DNA of 64,000 nt. It comes from Ascaphus truei (Eukaryota > Chordata > Amphibia > Anura > Ascaphidae). The notes under the pieces are model-generated. The model was not told the DNA's origin. It saw nothing but the letters and a program-made list of their open reading frames with translations, and searched no databases. Every line of letters begins with the position of its first letter. The first letter of the stretch is position 1. Location: positions 54,147,087-54,211,086 of the forward strand of contig CM071570.1 in assembly GCA_036426205.1 (NCBI GenBank), in the 5' to 3' direction. The position numbers were made by a program, and so were the translations under genes. This document shows, piece by piece, positions 1 through 64,000 of the stretch.

Positions 1-870
1 GGGTGGTAGTGTTGGGATCAGGGGGAGGGGAGTTGGTGGTGGGGGAGAGGTGAGGCTGGCGCCGAGGAGCGGCAGGTGGTAGTGGTGTGGATGGTCCTGC
101 TAAGTGAGATTCCTAATCCAAGTGAGGGCAAAAGGTGCAATGTGAGGGGTGGGGTGAGGGGGCGGGGGGTGCGTCCGTGGCCAATGACACAGGGAAAACA
201 CAGGGCCAATCACGCAGGGAGAAGACATACACACACAAACATTATTTCAGCCTTATAGATATAGATAGATAGGAGCAGAGAATGAGAGAGAAAGAAGTTA
301 TGCACAGAGAGGAACTTGTTAGAAAGGGAGCGAGCATTCCAAAGGGCACAGGAGAAAGGGAGAGAGAAGGGAGGGTGACAGGGGATGGGTATGAGGTTAG
401 AGGGGTTAACACCAGAAGGAGTAGAGGTTGCATTTGGCAGGCGAGGACGAGAGCATACAGAAATAAGGCAGGGACCAGGATTGGGAGAGATATCCCCAGA
501 AGCAAGGAGGAGAAGCATGGATAGAAAGAGAATGTGTGAGGAGGATTTGTAGGGGTGTGATTTAGTACAGGGGGTATAGTTGTGTAGTTTCAGAGGGTGC
601 AGGTAAGAAAGGAGTTCATGTGAACTGAGAAGTGGCGAAGGAAGGAGTGATGCAGATATATGAATAGAGTTAGAGACATAAGGAGGCTGGTAGAAAGAAG
701 TGCATAATTTGAGAAGAAGTGAGATCACAGCAAATATAAATGGTAAAGGCAGCATCACAGCCGTAGTAAAGTGCTGAGATGTGCTGTCTGGTATAGATAT
801 ATCATCTATATCATTTCCAGCGTAGTTCAAATGCTGGAATGGGCCATTAGGGGTTGTCCACTTCCTCACT
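1..870 (-). pseudogene. L2-like non-LTR retrotransposon, 5' part of ORF2 (broken)
   Basis: An open frame from 869 down to 210 (219 codons) has a hydrophobic, Ser/Leu/Pro-rich N-terminus, then a 2A-like motif (GDISPNPGP, residues 125-133). It continues into ALWNARSLSNK (residues 175-185), which resembles the first block of the apurinic-like endonuclease of L2/CR1/Rex-type LINE ORF2 proteins; Asn178 sits where the family has its first active-site Asn. The frame is then lost in a run of AT codons near residue 200. Pieces resembling a further endonuclease stretch (TWIRNLT-like) continue in other frames down to position 1. The element therefore runs off the left edge on the minus strand. In this family the protein cuts target DNA and primes reverse transcription; this copy cannot make a full product. 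The exact clade (L2 rather than CR1 or Rex) is an inference. Confidence 0.7.
471..497 (-). other. 2A-like ribosome-skipping motif in LINE ORF2
   Basis: The minus strand reads GDISPNPGP in the LINE frame, directly after a run of Leu and Ala. This fits the 2A consensus D-x-E/S-x-NPGP. 2A-like sequences near the N-terminus of non-LTR retrotransposon ORF2 proteins are known. The motif is intact at every residue that matters (Asn-Pro-Gly-Pro). Activity is not shown. Confidence 0.7.
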
Positions 871-1094
871 TCTTTTGACCTTCCTTTTAAACTTCAGGTA
901 CTTACAATGGGCTACTTGGAGATGGGCTGCAGGCAGCATAAAGCTGTTCTATCTGGGGGTTATATGGGCCTAGCAAGTCACCTGACAGTTAGGTTTTGTC
1001 TGCTTAATAAGCACATCTGAGGCACATTCAAACAGATGGTGTTTCTACCTAGATGGGTGTTCCCTGCCTAGGTGTCAAAGCTTAATTCAATTAG

Positions 1095-1245
1095 GGATTC
1101 AAAGATGGATTTTACAGCAAATGATTGAATGATGCAGGATTCAAAGAGGGATTGTACCTAGCATATACTATAATACACACAGCAAATGGTTGAATGAAGC
1201 AGGATTCAAAGATGGATTTTACCTAGCATATACTATAATATGCTG
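1095..1245. repeat. imperfect short tandem duplication
   Basis: The phrase 'ggattcaaaga(t/g)gga' recurs three times with 'cctagcatatactataat' twice and 'cagcaaatg(a/g)ttgaatga' twice, giving a roughly 80-100 bp unit repeated with small deletions. The rest of 871-1509 is AT-rich, and I see no gene in it. Confidence 0.6.
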
Positions 1246-1509
1246 AAATAATTTTTTATTACGAGTATTCTTCACTGATAACTTGCAATTTAGGATAAGG
1301 CATGTTTTACTATGTTTTCACATCTGACAAGATAATGAAATAGCCCATTGACACCACACACTCGACACCACACACTCTTGAAAAGGAAGTAATCTTCCTA
1401 ATGCACATTTTTATACAGTTGCAATGGTGATAAATTCTGACTGAAACATTAGTTGTGTACAAAAAGCCTTGGGGTTTCTAACTCTGTGTACACTATAATT
1501 TCATATATG

Positions 1510-2310
1510 TGTAACGGTGTTTCCCTTGGCACCTCTCATACTGACTCCAAAGTGTGGAAACTGCCCCCAGTTACATGTTATGTCGTGTGGTGCACCTGCT
1601 GGCTGACAGGACTCCTGAGTCTCCCGCTTGATGGTATTGGGGATTTCACCAGGATTGGCTAGTGAGGTAGTGCTGAGATCGTACTCACACTTGGTACAGC
1701 GCCTCCATCTCTTCCAGGTCCCCACGACAGCAGGGAGGAGTCTCTGGAAGAGAACCCCTGGGTGCAGCTTCTTGATTAACTCCAGTCTCAGGCAAGAAGT
1801 TTCTTTGAATCAAGGGCATATTTATTAACATCCTCCATGGCAGACTGCCCATCATAGCAACCGGTACTTAGCCGCACATCAGCATAGTTGCCCACCTCAA
1901 GGAAGTTCCCTCCTGACTCTGAAACAGAGATACAGGGATATCTCTGCCACCTCTCCCCTAAGGGAGGGCCACCATCTGTGCCAGAGCCCTGGCACAGTGT
2001 GGGGTCAGCTTGTCACTCTGCAACTACTTGACAGACTTGATCTGGAACTTCAGTCTCACAGATCTGACACTTGACTAGCTTGAACAGACTAACTTTAGGA
2101 AGTGATGCGTATTATATAGCTCCAGGAGGCACCACCCCTATGTCACTGTAAGTGGACACAGAGCATGCTGTCACTTCCTTTGTTACATAGTACACCTCAC
2201 AGGGGTTTGAGGGCAAACCTCCATGATAACTTCTGGCAAACCTGCCCTCTTAACAGGGATTACTGCACAGAAGAGAGAGGCATGTAACTCCAAAATTACA
2301 CAGGGCTACA
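1510..2310 (-). mobile_element. solo LTR (801 bp), TATG target duplication
   Basis: Read on the minus strand the block begins TGTAGCCCTG and ends CACCGTTACA, the usual TG...CA of an LTR. It is flanked on both sides by TATG (1506-1509 and 2311-2314). A TATA-like box (TATATAAT, near 2112-2119) and an AATAAA signal (1821-1826) lie in the right order for minus-strand transcription. No internal coding region adjoins it, so it is a solo LTR left by recombination. Terminal bases and a 4-bp duplication suggest an endogenous retrovirus or Gypsy family; the family is not identified. Confidence 0.8.
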
Positions 2311-2314
2311 TATG

Positions 2315-5300
2315 AAGAACCCTACATTTTGTCTCCTAAGAGGTATCACAACCTACAACAAATCTACATTTCTCCAGGACAAACACAGGTGCTAGACTTG
2401 GACTATAGCACTGGATTTTTTAAGCTAAACAAGCGTCAAACAATTAAAGTATTAAACAGACAATTGAAGAATCAGTGACCAAGCTCAAAATGATCAGTCC
2501 AAAATGACAAAACAGCTGTCTTTGAGTGGGTCCACTTTACATCCTTATCACACTACTGACGTGATGCAATAGGCTAAATGAGGAAGGATTGACAACGTGG
2601 GTTTGGGCAGTCTCACGGGAGACCAGAACTTTTCACCCCGGGATCATTATCACCAGACAGGACACAGTAGTAGAATAAACTTTCGAATAGCCCGCCAGTC
2701 GTGATGCCACAGTCTCCGGTCCACGCTCCAGGATCAACTCCCACTCTGGCCATTACATAGGCCTCAGTCTCCTATATTTTCACTGGAGCATAGGCCGCCG
2801 ACCAATCAGCCCAATTGTGATGGTGCAGCCAATCGGAGGACGAGGGCTCGTCCGGCTGCACCAATCGGAGGAGGGAGCCGGCCTAGGAACTCTGGACCGC
2901 CCATCAGGGAGTGAGCTACTGCTGAGCGGGAAATTTGAACTGGCCAATGGGAAGTGTGCCTACGGGGCTGAGATCCGGCAATGGTTCCCCATGCCATCTC
3001 CATACCCCCTGCGGGGTAGGCACCCCAGCGTCTCGGCAAACAAAAGCTCTGCACCGCCAAAAACCAGTTCCCGGACCTGAGTCACAGCCCTTGCCCACTG
3101 ACCATTGTCCAGGTCCTCAAGCTCTGCCACGAACCGGTATTTCTCTGTATGCAGCCCAGCTAAGTTAATTACTGTCTCTGCACATGGAGAAATACTAGAA
3201 ACCCAAAGGACATGGCTGGCTTACTAACTGTGCGGGGAAAACACTAACACGGGGAATAACAGTGCTTTTTTACAATCCCAGTTCCCCAAGACACACAGTT
3301 TCCCCCTTACACATATCACGCAGTGATATAGCTCTCTTCTGGAAGATGTTACACAAAACACATAAAATACAGGCCAAAATGAGCCTCACAGAGGCGGCCA
3401 TTACACACGGCTTTGGGGCAACCAGCCTGACTTCACCTTTATTATGTGAGGCTGGCTGCCCCTACCATCACAGGCAGGCCTTAGGGCAAGGTGGTTACCT
3501 TGTGCCCGTGCCTTCAGGTGGCCCGCACTCCCTCATCTCCCTTTGCCTGTCGGCACCAGGATCCAAATTCTGTCCGACAGGAGAGAGGGGAGCTGGGGAG
3601 TCCCTGAACCAGCACAGGACCGCACCGCTGCTCACCTCAAGGTTGGGGGAGGGGGGGGAGGGTGTGTGTGGCTGGGAAAGGTGTGGTTAGCTGGGGGAGG
3701 TGCTTGCACGTGTGCAAAGCTGTGGGTAGGGTTGCCAGGTGGCTTGTCCAAAAATACTGGACAAAATGGTGAAAGGTGTGACGCGCATGAGAATCGTTGG
3801 TGGGGAACAATGTTATTTATAAATTACCTGGCTTTTTTTGTATTTTTTTCTGAATTGTACTCCAAGTATTCACCAATTTGCACCAATTTATATTTTGTTT
3901 CGGAAAAAATCTGGGGAGGTGTCTTGGGAGGGAGCGCCCATCCGAGGATTTTTTTAGGAAATAGAATATGAAATAGTGCAAATTGATGCAAATTGGTGCA
4001 TGCTTGGAGTGAAATTTAGAACAAATTACGTAATGGTCAGATCTTTAATAAATAACTGACCTGTAGTCATACTGTACATGGCGAACAATACTAATCTTAA
4101 TGCTCCCCCCACAAATTCCAAGATTATTGCACCTTTCCTCATTCTCTCTCTCCCTTTATCCTCTCACCCTCCCACCCCCCTCATCCTCACTCCCCTCCCC
4201 TTATCCTCTCTCACCCCCCTCCCTTCATCCTCTCTCATCTTAGTATAGTATCTTAGTATAGTGAACAACTATACTAAATAAAAGGGCTTGTAACAATATG
4301 GGGAATATGATGTGCGCCATATTTCCTAAGCTACTCCATAAGGCACCCTACAGAATTCACCTCGATGGACTTTAAAGTGTCTTCCAGTATCAGAAGTACA
4401 TTGGTGGTTGGCACCGCTTACTAAATGTGGCCCTACATGTATTATGGGCTCCAAAGGAAGAGTCTGAATAGAAATAAATAAGGAAATAGTCTAAAAAATC
4501 GCACTGTCTTTTACTAATGAATTGGATCCTAACTAATTGTTTCTTGTAGTTTTGTGCTTCCCTTGCAATATATTGCTGCACACTTCGATAATAAGAATCA
4601 TTATAATTTCTAGTTACTTCTAGTAAGAGTAATAATAATATTCATAGGAACATAATAATAGGAAAAGGAAATAGGGAGATTTGAGTTAGTATTGAACAAA
4701 CAATTATAAAATCCCTATTATTAATAAAAAATACTGGAAACACAAAGTGTGGGTTGAAAATGTGTAAACTATCTGCCACTTCTTTCTTATTCTCAAAAAT
4801 ATGTGCAGTTACTAAAACTGTCCAGCTTATCACAGTTGCGCTAATGTGTACAATTCCTGTGCTTCACCAAGTATCCTACCCCATAAGAATATTCTTTTGC
4901 AAAAGTAGAAATCATTAGTCGAAAGATTCCAGATATCTGTGACCTGCAGCACAGAACTTTCAAGCTGAAAACCAATTGAATCCAGCACAAGGTTCTAATA
5001 GTCTCATTCATTTTAAGCAGTCCTGTTAAAGTGCCGTTTAGCTATCATTTCCTGTGCACAGAGCAGCTTTGTCTCTAGTACAATAATTACTTGTTGACCT
5101 AGCTTTGGGGTCGGATATAGCTTCCCTTTGGAAAAAGATACCAACCAGCAAAAGTATTCACTTGCACCGCAATGCTTGTATTACTGTAAAACAAAAGAAC
5201 AGATCCTGCGCTCCTACCAAGTGGGCTAAAATATACTAGTGACATGTTTACATTTAGAACCTATGTCTGTGTAACAAAGGAGTCATTTGGTTGCATCTTT

Positions 5301-5416
5301 TTATAAAGACATGATTCAAGCCTGCAAACCTCGTCAAGGTAAACTCCGTTTAGCAGGTACCTACATTGAATATATGCAATATCTTATTGTCCTATGGACT
5401 AAACTTTGTGGGTGCA
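2315..5416. other. no gene recognised; fragments and low-complexity DNA
   Basis: This stretch has GC-richer segments (2640-3720) with CCAAT-like words and short spurious frames, then AT-rich DNA. At 3728 'tagggttgccaggtggc' resembles the end of a hAT-type MITE, but no partner end is visible. Positions 4130-4245 are a CT-rich minisatellite-like run ('ccctttatcctctc' variants). Nothing here looks like a conserved exon. Confidence 0.5.
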
Positions 5417-5510
5417 CAAATACCCTAGTGTAAAATATTAATACTTACAGTACAGTATATATATATATAATGTGTACTGTAAGTATTAATATTTTACACT
5501 AGGGTATTTG
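5417..5510. repeat. perfect 38-bp inverted repeat with 18-nt AT loop
   Basis: The arm 5417-5454 is the exact reverse complement of 5473-5510 (outer bases 'caaataccctag' and 'ctagggtatttg'), separated by 18 bases of mostly alternating TA. No mismatch was found by eye. It abuts the LINE fragment that begins at 5511. It could be a tiny foldback element or a template-switch product of the adjoining break. Confidence 0.9.
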
Positions 5511-6886
5511 AGATTGAATAGGAAAGCCTCAATTTCTTTCTCACCGCCTTCCATGTCATTATTGTGTCCCTGATAAGTATATTTGTTTTGAGTTCCGAGG
5601 GCAGATTGCTCCATTCTAGGTGTAGGATTCCGCTAGCGAGAGTTCTTTGGAGAATTGTCTTTCTATGTCTAATGTAGAGTAATGTTCCTTTCCTAGGAGC
5701 CAGTCTCCAACATGTCGCATTAGGCATGCTAGATTATAGTCTCTTATGTTTGGTAGATTTATCCCTCCCTTTTCCTTACTCATCTGCATTTTTTTCAACA
5801 AAATTCTTGTCCTCTTTCCCTTCCAAAGGAACTTATTTATCTTTGTTTAACTGTTTGATGTCTTTATGTTTGATAAGCAGGGGTAGCGTCTGCATGGGGT
5901 AAAGAAGGCGTGCAAAAGAAATCATTTTGATTACTGCCGCCCTTCCGAATAGGGATAGTTGAAATTCAACGCAGCTTTTTAATTCCTCTCCTATCTTTTT
6001 TATTATCGGCTTTATGTTAGTGTCATATAGTCTAGACAAATCAGCTTCTAGGTTTATATGCAAATACTTAATTGGGGCCGTCGTGATTTTTCGGGAAATA
6101 TTATTGTTGTTGTTTATTTTATCAGGCTCAATATATATAATAGCTCAGTTTTAGTCACATTTATTTTAAATCCTGCAAAGGAGCTAAACTCTGAGATTGC
6201 CTTTAGTATATGCTCTATTGATTTAACTGGGTTTTTTACGAATAGTAAAATGTCATCTGCGAACAGTGCCAGTTTGAGCTCCAATTTTCCCATTTTAATT
6301 CCTTCAAACTACTCCATTTGTCTTAAATAGTGGGCCAATGGTTCTATTGCCATGTTAAAGCGTAATGGTGATAATGGGCATCCCTGTCTGGTGCCTCAGT
6401 GTAGTGTGAAGGCTTCTGATAGGTTGTTGCCCAGAATAATTTTGGCCGAGGTTTTGTTGTAGAGGGCTTTGATTATTGTGCAAAAGTTCCCCCTAAACCC
6501 GAATTTTTTAACACATAGTGCACATGTTCCCATAGTATATTATCAAATGCCTTTTCCGCATCTATCGCAACCAAGGCTAAGTTTTTTAGTGTGCGAGATT
6601 TTATCCAGTGTATGACCGAAATTACTTTTCTTATATTTTTTTTTTACTGCGGACCTGCCCTTCACGAAGCCTAATTGGTTCGGGTGTATAATTGAGGGAA
6701 GAACCATAGCTACCCTGTCAGCTAATATCTTGGTGAAGATTTTTATATTCTGATTTATCAGAGATATGGGTCTATACGACTCCTGTCTCAGGGGGTCCTT
6801 CTCTTGTTTATGTATAATTCTAATATGAGCCAAATTACTAGACGCGGGGAACTTTTTACCTTCTTGAATGTTTTGGACCCTCCCAG
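5511..6886 (-). pseudogene. L1/Tx1-type LINE ORF2 fragment (reverse transcriptase to post-RT region)
   Basis: Read downward from about 6886, the minus strand gives, in several frames, a block around SYRPISLINQNIKIFTKILA and LPSIIHPNQLGF (RT blocks 2-3). It continues with GTRQGCPLSP (block 4), FADD (catalytic pair, 6252-6263), an IKYL-type connection block, a block around LFGRAAVIKM, and KGGINLPNIRDYNLAC near the C-terminal side. These are hallmark motifs of L1/Tx1 reverse transcriptases. The region between RT blocks 3 and 4 is lost, frames shift several times, and neither the endonuclease nor the 3' end is present. The upstream break joins a separate repeat family at 6887, and the other end meets the palindrome at 5510. 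Confidence 0.85.
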
Positions 6887-7211
6887 GGTTTAAACTCACC
6901 CCTCCCCACTTTCCAAGTAAGCAGGTCTTTCTTTGACATGCAGCTGGTTGTGACAGATCCAATGTGATCATTTTCCTCTAACTATAGAAGTAAATAAGAA
7001 TTTTAATCAGTTAGTGTTAGGACCTGCAATATTTGGTCATGTCTTGAAGTGGCTTGCAGGCTTAAAATGCTTTGGTCAAAGGGATTAACTAAATGACACT
7101 TTTTTCAAGAGAAATATAGGTATTTCACTGTATATTTTTGTCATATTGGATGTAGCTTTGGGCTTCTTTGTTTTTTGTTACATACATTTAGCCATGCCCA
7201 ATAGCACTCCA
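6887..7211. repeat. dispersed repeat family R1, copy 1
   Basis: This runs from 'ccctcccagggtttaa' to 'catttagccatgcccaatagc'. It is closely similar to 7343-7665 in the same orientation. Its right half matches, in inverted orientation, the left end of the hairpin repeat at 62450-62800. Confidence 0.8.
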
Positions 7212-7342
7212 ATTGACACATATACATATATATATATATTATGTGGTAATTTTGGGGGGTATTAGAGATTGCTGGGTATCTATGTGTTTATTAACTTTGT
7301 CCAGCTGGTCTCAGCTGTATTGGAAGTTAGTGGCTCCTCCCT

Positions 7343-7665
7343 CCCAGGGTTTAAGATTGCCCCTCCCCACTTTCCAAGTAAGCAGTTTTTTCTTTGACAT
7401 GCAGCTGGCTGTGACAGATCCAATGTGATCATTCTTCCTCTAACTATAGAGGTAAATAAGAATTTTAATCAGTTAGTGTTAGGACCTGCAATATTTGGTC
7501 ATGCCTTGAAGTGGCTCGCAGGCTTAAAATTCTTTGGCCAAAGGGTTTAACTAAATGACCCTTTTTTCAAGAGTTTTATTTCACTGTATATGTTTGTCAT
7601 ATTTGGATGTAGCTTTGGGCTTCTTTGTTTTTTGTTATATACATTTAGCCACACCCAGTAGCTTT
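7343..7665. repeat. dispersed repeat family R1, copy 2
   Basis: A direct copy of 6887-7211 with scattered substitutions and a small deletion (a segment around 7105-7125 of copy 1 is shortened here). About 130 bases containing a short TA run separate the copies. This could be a local duplication or two insertions. Confidence 0.8.
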
Positions 7666-10045
7666 CTAGAGGGTAAGACTACCTAACCTTGCGGGGATCC
7701 GTAACTTACCTGTCTGGAGGAATACTGAAGTTTTTTGGTGCCAAAGTGAAGACCCGTTGAGCAGCGGAGGTGTACAATCTATCTCCCTTAGGTGTCTGCT
7801 GGAAGAGAACCATAACCACAAAAAGAAACTACATAAGCCGGAGCCGGGTTTGGAAGCCGCAAACCAGGCAGTAGCTGATTTCTACCGGAGAACGGGGATT
7901 TCCCTACCTGAGTGATTGGATCGGGTACTAGTGAGCAACAATCCTTTTTCTCCTTACATGTAATTATTATTTTATTTATTTTTTGTATTTATATTTTAAA
8001 AATGTGTTATATATAATATATTTATTTATATACGTTACAAACCATTTAAATACATAAACATAATACAAAATAATTAATTCATTATGGAAGTAAAACATAG
8101 CTAAAAAAAAAACAGAACCAAAACTACAAGAAACATACAAGAACACAAAGATATAAAACTGAAAAAATTGATTCTGGGAGGAAGACACAAATGACCTCAC
8201 AAAAAGTATGTAAAAATGCCATAGAAAGTTCTTATATACCATGGAACCAAAAGAAACCGCTAAAATTCAAATCAATTAGAATGGAGGCTCATGCAATCAC
8301 CGTGGCAACCCTGTACTCTAGCTGCCACTGTCCAATCTAGTAAACATCCCACCAATAGGAAAAAGGCAGGGAGAGTCAGGTCGCCCTTTTAGCGTAGGGC
8401 CCGGGCTACCATTATTATGGCATTTCTGCTTCATCTTCATAATGGAGTAAAACAGTCTGAAAAAGATCTGTATGACTTCTGCATAACTAAATACAAAATG
8501 ATGGCAAGGCTGACACTAAAGTTAAAGACCAAAATTTGTGGTTGTGTTAAGTCCTGGAGAATCATGTCACTAAACCCATACCTATTAATGGTTTAGGCCT
8601 GATGGGTAAAACATAATAAAATTAGAACTAACGGTAAACAAACATATAATTCGCCCCTTTAACTGGAACTCCCAATCACATTTTTGGGCTTGTTTTACTA
8701 AACCTGCATAAGTAATAACCTAACCTTATTTCTGTTTTGTAACTAACCAAATAATGATCACTTTAATTTTGGCTACAAGCAAAATATTTCTTGAAATTCT
8801 AATAAAAATGTAAAAGATCTTTAGTTTTATTATATTTTTATTTAGTTTTATCTGTAGTTTTATTATACATCTCTGATATAAACTCTATTGAGTGGCAAAG
8901 GGGTTAACAGTAAATCAGGGGATTATTTTGAGTTTAAAGAGTTAGTTGATATGTTCATCCACATGCTTCACATAAACCTTTCAGTTTGTTCCAGAAACCT
9001 CAATACATCACACTGTGAGCTCAAAGCATTCTCCAATTGGGTCTAATATAGTGAACAATAAATCATACATACTGCTATTTAAGGTTATATGGGGTCGTAT
9101 ACTCTAGTTTGTACAATGTTATATAATTATTAAAGTTTAGAAATGCATTGCCTGTTCTTCCAGCACTAGAGAATCATTTCCCTCAGCCTATGGAAAACAT
9201 AGAAAATGTATAGTCTGTATTCTTCAACATTACGCATTGACTGAATACATGATTACATTTCCACTGTAAGAACATCTATTAGTTATCAATAAAAGAGGAT
9301 TTTGACAAAATTATTCCATTGGGCACTGAATAATTAGAGCACAAAAAGGCAGATGCATTCTAAGACTGGTACCCAAGATAAAGTGGAAATTCTATAAAAA
9401 AATATAAAATTATTATTATTAGAGAGTCTACTAAGAACACTGATCATATCATTTATTGCTTGGGAAAGGGACCAAGTACGGTCTGTGGGTAGTGGGATAT
9501 ATATTAAAATATCCCGGCTGCAAAACAGAAGATAAAAAAAATCAGATTTATCAAAGAAAAAAAAATTCTTATAGGATATAGTGGCATTTTTAGCTTTAAC
9601 AAAGATGGCACAGTTTTGGATTGCTCCAGTTTTGTCCCCATTTTTGCAACTGGGAGACTTTGTTACCTTAGTTATAATGGATAATGGAAAGGGGCATTCA
9701 TTCTCTTAATTAAGGTATTTTGCATCAGTACGTATTGACTTATAGAACTCCAAAAATATGTGGAGATGGAAATAAAGTAATTATAATATGAAAATTAGCT
9801 AATTTAAATATGCAAATGTGCATACTTCCCAAGTAACTCAGGTCTTTTCAAAGGTATCTGTTTATCTCTTTATACATCTCTCTTTCTTTCGTTCTCTCTT
9901 TCTCCCCCCATATTATGAACCTCTGTTCTGAAAAAAATGTTGCCAAACGAAAAAATATTTCCTCAATTTCACATGGTTTGCAAACCGTTGAGAAAATGTT
10001 AGACATCTCTAATTCTGTGTAACGACATGCAAATGTGCACTGATA
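7666..10045. other. no gene recognised; AT-rich spacer
   Basis: 7666-7950 is moderately GC-rich with no recognised motif. 7960-10045 is AT-rich with homopolymer runs and short frames of no recognisable similarity. No element ends were found. Confidence 0.5.
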
Positions 10046-10655
10046 GGCCCAGATGCATGAAACGCTGTTAAATCAGGGCAAATAATGTGATTTTCTGCGA
10101 GTTTAACAGGTATCCACAAAGCTAATGATATGGAAAGACAGCGTCCGTCACCATAAGCAGCATTGTAGCGATAAATGCATTAGCGGGTACGTTAATAGCA
10201 CAGGGATAAGCAATGCAATGCACATTGGGAAACATCTAACTCCAATTAATGCACATGCGTTCCAGCACCGGGGACGCATGTCTGTTACATAATGTAACAA
10301 GAGGAAGCTTTTTTTTTTTTAATGGTGTTCCTTGTCAATCGGCATTGTTTAAGTAACATTTTGTTTGATCACTTTATGTTTCAGTTGCAGTGCTTTAACT
10401 GTGTGTATGAATAAATGTTCAGTTACGTATTTCCGTATTTCCGTATCTTTGCGATAATTAGTTGTAATGTCATTGCACACACATCATTTAGGTAGTACAT
10501 AATACTGTATATAATATATCATGGCAACTATTAGAAACATATCCTACATTAACTTTAAACAAATAAATACCTTATACAGTGTATTACATAACCTAAATGA
10601 TACTTTATTAGATGCACCTCTTGATGTGTTTCTGAATGGTATATCATTGTTAATA

Positions 10656-10986
10656 CAGGCATACCCCGGTTTAAGGACACTCACTTTAAGTACACTCGCG
10701 AGTAAGTACATATCGCCCAATAGGAAAACGGCAGCTCACGCATGCGCCTGTCAGCACGTCCTGAACAGCAATACCGGCTCCCTACCTGTACCGAAGCTGT
10801 GCGCAAGCGGGGAGACTATAGAGCCTGTTACACATGCGTTATTTACATCAGTTATGCACGTATATGACGATTGCAGTACAGTACATGCATCGATAAGTGG
10901 GAAAAGGTAGTGCTTCACTTTAAGTACATTTTCACTTTACATACATGCTCCGGTCCCATTGCGTACGTTAATGCGGGGTATGCCTG
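10656..10986. mobile_element. Tigger/pogo-like MITE (331 bp), TA target
   Basis: Ends are CAGGCATACCCCG and its inverse CGGGGTATGCCTG, flanked by TA on both sides (10654-10655, 10987-10988). CAGGCATACC ends with a TA duplication are typical of pogo/Tigger elements in vertebrates. There is no transposase frame. It depends on an enzyme supplied elsewhere. Confidence 0.85.
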
Positions 10987-12008
10987 TATATATCTTGGTC
11001 TGACACATAACTATTTCAATGGGAAGTGCAAAGTACCATACCAAAATAATATTAGGGTACCACTTCTTACATCCCTTTGTCATCATAGCCTATTGACTGA
11101 AATAACGTTAGGATACTCATGGTCAGCTTGTGATTAACGTCACGTTTAGCGGCGACCTATTTTTTATAATGATATTTCCCTGTGCTAATCTTAACGGAGT
11201 TTAGTGGATCTGCGATGTCAGGCTAACGGGACATTAGCATCTTATTTGCCTATGCGTTGCTCTAACGTTCGTAAATCCTGTAACTGAGCTTTCCTCTCAG
11301 CTGATACTTTCCTTGTAAAACAGGATCTTTTATTTAGAAATGAATTACAGCAATAAATCACCTAGACTGGGTTGCTGGCACCACCCAGTACTAGGGGCAC
11401 TTCACTTAGAGGGCACTGGAAACAGCAAGGGGTAGGCTTGTTGTAGAAACGGTGACCGATCAAGTAATCTAGCACTTTAGCCAGAAGCTCATCCTTCCAC
11501 CACTGCTTGGAGGAATCTTGAGAGCCTACTCTAACTTGCCGCCACCTCCAGCTGGTAGGTCCAGAAGCAGGGATGCTGCGGCACCACTCAGCTATAGTAG
11601 CCTTACATGGTTGTCTGCAACTAAAAACTGGAACTGCAATAACTAAGAAGTTATAACTCTGAGCTGAACTAACTTGGACCAAGCTCAGCACTCTTATTTG
11701 CAACCCCTCCCTGGCAGGTTCTGTTGGATGGGATTAATGAGGGATTGGGAGATCACAAAGATGACAGAGGACAGTGGATGATAGAGCCAAGGCCCCAGAC
11801 AATCACTATGAGGGTCTGGTTTAGAAAGTGATGTAGTCAAGATATGTATTGTGAATTGTGGTGATGAAGTACTTAAATATGTATGAGGAAGTGATTTTAC
11901 AGAAAACAAAGTATGTTTCAATAAACAGCACCACTGCGTTTTCTAAATTGTAAAAAAGCTTACACTCTAATAGGGAAGTAGACTTACAGGAAATAATGTC
12001 ATTGTCTA

Positions 12009-12564
12009 TGTAACAGGGACTTATCCTGGTTTAAATAAAGAAGCATCAGAGCTCTGAGAATCCAACAGAGAGATAGTTGATTGCAGCCACTCAATTAACT
12101 AGTCTCCACCTGGACTAATGAGAGCTCTGTAAAAAGCCTCCTGTTGGAAATAGGAGAGAGATTCCTTAGCTCACATTTGGGCTGACAGAAGGAGAGCAGA
12201 GAAGCCTGCACACAGACACTGTCTTGAGTACAAAGGCTGTGCTGAGATCAAGACACCCAGTCACCCGGAAACCTATATTTCCTGGACACAGAGGACTCAG
12301 GTACCTGCCAGAGACTGACATGGAGAGCCACCTGCTTAAGGTACTTCCTGAGACTTTGGGGTGATAGGCTGGTAATGGGAATATCCCTCCAGTCCTGCAG
12401 ATAGGGTCTGGGGAAATAAGTTAGCCCTTACAAAGGGATAGGGGCTTGTTATTTTTTTGTTTTTGTATGTTTTGCCTGGCTAAAGGAACAGGCTCAATAA
12501 AGCCAAGATATAATTTCACCCTAAAACAGTCTCCATTTGCATACCTCTGCACACAACTCTCACA
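12009..12564 (+). mobile_element. solo LTR (556 bp), same family as the 47940-53067 element
   Basis: It begins TGTAACAGGGACTTATCC and ends ...CTGCACACAACTCTCACA. Over its whole length it is clearly similar to the reverse complement of the LTRs at 47940-48477 and 52548-53067, including the CTCAATAAAGCC polyadenylation block near 12495. Flanks GTCTA (12004-12008) and GTCTG (12565-12569) agree at 4 of 5 bases, consistent with an aged target duplication. No internal region remains. Confidence 0.85.
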
Positions 12565-12667
12565 GTCTGGAAATAGTCCCTCGAAATAGGGAAGTAGAAT
12601 GTAGAAATGTTGGTAAACATGTTCTTGCATTTAACAGTGGGTGTAGGTTAAGTATTCTGCACCTACA

Positions 12668-13010
12668 GTGGCGGCAGAGTTTATTCTAACTCGGCCGCCA
12701 CTGCAAAGTGTGGGCAGACGCGGCTTACTTTTTTTTTTTTCGGCGTGCCGCGCGTCAGCCGGGCGCCAGTCACATGCGCCTGGCGTCCCGAGGACGCCAG
12801 GCATCCCCGAAGGAGGCTGCAGGTAAGGGGGTATTTTATTTTGGGGAGCGTGGAGCGGGCCGGAACAGCCAGGGGGTCGCGAGGGGAAAGGAAGGGGGAG
12901 GGGAAGATGCGGCTAGGGTGGGCTGGCGCACGGCCACGTTCGGCACCAGCCCGTAATGACGCGCGGGGCAAGACGGGTAAAAGTTAGAATAGGATGTGCC
13001 GCAGCAGTAT
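12668..13010. other. CpG-rich island-like segment with a hAT-like inverted end
   Basis: CAGTGGCGGC at 12668 is mirrored by GCCGCCACTG ending at 12704. The following 300 bases are rich in CpG and G/C with purine runs, unlike the surroundings. The CAGTG end suggests one terminus of a hAT-type element; the other terminus was not found. No coding potential is recognised. Confidence 0.35.
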
Positions 13011-13484
13011 GTGAGCATATAATGTGAACAGTGACAGGATGCAAGGGAGGGGCTGAGCAATACTATATATGGTGATAATTGTATTTTACAGATCACCTGA
13101 CACTTTTTGCTTCGCATTATTATATAAATAAACGCTGCTTTTCTTATCTGGTGTGGCACTTCTCCTGCGAGAGACAGCTATCACCCAGAATTCTACAATC
13201 GAAATTATCTTTTTGCTTCAACTCCCTGGGTCTGAGTCGTGACAAATTTGTCTCCTAACAGTTCCAGAACATGCCAGAAACCCCTTTCTGAGGCCCCTCA
13301 AATACCAATAGATTCCAAGAGTTAACCACTACTCTAACCAACCGTAATGGACTTTAGGTTCATTACAATATGTATTGATATGTTATTTTAGTGGTTAACA
13401 CCAGGTTATTGTAACGTTATTCTCTTTATTCATTTTGGTTACCGTTCTGTTAACTAGGCTAACTGAGCTTCGTGCATCGGGGCC

Positions 13485-15506
13485 ATTGTGTCACTTTTGG
13501 CTTTTTTATGCACTTTCACTTGGATCCGTTTAAGCTTATTCCTGCTGTTTTACACATTTTTTTAAACCAAGGCCTGGATCATAGAAATGCATGGCCAGCA
13601 AACCTGACCCAGGATTTTCTTTAAAAGCTGTGTGAAACGGGGATCCACATTAAAGTGGATAAGAAGCCAAATCTGATGCACTATGAGTGCTTGTTTGCAT
13701 GTCTTTTACCCAGAATCACTGGCTGTAGTAAAAGCACTGTGTGCCATGTGATTATGAGGTAAGGTAGGGATAAGGTACCTGTCTGAAACATGTGAATGTG
13801 TTCATACGTGTTCTTTATCATTACTGTACTCAATGTATGATGGAGAATTTTTGTAACTTTATTTACTTATCATAACTTTTTTGTGTGACGTACATTGGGA
13901 TTAAGGAAAGATATACATAATCCTTAACACTGTGTACATTTCACCCCCCCGCCCCCATATTCTGGAGATAAATAAACAGCCAGGTCTGAGTGGACATGAA
14001 ACATATCTATTGTACATAAAAAAAATTGTTTCTGGCGTAAAAAAATAAGTTTATTAAGCATATACTCAATCAATAATGGCAAATTCATTATTTTATGGGA
14101 TAAATGATGTCGCTGCAATCCACTGTACTGTATGTACCTTTACCTGGGGACAGTAAGCAAGTACTACAAAATAACTACTAACCCATTCACGTGGTATACC
14201 CTTTTTCCTCCTACATACCAGTATTACATAGTTACATAGTAGATGAAGTTGAAAAAAGACATACTGTACGTTCATCAAGTTCAACCTATGGTAAACAGAT
14301 ACTTTATCCTATATCTATACTGATGCTTCAAGCTACGAGTTGCAAACGCAATAGATTTTCAATTGCCTGATGAGGCAAAGACAATAAGAGTTTAGAAGTG
14401 TCTCCATATGTCTTACACAGATTATCCAAAATAAAAAAAATGTGTTTTCTTCAGACACCTGGAATGTGGCAGAGATTCCACAATCTTTCAGCGTTTGTTT
14501 TTTTACATTATTTTGTTCTTGTCTTTTTAAAGTAATTTTCTTGATTTGCCAAGTTGACAGAATGCATACTTGTGCTGGACCAGGTCCATTGTCTGTTCTA
14601 CATAAAACGGAATAGACAATAAAGGAAACTGAGGTGCTGTGAGACAAGCCTTCTTGATCCTTGTTCATAGGGCAGCGTTTCACAACCGGGTTAGTGAGAG
14701 GATCCAAAAGGGTGCTGCAAAATTTCACCGATCTCCCAGAGCAGGGCAGTTGCTAGGGGCTGGGCAGTTTCTTCCATCCTGATTGGCTGCATTACCCAGC
14801 GGTTTTTAAACTGTGTTAAATGGAACCGTGGGTTTCTAGAGAAGGTTGTCACGGGATCCGTGAGAACAATTTGCTATTTCACGCTTCAAGATCGGGAAAT
14901 TTTGCCACACTGAATTTCTTCATTTAAAAACAGTTATTAAATAGTGTACTGTGCTGTCAAAAACTATATAAAATAAAGAAAGCTGTTGGTTTATTTAGCA
15001 GACATAGGGCCAAGCACAGCATTAATATTTTACATGCATTCAACTCACATGGAGTCACAATACTTTTATAAAGCAGAAGTCCGTGCTGCCCAATTATTTT
15101 TTTGAGGTATCTTTTTTATTTTTTTATACTACCTGAACCGAGGTTCCCAAGATATAACTGGTTTTGTCCACTTGGCAAAAATACTTTCCCTGTGGACACA
15201 ATATTGTCGCAGGGTAAGGCTCTCTTTAGCAACCTATAGAAAGTTGCAACAATCTGAAAATGCCGCTGCAATTTTCTATTGGTGACCTCGCGACCATACA
15301 GCTGTATTTGTATTTTTTTTTTTTGTGTCACACACTGGCATTGCCCCTTTAAAAGATCAACTGCGACAACAAATTGTAATGTAATCTTTAGGAAATATAA
15401 CCTTAGCTTAACTTCTCTACTGCTGTAAACCTTTGAAGCATGTTATGCTGACTGGCAGGTACATGGGAGTGTGTTTCCAGGTTCTGCATGCTTGAAGAAC
15501 CTTGAT
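13485..15506. other. no gene; repeat fragments
   Basis: 13560-13820 carries sequence related to the 23.5-25.1 kb repeat family ('cccagaatcactggctg...', 'acctgtctgaaacatgtgaatg'), strongly diverged. 14680-14880 contains 'gtttcacaaccggg' and 'ggtttttaaactgtg', which resemble ends of a hAT-type repeat. 15335-15350 ends in 'attgcccctttaa', like one terminus of a T2-type MITE. No conserved frame is seen. Confidence 0.4.
14222..14330 (-). repeat. amphibian dispersed repeat (tail fragment)
   Basis: The block 'acatagttacatagtagatg' to 'tcaagttcaacctatgg' is the inverse of the tail of the copies at 25905 and 30023. Only the 3' end is kept. This tail is widespread in frog genomes; its class is not settled here. 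Confidence 0.75.
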
Positions 15507-15958
15507 TTAAAGCTGCAGTTCAGTCTTTTTTTTTTTTGTTTTGTTTCATTTATTTTTTTACTTCAATAGTTTTATGTGTGCAATCTCTAATTACCTAAAG
15601 AACAGTATAGCTGCAGCTCAATTCGTTTTCCATGTATTGATAGGTCGAAATTTGAAAGCTGGCATTTGTTTATATTCTGCTTGTCTGTCAGTGGAAGCTC
15701 ATGAATATTCATGAGCATTCCTGCACTGACATGTGCTAGAGGGAGGGCAGGGCTGACAAAGGGGTGTGCCAGAGCTTGTGACAGGACATGAAGGGGCAGT
15801 GCCTTAGCAAATGGCTGTTAAAATAGAATACAAGAAAATTGGTCTTTCAAAGTTGTTTTTTTAAAAACAGAAAATGCTAAAAGTATTTTTTCTTACTACA
15901 GAACTGATTTATTAAAAAAAAACAAACATGCAGGATATTGACTGAACTGCAGCTTTAA
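15507..15958. mobile_element. TTAA-flanked MITE (452 bp), copy 1
   Basis: Perfect 19-bp inverted ends TTAAAGCTGCAGTTCAGTC are present, with TTAA at both borders. The target choice points to piggyBac or Kolobok. A related copy lies at 38442-38887. No transposase frame. Confidence 0.85.
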
Positions 15959-16583
15959 CATTAAAATGAGCACGCCATGCACTACAGTACTCGGTTAACA
16001 TATCACCATTTTGTTTTGTTTTTTTTGCTGCATAAAGTTGTAGTTGTTCTGTACAATGGCAATGCTCAGTGTCTAAGCCCTTAACAAGGTGCTGGCTGGG
16101 TGCAGGCTGGGCGTAGTGTAGATGAAAGTATGGGAAATAGATGGGTGCCCGGAACTTTTATAAAACATAAATGTACTTTATAGACACCTGTATACAACAC
16201 TTCACAGATATTGACATACAGATGTAGCAAGGCTTGCACTTCCTGAGAACGCTAGAAGCTATGTCTAAATCCCAAATATCGCACCCGGTACATTTTTGCC
16301 GCAATGTTAATGAATACCAACTTAAAATTGGGGTAGTAACGCCTGGTATTTTATTTTTGAACCCGGCGCAATATGAACTCCTCTTCAACAGAGTTTGATG
16401 TATCCGGGCCTAAGTGTCCGAGGAGGTCAAAATGGACGAGCCCCGAACAGACTGAGGTTACTATCGTAAACCCAGAAACGAGAGATTAGGAAAACAATCA
16501 TTGTTAAAACTCATAAACAAAATGTGGTTTTAGTGTTAACGAGCAGGACATGTTCAGCGGGCAAGATACTAACATTACATTAG

Positions 16584-16975
16584 TTAAAGGTGCAATCCCC
16601 CATAGTTGGCCAGAAAACAAAAATGTAACAGTCTAACCGGCTTCCCTAAACTAATCTAACACAGCTAATAGCAAAATGGTTTTTTTAAGCGTATCCCTGT
16701 CCTTATCAGAGAACCAACACGGATAAGGGGAGGTGGGGCGAGGGGTCTCTGGCTGTACAAGCACTTGCTGATCACACTGCGAGATCACACAAAAGGGAGT
16801 AACCAGAGGAGATCCAACCCCTCCCAAGTCTAACTTTAACAAAAAAACACATTACATTTTTTTTTAATAGATGTCAGATTTGGGTAAAAAAAAAAAAAAA
16901 GGTATCCGTTACCCAAATGAGACCCTTTAAACTGAAATTAGTTCACTTTTGTCCTAGGAGGGATTGCCCCTTTAA
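16584..16975. mobile_element. T2-like (Kolobok-type) MITE
   Basis: It begins TTAAAGGTGCAATCCCCC and ends with the inverse of TTAAAGGGGCAATCCCTCC. TTAA duplications with TTAAAGG-type ends are the signature of the T2 MITE family described in Xenopus. The inside is AT-rich and non-coding. Confidence 0.8.
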
Positions 16976-18397
16976 ACTCATAAAAGCTTCAGAATGGGTG
17001 GGAGGTTGCTGCTTTAACTTTTGTATGCTTCACTTATTATTTTTTAGTTTATCTATTGACCAGAAAAGATACATTAGGATGCAAGTTATAGTATATGTTC
17101 TGGGGTACAATACACATGTAGCCATGGCTGGTCCAGCTATCTTTCTGCCCCTAATGTCACTTAAGTCCCAATAGCTACAGGCAGTGACAGGCTATCCTGT
17201 GGGGTTTGCCCCCCCCCCTCACGCAGCCTCCCTGAGTGGCAGGAGAGGTGGTGACATTGGGACGGTGTGTAGCAAATCGTGGTGCCCTCCCCTTTTGCAG
17301 CAGGGAGGTTTTCCAAATTATTGAGTCAGTACCCCTCCACACCTCCAGGGGAGAGGAGGTGTGAGTTCAGCTCCCACCCTCCTAGGGTGAGGATGTGAGT
17401 CCAGCTCAGCCCTCCAGTGGCTGGGACAGCAAGATCTGTGCATGGCACAAGGCCTCAACCATTAACTGCTGGCCAGCACCATCCAGGGATCTGAGACCCC
17501 TTCTCTACTATATGCGACGCTGTTTACCATGTGCAGTGGTTGCTACAATAAAGACCTCATTTATATACCCTGGCTGAGTTGCGGTCTATTAGCCACAGGT
17601 ATGAGAGAGAAAGAACTGTCATGGTAGGAACTGCCTGCAGCCTTGCTGTAGCCTGCCATGTCTGGATGCCCTGTATCACCATGGAAAGAACATAAGGATC
17701 ACCGAAAGCCTGTCCTGGTCCCCACCCCATCGCGGACATCTCAGGTCTCATGGACCCTCACAGGTATGCATGCAGCAAGACATCAGTAGTAGCAGCAACA
17801 TGTTTCCAGAGATGGGGGGAACAGGGCTACACAGAAAAAACAGCCATAGTTAGAAACATAATCAACAGTTACAGACATGTTTAAATGCTCAGGGACAGTG
17901 TTTGTGGACAGACTGCTAAACTAAACATTCTCAAACGTTTATATCTTCTTCAAAAACAGTGTGATGAGAAATTAAGAACAGACATTTCTTGATCGTACAG
18001 CTCGACTGCAACAGCAAAATGGAATTTGATTTGGGGAAATGGAGATAAAAAACCAGCAGCGCTGTAATGTATAGTTCTGCAATGTGCTGAAGGCCTTTCA
18101 AAATAAAGGGCATGTGCTTTCAAATGTTTATTTTAACATGAATATGAAATCCAACGTAAGAAAATATTAGTGATCCGCTACCCCCTCCTGCTCTTTGTAT
18201 TATATTAGTTATCTGTACCTCCATGTTTTAATAATGATACCCATGCCAATAATGCATTCATTTTCTGCCCTGTTACAAATATAATCTCTCTGACAAATAT
18301 TTATAAGATTTATCAAGTTACAGTATGAATGCAGTCATTCTGTTTAATCTAGCTAGCTGCAGTTATACAAATTATTAGACCATCTGTTTTATAGATG
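16976..18397 (+). other. no gene; possible LTR-like block around 17198-17830
   Basis: The block from TGTGGGGTTTGCC (17198) contains an AATAAA at about 17549-17554 followed by a TATATACC word, and ends near 'cagggctaca' (17831). This resembles an LTR, but no target duplication could be matched, so the boundaries are uncertain. 17832-18397 is AT-rich with no feature. Confidence 0.3.
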
Positions 18398-19180
18398 TGT
18401 AACATGGCCTCCCAGCAGTTACTTCTGTTTCTGAGCCTTTCCTCTGTCAGTCCTGTTAGTGCAGGCAGTGGAAAGGTTAAATCCATTATTAGGACTGTAT
18501 GTGTATTTCAGCCTTGAATGTTGTATCAATATTCGAGGGCGGGCCTTGCAACTCTGAGGCTGTCAATCTAAGGGGTGGATATTGGTTGGAACGCCCCCTG
18601 CTGTGTGTGGGCCAATCTGTATCCAGCTCTGGCTTGTAATGAGTCAGAGTTAGAGACACTCCCCAAGGATGTTCAAATTGGGACATGCCTCCTAAAATCA
18701 GCTAGTTCAGTTGAGAATTAGAGAGTGAGCTGAGAAGGAAAGAAAATAGTTCTCTCCCTTCTACCCCACAGGGGCAGGGAGGGAGGGGAAGTATGCTGTT
18801 ATGAGCAGTGGAAGAGCTCCCTAGTACGGAGGGCATATGCATTGAAGAATCTGTTGTGATATGCTGTACACATGCCTGTAATAAAGCCACCAAGAAAAGA
18901 CATTGCTGTGTGGATTCATGCCTCTGGGTATGAAGGAGTGTCAGTGAGAGTCCATCCCCTGCAGATCTACAGGAAATCCTCACTGGCTGGAGGCACTGCA
19001 CCACCAGAAGATACCAGCATCAAGGTAAACTGTTTCCCCAGTTCCCTGTCCTGGTTCTCCCCACACCACCGCAGAGCCCTCAGCCCTCCTGTTGCCAGCA
19101 GGTTACAGCACCCAGACCGCTTGAGGTAACCAGAAAGGAGCATACCCCTCATCTAGGGGGGGTAGGATAAAAGGGTTACA
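18398..19180 (+). mobile_element. solo LTR (783 bp), GATG target duplication
   Basis: It starts TGTAACATGG and ends AAGGGTTACA, flanked by GATG on both sides (18394-18397, 19181-19184). AATAAA lies near 18881. The start region is similar to 29717-29850 (shared 'gtcagtcctg', 'gcaggcagtg' and 'ggttaa' in order), so both belong to one family. No internal coding sequence is attached. Confidence 0.8.
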
Positions 19181-19365
19181 GATGTATTGTTCTTTTCATG
19201 CAATCTGGATTTTCCCTTTTGAAGCAATATTTCAAACGTGTAACCCCTCTGTACCTGGCTCAAAAAGAGTGTCGCATCATCGTGTAATTGTTTATGTGCA
19301 GGTGGTGCTCTGCGCCTCTCATATCTTTTCAGGGTGCTAGCATCGGGTCTAGCTGGTGTTGTAAG

Positions 19366-19640
19366 CAGTGGCAGATTTGCAAAAATTCTGCCCTTAGGCA
19401 CTTGGTGCCGACCTCCTCTTTCGTGACGCAGCGATGTCACATGGCATCGCGTTACCACGACAATGTGACGTTGCAGTGTCATTTGATGCTGAAGGAGGAG
19501 AGTGGTATGAAGGAGAAGGTAAGAACTTTACAGAGGCCCCACACTCTCCCCCAGCAATCAGTGGGGAAGAGAGAGGGGGAGATTTGCGGTCCAAAAATGT
19601 TGCCGCCCTGTGCCCGGGCCTAAAGGGAATTCCAACACTG
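19366..19640. mobile_element. hAT-type MITE (275 bp), perfect GTTGTAAG duplication
   Basis: The ends are CAGTG...CACTG, flanked by an exact 8-bp duplication GTTGTAAG (19358-19365 and 19641-19648). An 8-bp duplication with CA(G)TG ends is diagnostic of hAT. The perfect duplication suggests a fairly recent insertion. Confidence 0.9.
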
Positions 19641-20163
19641 GTTGTAAGCAGTTGGTGGAATAAGGGAGCCAGGAACTTTATTAGACAAACAGGTATCTTT
19701 ATTCTACATCTTGGGTATCATACACTCTTCTTCCCTGGGTGCTCAGGCAGCATCCCACAGAGGCACATGGCTTATCACCTTACACACATGTTTAGTGGAT
19801 AATAGGCAATCTCTTGCAAGTGATCTGGGGCTTTCCAGCACCTACCAGGATTCTGTGCATGGGTGCACCTTTTATCAAGGATCCCATCTTCCTATCATTG
19901 TGTAGATATCCCTGTTAGTCCCTATGTTGGCTGCCTGGTGTGCTATTAGAGATTGTTTGTAGGTAAACTCCAGATGTGGCACTCTGGGTCCCTGATCAAG
20001 GAATCCCCTGCACATCCTCTTTAAAGGAAGGTAGGATGCTCTGCCCTCCATCATTAGTGGCCATTCTTAGATAAATAGGGTGACCAGATTTACAAAACTA
20101 AAAAAACGGAACACATAAAAAAAATATTTATGCTACAAATGACATCACCAACTGCTCACTTTC

Positions 20164-20975
20164 TGTTACGGATATGCTCACCACAAACCTGGACCAGACC
20201 GCGGAGCTGAGCTGGGGATATGAAAGCACCGATCTTAGACCACAAAGCCGGATCCGGATTGCGAATTCCGTGGTCAAGCGTAGCCGGGTCAGGACAGGAG
20301 AAAGCAGGGTAATCTGTAGACAAGCCGGGGTCAGGGCAGGCGGCATAGGAGCGATGGTCGCAGACACGAGCTGAGGTCAAGGCGGGCGGCATAGGAGTGT
20401 AGTAGAGGTCACGGGCTAGGGTCATCATCAGGAAATCTTCTTCAGCGTAGAAAGCAAGAGAACTTCAGCGAAGCCGCTTCAGGGGCTTCGTAGCAGGGCT
20501 TCTAGAGGGAGGGAACAGGAACAGGGGATCCAATGCTTCAGCAAAAAACAGCTCTCCCTAGCCGGGTACAGCTGAGAGTAGTGGAGGCCACTGGAGGGTC
20601 ACTGGGAACAGGAAATGCAGACAGGACAAGAAACACTGAGGGCTTTAGTGTAACCGCTTCAGCGTGGCGAAGGCAAAGTCTGCCAGGAACTGGGAGCAAT
20701 GGCAAGAAGGTCAAGGCAGGCCAAACAGAGGTGCTGTGGCAAGCACAGTTACTTGAGAAAGTCTATGTTCAGCAACTTCCTGGGGGGAGTGGTAGGAGTT
20801 AAATAGAACAGGCAGCCAATGAGGCAGAGCTGCATAGGAGGTAGCAAGAAGCAAGCTGCAGTCTAAATGCAGGAGTAGGTGATTCTTGATTGCAGGTTCA
20901 GACAGGGGTTTGTCTGGAAACACTATAGTTCTGTAAGGATGAGTTCCAGCCAAACCCAGGAGCGGATTCTTTACA
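20164..20975 (-). mobile_element. solo LTR (812 bp), CTTTC target duplication
   Basis: The plus strand reads TGTTACGGAT...GATTCTTTACA, flanked by CTTTC at 20159-20163 and 20976-20980. Orientation is inferred as minus. The reverse complement carries 'CATTGGCTGCCTG' followed by a TATTTAA box, the same order as in the plus-oriented LTR at 42474-43375. It sits inside the hAT-type element. Confidence 0.85.
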
Positions 20976-20980
20976 CTTTC

Positions 20981-21349
20981 TCCCCCCCCCCCCCCCCTTC
21001 CCTCCATTCTCTCCCTCCTTCCCTCTCCCCTTTCCAATTCTGTGTTTATCTCTCTCCCCCCCCCCATCCTGTCTGTATCCCCATTCTGTGTGTCTGTAAT
21101 AACTCTCCCGATTCTGTGTCTGTCACTCTCCCCATTCTGTCTGTCTCTCTCTCCCCCATTCTCTGTGTCAGTCTCTCCCTCCCCATTCTCTGTTTGTCTC
21201 GCTCTCTCCCCATTCTCTGTCTCTCTCTCTCCCCATTCACTGTCTCTCTTTCCCAAATTCTCTGTGTCTGTCTCTCTCTCTCCATTCTGTCTGTCTCTCC
21301 CCATTCTCTGTGTCTCTCTCTCTCTCCCCATTCTCTGTCTGTCTCTCTT
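20981..21349. repeat. CT-rich minisatellite, left part
   Basis: After a run of C, variants of 'ctctccccattctctgtgtctgt' repeat about every 20-30 bases. The array continues at 22103-22335; a solo LTR has split it. Long Leu/Ser/Pro frames here are products of the repeat, not genes. Confidence 0.9.
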
Positions 21350-22097
21350 TGTAACGCTCGCCATGCCCACAAACAAGACAAGACCCCGGCACTGAGGTGG
21401 GAAGGTATAACACCACACACCCGCAGCAGCGGAGGTGTGCCTGGAAGGCGGATAGTTTAGCATTGCCAGATCTGGGTTGGAGAGTGTAGGAGATGCAGTA
21501 TACTTGCCGAGTTCTTGGATTGGAGAAGACAGGATAGTAGGGGTACGTAAGCCGTGGTCTGGGATTGTAGAGAGCAGCGTAGTCCGAGTTCGTATGCTGT
21601 GTTCAAGGGTAGGAGAGATCGCCGTAGTAGAGGGTATGCCAAAGTCCAAAATCCAGAAGGATCCACAAACAAGCCGAGTCGGTACACAAGAGGTTAACTG
21701 CAAACGAAACTAGAACACTGCACAACAGAAGTGAGCTTCACGAGACTACATAGGATTATGCTGAGCAAAGCATGGGAGGAAGCAGGACGTATTTACAGAC
21801 AGGGCAGGCCAATGGGGACAGGGGCGGACGGAGGCACGGCCCCAGCGGAGCTGGGATAGGCTGCCGGCAACAAGGCAGGGAGGAGAGACTTGCCACGCAG
21901 CTGGGGATCGTCGCACATCATCGCGTTTGCGTGCCGCGCGGGAGATGTGCGACGCGTGTGGGAGGCAGGACCAGGTTCCGTGCGGCAGCTAGAAGAGCTG
22001 CGGTGCGCGCACGCTCTAATGAGAGCGGGGGAGCACACATGGGCAGGAACAGTGGCCGCGGCAACAGCAGGGAAGGAGGGAACACGCCGCACTTACA
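21350..22097 (-). mobile_element. solo LTR (748 bp), CTCTT target duplication
   Basis: The plus strand reads TGTAACGCTCGCC...CCGCACTTACA between CTCTT at 21345-21349 and 22098-22102. The reverse complement has 'CATTGGCCTGCC' followed by a TAAATA box, like the LTRs at 20164 and 42474, so minus orientation is inferred. It interrupts the CT-rich minisatellite. Confidence 0.88.
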
Positions 22098-22102
22098 CTC
22101 TT

Positions 22103-22335
22103 CCCAGTCTGTGTGTCTGTCTCTCTCTCCCATTGTGTACTGTATCTCTCTCTCCCCATTCTCCGTGTCTCTCTCACTCTCTCCCAATTCTTTCTGTCTT
22201 TCTCCCCATTCTGTTTGTCTGTCTTTCATCTCCCCCCATTCAGTCTGTCACTCTCTCCATTCTGTGTGCCTGTGTGTCTCTTTCTCTCCCCATTCTCTGT
22301 GTCTGTCACTCTCTCCCCCCCATTTTGGACCCTAC
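22103..22335. repeat. CT-rich minisatellite, right part
   Basis: This continues the 20981-21349 array with the same 'ctctccccattctgtgtgtctg' type unit, beyond the inserted LTR. Confidence 0.9.
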
Positions 22336-22424
22336 CTGTCACTGTAGAGCAGGGGGGGAAGCCATGTTGCACATTAGCAGTAGACACTGGAAGATCTCAC
22401 TGACTTCCGGCTCTTACTGCTGGG

Positions 22425-22592
22425 GCACCTCTGAAGCTAACCCCGCCCCAACCTCTGAAGCTAACCCCGCCCCACCCTCTGAAGCTAACCCCATCCCCAC
22501 CCTCTGAAGCTAGTCCCGAACCCACCCTCTGAAGTTAACCCCGCCCCCATCCTCTGAAGCTAACCCCAACCCCACTCTCTGAAGCTGCAGCC
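22425..22592. repeat. GC-rich minisatellite (about 24-bp unit, 6-7 copies)
   Basis: Units of the form 'cctctgaagctaaccccgcc' recur with small changes. The array lies inside the hAT-type element, directly before its right end region. Confidence 0.9.
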
Positions 22593-22984
22593 AGACCTGG
22601 CCTTCGCTCTCCTCCTGCTCTACTCCCTGCCGACGCCCTCTGCTCTCATCCTGCTCTCCCTGCTGGAATCCTCCACTCCCTGCTATCCTCCCATCTCCTG
22701 CTGACTTTCAAAACTGGGACAAATAAAAAAAACGGAACATTTTAAAGAATGTCAAGGCACTGGGACAGACCTTAAAAAAACGGGACTGTCCCGGCAAACC
22801 GGGAAATCTGGTCACCCTATAGATAAGGGACACTTTTTCTAACTACAAAATAATAAAGGTGACCATACTTACTGCATAAAGTTACACATTAAAGACAGAC
22901 ACTATGGACATGAGGCTCCTCTCTCTTGTTATGCTCCAGGAACACAAGGGCCTAGACGCTTCTGCAGCTCTATTTACAGTATAC

Positions 22985-23418
22985 CCGGGGTTACCACCTC
23001 TCCGGGTTTGACCCGGAGACTTCAGGTTTTGCATACCCATCTCCGGTCTACGGCTTGATCAGTGAAATCTCCGGGTGGCGGGCTGGGCGGCAGAGGACGG
23101 CTGTTGTGGAGGAGTGCGCAGCACGCCCCAGCACTCCAAGTACCCTCCAACCCGGAATTCTTCATTGACTTCCGGTGTCTGCAGCTACAGGTGTGCACCT
23201 GTACCAGAGGTGTGCTCCTCTGTGGCTGTCCTCCTGTGCGGCGCTACGCTCCTCTCTGGCTGTCCTGTGCTGCAACAGGCTGCTTCCTGCCGGGCACCCA
23301 GAGCATGCTGGGAAATGTAGTCCGCTGGCAGACGAGCACACATGCTGCCACTGATATGTGTATATACACCCCTATTCATTTACAGGGTATATAGTTATAA
23401 TGTGTATACATCTAAAGT

Positions 23419-23456
<38 letters not shown>
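22985..23456. other. hAT-like fragment and (GT)18 microsatellite
   Basis: 'cccggggttaccacctctccggg' at 22984 resembles the left end of the MITE at 30468-30866 ('CAGGGTTGCTACCACTCCGG'), but no right end follows, so it is a fragment. 23195-23270 has a local duplication of 'gctcctctntggctgtcct'. A pure GT run occupies 23421-23456. Confidence 0.5.
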
Positions 23457-23458
<2 letters not shown>

Positions 23459-23741
23459 AAGTTAAGTTATGATGGGTGAAAAAAGTGACAAAAAACATCC
23501 ACAGCAAAGCATATAGCAAATAGAAATATTACTGTATGCTCATTTGCATGTCTTAGACAGGTCTGCAACCCTGCTTTTCACCATTATCACCCAGCACTTC
23601 CACTGCAGCAAGGGATTCTGGGAAATGACATGCAAATGGACACACAGTGTCACCTTTTGCTTCAAAACCATATTTAACAAGGTTCCCTATAGGCTTAAGC
23701 TTGCTGCATGGTCACAGCTTTGAGCACAGCCAGGGTTAAGA

Positions 23742-23825
23742 TGCATAGCCAGAAAACCCACCCACAGACAGCCGTTTCGACCTTAATGGGTTTCATCAGT
23801 GTGGGGTTGGTTAACTGGCTATGCA
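23742..23825 (-). ncRNA. hammerhead ribozyme, unit A (type I, short stem III)
   Basis: The minus strand carries CTGATGA (23799-23793), a stem II with 3 pairs and one A-C mismatch next to the core, GAAAC (23778-23774), and a 2-bp stem III with a GGCT loop. The cleavage triplet GTC ends at 23767. Stem I CCCACA/TGTGGG flanks the core and is extended outward by TGCATAGCCAG/CTGGCTATGCA. All conserved core bases are present, and A15.1-U16.1 can pair. The mismatch at the base of stem II may weaken activity. Confidence 0.75.
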
Positions 23826-23854
23826 ATTAAGCAATGAGGATGGGATTTACCATA

Positions 23855-24173
23855 CAGCAGGGCCCCGCTTCTCGGTGCTCCGCTTTTCGGCGATTCGCCG
23901 ATACGGCGGCACCGAAAAGGGGGCCGCCATCTTGGATCCTCAGTCGCGCATGCACAGAACGGGCGGTTGCGCCCAGCGCGCATTTGCAGACCGTAGGTTG
24001 CGTGCGCATACCGTAGTTTGCACGCGCATACCATAGGTCGCACATGCGCAGAACAGCGAAAACGCCAATTTGCGCATGCAAACAACTCAAAATCGCCGGA
24101 TCCGCTTTCCAGCGATTTTCACTATATGGCGGGCCCCCGGAATGGAACCCGCCATATACCCGGGGCCCTCCTG
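23855..24173. mobile_element. Tigger-like MITE (319 bp) inserted between ribozyme repeat units
   Basis: Ends CAGCAGGGCCCCG and CGGGGCCCTCCTG are inverted and flanked by TA. The B/C unit junction ('accatacttagttaag') is the same site without the insert, which fixes the ends and the TA target. The inside is CpG-rich and non-coding. Confidence 0.9.
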
Positions 24174-24461
24174 TACTTAGTTAAGTTATGGTGGGTAAAA
24201 AAAAGTGACAAAAACCCTCCACAGCAAAGCATATAGCAAATGGAAATATTACTGTATGCTCATTTGCATGTCTTAGACAGGTCTGCAACCCCGCCTTTCA
24301 CCATTATCACACAGCACATCCACTGCAGCAAGGGATTCTGGGAAATGACATGCAAATGGACACACAGTGTCACCTTTTGCTTCAAAACCATTTTTAACAT
24401 GGTTCCCTATAGGCTTAAGCTTGCTGCATGGTCACAGCTTTGAGCACAGCCAGGGTTAAGA

Positions 24462-24545
24462 TGCATAGCCAGAAAACCCACCCACAGACAGCAGTTTCGA
24501 CCTTAATGGGTCTCATCAGTGTGGGGTTGGTTAACTGGCTATGCA
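24462..24545 (-). ncRNA. hammerhead ribozyme, unit B (canonical core)
   Basis: The fold is as in unit A, but stem II is GACC/GGTC with all four pairs, including the usual G10.1-C11.1. The minus strand order is CCCACA, CTGATGA, stem II with a CATTAA loop, GAAAC, TGCT loop, GTC, TGTGGG (24525 down to 24481). The outer helix TGCATAGCCAG/CTGGCTATGCA (24545-24535 and 24472-24462) is also intact. Every invariant nucleotide of the hammerhead core is met. Self-cleavage after the C of GTC (minus-strand base at 24487) is predicted, not shown. Confidence 0.85.
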
Positions 24546-24628
24546 ATGAAGCAATGAGGGTGGGGTTTACCATACTTAGTTAAGTTATGGTGGGTAAAAA
24601 AAGTGACAAAAGCCCTCCACAGCAAAGC

Positions 24629-24832
24629 ATATAGCAAATGGAAATATTACTGTATGCTCATTTGCATGTCTTGAAGCAAAAGGTGACACTGTGTGTCCAT
24701 TTGCATGTCATTTCCCAGAATCGCTTGCTGCAGTGGAAGTGCTGTGTGCTGGGTGATAATGGTGAAAGGCGGGGTTGCAGACCTGTCTAAGACATGCAAA
24801 GGAGCATACAGTAATATTTCCATTTGCTATAT
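24629..24832. repeat. inverted repeat formed by a rearranged unit C (44-bp arms)
   Basis: 24629-24672 is the reverse complement of 24789-24832 with one mismatch. Between them is an inverted segment of the same repeat family ('tttgcatgtcatttcccagaat'). Unit C therefore turns around on itself instead of continuing, and it runs into a TA/CA microsatellite (24827-24885). Confidence 0.85.
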
Positions 24833-25210
24833 ATATATATATATATATACATATACACACACACACACATATACATACACACAAAAAGTTGAAATAGCTA
24901 TCTGTGAGTAGGTTACCGGCTCTGCACTTTTTTTTAACACAGGCTATCCTGAAAACGCTGTGTAATACGGCAGGTGTAAAGCTTATGGGGATCCATGTTA
25001 AAATGGATAAGTAAAAGGTGACACAGTGATTTGCATATCATTTCCCAGAATCTCTCGCTGCAGTGGAAGCCCTATATGCGAAGAGATAATGGAGAAGGGC
25101 AGGCTGCAGACTTGTCTCAGACGTGAATGTGTTCACACGGGGGATTTTTATTTGCTAATCAACCCACAAAAAGAATATAATATCCTAAAAAATAAAATAA
25201 AAAAGTGGCA
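24833..25210. other. microsatellite and diverged relative of the ribozyme repeat
   Basis: TA and CA runs to about 24885, then 24955-25130 resembles the inverted segment of unit C ('atttcccagaatctctcgctgcagtgg', 'gcagacttgtctcagacgtgaatg'). No hammerhead core remains. Confidence 0.6.
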
Positions 25211-25425
25211 CAGCTCAACCCCGTTACAACGCGAATCCGCTTATAACGCGATGCAAGCACAGCTCCCAATTTTCGTATGTATGAATACTTTACAACACGA
25301 TTATTGGTATCTTAAATACTTTATTGTACAATGCATGCAATTGTACATTATTTCTAACGCGATCCGCTTATAACGCGATGCAATTCTTTGGACCCCAAAC
25401 ACAGCGTTATAAGGGGGTTGAGCTG
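25211..25425. mobile_element. Tigger-like MITE family B, copy 1 (215 bp)
   Basis: It begins CAGCTCAACCCCGTTA and ends with the inverse GGGGGTTGAGCTG. TA follows on the right; the left flank is CA, probably a mutated TA. 'cttataacgcgatgcaa' occurs twice inside. Copy 2 lies at 33761-35613. Confidence 0.8.
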
Positions 25426-25904
25426 TAATAATAAAAGGTTTTCTTTAATTTTAAGCATTTAACATTTTAAATAGCGTCACAAACGCTGACACCTAACACG
25501 GAAACCTTCCAGTGCGGGATCTTGTCTAGAGCGCGGCCGTTCTTTAAAAAGCTTTGTGAGCACGAGTGAAAACAGACGACGCAGGCAGAGGAGTGTAGGG
25601 AAACTGAGTGCACAAGAAACACGATTGGGTAAAGATATCGAACCCAGAAGAAGGTACATTACCACTGAAACCCACAGCGAGAACGCAGTCGCAATATATG
25701 GATGGGGCAGAAAATTTCCCGGAGAATTCGCTGCGTGGTTAGCAGTGAAAAGTCCATTTGCATATTAATGATGCAATACACAGGACTAGGCTTTTAGTTT
25801 CACATTTTAATTTGGAAGGATTACTACGTAATTGTACCCCCCAACGGTACCTTTTTAGCAGGTGTGATAAAATATATATGTATATCCTGTACTTATTGAA
25901 GTAG
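25426..25904. other. no gene recognised
   Basis: Unassigned sequence with a CpG-containing stretch at 25480-25740. Short frames there have no recognisable similarity. Confidence 0.4.
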
Positions 25905-26170
25905 CAGCCTGTGTATACAGGGATGTACCAAATAAGTATACATGAGAAGGATGTTGAACCAGGGATTAATCTGATTGCCATTATTTGGAGTCAGGAAGGA
26001 ATTTATTTCCCCCTTATGCGATATCATTGGATGATATGACACTGGGGTTTTTTGTTTGCCTTCCTCTGGATCTATAAGTAAGTATAGATATAGGATAAAG
26101 TATCTGTTGTCTAAATTTAGCATAGGTTGAACTTGATGGACACATGTCTTTATCAACCTCATCTATGGTT
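25905..26170 (+). repeat. amphibian dispersed repeat, full-length-type copy 1
   Basis: The sequence from 'atacagggatgtaccaaata' through 'tatgacactggggtttttt' and 'taggttgaacttgatgga' to 'tcaacctcat' matches 30023-30296 closely in the same orientation and 14222-14330 inverted. The family is familiar from frog genomes; I cannot place it in a TE class from sequence alone. Confidence 0.75.
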
Positions 26171-26176
26171 GGTCTA

Positions 26177-26646
26177 TGTAAGGGAACTGCCCGATCGAAG
26201 AACCAGACTGTTCCTAGGCTTGGTCGGGTGAAGCAAAGGCGGGCTTTTCAAAGGTGCTTTGCTCACAATAAGCAAAGCACTCAGCATTGCGGTGCTGGAG
26301 AAGCCTGGCCAAACTGAGGACAAGTTTTAGAGATGCGGCCAAGTTCTACAAACGGACGAAGACCCGGCCAACGGTGAAAGCCAGGTATCTATCCCGTAGA
26401 TAGTACTGTGTTGTTCCTGGACGAGGAGCGGACAGGGTAAGCCTTCCTGAAGCCGGCGCCCTGCACCTAGTTGAGGGTAGTGTCTCCCCCCAGGCCCCAT
26501 TTAGGTGTGTATTTCCCTGTTTTGTGTTACTTTGTATGCCTGCTGGTTTTACCAGAATAAACCACATTTGATTCCACTACCTTGTCCTGCCTAGTGAAAT
26601 TGATCCCAGAAGGTAAAGGTGTTAAAAGCGCTGGTCTCCCGTGACA
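26177..26646 (+). mobile_element. solo LTR (470 bp)
   Basis: It starts TGTAAGGGAACTG and ends CTCCCGTGACA, with AATAAA near 26556. The flanks GTCTA (26172-26176) and GTCTG (26647-26651) agree at 4 of 5 bases. It has inserted at the tail of the amphibian repeat just upstream. Confidence 0.65.
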
Positions 26647-26783
26647 GTCTGTAGTAATACCTGAAGCTTAGTACAGTATTAGAATAAATAATGAATACAA
26701 AATAATCTGTATTTTCAAACAAGGGTAATTTATTTTCAGTTTAATTTGAGGTTGTGGTAATAAGATGAGAAAACAACCCCCCC

Positions 26784-27421
26784 CTGGAAGGCAGCGGGGC
26801 CTTCATTAGACATTCAGGCAGGGCTGGCTTGGGGCGCAAGTATATGTGGTGTGTTGCGTGTATACACATATATATAAATATATATGCATATAGATGTATA
26901 TACATATAAAAATATAGATATATAGAACACAAGAGAAAGAAAGGGGGCAAGAGAGAGAGATGGTGAGAGGGTCTGAGAGCAGGCGGGCAAGAGAGAGGGC
27001 CAGAGAGCAGGCACGCAAGAGAGAGGACCAGAGCAGGCACGCAAGAGAGCGGGTAAGAGGGAGCAAGCAAGACGGCCCGAGAGCAGGCACGCAAGAGAGA
27101 AAGGGCTAGAGGGGGCAAGAGAGCAGGATGTGCAGGTGTGGTGTGTGTATGTGGTGTGTGTGGTGTGTGTATGTGCGTGGTGTGTGTGTGTGTGGTTTGT
27201 GTATGTGTGTGGTGTCTGTATGTGGGATGTGTATGTGGTGTGTGTTTGTGTGTATGTAGTGTGTGTGGTTGTGGTATATATATGTATAATGTATATATGT
27301 ATATATAAGTATATGTATATATATATATGTGTATATACACACAGACAACACATACTAGCCGCCTGGACCCCGAAAAGCCAGCCCTGCCTGAATACCAAGT
27401 GGAAACCCCGTCTTTCAGATG
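26784..27421. mobile_element. TIR-bounded element filled with simple and minisatellite arrays
   Basis: ATTCAGGCAGGGCTGGCTT at 26811-26829 is inverted as AAGCCAGCCCTGCCTGAAT at 27375-27393, and weaker similarity extends each end outward to about 26784 and 27421. Inside are a purine-rich minisatellite (26930-27125, 'gcaggcacgcaagagagag' units), a GT-rich array (27130-27270) and TATATG-type DNA on both sides. Frames rich in His/Thr or Val/Cys there are repeat artefacts. Confidence 0.6.
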
Positions 27422-27493
27422 GGATTGCTTTTCTCATCTTGCTTTTTGGGTTTCATCTGAAGTTCAGGCACGATGCCTCCTGTCTCTTCTTTC

Positions 27494-28249
27494 TTTTGAT
27501 TTTTGCATTTCATTCCAACTTCTTTATCTAGCTGTTTGGGTTCCACAGATGCTCATTAGCGTAGCAGCAGTGTCAAGGCACACCAAGCACCGTGGCAGCA
27601 GGAACGGTAGCAGCAGTGTCAAGGCACACCAAGCACCGTGGCAGCAGGAACGGGCTGTTACGGTCCATTCCAGCACTGTATTAATGGTGCTTGCGTCCAC
27701 GTCCTAGTGAGATAAATGCGAAAACCACAGATTTATTATAGGCAAGAGCTGAGCAGAACTTATATTCTCTTTGGTTATAATCATCATATGCAAGTAATAT
27801 TGGGGGGTTCTGAACACGAAAATTACTTTTCAATGGAAGTGTTGCCTTCAATGATTGAGACTCCATTGATGTCTGAGAGCACGATGAGTGAAGGCTGGAT
27901 TTCAATAAGTGAGACTCACTGACAATTAGTGAGAGCTAAAGAGGAGTCTTCTAACAAATCAACAAGGCTATGGAAAAATAAACGTTTGGGTCAAAACGCT
28001 ATCAAAATTGCTACTATTTACGCCCAAGCTTACAGGGGAATTATGTTGGTATTGGTAAGAGATAATAGTATTAAATAGATTGGTACCTATTCTGCCGACA
28101 TCTACTGTATCCTTCTTCTTTTATGGCTCCTGCGGCTGATCTGCTTCTGTGCTGCAGGACTTTTCTTGATGTTACGAGTCTGGAAGCTGGAACAGATTGA
28201 CTTCTGACTGGAGGGCACTATAACAGCCAGGTTATATATTCATTGGCAA
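27494..28249. repeat. about 700-bp direct duplication, copy 1
   Basis: The sequence from 'cttttgatttttgc' to 'cagccaggttatat' is repeated at 28454-29180 with small changes. Within it a 46-bp segment starting 'tagcagcagtgtcaaggcac' is itself tandemly doubled (27559-27650). No reading frame is conserved between the copies. Confidence 0.9.
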
Positions 28250-28437
28250 GGCATGACACCAAGGGCGTGGCATACTCCATACGAATGGCACCAAGGCCGT
28301 GGCATGCCCCATAGGAATGGCACCAAGAGCGTGGCATTCCCCATATGAATGGCACCAAGGGCGTGGCATGCCCCATAGGAATGGCACCAAGGGCGTGGCA
28401 TGCCCCATACGAATGGCACCAAGGGTGTGGTATGCCC
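28250..28437. repeat. 32-bp minisatellite, about 6 units, between the duplicated copies
   Basis: Units of the form 'ggcaccaagggcgtggcatg' plus 'ccccata(g/c)gaat' are 32 bp long (for example 28261 to 28293). As 32 is not a multiple of 3, translated products rotate frames. There are no unique spacers. Confidence 0.93.
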
Positions 28438-28453
28438 TTAAGCACGATTTCTG

Positions 28454-29180
28454 CTTCTTCCTTTTGATTTTTGCGTTTCATTGCAAGTTCTTTATCTAGC
28501 TGTTCAGGTTTCCACTGATGCCCATCAGCATAGAAGCAGTGTCAAGGCACACCAAGCACTGTGGCAGCAGGAACGGGCTGTTAAGGTCCATTTCAACACT
28601 ATTAATGGTGCTTGCTTCTACATAATATGGAGAGAAATGAGAAAAGCAAAGATTTATACCATAAGCAAGAGCTGAGCAGAGCTTATATTCTCTTTGGTTA
28701 TAATCATCACAAGCAAATAATATTGGGGGATTTTCCGAACACGAAAAATTACATGTCAATGGAAGTGTTGACTTCAATTATTGGGACTCCATTGATGTCT
28801 GGGAGCAGCGATGAGTGAAGACTGGCTTTCAATAAGTGAGACTCACTGAAAATTAGTGAGAGCTAAAGAGGAGTCTTCTAACAAATCAGCAAGGCTATGG
28901 AAAAATAAACTTTTGGGTCAAAACTCTGGCCAAATAGCTACCATTTATGCCCAAGCTTACAGGGGAACTATGTTGGTATTGGTAAGAGATAATGGTATTA
29001 AATAGATTGGTACCTATTCTGCTGACATGTATCCTTCTTCTATGGCTCCTGCGGCTGATCTGCTTCTGTGCTGCGGGCCTCGCCTCCTGCTACTTTAGAC
29101 CATTTTCTTGATGTTACCAGTCAAGAAGCAGGTGACTTCTGACTTGAGGCACCAACAGCCAGGTTATATACTCATTGGCA
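28454..29180. repeat. about 700-bp direct duplication, copy 2
   Basis: This is the partner of 27494-28249. It lacks the extra 46-bp tandem doubling and differs by scattered substitutions and small indels. Confidence 0.9.
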
Positions 29181-29239
29181 TTATGACCTCCTGTGACATT
29201 TTTGCCTCTGTGACATCATTGCCTCTGAGACAGGGCTGC

Positions 29240-29716
29240 CTGTAAAAAACTTTTTAACTTAACTTTTATTGAGTTTCAGTACAGTATACAAATAACATTA
29301 CATCTCATCCTTCTGGTAACAACAAATAAAATCAAATAACAAATAAGGAACACACATCGCAGGGAGGGGAGTATTTTATCTTTCTGTGAATTGCCTCTCC
29401 CTGTGTCTTGCTCACTGATTAATTTCTCCTATGCGGTCCTGTTCTTTTACTTCTATTACAAGGTCTGCACCATCCTATCCCACTCCTGAGCTTCCCACAG
29501 TCAGTCAGAGGCCAGACTTTTTGGAATTTAGCGCCAGTATCATTAACCAAACTTGTTAATTTTTCCATCTGGCAGACAAACCAAATTCTGTTTGTAATTT
29601 TAGAAATGGATGGAATTTCTTTCTGTTCCCACAATGCTGCGATCTCGCATCTCGTTTCCGTTGCAAAATGAGCAACTAATTTACTTTCGACTCTGGTTAA
29701 ACCCTGTGTTGGCTTG
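29240..29716 (-). pseudogene. L1/Tx1-type LINE, ORF2 C-terminus and 3' UTR (5'-truncated)
   Basis: Read from about 29716 downward, the minus strand gives a continuous frame with LTRVESKLVAHFATETRC, WEQKEIPSISK and an MEKLT...FQKVWPL block, typical of the last part of LINE ORF2. It is followed by an untranslated region ending CTCAATAAAAGTTAAG and an A-rich tail near 29240. AATAAA plus the tail marks the true 3' end; the 5' side is cut off at an LTR fragment. No catalytic domain is retained. Confidence 0.65.
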
Positions 29717-29850
29717 TGTAGCCCCCCTGCTGTATATTTCTCTGGCCTGTCAGTCCTGGTAACAGCAGGCAGTGCCAGGGTTAATCAGTCACAAGACTGT
29801 ACATGGGAGATCACATCCTCAGTTATTGTTATATTGTTTCACTTTCAGGT
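29717..29850 (+). mobile_element. LTR fragment related to 18398-19180
   Basis: It starts TGTAGCCCCCCTGCTG and shares the ordered words 'gtcagtcctg', 'gcaggcagtg' and 'gggttaatc' with the start of the LTR at 18398. The rest of the LTR is missing or unrecognisable; 29851-30022 is unassigned. Confidence 0.5.
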
Positions 29851-30022
29851 ACACGCTTGTCTGGAAGATGCAGGATTCATATGCCAAGGTGAGTTACAGT
29901 AGACCTGCCCAGTTACTGGGGCAAGGGGGGAGGGAGGGCAGGTTGTCCACTCTCCAGGTATTAAGATGTGTCTGTCTCTCTCCCCCTTTGTACATTATGT
30001 GACTGTCTCTCACCCCTGGAAA

Positions 30023-30296
30023 GGTATACAGGGATATACCAAATACGTATACATGGGAAGGATGTTGATCCAGGGATTAATCCGATTGCCAATTCTTGGA
30101 GTCAGGAAGGAAATTATTTTTCCCCTTATGAGATATCATTGTATGATATGACACTGGGGGTTTTTTGTTTGCCTTCCTCTGGATCAATAAGTAAGTATAG
30201 ATATAGAATAAAGTATCTGTCGTCTAGATTTAACATAGGTTGAACTTGTTGGATGTATATATTTTTTCAACCTCATATACTATGTAACTATGTGCT
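30023..30296 (+). repeat. amphibian dispersed repeat, copy 2
   Basis: Closely similar to 25905-26170 from 'gtatacagggatataccaaa' to the tail 'tttcaacctcatatactatg' + 'taactatg'. This copy keeps the complete tail. Confidence 0.8.
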
Positions 30297-30467
30297 AATT
30301 GAGAGCTACATTTATTTGTATAAATCTATTGCCCTGTTGAGGAGATAGAAACGTTTGAAATATTAAGTGTCCGGGAGCAAAAATGGATCTTATTGGAGTT
30401 TGAAGGTTACCAAGCTAGAGATTAACAATATCCTGTTTTTTAAGACATGAGATACTAACATTATACC

Positions 30468-30866
30468 CAGGGTTGCTACCACTCCGGAGACTACGGGTTT
30501 TGGCCTCGTATTTCCGGGCTACGGGCTTACCTGGTAAACCTCCGGGTGGCGGCAACCCTGTGCGGGCGGACGGCATGCTCCGGCATCTTCCCCCTGCAAC
30601 TCTGCTCAATATGGCCATGCGGCGTCAAATAGCGCTGCGTTGCCATGCCAATGGGAACACAAGGTGACGTAACCGCGTCACGGGGCGCCCGTTGCCATGA
30701 CAACGATGCCACGTCCTGTTGTCAGGCAACGCGGTGTGTGTGACGCCGCGCATCCATATTGAGAAGAGTTGCAGAGGGAAGATGCTGGGAGGACACCGCT
30801 GAAGGTAAGCGTGGCAGTTAAAAAAAAATTCTCTGGGTTGGCCTTCAGTAGAAGGTGGCAACCCTG
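30468..30866. mobile_element. hAT-type MITE (399 bp)
   Basis: The ends CAGGGTTGCTACC and GGTGGCAACCCTG are inverted. The flanks ATTATACC (30460-30467) and AGTATACC (30867-30874) agree at 7 of 8 bases. The inside is CpG-rich with 'cgttgccat' repeated in both directions. Confidence 0.85.
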
Positions 30867-31534
30867 AGTATACCCCTTCTGTGATGTCACCATGCCAACC
30901 CCTGTAACTGGGCAGAATAAGGGCGGAGTCACATTAGGGCTGAGTCACATTAGATCAGGTGACCCATCAAGCATATTCTGGAAGCAAGGCCAAGCATTTA
31001 CATCCTGACTAACTTGTAACATGTATCTAGGGGCATTAGTAGGATTAACCCTTTAACTCTCTGTTAACCCTTTTAAGGGAAAATAGATCAAGCCCTGGCA
31101 AACGTGCCCAGGTAAAAAGAACATGAATCATTATGGAGTACATGGCAAAATAGTGAGATGATTGTGCCCCAAATCATACATTTCTCACGTGTCAATTAAA
31201 GAGGAAACTAAAATATCGTGCCGTAAAGCAATTAATTGATGTAATAATTCATTTACAGCTTATTATTCACCCCCTACACCTAAAATGTATATTATTGATA
31301 TATTAATAAGTAAGCCGTCCAGCAATCTAATGCTTGTACTACTGCTTCCAATGCCTACAGTTAAATGAATTAGTGAAGTCTTGATCCAGTCTAGAGGGCA
31401 GTGTCGCACACATTGCCACCCCCCTCCTAGGTGTTTCTAATACAGTATGCCAAAAGGTAATCAAAACAAGGCTACCCGTGGGGGTGGGGGTAATGGGCAG
31501 TGAAAAGGACATAGCAGATTGTATTGTATGTCTT
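30867..31534. other. no gene recognised
   Basis: AT-rich spacer; no element end, frame or RNA gene identified. Confidence 0.5.
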
Positions 31535-31745
31535 TATTTATATAGCGCCATTAATGTACATAGCGCTTCACAGTAGTAATACACGTGGTAATCAAATAAA
31601 TAACAGATAATATAAATAACAGATCATGGGAATAAGTGCTTTAGACATAAGCGTAATATTAAGGAAGAGGAGTCCCTGCTCCGAGGAGCTTACAGTCTAA
31701 TTAGATTAGAGGGAAACCCAGAAGTAATGCCCTAATGAGGCACTT
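31535..31745 (+). repeat. 'tatatagcgcc' dispersed repeat, copy 1
   Basis: It contains 'tttatttatatagcgcc', 'acatagcgcttcacag' and 'gaggagcttacagtctaa', the ordered blocks of a repeat common in amphibian and fish genomes. A second copy lies at 32775-32925. Confidence 0.7.
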
Positions 31746-32774
31746 ACCAACCATCATGGTCAGGAAAGGAACTGCCATCCATTACCCTTTCTCCTTCCCC
31801 CTACTCTCGTTGTAAGACTCTTTCAAAATAGCACTCAGATTGTAAGCTCTTTGGGGCTGGGATCTATTCCCTATTGTCTGCTTTTGTGTTTGTGGCACTT
31901 ATTGTATTATCATTCTCTGTATTCTATTTGTCTTTTTTGTAATGCATTATGTACATCGAACAAAAATACTTCCCCTGAATCTCACTGTAATTCTTAAACT
32001 AGGCCTTCTGTTCCCCTCCTAGGTTTCTATTTGTGCCTACAACTTCTGCTCCTTTTTCTCTTATAACTTCCCTCCTTAACCATCTTGTATAAACCAGCAA
32101 CACAATAAAAAAATGTTTTTTTTAAATGACTATAAATGTAGTATAGAGCACCTTTTTTTTTTTTTTTTTAAATCCCCTCAAGTAGCCTCAGAAAGAAGAT
32201 TTAACTACCATAGTTCCATGGTTTGAGATACTTGATAAAAGTGTGAATGATCCGGTTTCAGATGTCTGATTTGCTAAACTTGAAAAGTGACATCACAAGT
32301 CATTGTGAAAATGCAAACTGAAAGGGCAGAGCCTGTTTATGACCCATTTCTGGTTTTCCCAATTAGTTCATCAGTCAAGACAAACAAACACCTTTGAAAA
32401 GAATGTCTTCCTTTTCCAAACCATTTGTTGCGTTAAGCATGTGTCAATGGGATCTTTTCCTGTCTGAAGGAGCCAGAAAACATTGTCTTGTACTTAAATC
32501 CTTTTGTAAATGCAGATTAAACAGCTTTAGATTCTTACATATGTAGCCCCCCTGCAGATCTATTAAAGGGGATTTTTAGCTTCACAAAGCACCAGCACAT
32601 AAAGAAATCATTTGCTTATCTTTGCTCTGTTTTTCTTGTTATACATTTTAATTTCCATGATTGACAACATGACTTTCGAACAAACATTAGATAATCTCAA
32701 CAATACAATGGAAAACTGTTATTCTCGTATGTTTTCTTTTAAAAGCTGTAGTCTTTCATTTAATGCTATGGTTT
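31746..32774. other. no gene; LINE-tail-like words and poly-T
   Basis: 'gattgtaagctctttggggc' (31838-31857) is a word seen in dispersed vertebrate repeats, followed by a possible repeat tail with AATAAAAAAA near 32103. 32152-32170 is poly-T. No conserved frame. Confidence 0.4.
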
Positions 32775-32925
32775 TGTATGTATGTATATCTTTATTTGTA
32801 TAGCGGCATGTACACAGCACTTTATAGCAGAAATGCACGTGACATAATTAGAATGAATAATTTAACATAAAAGTAACATTAGGAAAAGGAGCCCCTGCCC
32901 CAAAAAGTGCTTACAATCTAAGAGT
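32775..32925 (+). repeat. 'tatatagcgcc' dispersed repeat, copy 2
   Basis: 'tctttatttgtatagcggca', 'cacagcactttatagcag' and 'gtgcttacaatctaa' occur in the same order as in copy 1, more diverged. Confidence 0.65.
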
Positions 32926-33760
32926 TAAGTAGGGAGAAGTTACAGAGATCCTGGAGATCCCGCGCGACGCGACTAAACACCCCCACGTGATGCGGAAGCG
33001 GTGAGTGAGGCAGGGGAAGCAGGAGACAAGCTTCACTATACCGTGCGTCTAGAGACGCGGAGGAGCCCGGATCCTAATCTTACGGGTACCGTAAAGAGGA
33101 TTGACCGGTCAGACGGGGTCACCAACGTTCACTGTGGAGCGAGGACCTCCAGTTAGGAGAGGAAAGCTGGGTAGCCACCCTCCAAATCATGCTCAGTGAA
33201 TCATGCTGTGGGGAAACAGATTGTCCCAAGCCCACCACCCAGAAGATCATCACTGGGGGTAAGGAGAACTACTGGAAATATATGTACACTCTTTTCCATA
33301 TGAAATGAACTGTGTCCAATAGATACAGATTGTCTTTTTAAAGACATTAATGTACATTGAGACTTTAATAATTCATACACAGAGATATCTATGATCCTCT
33401 CTCGCTGATTGCAATGTAGCAATTTTATATTCTTGTGTTGACAAGTTATTTTAATGAATATTTCTATACAAATATTTAAAGACTATCCATTTCAGCCTCA
33501 CATTGGATTGTTATAATTATTCCTTCTTTCAAGTCATTAATATCCGCTGGTGATCCAATAGAAGTAGCCAAAGATGTGATGCTGTCCCTGAGATAATCAA
33601 CTGAGACCGGATTATAGTGATTAACACTCGTCAATTTATCCAGAGTTCCTCCAGTGCCTCTTCAATATATATATTTTTTTAACACCTTTTTCACAATTTG
33701 TCAATATTATTCTTTTCCCAGTTTTTCTTTGCGCCTAGGTCATCTACACAAATATATATA
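32926..33760. other. no gene recognised
   Basis: 32940-33200 is CpG-containing and could be a transposon 5' region; the remainder is AT-rich. Nothing is assigned. Confidence 0.4.
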
Positions 33761-35613
33761 CAGCTCAACCCCGTTATAACGCGATCCATTACAACGCGAA
33801 TCCGTTTATAACGCGATGCAAGCGCGGCTCCCAATTTTCGTATTTATGAAGACTTTACAACACGAATATTGGTATCTTAAATACTTTATTGTACAACGCA
33901 TACAATTGTACATTATTTCTAACGTGATCCGCTTATAGTGCGATGTGATTCTTTGGACCCCATTGTCACGGTAACTTATGACAAGATATAATAAACACCA
34001 AATATCTGGGTTGAACTGAAGAAAGCCATCAGGATACAGGATGGGCCATTTCTTCCATAATTCAGGTTCAGATGTGGACATCACGACAATGCATGAAGAA
34101 CATAAAGACAATTGAGTAAGGGCTGACTCTGACTTATATACCATTTCAACCCTTTACTCTTAACCCTAGGCGCCAAGATAGCTAGAAAAATCTCTTTGAA
34201 GTAGATTTTGGCTTCCCCTGTAAGTGTGAAGTACCACACTTAAAAACACTCAGCTCCTTTGTTCCTGCTCCTATTATAAACAATCAGGGCAGTTAACTTT
34301 TGATCACTTTTGATCACAGGTCTATGCTAAGTCTTCAGGATGCTCTTCCTGCCCTATTAGCATAGCAGATGGGGTCTGCATTTTCAGAGCAGATCAAAAA
34401 TCCCATATATACTTTGATATCTTCACATATTAATAAGTTCCGTTCTGGTGGGTCCAGTGGGTCGAAATCTGCCAGTTAGTAAAGCCTACAGTGACCCTAC
34501 ATATTGGCCAAATTTCAACTCTCTGTGACCTCCAGAACCCGGAGATACAGAAATGCCCTTTAATACATTTTTTAAAATACAGAATTCGTCCCTTTAAATA
34601 TGAATCTCTGCTTTTCACTCTTTCCCCATTGAAATCAATGGGGTCCGCTGCCATAGCGTTGAATGGCGGGCTCCGCCGTTGCCGGCAATGGGGTTTCCCG
34701 CCATAGGCTTTCAATGGAGAAACGCCGCCATTGAAGCCTATGGAAAAAACACAAATCTTTACATTTGTCCACACTTAGTCGTTTTTACGCCACGCGGCTT
34801 TTCCCCATTGGAATCAATGGCCGGCGCCGCCATAGACAATGCATGGTGCACGTCGCCATTAGATCCGCCATTGAAGTCAATGGCGCGACCCTCCTTCTCC
34901 GCTCGACCCCTTACGGGGTCTCTCATTCCTGGACCCGGAGTGGATCGTGTGTGGGGGTTCCTAGGAGCTAGGGACAAAAAGAACTTTATTCCCAGGGACC
35001 CTAGAACCTAAGATTCCCACGCCAATTGTCTTTGAACTTGACCGAAGTGATTAAACTCTTTTCAAAGACATTGTATCCGCTTTTGCGGTCTGCGTTTTTT
35101 ATGGCTGCCAACCTGTTCCTCGAGGCCGGCGTTGAGGAATCTCCATTGAAGTCAATGAGCCCATTGACGTACAATGGGAAAACCGCCGCTCCTCCTCTCG
35201 GACGCCACCTGCTGGTCGTCGCTGGAAAACAGGTCCAAAACCGCTACTTCTGCCATTAGAACGCATGGAGGCTCAATGGCGAGCTATGGACGGCTGCAAA
35301 ATAGAGCCTGAAAAGGTGGGAAAAGGGAACAAAGGGCTATAATCACTAAATTAACATTAACCCCTTTCCTCCCACATCAACCCTAGTGTGTGTGTGAGTG
35401 CAAACACCAGGATGAGACATTACATTTACTCAGGGGAATAAACATTTGGATACTGAAGCAAGGTAACAACACATTACTGGACCTTAGTCCAGTTAACCCC
35501 TTGCTTCCCAAGTGAGAGTAGGGGGTGGCCAAATGGGGTGTAACCCCTTTAATCCCGGGCCAAACCCCCTCTATCATGACACCCATGCAAAGCGCTTTAA
35601 GGGGATTGAGATA
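33761..35613. mobile_element. Tigger-like MITE family B, copy 2, split by a solo LTR
   Basis: It begins CAGCTCAACCCCGTTATAAC after TA and follows copy 1 (25211-25425) closely to 'ctttggacccca'. It resumes at 35582 with 'gcaaagcgctttaaggggat' and the right end. The interrupting 1618 bp is a solo LTR. The last bases of the right end are decayed into a TA run. Confidence 0.85.
33964..35581 (-). mobile_element. long solo LTR (1618 bp), CCCAT target duplication
   Basis: TGTCACGGTAAC...CTATCATGACA, with TGTCA/TGACA inverted tips, lies between perfect CCCAT duplications (33959-33963 and 35582-35586). The host MITE's other copy gives the uninterrupted sequence. A TATATAAG box on the minus strand near 34130 makes minus orientation likely. 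The body contains many near-palindromic words such as 'ccattgaagtcaatgg' (34626, 34803, 34869, 35142). No coding region is recognised. Confidence 0.85.
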
Positions 35614-36272
35614 TATATATATATGAAAAAACACAGTATGTGAATGAGCTAACATGCCAATACATTAAAATAAAAATGATTAATTAAATGGCGTAATAAG
35701 AATCATCTTGAATAACCAGATATTCTGTAGATATAAATTGTATGTCCATGTTATGTAAAATATTGTAGGCCATGTTACTAGACACTATCTGTGAAAGCAT
35801 CACACATGAGGTACTGAATCTTTACTAAAGAAATTGTACGTTACTTTCTTATACAGTAAGTCCATCCCGGCATACTGCCAATCGGCCAAGACAGCAACTG
35901 AGCTCCTCTTTACCAGATAAGCAAATGATAATATGTGGCATGCTTCAAAATTATAACAACACTATTCTTTGCCAGTCACATAACTTGTATATCACATGGA
36001 TGTAATATACAGTATTTGATTGACAGCTGACAATAGTGTCCAATACAGCAGCAGAAAATATACACATTTTTATAATACACTTTAATGACGCTATATATAA
36101 GTTCTCTGTACATGTTATGTAACTATAAAAGTTGCCAATAGAACAGGTTGCCATTCTCTTAAAAGCATGTTACCTTTTTCACAGAAGGTTAGAGCCACTA
36201 GAATTGTGGACAAACCTTTACAATTAGAGGGTACATACGGGGAGATAAAATCTCGCTTTCTTTCTTGGGGAC
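35614..36272. other. no gene recognised
   Basis: AT-rich spacer after a short TA run; 'agtccatcccggcata' near 35860 recurs at 39169, hinting at a shared small repeat. Confidence 0.4.
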
Positions 36273-36779
36273 TGTGGCAGGACGGCCTGTAGCCGAGGTC
36301 AGGGAACAGTCCACACGTGTAGTTTCAGGATAAATGAAAACGTTCAGTGGCTTTATTTCTCCACAGCAACATAACATGCGGGTACACTGTCCCTTTAAGC
36401 AAATAAATCCTGCTCCACGTTGGGAGAAAACTGACTAACACAGCAGTCCTAGCTAGCAGGCTGGCTGGCTAAACCATACCCAAACCGTAAGAGTCTTTTT
36501 AAGCAGTCATGCAAACAAATGAAAGAAATCTTACTTTGGCTGCAGTAAGTAGTGTGCTGTATCCTTCTGGCTAGCAGCACATCTATCCATGTGCTCTCCT
36601 CTGACACAGGCAGCTACTGCTGGTAACAAGATCCTTATCTACCTTGCTGGCTCTCAGGTGTCAGCTTACATCATGATTAGCTAGCTTCCACCTGAGTTAA
36701 CCCTTATGAGTGCTGGATGAAGCACTCAGACATATGTTTCCCAGGCATAACTGATAGGGGTTGACTTCACCCTGTCACA
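36273..36779 (-). mobile_element. solo LTR (507 bp), GGGAC target duplication
   Basis: The plus strand reads TGTGGCAGGACGG...ACCCTGTCACA between perfect GGGAC copies (36268-36272, 36780-36784). An antisense AATAAA (TTTATT near 36352) supports minus orientation. Confidence 0.88.
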
Positions 36780-36894
36780 GGGACATTCAAAAGCTATGGT
36801 AGAAAAAGCTTTCACACGATCTACTGCACAAACATGACATCAAGATGATGTGGAAAGGATGACAATTGTCACAAAGTACACCACAGAAAGTACA

Positions 36895-37540
36895 TTTCTT
36901 AAACAAAGCATTTTAAAGCATTGGAAGATTTTGGAAAATGAATTAACATTAAAAAAAATATATGTAAAATGCCATCTAGATTTGCATATCAAAGAGGACA
37001 AAATCTTAAGGATTTGTTAATCAAGGCAGATAAAAAAAAAAAAGAACATTACATAACACCTTATTTCCTAAATGCCCCCAAACCAGGCTGTTTTAGGTGT
37101 TTCAATTGATCTGTTTGTAACAGTCTTAAAACAGGGACAGAATTCTCGCACCAAGAAGTGGGAAAGGTACACCATTAAGGAGAGAATAACATGTGTTTCA
37201 ACCTTTGTTGTTTATATGATTGCCTGCCCGTGTGGCTTACGCTATATAGGGAAAACAAACAAAAAAGATGCTTAAAATTCATTTTATAGAGCACAAAAGC
37301 AAAATTAAAGATTCAATAGAAGAAACTGCATTAATTAAACACTGTGCAGCTTACAGACATTCTGCCTCTTCATTGAAATTAATTGGTATAGAGCAGATAA
37401 AGAGAGCAATAGCAGGATCAGATAAAGATGTCACGCATTTGCAACGTGAAGCCTATTGGATCTTTACTCTGGACACAGTGTTCCCAAAGGGGCTTAATGA
37501 CAACCCAGCCCATCGATGTTTTTCGACAGAACGTTGAGCA
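36895..37540 (+). pseudogene. Penelope-like element, RT C-terminus and GIY-YIG endonuclease (broken)
   Basis: Pieces in shifting frames read KHWKILENEL, then FAYQRGQNLKDLLIKAD and a GCFRCF...CNS cysteine cluster, as in the linker of Penelope-like proteins. The GIY-YIG block [17 protein letters not shown] follows (Tyr at 37213 and 37243). A second frame (37268-37537) continues with FIEHKSKIKDS, a central His/Cys block and LQREAYWIFTLDTVFPKGLN, the conserved end of the family's endonuclease. The RT catalytic core is absent, and there are at least two frameshifts and an in-frame stop in the cysteine cluster. In intact elements the endonuclease nicks target DNA to prime reverse transcription. Confidence 0.88.
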
Positions 37541-38420
37541 TTGAAACAATACATAGACACACTTTATAATGTCATGCTTAGATTTCACCTTGCTGCTTTT
37601 GATGTTATCTGTCTGAAGTAATGGGGTCTTTATTTCTGTTTTTTATGGATTATGAACATTTTTATTGCATTTTTCTAAAATTATGAAATTGTGAAGAGTG
37701 CTTTCATAATGAGACTACACACCTCTTCTTTTTCACTACATTTTTCCTGGGAGAGAAACTGAGCACTTTATTCTATTGGGGGGTATTAGGAATATGTTGA
37801 TCCCTAGATCGCCCAAATACCACCAAGCTTATCATTGCAGAAGGACTAGAGTGACCATGAATCATAGAGATATATCATTTTACTGAGAGGACATGTATGA
37901 AATAATTAACACAATTCTGCCTTACAGCCACAGATCGGGTTACCAGGCAACCAAAGAATGCACACATGAATCCGGATGCCTGGCAATGACGCCTAATGTG
38001 TTGACGTCACGTACTCATGAGAGCGTCGCAAGAACATGCAGATTCTCTTCAGGAAATCGGATCGCTAAGCAACAGAGGCAATAGGACGCCCGGCACAGAC
38101 TGGAATCATGATGACGTCACGAGAACAACGTGGGAACATGCAAAGTCTACAGGGAAACACTTGAGGGGAGGACGGAGCCTGAGGATGGCGTACGGATGAC
38201 ACTGCCGCGTGACCGGAGTGACGTGGCAATCATGAGGAAATGAGCGACGCTGGTTGGTGACGATACTGAGGATCAACGAGGGACACCTGGTGATGGGTTT
38301 ATTTAATGGGACATTTAGGACTTTGAAGTTTTTGCCATTTAATCTTGAGAAAGGCCTAGTGAGGCCGAAACTTCACGTCAGTTCTATTGGCAATAAATTT
38401 GCAAAAAATCTGTAGTGCCT
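37541..38420 (+). mobile_element. Penelope-like element 3' region / terminal repeat-like sequence
   Basis: Non-coding sequence follows the endonuclease. 37900-38280 is CpG-rich and has two TGACGTCA octamers (38002-38009, 38112-38119), the cAMP-response-element word, as might be found in a promoter-bearing terminal repeat. A degenerate hammerhead (38332-38393) lies near its end. No direct-repeat partner was found, so calling this a pLTR is an inference. Confidence 0.5.
38332..38393 (+). ncRNA. degenerate hammerhead ribozyme of the Penelope-like element
   Basis: The order is stem I TTGCCA, a core TTGAGAA where CTGANGA is expected, stem II GGCC/GGCC with a TAGTGA loop, GAAAC, a 2-bp stem III with a TTCAC loop, GTC, and stem I TGGCAA. 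The architecture is complete, but two core bases differ, so it should be inactive. Penelope-like elements are known to carry hammerheads in their terminal repeats. Confidence 0.6.
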
Positions 38421-38441
38421 TGCTTCTTCCACCTATTCAGA

Positions 38442-38887
38442 TTAAAGCTGCAGTTCAAGCTGCCGTTCAAGCTGCCGTTTAAAAAAAAATATATATATAT
38501 ATTTTTCCCATTTAATATGTGCATCAATACAATCTGCACACTGACAACTGATTAGCAAAGCTGCAGATCGATCCATCCTCCTGTAATTGATCGCTTGCTC
38601 AGGGTTATTTAATTCAGTTCTTGCACAGCATTGTGGGCAATGTAGTCCTGGAATATGATTGACTGGGTAGTTAGTAGATACAATTGGTGCAGTGCTAGAA
38701 AGAGGGCGGAGCTAAAGAGCCAGAGTCTATCAGAAGGGGAAGGGGGCTGTCACTTTGGAAATGCTTCCTACATTAGAAACATTAAAAAATGTCTTTAAAA
38801 CCTTTTTTTTTCTCATAGTACAGAACTGATTTTTTTTTTTTTTTTTAAATAACACACATGTAGGATTTGCTTGAACTGCTGCTTTAA
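38442..38887. mobile_element. TTAA-flanked MITE, copy 2
   Basis: Ends TTAAAGCTGCAGTTCAAGC and the inverse of TTAAAGCAGCAGTTCAAGC enclose it. It is related to 15507-15958. 'cagcattgtgggcaatgtagtcc' lies inside. Confidence 0.8.
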
Positions 38888-39867
38888 GTTGGAATACCTT
38901 GCAGAGATTCCTGGAGCAGGAGCACCAGTAGTTGTATTGAATTTTTTTGTTATAGGTGAGCAGCATTTCCCATATTTCATTATGTAACTATGAAGTACAT
39001 GTTAGTAGAAATAAAAATCACATCATATTTTTAAGAAATGCACTTAAAATAATAACACCTTACATGTCTTTAAAAAAAATTATATGACGGTAAATGTACA
39101 TATGCTAAAACCACACATACCATCCAATTCCGAACCTTTAAGTAATAAAATATTTTATTATCTTCTAGGTCCATCCCGGCATATAACGCAGCGCCCAACT
39201 TGCCCACTGATCCCATCTTCAAGTGAGAGATCCAATCCCACCCCACATCCTCCCACCACTCCCACCATGGCTTTCCCTCACCACTCCCAAAATGCCTCAT
39301 CTCACCAACACTCCCTCAGCTCCACCTCTCACCAGCCCCACCATGCCTCATCTCGCCAACACTCGCTCCACTCACACCAGTCACTCCACTCACAGCACTA
39401 ATGCTCTTCTCTTCCACCTCTGACAAGAACCACAAGTTGACAATTTTACACACTCGCTACACACAAATGTCACACAATAAGGACAAATTAATAACTAATT
39501 CAATTACACAAATAATAATACACAAGCACTCTAACTCTCAAATAGCACAGAACAACACACTCCAAACTTTCACAACTTGCAAAAACCTCTCAAATGTCCA
39601 ACTTCTTGTGGCCTAAGTATGTTCTCACCCTCCCACTGCCAGCTTGTTTACTTTCAACAAAGTTTTACATACCCTCCCCTTCATGCTAATATCATGTTCG
39701 TTTAGAATTCACGCGACATTAGCGACATTTTCCCTGAAGTGTTAGGTATACTGCAAGTTTTATGTAATTTTTAACCTTCTTATTTTTTCAGATCACTGGA
39801 ATGTTCATGACTTCAGCCTTGATTATGTGCTAATAACTCCAATTTAACGGAGTTTCATGATTCTGGA
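38888..39867. other. no gene; AC-rich low-complexity stretch
   Basis: 39200-39640 is unusually rich in CA and CCA on the plus strand, giving His/Ser/Pro frames without a recognisable domain. 38960-38985 shows a fragment of the amphibian repeat tail ('tatgtaactatg'). Confidence 0.45.
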
Positions 39868-40135
39868 CCAGTGGTTTTTAACCTTTTTTTTTATTAAGGA
39901 ACCCTATAATTATATTGTCAAATTCAGAGGAACCCCAACCCTCTCTAATAGCGCGTCTGAGATTAGATGTATAGTCAATTCTGATATATTTGATACAATT
40001 TTTAAATGACCTGAAAATGACAGGGAACCCTTTAGGGATGCTCAGGGAACCCATAATCATTTTTCTTCATGGGATGTCTCAGCACGCTTTCTCAACAAAA
40101 TATTTTACGACCTTTTTTAAGTGTAGCACATTGAC
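39868..40135. mobile_element. hAT-type (Charlie-like) fragment, one end only
   Basis: 'CCAGTGGTTTTTAACC' is the classic end of Charlie-type hAT MITEs, followed by 'aaggaaccc' and 'cagggaaccc' words. The inverted partner end is missing; the sequence runs into a poly-C tract. Confidence 0.6.
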
Positions 40136-40142
40136 CCCCCGA

Positions 40143-40168
40143 CCCCCCCCCCCCCCCCCCCCCCCCCT
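40143..40168. repeat. poly-C tract (26 C)
   Basis: An uninterrupted run of 26 C. Assembly and read errors are likely at this point. Confidence 0.9.
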
Positions 40169-41090
40169 CCCCTCTGGGAGATTATGGCTATGCGACTGCT
40201 TGGTATGGTGCTTGTTACCTGCGTGGTACAGGAGAGATGAGTTTCCCTCGATGGTGTGGGGGGTACAGGGCAGACTCTTAGGGATCCCTCTGGTTCTTTC
40301 CTTCTTGGTGTTAGCGCCTCCAGACATTGGGGGTTCCAGCAAGGCTGAAAGGGGTTCCCGCTATGACAATCCTTACCTCCCTCCATACAGAGTGCAGCAA
40401 ATCCAGAAGTACAAATGAGGATGTTCTTTATTACAGCAGCCACTGCTGGTGATATTGCAGCGTATGATACAATTGGTAAGGTAGATCCCTGGCTTCTGGA
40501 TGGTACTGGCCTGCGGGTAATGGTGAGGCCTTGCTGGATTAGGTTATGTGTTCAGCCCATGAAAGGCTGAGCACGTTTCACTCTCGGCCGAGAGGAGACA
40601 TTTCCAACACATCCTACCCCATGCAGGGGCAGGCTGGAACAATTGAAAGTTTCCCCCTTAGGGGCTGAACTTCAGGCTATAATTTAGGCACTTCCTTCCT
40701 GCAGCTCAAAGAGGGAGGGCCCAGTATCTGTACCACCATTGGCTATCACAGATCCCTGTGTCAACTCCACTCCTGTCACTAAGGAATTCAGCATGAGGAG
40801 GGGGAAAACCACATAGGATAGCCAGTCACTGTCTACATCTTATTAGAACTTACGCGACAGCGGAAGGTAGAGAGATAGCTGGACCAGACACCGTTATATA
40901 AGTATGTAAATACATTAGTAAGTCAACAAATATACCACCTTTTTTTTAAAATTAACAGTGATTGCAGAACGCCATCTCCCCTAGAAAAAATGAGCAGCAG
41001 CTTTAACGTAGCTACTTCGTCATGGGATCCCTGTAGTACCAGACCCCATGACCTTGTAGCTACATTTCAAGGGCACCCAAAAAGCTAAGG
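40169..41090. other. no gene; possible antisense LTR block
   Basis: 40180-40860 has LTR-like composition with an antisense AATAAA (TTTATT near 40432), but start, end and target duplication could not be fixed. Confidence 0.3.
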
Positions 41091-42170
41091 GAGCATTTCC
41101 TTATTAAAAAAAAGAAAGAAAATTCCCATTTCAGCCGAAAACGGCCTGATACGCCTCTTCAGCGGATATAAAATAAGTGTGAGGATCACTGGGAAGTCCC
41201 GCCTCCGTCACTCATCCCGCGACGTCACGGGTGACGCGCGCCAATCACAACCTGCGCCCAGGTGCTGCACCTCTAGGAGAGGAGACACTGCTGGGCCCGG
41301 CTCCAGGCTCCACCCCCGTGACGACATGAGCAGTGCTCAGCGCGCTCTGACTACGCGCAGACACCGCACCAACACAGGCACTCAAGGGGTTAATGCTATC
41401 CATTATCCCACAGCTGCTACTGACTCCGACCCTCCATGTCGGTACACAGCATACCTGTGATTACTCCTTACCCTGCACTTACCTCCATAGGGGGTACCAA
41501 TATCTCTGCAGCCTGGAAGCTTGTGTGCCCAACGAAATGTCGACTTAAATGTCCTGCATCCTGTGGTACAATAGGAAGACATTTGTAGATACTAGGATAC
41601 AGCGTTCCCAGTGTACCGTGCTCAGCTGCAGGAAATCTTTAAATGTCCATTTAGAATAATGCCTCTAATTGAGGAAAGCATTTCCTTATTAAAAAAAAGA
41701 ACGAAAATCCCCATTTCAGCCGAAAACGGCCTGATACGCCTCTTCAGCGGATATAAAATAAGTGTGAGGATCACTGGGAAGTCCCGCCTCCGTCACTCAT
41801 CCCGCGACGTCACGGGTGACGCGCGCCAATCACAACTTGCGCCCAGGTGCTGCACCTCTAGGAGAGGAGACACTGCTGGGCCCGGCTCCAGGCTCCACCC
41901 CCGTGACGACATGGCAGTGCTCAGCGCGCTCTTACTACGCGCAGACACCGCACCAACACAGCACTCAAGGGTTAATGCTATCCATTATCCCACAGCTGCT
42001 ACTGACTCGACCCTCCATGTCGGTACACAGCAACACAGCATACCTGTGATTACTCCTTACCCTGCACTTACCTCCAGAGGGGGTACCAATATCTCTGCAG
42101 CCTGGAAGCTTGTGTGCCCAACGAAATGTCGACTTAAATGTCCTGCATCCTGTGGTACAATAGGAAGACA
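41091..42170. repeat. tandem duplication of a CpG-rich unit (offset 585 bp)
   Basis: About 490 bp beginning 'agcatttccttatt' and ending 'acaataggaagaca' occurs twice (41092-41581 and 41677-42170) with few differences. Shared parts include 'cgcgacgtcacgggtgacgc', a CCAAT-type word and a polypurine stretch. The spacer is about 95 bp. The layout would suit tandem terminal repeats of a retroelement, but no coding region is attached. 42171-42473 is unassigned. Confidence 0.85.
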
Positions 42171-42473
42171 TGACATCATCCCTTGCAGCTTCCTATTGGC
42201 TCGCGTCACCTGGGCATTTAAACTCCACAGAGATACTGGCACCCTTACGGAGGTAAGTATCTTTGGAAAACAGGGTGTCCCCTCAGCTGAAATTAACACC
42301 GTTCAGCTCCGTTGACTACCTGCTTCAATCCTACCACTGAAAAAATATGAAGTGCAAGGTGTTTTGCTGCTTTAATATACTTGGCACACAAACCTAGTTA
42401 CAGGACTCACAGTGAGCATCTCAGTCAGAACTCTGAAGAACATGCTTCTAAAACGTAGGGTGGAGCTATATAT

Positions 42474-43375
42474 TGTAAGGAATCTGGTGTCTCAGCGCCG
42501 TCAGCGCGACCAGTGCTCACCCCCCGTCGGTACTCAGGCGTCCAAGAGCTTGCAGCGCAATTCCCACATACCTCCGTTGTCTGCCACTGACACTCAGGCT
42601 CCTCGCCACACAGGATTGCACCAACCGAAGAGGTGCCTGTTGAACCGCAGCCTCTGCGTGTGTCTCCGGCTCCGCGCTCTATGCGCACACGTGCGTCTGT
42701 CACTGACCCCATGCGCATACGCGCGTCAGTCACCGAATCCACACACGCACGCCAGCCCCAGACGTTATGCGCATGCATTCCCAGCTTACAGAGCACACGC
42801 CTAACAGAGCACTTTTAACCACTGCTCCTGCAGTGAGGCGTTGCCCCCAAGCTTCACACAGTTCCATGCAAATCAAAGACTACACTCAGCTGGGCTGTAA
42901 CACCTCCCTCCTATCAGGGAGGACTCCTTGCAATCCTCCAGGCCTGTCCCCTCTTCCCATTGGCCTGCCCAGCCTTATTATGCCTGTGCTTCCCATCACT
43001 CGTCGCTCGACATAGTTCTGTATGGAAGCATTTGAATACTCTCTCAGTGACTCCTCAGGTATTGATGCGGATTGGACGACTACCCCCTCTGGCTCTCGAC
43101 TTCGGCTCTACTTGGACTTCGTGATTTCTGGGATCCCTGACACACGGCTTATACCTTCGACCTTCCGCAACTCTCCAATCCCTGACCTTGGCAACGGCAA
43201 TAACTACTCCTCCTCTACTACCGGTACCGGCAAGTATTGTCTTCCTTACTATACCTGGCCTGGCAACACTAACACCACACTCCGGACGCGCTCCCTTTGC
43301 TGCGGGTGCGTGTATCCCTACGTCCCACCTCAGCACAGGGGACGGGTCTGGTCTGCGGGCAGCACCGGCGTAACA
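42474..43375 (+). mobile_element. solo LTR (902 bp), TATAT target duplication
   Basis: TGTAAGGAATCTGG...CACCGGCGTAACA lies between TATAT copies (42469-42473, 43376-43380). 'CCCATTGGCCTGCCC' followed by a TTATTATG box matches the order in the LTRs at 20164 and 21350. No internal region. Confidence 0.85.
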
Positions 43376-44815
43376 TATATACCCTCTAAATTCCCTAGAG
43401 TGACATCAGAGGTCACAAGACATACAGGGGAGGGGCAATACCAGAGTGAGCCCACCCAGTTAACCATTAAGGCTGTTAATCCCTGATAGAACTAGTAGTC
43501 CCAAAAGAAGGGGCTACATATATAAGTACACTGGACAATATTATATATTGAAAGAGGACTGCATCTTTTTACAGTAAGGTTCAGAAGAAGGATTGCCCAA
43601 TACAAAGGGAAACAAATAATACGTGCATTTAAACCACATAACCACCTTCCAAAAAAAATAACATTGTTTAAATATATCCACCTCTTTCAATGGGGAGCTG
43701 ACAGGTATTTATTTTCATGCAAGTAAATGTATCTTGGAGTAAGTATGGAATAACTTGGAATTCTGATTCCTTTGATTTGTGGTTTTAGATGGGATTCAGT
43801 GTGGGACAACATCCAGAAAATAGCCAGATGGATTTGTTTACACTTTTGGCCATTGAACAGGTTTAAACTTGAGTCAAGATTGTACCATTAACCCCTTGAA
43901 TTCTTCAACATTTAAAGTGGGACTCTGTGACTGCTTTGGTGGCTTCTGTGTTGGCTGTCTATGTTCGACGTGAAATTTTACACAGGGGTTAGAAAAAAGG
44001 CTTTATTAGTTGTTTGATGTATACACTTTAAACACGGAAGGTAGAAGTTAGCCAAGTGAAGTCTAATAAGATTTAAGTTAGAAGTGAACCATCCTTTTCA
44101 ATGTCATCCTGAATTATTTTGAATATACTGTAAACTAGACCAATTATTGTGCTCTCCAGCTCAGAAATACAGTCTGACTCAGTGTGTAGCTGAAAGTGGC
44201 TAAACATTACTTATAGGGGCTGAAAATAATAAAATGTAATTCTATCTCTATGAAAGGATAGAACAGCCATTCAAAATAGCCAATGAAGATGCTTTTTCTG
44301 GCAAACGATTTGTCTGTATTTTGGCATCCTCATCACTCACTTCACTTATACTAGTGATTTATTTAATAAAAATTGATATAAATGACAAAAATAGGTACAA
44401 TTATATTTTGGATTGATGATTCCAGACTGTATCACTGTTGGCTTAGAAATGTGAACTGAAAGGCACATCTTTGGCCAAAGATTGAATAGCAACATGCACA
44501 GTTATTCAGCTATATAAGAGAGATAGAAACCTACTGCAGATACACTCTATTCTGCCAATCCGACCAGATATGTGCGAACCTGCCAAGATTTGCTTTGCCG
44601 CTGTTTTAATCAAACTTCCAAAAAAGCAACTTCAGAAAAAACATTACATTGAATTTTGAAAGTGAGAGTAATCTAAATGAATCGAACATGTAATGCCGAA
44701 TGAGATTCTAGACGAACAAGTTGCGAACTTTTGGATCACAGCAAATTTTTTTGCTGAACCAAAAATGGTGAAATTTGCAACGTTTGTTAACAATTGCAAA
44801 AATTTAGCATGTCTC
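43376..44815. other. no gene recognised; AT-rich spacer
   Basis: Long AT-rich stretch with no element ends, frames of interest or RNA genes. 44570-44810 has repeated 'gcgaac'/'gcaaatt' words. Confidence 0.5.
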
Positions 44816-44818
44816 TTA

Positions 44819-45100
44819 GGCTGCGTCCCCTCTAGCGCGCTGAGCGGGTGGCACTTGGCGAGGTGACTTGCATATATATATATGCAAGTCCTCGCTCACG
44901 CGATGCGCGCGCGCGCGTATGCGCGGGCACACACGCTCACTGGCGCTCGGGTAAACCAATTTTTATAACTTTCTAGCGCACTTAGCTTCCCCTGCAGCGT
45001 CCCATCCGCCCCGCGAGCGCTTGCGAAAATTTTAAGGACACCCGGCACTCATGCTTGGAGAGCTCTCCAGCGCTCGCACAGCGCCAGCGGGGACAATGCC
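44819..45100. mobile_element. PIF/Harbinger-like MITE (282 bp)
   Basis: Ends GGCTGCGTCCCCTCTAGCGC and the inverse of GGCATTGTCCCCGCTGGCGC, next to TTA (left) and TAA (right). The flanks fit a TWA target, though they are not identical. A perfect 26-bp palindrome centred on TATATATA (44868-44893) and a (GC)n run lie inside. Confidence 0.65.
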
Positions 45101-45365
45101 TAAATCTATCATATGATACTTCTGTACATTGTATATGTACATCCAGCTCACAGACAAATAACACCGGTGCTTTATGCTTCCTAAAATAAATACTAGATGT
45201 AATTCATAAATACAATGTCCTTACCTAGGGATAAAAAAATCAAATATCATGATTGTTTTTAACGCAGTCATAAAAGGGAATTTGCCACATTCAAAAGTGG
45301 TGTTTTATGTACGTAACCACCAAAGTAGTTAGTAATAATAGTTAAAAACACAATTATCAGCATTA

Positions 45366-45761
45366 GGCCAGGGCCATGGTGAAAAAGACCGTGCTGAGCC
45401 GCGCTGAGGGGAAACATCATCCCTAATGAGCACGGCTTTAGACGGCACTTCCGCATGCTTCCGCAGGCGTGCGGAGGCGTGTGGAATTGCAGCCGACAGG
45501 ACAATTTAATTTTTCCCGCTGAGGGAAGTGCAAGGCCGGTCACGTGACCGCCAAAAGCCAATGGCAGCCCGTGACGTCGGCGCCGTGATGTGGCGCGCTA
45601 ACCCCGCCTCCCGCCCCGCCTCGCCTCCTGCCCGGCTCCCACCCGGCTCACAAGCGCGCACACCGACGCTCATGCAGAGACACAAAAAAGCTCCTGCTTG
45701 AGCAGGAGAGCATGAGCGTCAGCGCTGCTCAGCAATGTTAATGACACCATTACCGGAAGCC
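45366..45761. mobile_element. PIF/Harbinger-like MITE (396 bp), TTA duplication
   Basis: Diverged inverted ends share GGC, ATGGTG and TGCTGAGC blocks in the same order, flanked by TTA on both sides (45363-45365, 45762-45764). An internal hairpin at 45667-45720 pairs 'gacgctcatgc' with 'gcatgagcgtc' around 'ctcctgcttgagcaggag'. Confidence 0.65.
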
Positions 45762-46409
45762 TTAGGCTGAAAAAACATTTCAAGTAGAGATGAATAATCT
45801 GCCATGGTAGAAAACAGAGAGAATCCCAGTGATAAAATGCTTGTGCTCTGGGAATCTCCACAGAGTACATTTAGACAGGGTTTTCTGCTGTGGTCAACAC
45901 GGGCTGCATCAAAAACATCTCCGCAAATACAAAGGGAGCTCATTATAAAGGAGCAAAAATAAAGGAATAAAGAAGAGCGGAAAAGTATGCAATAAAATGC
46001 AACCCAGAGGTGAAGCAGGAAATCATTGTCAAATAAAGCTGTAGGAAATGGGTCATACAATTTTCGAGAAAGCGTCTTCATTGAGAAAGTAGTGGGTGCA
46101 AGAAATAGCATCTCTGCAGCTCTGGTAATGGTGACTATAGGGCCACCAACGGATTTCCCGGGGCCCATGACTAGTTTCGACTGGGCCCACCCCCTGTTGC
46201 CGTTCTTGCAATCCCCTCCCCCGTGTCTGCGTTCTTCCAAGCCCCCCTTTCGACTCTCTCCACAGGTATTTTTCTCCGTCATCTCAATCTTACCCCCCTC
46301 TCTTCCTCACTTACTCCTCCCTCACCCCACTCACCCCCTCCGCTATCACTCAATTACCTACCTCTCACTCAATCCTGCTCCCTCCTCACACTCATTCCCT
46401 CCTCCCTCC

Positions 46410-46826
46410 CTGGCCACACACAAACAATTCCCCCCAATACCCATACAATTCCCCCCAACAATAATTACCCCCCACACAATCCCCTCACAAATACATACTT
46501 ACACTACCCCCCCCCCCAAATACATTCTTACCCAACCCAAATACATACTTACACTACCCCCCGAATACATACTTACATTACCCCCAAAATACATACTTGC
46601 ATTACCCCCAATACATTCTTACACTACCCCCCAAATACATACTTACATTACCCCCCCAATAGACAGACGGGCTAGGACCCCCAAATTAATTCTTAAACTA
46701 CCCCCCCAAATACATACTTACATTACCCCCCCAAATACATACTTAAATTAACCCCCAAATAAATTCTTACACTACCCCCCAAATATATACTTACACTACC
46801 CCCCCAAATACATTCTTACACTTACC
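46410..46826. repeat. 24-bp minisatellite, about 14 units
   Basis: Units of the form 'ccccccaaatacatacttac' + 'acta' repeat with frequent single changes. The block ends in a non-repeat 'cttaccttggggatgg'. Thr/Tyr/Pro-rich frames are products of the array. 45765-46409 before it holds nothing recognised apart from a CT-rich run. Confidence 0.92.
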
Positions 46827-47331
46827 TTGGGGATGGTCTTTCCCACTATCCTGTGCCGGGTCTCTCATGTCAGTGCTGCGGGGGGCCCAGCCAGCCGGCA
46901 TTGGAAGTTGGCCCAACTTGTGCATCCAGCTGAGAGAGCGAGGCCTCTGTAACTCACTTACCGGCTTCAGTCCACGCGTCTCCATGGCAACGCACCGTCA
47001 CATGACGCTGCGTTGTGATGGAGATGCAGCGGCAAATTATGCTGCGGGTCACGTGACATCACATGACCCCGCGGCGTCATTTGAAACCGCATTATAGGTA
47101 AGGGGGTGCGCGACACAGGGAGGTGCAGCGCAGGAAGTTTGCGCACCCCTGATTTAGGATACCCTGTTATACATGTATAGTGCTTTATGGGTTTTAAAAG
47201 TCTATTAGTGTTTTCTCTGTCTATGTTTGATTGGTTTTGGTTTACCATCCCAAATTCTTTTTATTAGAGTAACGGTTAAGTTTTATAGTCTATCCATTTA
47301 TCCTATTTCACACACTGGTATTGAGTGCAAC
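46827..47331. other. CpG-rich segment and a hAT-like end
   Basis: 'agtttgcgcacccctg' near 47137-47152 is the inverse of CAGGGGTGCGCAAACT, an end seen in hAT-type elements. The other end was not found. 46960-47100 contains several 'gtcacatga'/'cacgtgac' words. No coding region. Confidence 0.4.
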
Positions 47332-47914
47332 TTAGTAGGGATCTTAACCCGTCTAAATAGTGCTCCAAATAGGAAGCCTGTATCTAGCTGAAGAGTCCAG
47401 CGGGGACTGGTTAATTGCAGCAAGATACAATTAGCTAGTCTCCATCTGGGTCATCAGTCAGGTAGAAAAGCCTCCTGGGTAAAACTGCAGGAGATGTCTT
47501 GATCACAGAGGGACTGTGGTGCCAGAAGAGACTCACAGGAACAGTTGTCTTGAGCACAGAAGGTCTGTGCTGCCACCAACTGCCCAGAAACTAGACCCTC
47601 TACATCCAGGGCGCAGCAAACTCTGGAAACCGCCAGAGTGGCCACCTCAACGGCCACAACCTAGAGACTAACATAAAGGGCCCCCTGCTTACAGTCTTTG
47701 GACTTTGGGGCCATAGGATGGCAAGAGGCCTATCCTCCCAGCCCTGCAGATAGGGACTGGGAGAGTGAGTTAGTCCTTACAAAGGGATATATTTATATAT
47801 TTATTTGTTGCTTTCTTAAAAATGTATTGTTTGAAGCTACGGGCTGAATAAAAGCCATGGTTTATTTTCCCCAAATATTTCTCCCTGGATGTACCTCTGC
47901 ACATGTCTCCTACA
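47332..47914 (+). mobile_element. diverged solo LTR related to the neighbouring element
   Basis: Shared ordered words with the 12009-12564 LTR ('gctagtctcca(t/c)ctgg', 'aaaagcctcctg', 'ccctgcagatagggact', 'ttacaaagggata', 'tgtacctctgcacatg') show homology throughout. It ends CTCCTACA, but the start reads TTAGTAGGG and no target duplication matches. It lies 25 bp from, and opposite to, the LTR element at 47940. Confidence 0.7.
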
Positions 47915-47939
47915 GGATCCTTTCTCTTTTTTTGTTTAC

Positions 47940-48477
47940 TGTAAGAGATGTGTGCAGAGGTACATATAATGGAGACCGATTTGGGTGAAATTATATCTTG
48001 GCTTTATTGAGCCTGTTCCTTTATCCAGGCAAAACATAAAAAAACAACAAAATAACAAACCCCCTCCCCCCTTCGTAAGGGCTAACTTACTTCCCCAGAC
48101 CCTATCTGTAGGATTGGAGGGATATTCCCATTACCAGCCTATCATCCCAAAGTTTCAGGAAGTACCGTAAGCAGGTGGACCTCCATGTCAGTCTCTGGCA
48201 GGTTCCCGGGTCCTCTGTGTCCAGGAAATATAGGTGTATGGGTGTCTGGATCTCAGCACAGCCTTTGCGCTCAAGACAGTATCTGTGTGCAGGCTTCTCT
48301 GCTCTCCTTCTGTCAGCCCAAATGTGAACTAAGAAAAATCTCTCTTGTTTCCAACAGGAGGCTTTTCTTACAGAATTAATTGGCCAGGTGGAGTCTGGTA
48401 AATCGCCTGCTGCACTTAACCAGATCCATGCTGGATTTTAGAGATAGTTTCTTCAACAGGGATAAGTCCCTGTTACA
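47940..48477 (-). repeat. 3' LTR (538 bp)
   Basis: On the minus strand it begins TGTAACAGGG and ends CATCTCTTACA. It differs from the 5' LTR by scattered substitutions and small indels, so the insertion is not brand-new. Confidence 0.9.
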
Positions 48478-48479
48478 TA

Positions 48480-48487
48480 CCTCCTCT
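48480..48487 (-). other. polypurine tract
   Basis: The minus strand reads AGAGGAGG followed by TA and then the 3' LTR start TGTAACAGGG. This is the expected place for plus-strand priming. Confidence 0.7.
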
Positions 48488-48536
48488 GTTTGTGGGAAGC
48501 TTGGGCTTACCATGGCCAAAGCCCATCCTTCCACTC

Positions 48537-51500
48537 TCACTCGAGATATCTCTGCGGCTCGAATGAGAGTGGATAGAGGAAAAGAACCTTCATTCTCACT
48601 GGATTGGAGCCCTTTCTCCAGGTTATTAGTGTCTCCTCCAGAAGGTGCTTGAGATCAGCACTCCTCAGTTGCTCGAGGAAGACTTTTTCCAAGTACAGTC
48701 TTTCTACTGACCGCGTGGTCATGAGATTTCCCCTGCATCGGGCGATCCTCTCTTTGTAGGCAGACTGTATGACGACAGTCGCAGAGCGTTTACGCAAATA
48801 GCTTTCTCTCTCTAGCTTTTCCATGGACTCCAATTTAGCACTAAATGTCCATTCCTTGTAACCATTGCTCAGGTCTTACAAAGCCTCTGCCAGCTTTCTT
48901 TTGAATTCTGTCTGATGTTTGAAATCTATTTCTACTATCCTAGACTTGTGCCATTTCATGGTATCACTTAAAAAGCATTCAAGAATAGCTATTTGAGTTT
49001 TCAGCTCTTGAAGCTGTCCTTCTGCACTTATTTTTTCACTCAATGCAGTTGCCAGTTCAGCTTCTTTGGAATTGAGATGCGATACCACATCTCCCAGTTA
49101 ACTCAGAGTTTAGGCTTAAATCTGTTTCCTTTTCTCTATTTCTGATCTGCAGCTGCCGGTGCTCCTCCCGGACATTGTCCAGCTCCAGCTGCAGACGGGC
49201 CCTCTCATTGTCCAGCAATTTGCAGTCGTTGGCCATCTTGGCCTCATAGCGCAGTGTCCGGCTGGCCAATTGATGAACAGACATCTCTTCACTCTCTTCC
49301 TTTTAGGTGAGCTGTATCTTGAGCTCAGCAATCTGCGTCTGTAGAGCTGTAAGTTGCTGGGATGTGTGTTTAGCTTCCAGCTTAAGCTCTTTCACTTCTA
49401 GGCTTTGCTGCAAGTTCAACTCATCAGCAAGAGATCTTTATTTCTTGAGTGCATCCTGCAATTCGCCACTCAGGGTCTTCATCTCTTCACTGTGCTTTCT
49501 CTGAGCTTGCTTCCACGTATCCTTCATATTTTGGAGCTCTGCAGATTTCATCCCCAGAGTCGTTGCTGCTTGCGATTTCCACGCCTCTTTCTCCTGGGCA
49601 TACTGACTTTTAGGGATGGAGCAGCCGCTCTGCTTCTCCATCTCTTGCTCTAGTTTCTGGACCTTCTCGTGCTCCCTCTCATACAGAGTCGCTTGGCCTC
49701 CAGCGACGCTATGGTGATGCTCAAGATAGCCTTCAGTTCCTCATACTGTTCTGCAAGGACATACTTGGTTCTTAGACGTTCCTGTACTACTTGTACTTCT
49801 TTAGCAGTGTGCAGATTTTCTTCTGCAGAGTTCACTCCTTCTCCTAGGCATTCTGGAGGTGCGTGCGCAGATCTTGCAGTTGGTTCTGCAGAAGGTGCTC
49901 TGCTTGTGTGTGTTGTTCCAATGCTTCAACCTTTTAATCTTCCAATAATTTCTTTATTTTTTGTAGCTCATGCAGCTTTTCCTTCTTTTCATTGATGTGG
50001 TCAGTCAAATCAGAATTTTCTTCTTTCGGCCTTGTATTTTCTCTTTTTACAGTGTCTATAAATATGATGGCCTCTTCAATAATCCTCCTTCCACTTACCC
50101 ACTTCTGAGTTGAGACTCCTGATCTCTTGGCATGAGACTTCTATCTCTAGGTTAAGGGTATGAAGCTCCGTCTGAGAGACTTTAAGATCCATACTAAGGG
50201 GCCTATGCAGAGAGCAGCGAATTTTCGAAATTCGCCATTTTTTGGAGATAATCGCGCAGAAAACAGCAGAAAATGGAGATTTCCGAAAAACGCGCCAATT
50301 TTTCTTTTCTATTTGTAAAACTCGCCTCGCGGCTGGCGAGAACCGCAATCTCGCCAGTTTAAAAAATATCCGTATGCAGAGAGGCGCGAACGGCATCTAG
50401 CGGCTGTTCGCGCCAATAAAATGGCGCGATTGTCTCCGTTTTGCCTCGCCAAAAAAAACTGCCGCTCGCGGCCATTGCAAAGGGGAAAAAAAAGGCGCGA
50501 ATTTGTTTTAACACATTTCTGAAGCGCGCATCTCGCCAATTTAAACTCGCCACACGCATCCATGTTAAACATAGCAGAATTCGCACTTTTCTGCATATGG
50601 AGATTAAAACTCTCCAAAAAAGCTACTTTTTAATAAATTCGCCAATTTTAAAATTCGCTGCTCTCTGCATAGGCCCCTAAGACTGTAGACAGCTTTTTGA
50701 GAGATGTCCAGCTCCTCAGGGAGACTGTGAAGTTCCTTTTTAGAGACTTCCATTTCTGTGTGGCAACTGCTGAACTTCTGGTGTGAGGCATCCAGCTCTA
50801 TGTGGAGAGTATAAACCTCATTCTGAGAGACTTCCAACTCTATGGCAATTGCGAACCTCTTGCTGAGAGACTAATCTCTTTCAGTGCGTCCTCATACTTC
50901 TGTTTCAGATTAGCAATCATTTGGTCAGACTTGCTCTGCTTTTCATCCATGGCGGTTATAGTAGTGTTCGCAGTATCTAGATTCATCCATAGATCCTCCA
51001 ACTTGGTCTTGGCCGCAGAGTAAATTGCAAGCACAGTCTTCTGTAGCTCAGCGTTATTTTCTCTCTCCAGTTCACTTCTTGGAGCAGATCACAGTTATGC
51101 CCGGCAGCTTGCAGTGCATCTTCAGGGCTGGTCAAGGGATCGTCACTCACTGGTTCCGGCTCCGCTTTCCTGGTATGGTTGGTTGAGGGTTCCTCACTAT
51201 TAGCACCGGACAGACACTTCTTTGGGTTATACGACTTCTGCCTTGGGCCCTTTGGATATTCTGTCATCTGCGTGACAAAACCTCAATTTTCTCTCGGCTG
51301 CAGGGCATCTCACCCCCCCCTTTTCCTTCACGAGATCTGCAGATGTGTCTGTTCCTTCCACGGTAAGTGAAGAACCGCTTCTCCTTTTCCACTTTTTTTA
51401 GACGACTCTGCCCCATCAGGGATACTGGGGTCTCCTTTATTTGAAACTTCAGCAGTTTAACTGTATGCGCAATGCTTTTCTTGCAGTTGTGTTAGCTGGC

Positions 51501-52177
51501 GTAGATATTCAGTGCTCTGCTGCTCCTGCCGATCACATTAGTCAAAGAGAGTGGTCTTTTCAGTGCATACCGAGTTCAGGCACCTCCACCATTCTTGGGC
51601 TGTTTTGTTGGTGTGACTTGGTTCGGGTTCCCCATAAGATATATCTTCATCCTTATCCTCATAGGACCGGAAGGGCCACTCTTTCGTGGGGTCGGGTTCA
51701 TTACAGGAACGCCACATCTTGTCCTCCATTTTGGCGGTATTAGGTGTATTTTTCTTCCTGACCCCAGGAGGTGCTATTTCAGCTGTTTTCACTATATTCG
51801 CTAGAACCCCAACTGGTAATCCTACAGGTGGGCAGACTTTGCTTGCAGAGTTCGTATCTCACAGGCGTCTCTGTAGACTTTTTCTTTTTCTTCTTTACTT
51901 TAGTAGGTTGTGATACATCAGCAGTGCTGTGTACACATTCTCTCTCATCAGTGCTACTGGATGTGCCCTTGCCAAGTAAAACTTCTGGATCTTCCTTGTG
52001 ACCACAGCGCATTGCTTACTGCTTCAGTTCCTTGGAACGTTGAAAAAAATATTCCTCTGGCTGCTGCCCATTTTCTGGGGCCACATAGGGATCATCCTCA
52101 TCATCCGAATAAGGCCTGAAGGGACACTGCTCCGTGTGGATGGGCTCTTTAAACCAGGAACACATTTTCTTCCCCAT
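48537..52177 (-). pseudogene. chimeric coiled-coil protein with lamin-rod segment, carried by LTR element
   Basis: From the 5' side: an acidic module CSWFKEP...PFRPYSDDEDD (from 52177) and a related one with PFRSYEDKDED (from 51729), separated by a Lys-rich stretch (KKKKKK). After 51270 come coiled-coil segments, then 14-residue repeats of the form SQxExxxLxxE (50681-50837 and 50090-50194), then more coiled coil. The block RYEAKMAND...NERARLQLELDNVREE, LNSKEAELATALSEK, VEID and TFSAKLE follows (49254 down to about 48820). It then has an IQ motif ATVVIQSAYKERIAR (48738-48794). The lamin-like block matches nuclear lamin coils 1A-1B in order and spacing, with one frameshift near 49090 and a shortened part of coil 1B. 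Several frameshifts and stops break the frame. The origin of the non-lamin parts is unknown. Confidence 0.75.
50198..50677. mobile_element. PIF/Harbinger-like MITE (480 bp), TAA duplication, inside the coiled-coil frame
   Basis: Inverted ends of 28 bp are identical (GGGGCCTATGCAGAGAGCAG at the tip). TAA flanks both sides (50195-50197, 50678-50680). Taking out the insert and one TAA leaves the 14-residue coiled-coil periodicity unbroken across the site, which confirms the borders. The inside is a palindrome-rich, CpG-containing sequence with many 'ttcgcc' words. Confidence 0.92.
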
Positions 52178-52528
52178 ACTTGCAGTCTGTATTTGACTTC
52201 AGCTGGGGGGCCATTTTAAAATCCCATGTTTTTTTCTTTTCTTTCACCAGTGGTGGGGTAGACTCTGGTCACAGTATCAGTCTCTTGTGTGGGTGATGTG
52301 ATGGTGATCTGTCGCAGTCCTCCCAGTCAAACTGTGGCAATGTGGCTTTCTCCAGTGCAGTTGTAGCTTTCCAGCCTGGATGCATAGCCCTTTAAATCTG
52401 GTCACTTCTGCACGTGATTCTTTGTTTTGTTACTCAGGCTGTTTGCAGGAACTGTATGCAGGCAAAAGCACAAAAATGTTCACAGGCAGTCTTCGGGGCC
52501 CCTTTGAAATTCTAGGGCCACTTTTCAT

Positions 52529-52545
52529 CCCAACTTCTGACACCA
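52529..52545 (-). promoter_or_regulatory. primer binding site, tRNA-Leu-like
   Basis: The minus strand reads TGGTGTCAGAAGTTGGG two bases after the 5' LTR. It begins with TGG, the complement of CCA, and resembles the 3' end of tRNA-Leu(CAG) with about two differences, by memory of that tRNA. Confidence 0.7.
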
Positions 52546-52547
52546 TA

Positions 52548-53067
52548 TGTAATAGATGTGTGCAGAGGTACATATAATGGAGTTAAATTATATCTTGGCT
52601 TTATTGAGCCTGTTCATTTATCCAGGCAAAACAACAAAATAACAAACCCCTATCCCTATGTAAGGGCTAACTTACTTCCCCAGACCCTATCTGCAGGACT
52701 GGAGGGATATTCCCATTACCAGCCTATCACACCAAAGTCTCAAGATGTACCGTAAGCAGGTGGCCCTCCATGTCAGTCTCTGGCAGGTTCCTTGGTCCTC
52801 TGTGTCCAGGAAATATAGGTCTCTGGGTGTCTGGGTGTCTTGATCTCAGCACAGCCTTTGTGCTCAATACAGTGTCTGTGTGCAGGCTTCTCTGCTCTCC
52901 TGTCAGCCCAAGTGTGAGCTAAGGAATTTCTCTCCTTTTTCCAACAGGAGGCTTTTCTTACAGACTTAATTGGCCAGGTGGAGTCTGGTTAATCGCATGC
53001 TGCACTTAACCAGATCCCTGCTGGATTTTAGAGATAGTTTTTTCAACAGGGATAAGTCCCTGTTACA
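52548..53067 (-). repeat. 5' LTR (520 bp)
   Basis: On the minus strand it begins TGTAACAGGGACTTATCC and ends ATCTATTACA. AATAAA lies in the block rc of 'ttggctttattgagcc' (near 52600). It aligns with 47940-48477 throughout. Confidence 0.9.
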
Positions 53068-53188
53068 TTTACGCATTACTTTTTCAGTCCACCAACACTA
53101 GTTTAATTGTCAGGGTTAGTTTTGGACACAAAAAAAAACTTGGCACTATATATGCATACTTGATGGTTGATAATGGTTGATAGCTACA

Positions 53189-53238
<50 letters not shown>

Positions 53239-53534
53239 TGAACATTCCATATGTTATTAAATGAAGTACAGTACCTATCAGCATATAGATAGCAATTTTA
53301 ATCTCTCTTTTCCTGAACATTGTATTTCACTGTAAACATATTTTTTTCTCCGGCTACCTGCTACTGTGCACAACACTAAAGACACAGAATTCTAAACAGT
53401 CCCTGTATTGTTCTAAAACCAAAGGGTAATTGCTGTATAAAAAATAAAACATTTTGTTTTATTATATTTGTCTCAGTGGCTAAATTTCGATTATTTTCCA
53501 ATCCCACGTATTAATTACACTTTAAAGAACAGGA
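53068..53534. other. spacer with (AT)22 microsatellite
   Basis: 53193-53237 is pure alternating AT. Otherwise AT-rich, no feature. Confidence 0.7.
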
Positions 53535-53920
53535 CATGGGGTGCGCGCGTGACGTCAATGCGGATGCACGCTGGCTGGGGAAGCTCCGTGCACTCCGCTA
53601 ATATATTCCAAATAAACCTACCGGCAGCCAGAGGAACAGACGGAGATGCACCTGAAAAAAATCCCGAAGCCGGGGACCCCAGAACTCTGCCATTTCAGCC
53701 GCGGGCAGTCAGCGACTGGGGAAAGAAGAAAAACTAAAGATGGCCCCGAACTGAGCGCACGGGAGCGCGCATCGGAGTGTACAAACAAAGAAGGAGAAAG
53801 ACAGGCTGTGAGACCAGAGGGGACATCTCTGAGAGAAGAGAAACTCTAAGACATTCTGCAGAGTAAAGCAAAGCAGGAAAAGAGACTGAGGTGAGAGCTG
53901 CTATTGAAGGTGAGAATAAT
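53535..53920 (+). mobile_element. L1-type LINE 5' UTR
   Basis: A GC-richer leader precedes ORF1. It starts around a TGACGTCA octamer (53550-53557) and has purine-rich stretches near the start codon. The exact 5' end is uncertain. Confidence 0.55.
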
Positions 53921-54759
53921 ATGGCTGAGGGAGATACAGTGATCACAAAGCAGGACCTCCAGAATATGCTCAAAGAAATGCAGGCAGGTTTTCAGGCAGC
54001 CCTGGATAAAGCTGTAAAGGAATTTAAAGCAGAAGTCTCTTTATTGGCCAAAAGAACTACGGAGCTGGAAAATAAGATGGACGTTTCCTTACAAAACCAG
54101 GTGAATACTGACGATGAGGTCCTGTGTCTCAACAATGAGATACAGTAAGAGCTATGAGGGATGGTATGGATGACCTGAAGTACAGGGAGCGAAGACAGAA
54201 TCTACAAATTTGCCATATCTCTGAGTCGTTGTCCACGGAAGCCCTTCAGCTATTTCTTAAGAGACTGATTTTGTCGATTGACCCCCAGCTACAAGATGGC
54301 GATCTTCAGTTGGATAGAGCTCACAGAGCCCTAGGCCCGAGATTTGATAACCCCAAAAGAAGCAGAGACATGGTGCTGAGAATCCATCAATATGCAACCA
54401 AAGAAAGGATTATAAAAAGCTGCAGAAACAGAGGCTCAATTAATTTCGAAAATCACAATATCCAGATCTTCCAGGACCTCTCCAGGTTGACAATAGATAG
54501 GCGAAGGGGGCTACGACCGGTGACTGCAGTACTCCAGGAAAAGGCGATCCGCTACCATTGCGCCTTCCCGTTCCGCCTTATAGTCAATCATGAAATAAGA
54601 CAGATTTCGCTCCGTTATCCTGAGGAATCTGCATCTTTCCTATCAGCGTTAAATTTGACGCCCAGGGAGGGACCAGGTCAGCAGCGAAGATCCCGGGACG
54701 AAAACAGAGAGGATAATCAGTCAACCGAGGGGGCAGTAGCCCGGAGAGGAAAGAGCTAA
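53921..54759 (+). pseudogene. L1-type ORF1 (coiled coil - RRM - CTD), one frameshift
   Basis: MAEGDTVITK opens a coiled-coil region (to about 54148). A frameshift at a stop there is followed by DDLKYRERRQNLQI, the start of the RRM-like domain. A C-terminal domain with RDMVLRIHQYATKERI and SRLTIDRRRGLRPV comes next, then a charged tail to 54759. This is the order of L1 ORF1p, an RNA-binding trimeric chaperone that coats the LINE RNA. One lesion separates the halves; otherwise the frame is open. Confidence 0.88.
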
Positions 54760-55649
54760 GATCAACAAAGTTTTTGCGGGAGTCCCGTTGAGTCCCCCTG
54801 ATGTTCACCAGAACCTTGGAAGACTCAATAAGAGTCCACGACCGCTCCCCTAATTGGCGATCCGGCCAACCACGGAAACCCTGAGTAGTCCATACCGAAT
54901 TTAAAGCTATGTTTGTTCCTCCTATGCTTTCCCCCTGTTTCCCAATTTATTCCTTATAATCTACTCTAGGGAATGTTTCATCTGCAAATCTACCGCCCAC
55001 TGTCTAGATGCCAGTCTGCGAACTGGTGGAAGAAGCCGGCGCACAAGCGGATTGAAGGCCCTGGTGATGGGTGAGGGAGCCTTGGCCCAAAGACTAGAAA
55101 GGGACTGTCTGTTTATGGACACAAAGGGTATTAAGCTTACTGAAAGACAAGAGCAAATTTCTGCTCGAAATCTAATGCTTACAGCCACAGTGTATTCTAA
55201 CACGAAAGGTTTGATTTGCTTACCGATCCCAATGTTGTAAGGAATTGGTGTGTTTATTAGGGGGTATTTTTCCTTTTCCCCTCCCCCTTTTTCTCATCGT
55301 ATATATACGTTAAGCATGCTACGGTGAGGGCGCGATCATGGGAGTGAGAATAGAAGAAGGCGGGTTGCGTGGGGTGGGTGGGAACCCTGTATGCCCGACG
55401 TCAGGTCGCCCCCAGTGGGGCCATATGCCCGCCAGGCCCTGTAGAGTCTGGCCACAAAACTGGGATGAGTGGCTGGTTACACTCATCTTTATTTACAGTT
55501 TAATTTTTTTTTTTTTTGTGACCCAAGTTTCAAGAGGGGGAAAGTTCCCTAATTTTTTTTTCTACCCCCTTCTGTTCACAACAACCATTAAAGCTCTACG
55601 TTCACAACTTCCACATGAGAGAGAGAGACACGACATTGGGAATGACTAG
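54760..55649 (+). other. L1 inter-ORF region, partly unexplained
   Basis: About 890 bp lie between ORF1 and ORF2, longer than usual for L1. A small open frame at 55052-55240 (MKALVMGEGALAQRLERD...) has no family I recognise. Poly-T runs at 55502-55518 and 55552-55560. Confidence 0.45.
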
Positions 55650-58133
55650 CTAAACACCGCTGAAGTTAGTAACCCTGAATGTTAAAGGCCTCAATAGTAA
55701 TGGTAAGTGCAGATTGGCTCTAAAAGAATTTAGGAATCTGAAGGCAGATATTGTTTTCCTACAGGAGACACATTTTGATACCCAGGATCCCCCAAATACT
55801 TTCAGCGGGACATACCCTATAGCATTTTACTCATCTTTGACTAGTAAAAAAAGGGAGGTTGCGATACTGATAAAACAGGATATTCCGTTCCAGGCATTGG
55901 AGGCTAAGAGAGATCAAGGAGGGAGGTCCCTCATTGTTCATGGGCTCCTCTCTGGCCAAAAGATTACGTTAGTGAATGTTTACGCACCCAACGAGGGGCA
56001 AATTGATTTGTTAAGGGAAACATTGGAAACTATTGAAGATGGCCGAGATCAGTTGCTGATCCTAGGAGGAGAGTTTAATATGGCCAGATCCAGATATGGA
56101 CAAGTCCAACCACACAGAGCAATCACACTCTGCAATGACATACAGTGTAGCAAAGAAATTCAGACTGCTACTTAAAGAATTTGGATTGTGGGATGCCTGA
56201 CGTGGCTCACATAAAGGACAGAGGGATTATTCTTTTTACTCGCCCCCACACGATTCGTACTCCAGAATCGATAATATATTTGTATCCCCGGCTACCTTAG
56301 AGGTGTTGGTCCATTCAGATATAAGGCCTATCACGTGGTCAGACCACGCCCCGGTGGCAATCCTGTTTGATCCCCCATTTGCAGGACTCGATCATTCCAT
56401 TAGAGGATGAACAACTCCCTATTGAAACACCAAGAGATTAGTACTCAAATTGGAAATTCGCTTAAAAATTATTTCCATATTAACAATGGGTCTGTAGAGT
56501 CAACAGCGACTCTATGGGAAGCCCATAAGGTCACGATCAGAGGACAGCTTATCTCAATAGCATTACACAGAAAGAGAACAAAAATAGAGAAACAACATTT
56601 TTTTTTACAGAAAACATCGATTAAAATTTATAAAATTCTAAGTCAGGCAAGAGAAGAACTTGAGAAGCTGGAACTAGAAGATGTAGAGAAGGCCCTTAAG
56701 TGGACTAAGCAGACTTACTGTATTATGATAAGGGAGACAAGACGGACCGTTTACTGGCAAATAAACTCAGAGAGATCAGGTCGAGAACTTTGGTGCCCGC
56801 TATTAGAATGAAAGGAGGAGAAGTGACTTCCAATCCCTCTAGAATAGCAGAGGAATTTGCTCAATTCTATACGGACCTCTATGACCTAGAAAACTCAGCC
56901 CCAAATGCTAAAATCCCGGACCCGACCCAGATTGAGGATTATTTTAGAGATTGCAACCTCCCAAAATTGACAGAGGAAGACCATAACATTTTAAATGCAA
57001 AAATAATCCGGATAGAACTATCGAGGGCGGTTAGCTCATTGAAGCCGTCAAAGACGCCCGGCCTAGATAGTTTTTCAAATCTGTATTATAAAAATGTTAT
57101 AGGAATTCTAGGACCATGTCTATTAGATTTATTTAATAATTTTCTTAGCGGAAAACAAATCCCCCCACAGATGACGAAAGCCAATATAGTGGTGATCCCT
57201 AAAGAAGGTAAGGATCCTCTATGTTGTGATAGCTATAGGCCAATTTCATTGCTTAATACGGATCTGAAAATATATAGTAAAATCCTGGCTAACAGGCTGA
57301 ACCCAATACTTCCCAGATTAATCCATTATGACCAAGTGGGGTTTGTGAGTGAAAGCCAGGCGCCGGATAACACTAGGAAAATTATCAATGTGATTGAACA
57401 GATACATAAATCTAAATTTAAAGCAGTATTGTTGAGTCTGAATGTGGAGAAGGTGTTCGATAGGATAACATGGGATTTCTTGGATAAAACGTTAGAGGCA
57501 TTTGGATTTTCGTTTTTTTTTTTAACAAGGGATCATTGCCCTCTATCAGACACCAACAGCCACTTTGAAAATTCCAGGAGGAGAGAGGAACCTATAACAT
57601 TTAAGAATGGGACTAGATAGGGGTGTCACCCTTTCCCTTCTCCTTTTTGCCTTAACAATCGAACCTCTCGCGGCCACAATCAGAACTTCTCCAAATATAC
57701 AAGGGATTAAAATAAGAGATGAGTGTTACAAAATATCACTCTTTGCGGATGATATTATTCTTACAATATCTAACTCTTTGACATCCCTTTCCAAATCTGA
57801 AATCCGCTCTCTGTGGATTTCAGGAGCTATCAGGGTATAAAGTCAATGTAGGAAAATCGGACGCGCTAAATTTAACATTAACATAAATGGAGGTTGAGGT
57901 CCTTAAACGGCACGTTGACTACAAGTGGATAAAGACCCATTTAAAATACCTGGGGATACACCTTACTAGTGACTACAACTCACTATATAAATATAACTAC
58001 CCTGAGCTTTTCTCAAAGATAAAACAAAGACCTACAAGCTTGGAACTTTCATTGTATCTCCTGGTTAGGGCGTATAACCGCGGTTAAGATGAATATCCTC
58101 CCCAGACTTCTGTATTATTTTCAGACCCTATAG
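55650..58133 (+). pseudogene. L1-type ORF2: endonuclease and reverse transcriptase, broken, 3'-truncated
   Basis: Endonuclease: LVTLNVKGLN at the start, VFLQETHFD, VNVYAPNEG, LGGEFNM (Asp to Glu in the GGDFN motif) and, after a frameshift near 56175, RIDNIFVS and TWSDHAPV. A linker frame (56407-56811) is followed by RT blocks KPSKTPGLDSF, SYRPISLLNTDLKIYSKILA and LSLNVEKVFD (catalytic Asp replaced by Asn at 57441). RGVTLSLLLFALTIEPLA and FADD (57742-57753) follow. A connection block (IKTHLKYLGIHL) leads to MNILPRLLYYFQTL, and then the sequence stops at 58133. At least four frameshifts. The C-terminal Cys/His region, 3' UTR and tail are absent. Confidence 0.9.
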
Positions 58134-59017
58134 TGAACAAGTGAAAGTGAAAAAAGGCGCAAACAGCATTAAGTGCTCACTATTAATAAAGTGATAAACT
58201 TATTAATGCACTCAAGGAAGAACTCTAATGGTGTAAATGGTGAATTATTATGAAAATAATACAAAGTAAAATAAAAAGATCTAAACTCCCAGCTCAAACC
58301 CTCTGGTGGGACCTGTCTTCACTGGTCCCAAAGTGTAAGGATATTTTCATACAATCCAGGAGGAGCATATGGGGACAGAAGACAACAACAGGAACAATTT
58401 AAGTGCAGATGTATTGCAATGGTGGAAAAAAGAATGCCGAGGGCTTGGCTCTATACAGAGCCTACTCACAAGATACTAGATGTAAAAAAAGCAGTTTTGA
58501 ATAAATCTGCAGCCAGTGGTTCACTGAGAATATGTGGTGGTCAAGTATCCCATCAATTGACTCAAGGGTGATATTCCAATATAGAAGGATAAAGAGAAAC
58601 TACATAGCACAGATCAGTCTTATAGGAAGTGTTTTATGTATAAAATATAAAAAACGCACTTACAATAGTGCACTTAAAACAAGGCATGTAACACTCAATT
58701 GTGTAAGCAGGATAACTGCACCGCAGTGTCTCTCACCGCCTCCTATCAATCGGATGCCTCCCGTTGTCAATGGGTGCTCAGCGTGGACCGTGTCTCTGCT
58801 CCGTCGCGTTCGTCGTAGCTGTGATGTCACATCCTCTTCGGCTCCCGAGGTGTGAGAACTGATCGGGGCTGGTCTCCTGCGTAGCCTACGGTGGCAAAGG
58901 TCCTCCCACTCTACGCGTTTTGCCTGGATAAGGGTTGCGGTTTTTGTTCATATCACTGTGTGGTAGAAATTGATGCAAATAATAGGATGAGTAGAAGAAA
59001 GTCTCCGTATTTGTGTT
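58134..59017. other. no gene recognised; unassigned repeat-like DNA
   Basis: The junction with the L1 at 58133 is sharp. 58140-58960 contains 'agtgataaacttattaatgc' and 'ctacgcgttttgcc' words that look like dispersed frog repeats. No frame or end is fixed. Confidence 0.4.
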
Positions 59018-59806
59018 TGTAACCCGTGTGAGGAGATCTACACACTTGCACTGCCCCCTGGCAGGTTCCTCTCCATTATGGTATGGACATGTGACTGTTA
59101 ATGGACATGATGAAAGTTAATGATAATGGCTGTAGAAGAGTGGGACTAAGAGGGACAAGAGTCTTTAAAAAGAGGGGTGGCCAGGTTGAGAGCTGATCTG
59201 CACGGACCTGAGTACTATCGAGGATTTCAGCTTGTACACGTGGTGGCAGGACAGCGGGTCACAGTGAGGGAGTGGTAAAGAGTTTCAATGCCGTCGGAGG
59301 GAACCCTCAATGGCTACAAAGCACAGCGGTACTGGAGCACCCTTTCCGAAGTACAGGCCTACAACAGTTAGTACACAAAGAGCTCCCATGGTGTTCCGGC
59401 ACCATTACTAAGCCTATATACCCAGGATTGAGTGGCTAAGGCTACGCTTATAGTGCCGGCGACGCGACGGTTGCTGGAAAATCAAATAGAGATGACTTCC
59501 AGCGATCGCGACAAATCCGTTGCTCCGTCACGTCACGCTTACTATAAGCTCACGCGACGGCGGCAATGCATTTGTTTTGCTGCAACGTCGCATCGCTCTC
59601 GCCGGCACTATAAGCGCAGCCTAACGCATTACTGACACTGACTTATAACTGCGCAGCATTATTGGGAACTGTATTATCATTGTATAATGTATGTTGTGAT
59701 CCTCTGCTGAGGATCAGAGATTGCCCAAGTTATTAGGGGTACAGTAAACCCATTGTACCATCCATATACTGTCTCTGTATTTTTCCCGCCTTCTGACCGT
59801 AGGCCA
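59018..59806 (+). repeat. Gypsy 5' LTR with MITE insertion
   Basis: It matches 61047-61704 apart from the 185-bp MITE insertion (59440-59621 plus TAA). Ends GGCCA at 59806, immediately before integrase codons. Confidence 0.85.
59440..59621. mobile_element. PIF/Harbinger-like MITE (182 bp) in the 5' LTR, TAA duplication
   Basis: Ends GGCTACGCTTATAGTGCCGG and the inverse of GGCTGCGCTTATAGTGCCGG, flanked by TAA on both sides (59437-59439, 59622-59624). The 3' LTR has the uninterrupted site, so insertion came after the retrotransposon. Confidence 0.92.
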
Positions 59807-60290
59807 CGGACCAACAAGCTACTACTGTCACCAATGTGCTATGGGACAAGTACTTTGTCTATTATGGGTTCCAAGCTAGGATACATTCCAATCAAGGGCA
59901 GGATTTTGAAAGCCGACACATCAGGGAACTACTGCGCCTCTGTGGAATAAAAAAATCATGAACAATGCCTTACCACCCGCAGGGAGATCCTCAACCCAAG
60001 AGATTCAATGGGGCTTTATTGACCACACTGAATACTCAAGGCAAGAAATTATGGAGTCAGCATGTGCACCTGATACATGTGTATAATTGCACCCGGAATG
60101 ACTCTACACGGTATTCGCCCCACTTGATATTTGAGCACATCCCTGACCATGTACATGCAGTGTGTACAGAGGTTCAATGAACCGTTGCAAGAAGCGTATC
60201 GACTGGCCACTATTGCTGCCTATACGAGCAATCAGGGAAATAAAACTCGTTATGACAATCATCTCCTGCCAATAGGTCAGTTATTATGAT
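59807..60290 (+). pseudogene. Ty3/Gypsy integrase catalytic-core and C-terminal fragment
   Basis: Starting at the LTR border, the frame reads a VLWDKYFVYYGFQARIHS block (the acidic residue expected just after HS is Asn here). DFESRHIRELL follows, then, past a stop, MPYHPQGDPQPKRFNGALL, NCTRNDSTRYSPHLIFEH and, in another frame, EAYRLATIAAYTSNQ and NKTRYDN. These are the order and motifs of the Gypsy integrase core and the region after it. Broken by stops and shifts and missing one catalytic Asp, so inactive. Confidence 0.9.
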
Positions 60291-61034
60291 GCCCTGAGAA
60301 AGAAAGTCTTCCAGAAGTAGCTAGTCAAACTAGGAGGTGATCAACTAAACCGAGGACAGGGTCCTGGGACTAGCCCACTAAGCCACTGTAGGCAGGATAG
60401 TGATGAGGAATCTGATTGAATATCTGCCACTTATCAAATATCATGGATCAGGAAGAGTATCATCCTCCTCGAGGTGTCTCCAATGCAACCAGCAGGGCCT
60501 AGGGACAGAGAGATGGTATCATTGAGTTGGACCCCGAAGCAGACATATTCACTCTTGTGGTCCCATTAAACAGGATAGCGAAACTGAAGATGCAGTAAGG
60601 CTAGATAGTTGTGCACCTCCCTCAAGTCCGCAGGACAATGATCCACCAGTACCATGTTGATCCTCTGAAAGGCAAGGGGTAGTAGGCAAGGGGTAATAAC
60701 AGTAGTAACCCTGGAATATTTGCCACATCCAAAAAGGGAGACTAAACCCCCCCCCCCCCCATGAGACTGACCTACGATTCTCTGGGGGTGTCTACAGAGA
60801 TTCCCGTGGTTAGTACGGTTAGATGGGTGGTATCTATGACTCTAGAGATAGGTGACCCTGGGAGCTGTGGGACCATGTGGTGTAACAGTATTGCAATCTG
60901 TAAAAATGGTATGTGTGTGTGTGGTTCCACTGTACCAATGATTCTCTGTACCTAAAGTGGAAGATATGTGTTCGATTAGACATGTCATGTGCAACAAGGA
61001 CTTTATCCCAGTTGATGGTGACATTAAAATTTTA

Positions 61035-61046
61035 GCAGGGAGAGGA
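61035..61046 (+). other. polypurine tract of the Gypsy remnant
   Basis: GCAGGGAGAGGA directly precedes the 3' LTR start TGTAAC. One C is included. The site fits plus-strand priming. Confidence 0.75.
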
Positions 61047-61704
61047 TGTAACACCGTTTGTGAGGAGATCCACACACTCACACTGCCCCATGGCAGGTTC
61101 CTCTCCAATGCGCTATGGGCATGTGACTGTTAATGGACATGATAGCAGCCAATGATAACGGCTGAGGAAGAAGTGGGAGTAAGAGGGAGAGGAGCCTCTA
61201 AAAGGTGGAAGAAGTGGGAGTAAGAGAGATGAGCCTTTAAAAAAAGGGGTGGTCATGTTGAGGGCAGATCTGCGCGGACCTGAGTGCTATCAGCTTTGGT
61301 CGAGGATTTCAGATTGTGCCCATGCCTGCAGGAGCAACGGGACACAGTGAGGACGTGATAAAGAGTTCCAGTGCCATCGGAGAGGACCCTCGATGGCTAC
61401 AAAGCACAGTGGTACCAAAGGACCCCTGACGGAGTACAGGCCAGCAACAGTTAGTACACAAAGAGCTCCCATGGTGTGCCAGCACCATCACTTAGCCCAT
61501 ATACCCAGTATTGTGTGGTTAACTCACTACTGACACTGACTTACACATGCGCAGCATTATTGGGAACTGTATTATCATTGTATGTTGTATGTGGTGATCC
61601 TCTGCTGAGGATCACAGGTTGCCCAAGTAATTAGTGGTACAGTAAAACTGATGTACCATCCGTATACTGTGTCTGTATTTTTCCTGCCATCTGACCGTAG
61701 GCCG
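61047..61704 (+). repeat. Gypsy 3' LTR (658 bp)
   Basis: This is the partner of 59018-59806 without the MITE. It carries an internal doubling of 'gaagtgggagtaagag' (about 61170-61230) not seen in the 5' LTR. Confidence 0.85.
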
Positions 61705-61714
61705 CGTGTACTAA

Positions 61715-62061
61715 GGTAGTGATTATACCAGAAATCACGTGCAACGCCGCGACGACGCACAGCTTCAAAACAAAACAATCAAATGCAATGAAAGAGCACA
61801 TACCAATGGCGACGGTAGCTCCGCGACGTACTGCAGAGCTTCTGTCTCATGAAGAGATTTTGTTTTTCACAAGCGACGGCCGCATCACGTGGTTGGCAAG
61901 GCCAATCACAGTGCATCTTAAACAAACCAGGAAGTGATGAACTGGTCATTTCTCCTCTGCAGTAGTGCTACAAATCACATCTGCATGTGCACATGTAGCG
62001 CTGCTACGTCGCTACGATGACACCACCGGATCGCTCTGCAGTTTCTGGTACAATTGAGGCC
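61715..62061. mobile_element. PIF/Harbinger-like MITE (347 bp), TAA duplication
   Basis: TAA flanks both sides (61712-61714, 62062-62064). Ends share GG...ATT(A/G)TACCAGAAA in inverted orientation. CpG-rich inside with several 'cgacg' words. It lies 10 bp beyond the Gypsy LTR. Confidence 0.7.
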
Positions 62062-62342
62062 TAAGTTATCAAAAGAAACTCAAGCCCTCGCCTCAGCAAT
62101 AGTCATTAGTCTGAGAGCTAAAAAGTGGAGTTTACATATTGTATGCTATGATTAAAGCAGCCCCCATCCCCCCACCCCAAAAAAACAAACAATGCATTTG
62201 ATTACATATTGAAACAAGGTAGGGTGTCAGATGCTACTTTCAGCTTTGGTGACTCACGATTCCAAAATGAATTACTTGTACAGTTGTCAGTGCCCCCCCC
62301 CCCCCCTCCCTGTAATATTGATCCTGACCGCTGTCATTGATC

Positions 62343-62381
62343 AATAGGAAGCTGCAAGCGATGATGTTGCAGCTTCCTATT
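62343..62381. repeat. 15-bp perfect hairpin
   Basis: 'aataggaagctgcaa' is mirrored exactly after a 9-nt loop. A weaker version of the same motif sits at 42157-42200, so this is part of a dispersed repeat. A poly-C run lies at 62287-62302. Confidence 0.75.
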
Positions 62382-62449
62382 GGCCCACCAGACTGGGAGG
62401 CTTGAAGAGTAAACGCACAACCCCAGCAAGCTCTAAACCCAAAATCCAC

Positions 62450-62800
62450 CACATCATATATATATATATATATTTATGTCAATAGGAACGCTACTGAGCG
62501 TGGCCAAATGTATACAACAAAAGACAGAAAAGCCCAATGCTACATCCAATTTGACAAAATATATAGTAATTAGTATATAGTTAAATACTTCAATAATAAT
62601 ATTCTCATAAATAAGGGTCATTTAGTTACCCTGTGGCCAAAGCCTTATATAAGCCTGCAAGCCGTCAAGGCGTAACCACTAAATGACCCTTATTTATGAG
62701 GATATTATTATTGAAGTATTTAACTATATACTAATTACTATATATTTTGTCAAATTGGATGTAGCATTGGGCTTTTTGTTCCCAACAGAGACTCACGGCA
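62450..62800. repeat. hairpin repeat with 99-bp arms (family R1, copy 3)
   Basis: 62528-62626 is the reverse complement of 62678-62776 with one mismatch, around a 51-nt loop. The left flank ('gctactgagcgtggccaaat') matches the inverse of the right ends of copies 6887-7211 and 7343-7665, so all three are one family. A TA run precedes it at 62456-62474. Confidence 0.9.
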
Positions 62801-64000
62801 CCAACACCTTTACCAGTAATTATCTCAGACCTGAAACTAGCACCGTTCAACTCAGTGGCCAACCCCGGTTCGAAATTTTTTTTTTTTTAATTTTTTTTAA
62901 ATGAATGTCCCCCAGGCGGGTTGCTACTTTAAGTATGGCTGAATGTGCAAGTACTCAGATAGACATCTGGACTAAAGTGTCCGTCCTAAGATAGTACAAA
63001 TAACAGGGTTCCTATCCCCATGAGTAATTTTTCCCTGTCAGTTTATACTTTAACTATTACAGGCAAGTGAATAGCACAATTATGCTTTTTCTCTAGAAAC
63101 TAGGATCAGCGTCCCATCAGCAATACAGTAGTGCATTTTTTAGTAGGTAGTTGAATAATTCTACAAGGGTGTGTTTAAATGACAGCCAGGCTGGTAATTG
63201 TCAGAGACATACTTAATCAACTTCTGTTTTAAATATAACATCTTTTTACATTTATAAAACTTGAATAGGCTGAATCTATATCTGGTGTTTGCCTTTGCGT
63301 GATGTTTAAAATAATTAACTTGTCAATTATGACTGACTGATTGACCAAGAAAACTAGGAACAGGAAATATTTTTTAAAAAGAGCTTTGCTCGGCCCTTGT
63401 TAAGTAGCTAGACTCCTTCTGAGCGGCATACAAGATCTTTGTGGCGGTATGATGGGTTTAGCCAGATCATTGTCCAGAAGAACACATGCAGGGATGGACC
63501 TTTGGCTTTCTTTCATGGTGTCACAGTACTCAGCTCCCTTTCTTGGAACGCTGAGTGCTCAACCATGGTTAAAAAAAGGTTTTTGTTGGGCGTATAATGG
63601 GGCACAGTGTAAGTGGGGTTATGGATGCATGTTCTCCACAAATGCGGGGAAGCCCACTCAGCACTCAAATGTTGTAGATAACTAAAGAGCGGTGCTTGGA
63701 AGAGGAGCAGTGAGAGAAGCTCCAGAAAAGGGTGAGGACCTCTGTATATGCCAAAAAGATGAGGGTAGGGCTCAAACATTATCTCAATAAGGAGGAAGTG
63801 GAGTTATTATGGGTGGGATTTACTAAGGAATTCTTGATTCATTTTAAGTATGGGGTGGTTGTGTCTCAGAGAATCTAAAATCTGTTCCAGAGCATAATGC
63901 AGTGGAAGCTTAGAAAAGGGGATGGCCTTCGGAAGGATGGTGAGCCCTTTTGAGTTCCCCCTTTTAAGGATTAGCATATTTCTTCCTTGGGGATGGTCTC
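62801..64000. other. no gene recognised
   Basis: After a poly-T tract (62877-62900) the remainder is unassigned AT-rich to balanced DNA. Short frames at 63449-63779 on both strands overlap each other and have no recognised similarity. Confidence 0.5.

What the first reader, a model, noticed from the sequence alone, without database searches (positions are those of the whole stretch)
47940..53067. LTR retrotransposon that carries a lamin-like coiled-coil gene instead of gag-pol
Both LTRs, a perfect TTTAC target duplication, a tRNA-Leu-like primer site and a purine tract are present, so this was mobilised as an LTR element. Yet the 4-kb inside (3.6 kb without a MITE) shows no retroviral gene. 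It holds a broken coiled-coil frame with blocks such as NERARLQLELDNVREE, LNSKEAELATALSEK and TFSAKLE that follow the order of the nuclear lamin rod. Capture of a lamin or lamin-like host transcript by a non-autonomous LTR element would be unusual. A solo LTR of the family at 12009 shows it was a spreading family.
Basis: partly seen in the sequence, partly recalled or inferred. Interest (0 to 1): 0.92.

Follow-up and report, generated by a model that had tools for sequence, protein, structure and literature searches.

The report
Frog jumping gene carrying lamin rod
In what is probably a tailed-frog genome, a family of retrovirus-like jumping genes carries, where viral genes would be expected, a stretch whose closest relative among the lamins compared is the amphibian egg-cell nuclear lamin (lamin B3), and older copies also hold a stretch matching non-muscle myosin II; the family likely picked both up from host messenger RNAs and may use the resulting protein to spread.

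Summary
Window 47940-53067 is a decayed LTR retrotransposon on the minus strand: 538- and 520-bp LTRs, TTTAC duplication, primer site, purine tract, no gag or pol detected. Of 20 other copies fetched because their LTR hit ran into the interior, 15 carry the lamin-like stretch, as do 6 of the 8 with two LTRs. The lamin reading can be sharpened: in a 33-row tree the stretch nests inside amphibian lamin B3/LIII (96/94), apart from lamin A and B2. Four older copies lack the 39-residue deletion of the window's family; one, L048, follows lamin over about 215 residues without introns. In older copies a myosin II rod segment lies just upstream (two tested; a third by eye). So the cargo is a hybrid of host coiled-coil genes in a larger frame, open for 803 and 940 codons in two natural copies of a related subfamily. 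Evidence for selection on the protein is weak and mixed. Likely origin: template switching onto spliced host mRNAs; likely mobilised in trans. No partner, transcript or function was shown. Closest known case: maize Bs1.

The parts
47935..47939 (.). target-site duplication TTTAC, left
47940..48477 (-). 3' LTR (538 bp, TG...CA)
48480..48491 (-). polypurine tract AAACAGAGGAGG
48537..48827 (-). C-terminal part of the cargo frame, IQ-like (label from reading the motif, not a profile hit)
   Evidence: one search tested a piece of copy L037 that covers it in part (only hit E 0.79)
48828..49302 (-). lamin B3-related module: about the end of coil 1A, coil 1B, start of coil 2 (domain borders recalled); 39- and 10-residue deletions against lamin B3; frame broken in this copy
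   Evidence: for this copy; for modules of other copies
49306..49344 (-). probable remnant of the myosin II rod segment (LQTQIAELKIQLT), longer in older copies
   Evidence: assigned by eye; older copies
49345..51088 (-). upstream coiled-coil part of the cargo, with heptad-rich repeats (interrupted by the insert at 50199-50676)
50199..50676 (.). insert with about 32-bp inverted ends (MITE-like), matched in none of 20 other copies, 12 of which align on both sides of the site
51089..52198 (-). N-terminal acidic domain with two similar W/PF repeats (by eye) and lysine-rich stretches
52528..52545 (-). primer binding site, tRNA-Leu-like (tRNA identity recalled)
52548..53067 (-). 5' LTR (520 bp)
53068..53072 (.). 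target-site duplication TTTAC, right
12008..12564 (+). solo LTR of the same family, 83-84% identical

Best explanation
This is a decayed copy of an LTR retrotransposon family in which no gag or pol was detected and which instead carries a coiled-coil gene with a lamin B3-related rod stretch, which it likely acquired together with a myosin II rod piece by template switching onto spliced host mRNAs during reverse transcription. Shown: LTRs, target duplications, the cargo in other copies, nesting within amphibian lamin B3 among the lamins compared, absence of an intron at a host exon border, a myosin II segment just before the lamin stretch in older copies, and natural open frames of 803 and 940 codons in a related subfamily. 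Inferred: the element moves in trans with the Gag-Pol of an unidentified autonomous element. [quoted passage not shown] The protein was probably translated, and perhaps weakly selected, while the family spread. Its most likely action is assembly into coiled-coil oligomers in the nucleus, through retained lamin coil 1B and lysine-rich NLS-like runs, where it may pair with or tether to the lamina and help the element's nuclear phase. That last step is the least certain (about 0.25).
For: Structure. Perfect 5-bp duplications also flank L017, L023, L024 and L027, with 4 of 5 bases matching for L009 and L022, of 8 copies viewed; L010 and L028 show none. Cargo in copies: 15 of 20, and 6 of 8 with two LTRs; tblastn of one 73-aa piece scored 150 of 3874 candidates, all 150 at E <= 3.9e-20, the window's own included. 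Lamin identity: a natural 396-aa frame (L037) hits three PDB sequences at E <= 0.01, all lamin A/C (best 5e-31). Of its 47 protein hits, 5 are Ascaphus truei proteins related to this cargo and the other 42 all carry the Filament domain; only the 7996 candidates sharing most words were scored. Lamin B3: identity 0.47-0.57 to nine frog B3 rows, 0.40-0.47 to eight lamin A rows, 0.34-0.38 to two B2 rows; tree support 96/94. No intron: modules run through lamin residue 117, where a host lamin exon 1 ends at a GTCAGT donor-like site. Myosin: one piece each of L049 and L052 hit 6 of 6 myosin II heavy chains at E <= 0.1, MYH9 best, E 2.1e-10 and 1.6e-7. Open frames: 940 (L047), 803 (L046), 511 (L045), 396 (L037), 393 (L041) codons. 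Selection: dN/dS 0.38-0.68 in 25 pairs between subfamilies A and A0, below the neutral-simulation median in 25 of 25 and below its roughly 5% bound in 17 of 25.
Against: Selection evidence is mixed. Third-position differences over those at positions 1 and 2 gave ratios of 0.85-1.31 in 12 coding pieces (9 above 1; two LTR controls 0.78 and 0.68), but the two lamin pieces gave 0.85 and 1.09. Over the lamin module one search found no third-position excess (A-A 0.112/0.094/0.092; A-B 0.172/0.133/0.150; near-fixed A/B differences 7/8/7), with an LTR control as uneven (0.092/0.122/0.140). dN/dS of the window's own 73-aa piece against family B was 1.14-2.47 in three pairs, and several A-A pairs reached 0.8-1.0. 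The 25 pairs share sequences and are not independent; three young A0 pairs look near-neutral (0.51-0.71). No autonomous partner was found, nor was one sought with a pol profile. No transcripts or proteins were seen. In subfamily A0 most of the lamin module has been replaced while the frame stayed open, so the lamin part was not needed for spread there. The host's lamin B3 exon 1 was not found, so the parent gene was not compared directly. The older copies with the myosin piece are interrupted by stops, and L049 also by a frameshift.
Confidence: 0.82

Rival explanations
1. The hybrid gene arose first in the host as a chimeric retrogene (for example by LINE-mediated retroposition), and the LTR element later took it up whole.
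For: Families A and B share the same lamin module with the same deletions but different C-terminal parts and flanks, so the module has moved between contexts. Absence of introns fits this equally.
Against: None direct: a single-copy host version of the hybrid was not sought separately, and none stood out among the listed hits, which are capped lists.
Confidence: 0.3
2. The cargo is a passive passenger: the long frame is inherited from the capture, and the protein never mattered to the element.
For: No third-position excess in the lamin module; window piece against family B dN/dS 1.14-2.47; near-neutral dN/dS among young A0 copies; the lamin part is replaced in A0.
Against: Natural frames of 803 and 940 codons exist in subfamily A0, whose frames are 0.63-0.83 identical in DNA to those of the window's family; dN/dS between the two lies below the neutral median in 25 of 25 pairs; most of L047's frame aligns to the broken window copy.
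Confidence: 0.35
3. The coiled coil is a diverged Gag (spumavirus/ERV-L-like) or a generic coiled coil that resembles lamin by convergence.
For: A leucine-tRNA-like primer site and 5-bp duplication also occur in ERV-L-like elements (recalled); Gag of some retroelements is coiled-coil-rich (recalled).
Against: Lamins and cargo-related proteins were the significant hits (in weak non-lamin hits start at E 0.04); neighbouring coiled-coil parts of the frame do not hit lamin; no Gag domain in the Pfam scans; nesting within amphibian B3.
Confidence: 0.02

Closest known systems
maize Bs1 retroelement (passages of the review PMC13317346 read)
   Same: LTR element whose open frame is a hybrid of segments transduced from several host genes
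   Different: plant; three enzyme genes (ATPase, xylan endohydrolase, glucanase). Here a vertebrate, coiled-coil cytoskeletal genes and an abundant family (thousands of candidate places, of which 150 were scored)
crocodilian CrocERV29 (KIT ligand) and CrocERV31 (nectin3) (PMC4299795: abstract and section 15 read)
   Same: vertebrate LTR elements that captured a host mRNA and multiplied with it
   Different: one host gene each, beside retained retroviral genes or in place of env; here no retroviral gene was detected and at least two host genes are joined
amphibian lamin B3 / lamin LIII
   Same: homologous over about residues 56-270, nested in the amphibian B3 clade
   Different: no tail domain and most of coil 2 not detected; head not clearly recognisable; no introns, multicopy, inside LTRs
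Cer1 CERV protein (PMC10309623, search listing only)
   Same: a retrotransposon-coded protein that, by the title, can form giant nuclear rods
   Different: worm element; homology not tested

Membership tests
non-autonomous LTR retrotransposon | paired direct LTRs with TG...CA ends | tested here: met
non-autonomous LTR retrotransposon | short target-site duplication | tested here: met
   TTTAC in the window; perfect 5-bp duplications in 4 of 8 other copies viewed
non-autonomous LTR retrotransposon | primer site and purine tract at the LTR borders | tested here: met
   positions; tRNA identity recalled, not tested
non-autonomous LTR retrotransposon | no gag/pol between the LTRs | tested here: met
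   Pfam scans of 10 window pieces and 7 natural frames of other copies; not every frame of every copy was scanned
non-autonomous LTR retrotransposon | autonomous partner supplies proteins in trans | not tested
   no pol-profile search of the genome was made
lamin B3 | rod coil 1B homology, closest to B3 | tested here: met
   lamin B1 and Ascaphus lamins not in the tree
lamin B3 | tail domain and complete coil 2 | tested here: not met
   matches stop near residue 270; no tail domain in the frames scanned. The C-terminal CaaX end was not tested separately
Bs1-type hybrid transduction element | one frame joined from two or more host genes | tested here: met
   lamin B3 plus myosin II: L049 and L052 by search, L048 by eye and in one frame; all three hold stops
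Bs1-type hybrid transduction element | host segments without introns | tested here: met
   lamin part at the exon 1/2 border; other borders rest on recalled lamin gene structure; not tested for myosin
ERV-L / class III endogenous retrovirus | class III pol | tested here: inconclusive
   no pol found; primer site and duplication length alone do not decide

The most novel reading that the evidence does not exclude
A vertebrate retrotransposon has built its main protein out of the host's own germ-line cytoskeleton: a lamin B3/myosin II hybrid that enters oocyte nuclei, assembles with or onto the lamina, and serves the element as a structural or tethering protein in place of Gag, so that it spread to thousands of copies.
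Probability: 0.2. Interest if true: 0.95.

Novelty: new variant of a known kind. Interest (0 to 1): 0.8.

Why it matters
Transduction of host genes by LTR elements is known, but in the vertebrate cases seen here it was one gene beside retroviral genes. In this family, fragments of two host coiled-coil genes, one a lamin that dominates frog egg extracts, are joined in the only gene detected. If the protein is made, it is a natural experiment in what a lamin coil 1B does without tail or membrane anchor, and it makes testable whether an element can profit from the germ-line nuclear lamina. It also misleads annotation: an Ascaphus protein 85% identical to the cargo over 146 residues is named lamin-A-like.

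Tried and rejected
Convergent coiled coil or Gag: rejected. Codon-position bias as proof of coding selection: slight over the whole cargo, absent in the lamin module, inconclusive. L011 and L025 as possible autonomous partners (LTR plus about 215-220 bases of interior match): no LTR-element pol recognised by eye in their frames of 110 aa or more; not scanned with profiles. L008 is a solo LTR in the stretch held. Exact skipping of lamin exon 3 as cause of the 39-residue deletion: considered, but the gap does not fall on the exon borders recalled for LMNA. A lamin head in the cargo: a gap-free but weak alignment starts at residue 18 in L051; not decided. The open-frame column lists up to 953, but of three places checked two fell short (953 listed, 803 found for L046; 585 listed, 511 found for L045) and one agreed (L047, 940), so those values are not used. 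The first protein search with the 73-aa window piece found nothing. A piece from the IQ-like tail of L037 had one PDB match, E 0.79; part of the upstream coiled coil of L047 had none. Dropped before counting: of 21 other LTR hits running into the interior, among 39 listed, I fetched 20; searches left out L029 and L036 as repeats of the window and L024 but counted one copy twice (L027 and L030); two A0-A pairs under 80 codons were not scored. For the tree, 28 lamins were chosen by hand from the 165 proteins listed (one search listed 120 of 2828); P0001, P0004 and P0007 were left out; lamin B1 and Ascaphus lamins were not among the rows, and B2 has two fish rows only. Papers: no hit for 'lamin B3' with 'retrotransposon'; titles and abstract starts listed showed nothing describing this; two papers naming Ascaphus and retrotransposons were not opened; the library lacks most subscription papers.
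Full report
What is there. On the minus strand of window 47940-53067 lies an LTR element with a 5' LTR (53067-52548), a primer site (52545-52528), a 4-kb interior, a purine tract (48491-48480) and a 3' LTR (48477-47940), bounded by TTTAC on both sides. The LTRs differ at 32 of 512 aligned bases, K2P 0.065. With an assumed frog rate of 1-2e-9 per site and year (recalled, untested) that would be some 16-33 million years. The window lies at C4:54147087-54211086 of an unnamed 2.82-Gb genome. The closest proteins to the cargo are from the tailed frog Ascaphus truei, so the genome is probably Ascaphus or near kin. The best match of an Ascaphus cargo protein in this genome was 93% among 81 scored candidates, so the species is not settled; a second test did not complete.

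A spreading family. The LTR query gave 4619 candidates, the leader with primer site 2402, and the 73-aa lamin piece 3874, of which 40, 40 and 150 were scored and matched. I fetched 20 of the 21 other listed LTR hits that ran into the interior, a choice that favours copies with cargo. Of these 20, 15 carry at least 60% of the lamin region, 8 have two LTR places and 6 have both. None matches the 480-bp insert of the window copy, and 12 align on both sides of its site. Five-base duplications are perfect in four other copies and 4 of 5 in two more, of eight viewed.

It is lamin. Two window pieces hit lamin A/C best in the PDB, colinear along the rod. The natural 396-aa frame of copy L037 hits only lamin A/C among PDB sequences at E <= 0.01 (best 5e-31), over residues 166-344 of the frame. 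Pfam Filament matches it at E 2.7e-6, under the curated cutoff. Against 5.77 billion proteins, 47 were hit at E <= 1e-5: five Ascaphus proteins related to the cargo (P0001-P0004, P0007) and 42 others, all with the Filament domain.

It is lamin B3. The best true lamin by score was Discoglossus lamin-B3-like (48%). With 28 chosen lamins and five element modules, the modules form one clade (100/100) inside amphibian B3 (96/94), with lamin A (100/98) and B2 (100/100) apart. The modules of L037 (family A) and L041 (family B) share the same 39- and 10-residue gaps, which fits a single capture. Older copies L048, L049, L050 and L052 lack the 39-residue gap. L048 runs from about residue 56 to 270 of P0005 without an intron, with one stop and a few small gaps; the others cover less. 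The host lamin exon 1 on C17946 ends at residue 117, followed by a GTCAGT donor-like site in L053. Host lamin exon 1 and coil-2 matches on C17946, C8 and C7 lie about 24-36 kb apart. A host lamin B3 coil-2 exon is likely on C16809 (72% to P0005; other lamin-like matches 45-60%), but its exon 1 was not found.

It is a hybrid. In L048, L049 and L052 the stretch just before the lamin part reads like non-muscle myosin II rod. One stop-free piece each of L049 and L052 matched six of six myosin II heavy chains, MYH9 best, chain positions 1040-1080 and 1010-1050 (E 2.1e-10 and 1.6e-7); L048 was judged by eye. The window's family keeps only about 13-15 residues of it (by eye). The join lies where both proteins read LK(I/M)QL, as expected for template switching at short homology; this is inference. 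Other parts of the frame (acidic N-terminal repeats, heptad repeats, IQ-like tail) found no convincing relative.

Several lineages. Family B (L041-L044) shares only parts of the region 48826-49853 with the window element, at 79-83% (71% in a second block of L043), and has another C-terminal part. Subfamily A0 (L045-L047, P0004-like; 18294 candidates, 81 scored) has a related LTR region, natural frames of 511, 803 and 940 codons, and a remnant of the lamin module that was visible in L046 and L047, the rest replaced by another sequence. So the lamin module was gained before these lineages split and later partly lost in one, or was exchanged between them.

Coding and selection. The window copy is broken in all three minus frames. 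dN/dS between A and A0 natural frames is 0.38-0.68 against neutral-simulation medians of 0.72-0.94; 17 of 25 pairs fall under the simulated 5% bound, but the pairs share sequences. Against this, three young A0 pairs are near-neutral, the window's own piece against family B gives 1.14-2.47, and codon-position tallies show at most a slight third-position excess over the cargo (ratios 0.85-1.31 in 12 pieces, LTR controls 0.78 and 0.68) and none in the lamin module (whose LTR control was itself uneven). I read this as weak support for a translated, mildly constrained protein; a passenger is not excluded.

How it probably works. Transcription from the LTR, packaging and reverse transcription by the proteins of an autonomous element, and priming by a leucine tRNA (the site of L023 equals the recalled tRNA-Leu(CAA) complement; not tested) would move it. 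Capture needs expression in the germ line; lamin LIII is the predominant lamin of Xenopus egg extracts (passages of PMC8869099). The encoded protein keeps much of coil 1B, which mediates lamin dimer and lateral contacts (general knowledge), and lysine-rich runs in its N-terminal part, but no tail domain was found. It would be expected to form nuclear coiled-coil oligomers; any benefit to the element is inferred.

Place among known things. Maize Bs1 is the closest kind: a hybrid frame from three transduced host genes (passages of PMC13317346). Crocodilian ERVs captured KIT ligand and nectin3 mRNAs (PMC4299795). A lamin or myosin capture of this sort was not seen in the listings of my searches. 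I therefore call it a new variant of a known kind.

Noticed in passing
window 47350-47914 (left edge approximate): An older related LTR (71-78% identical in matched parts) on the opposite strand lies directly beside the element, so the element inserted about 25 bp from the end of a relative's LTR.
   Followed up: partly
window 50194-50681: MITE-like insert with 32-bp 97% inverted ends and possible TAA duplication, Harbinger-like by recalled features.
   Followed up: partly
window 41092-42171: Near-perfect direct duplication (blocks 98-100% identical, spacing 582-589 bp).
   Followed up: no
L016 4925-7333, L020 3401-5541, L026 214-1365, L044 60-905: Long frames that look like Penelope-type reverse transcriptases (GIY-YIG-like end in some); recognised by eye only.
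   Followed up: no
L045-L047; places: Subfamily A0: frames of up to 940 codons in which most of the lamin module is replaced by another stretch.
   Followed up: partly
L041-L044: Family B: same lamin module with a different C-terminal part and no window-type LTR in the stretches held, apart from diverged LTR fragments in L042; mobilising machinery unknown.
   Followed up: partly
G000 C3:221357690-222802679: Dense cluster of coil-2 exon matches (31-59% to lamin B3), probably a keratin-type intermediate filament gene cluster.
   Followed up: no
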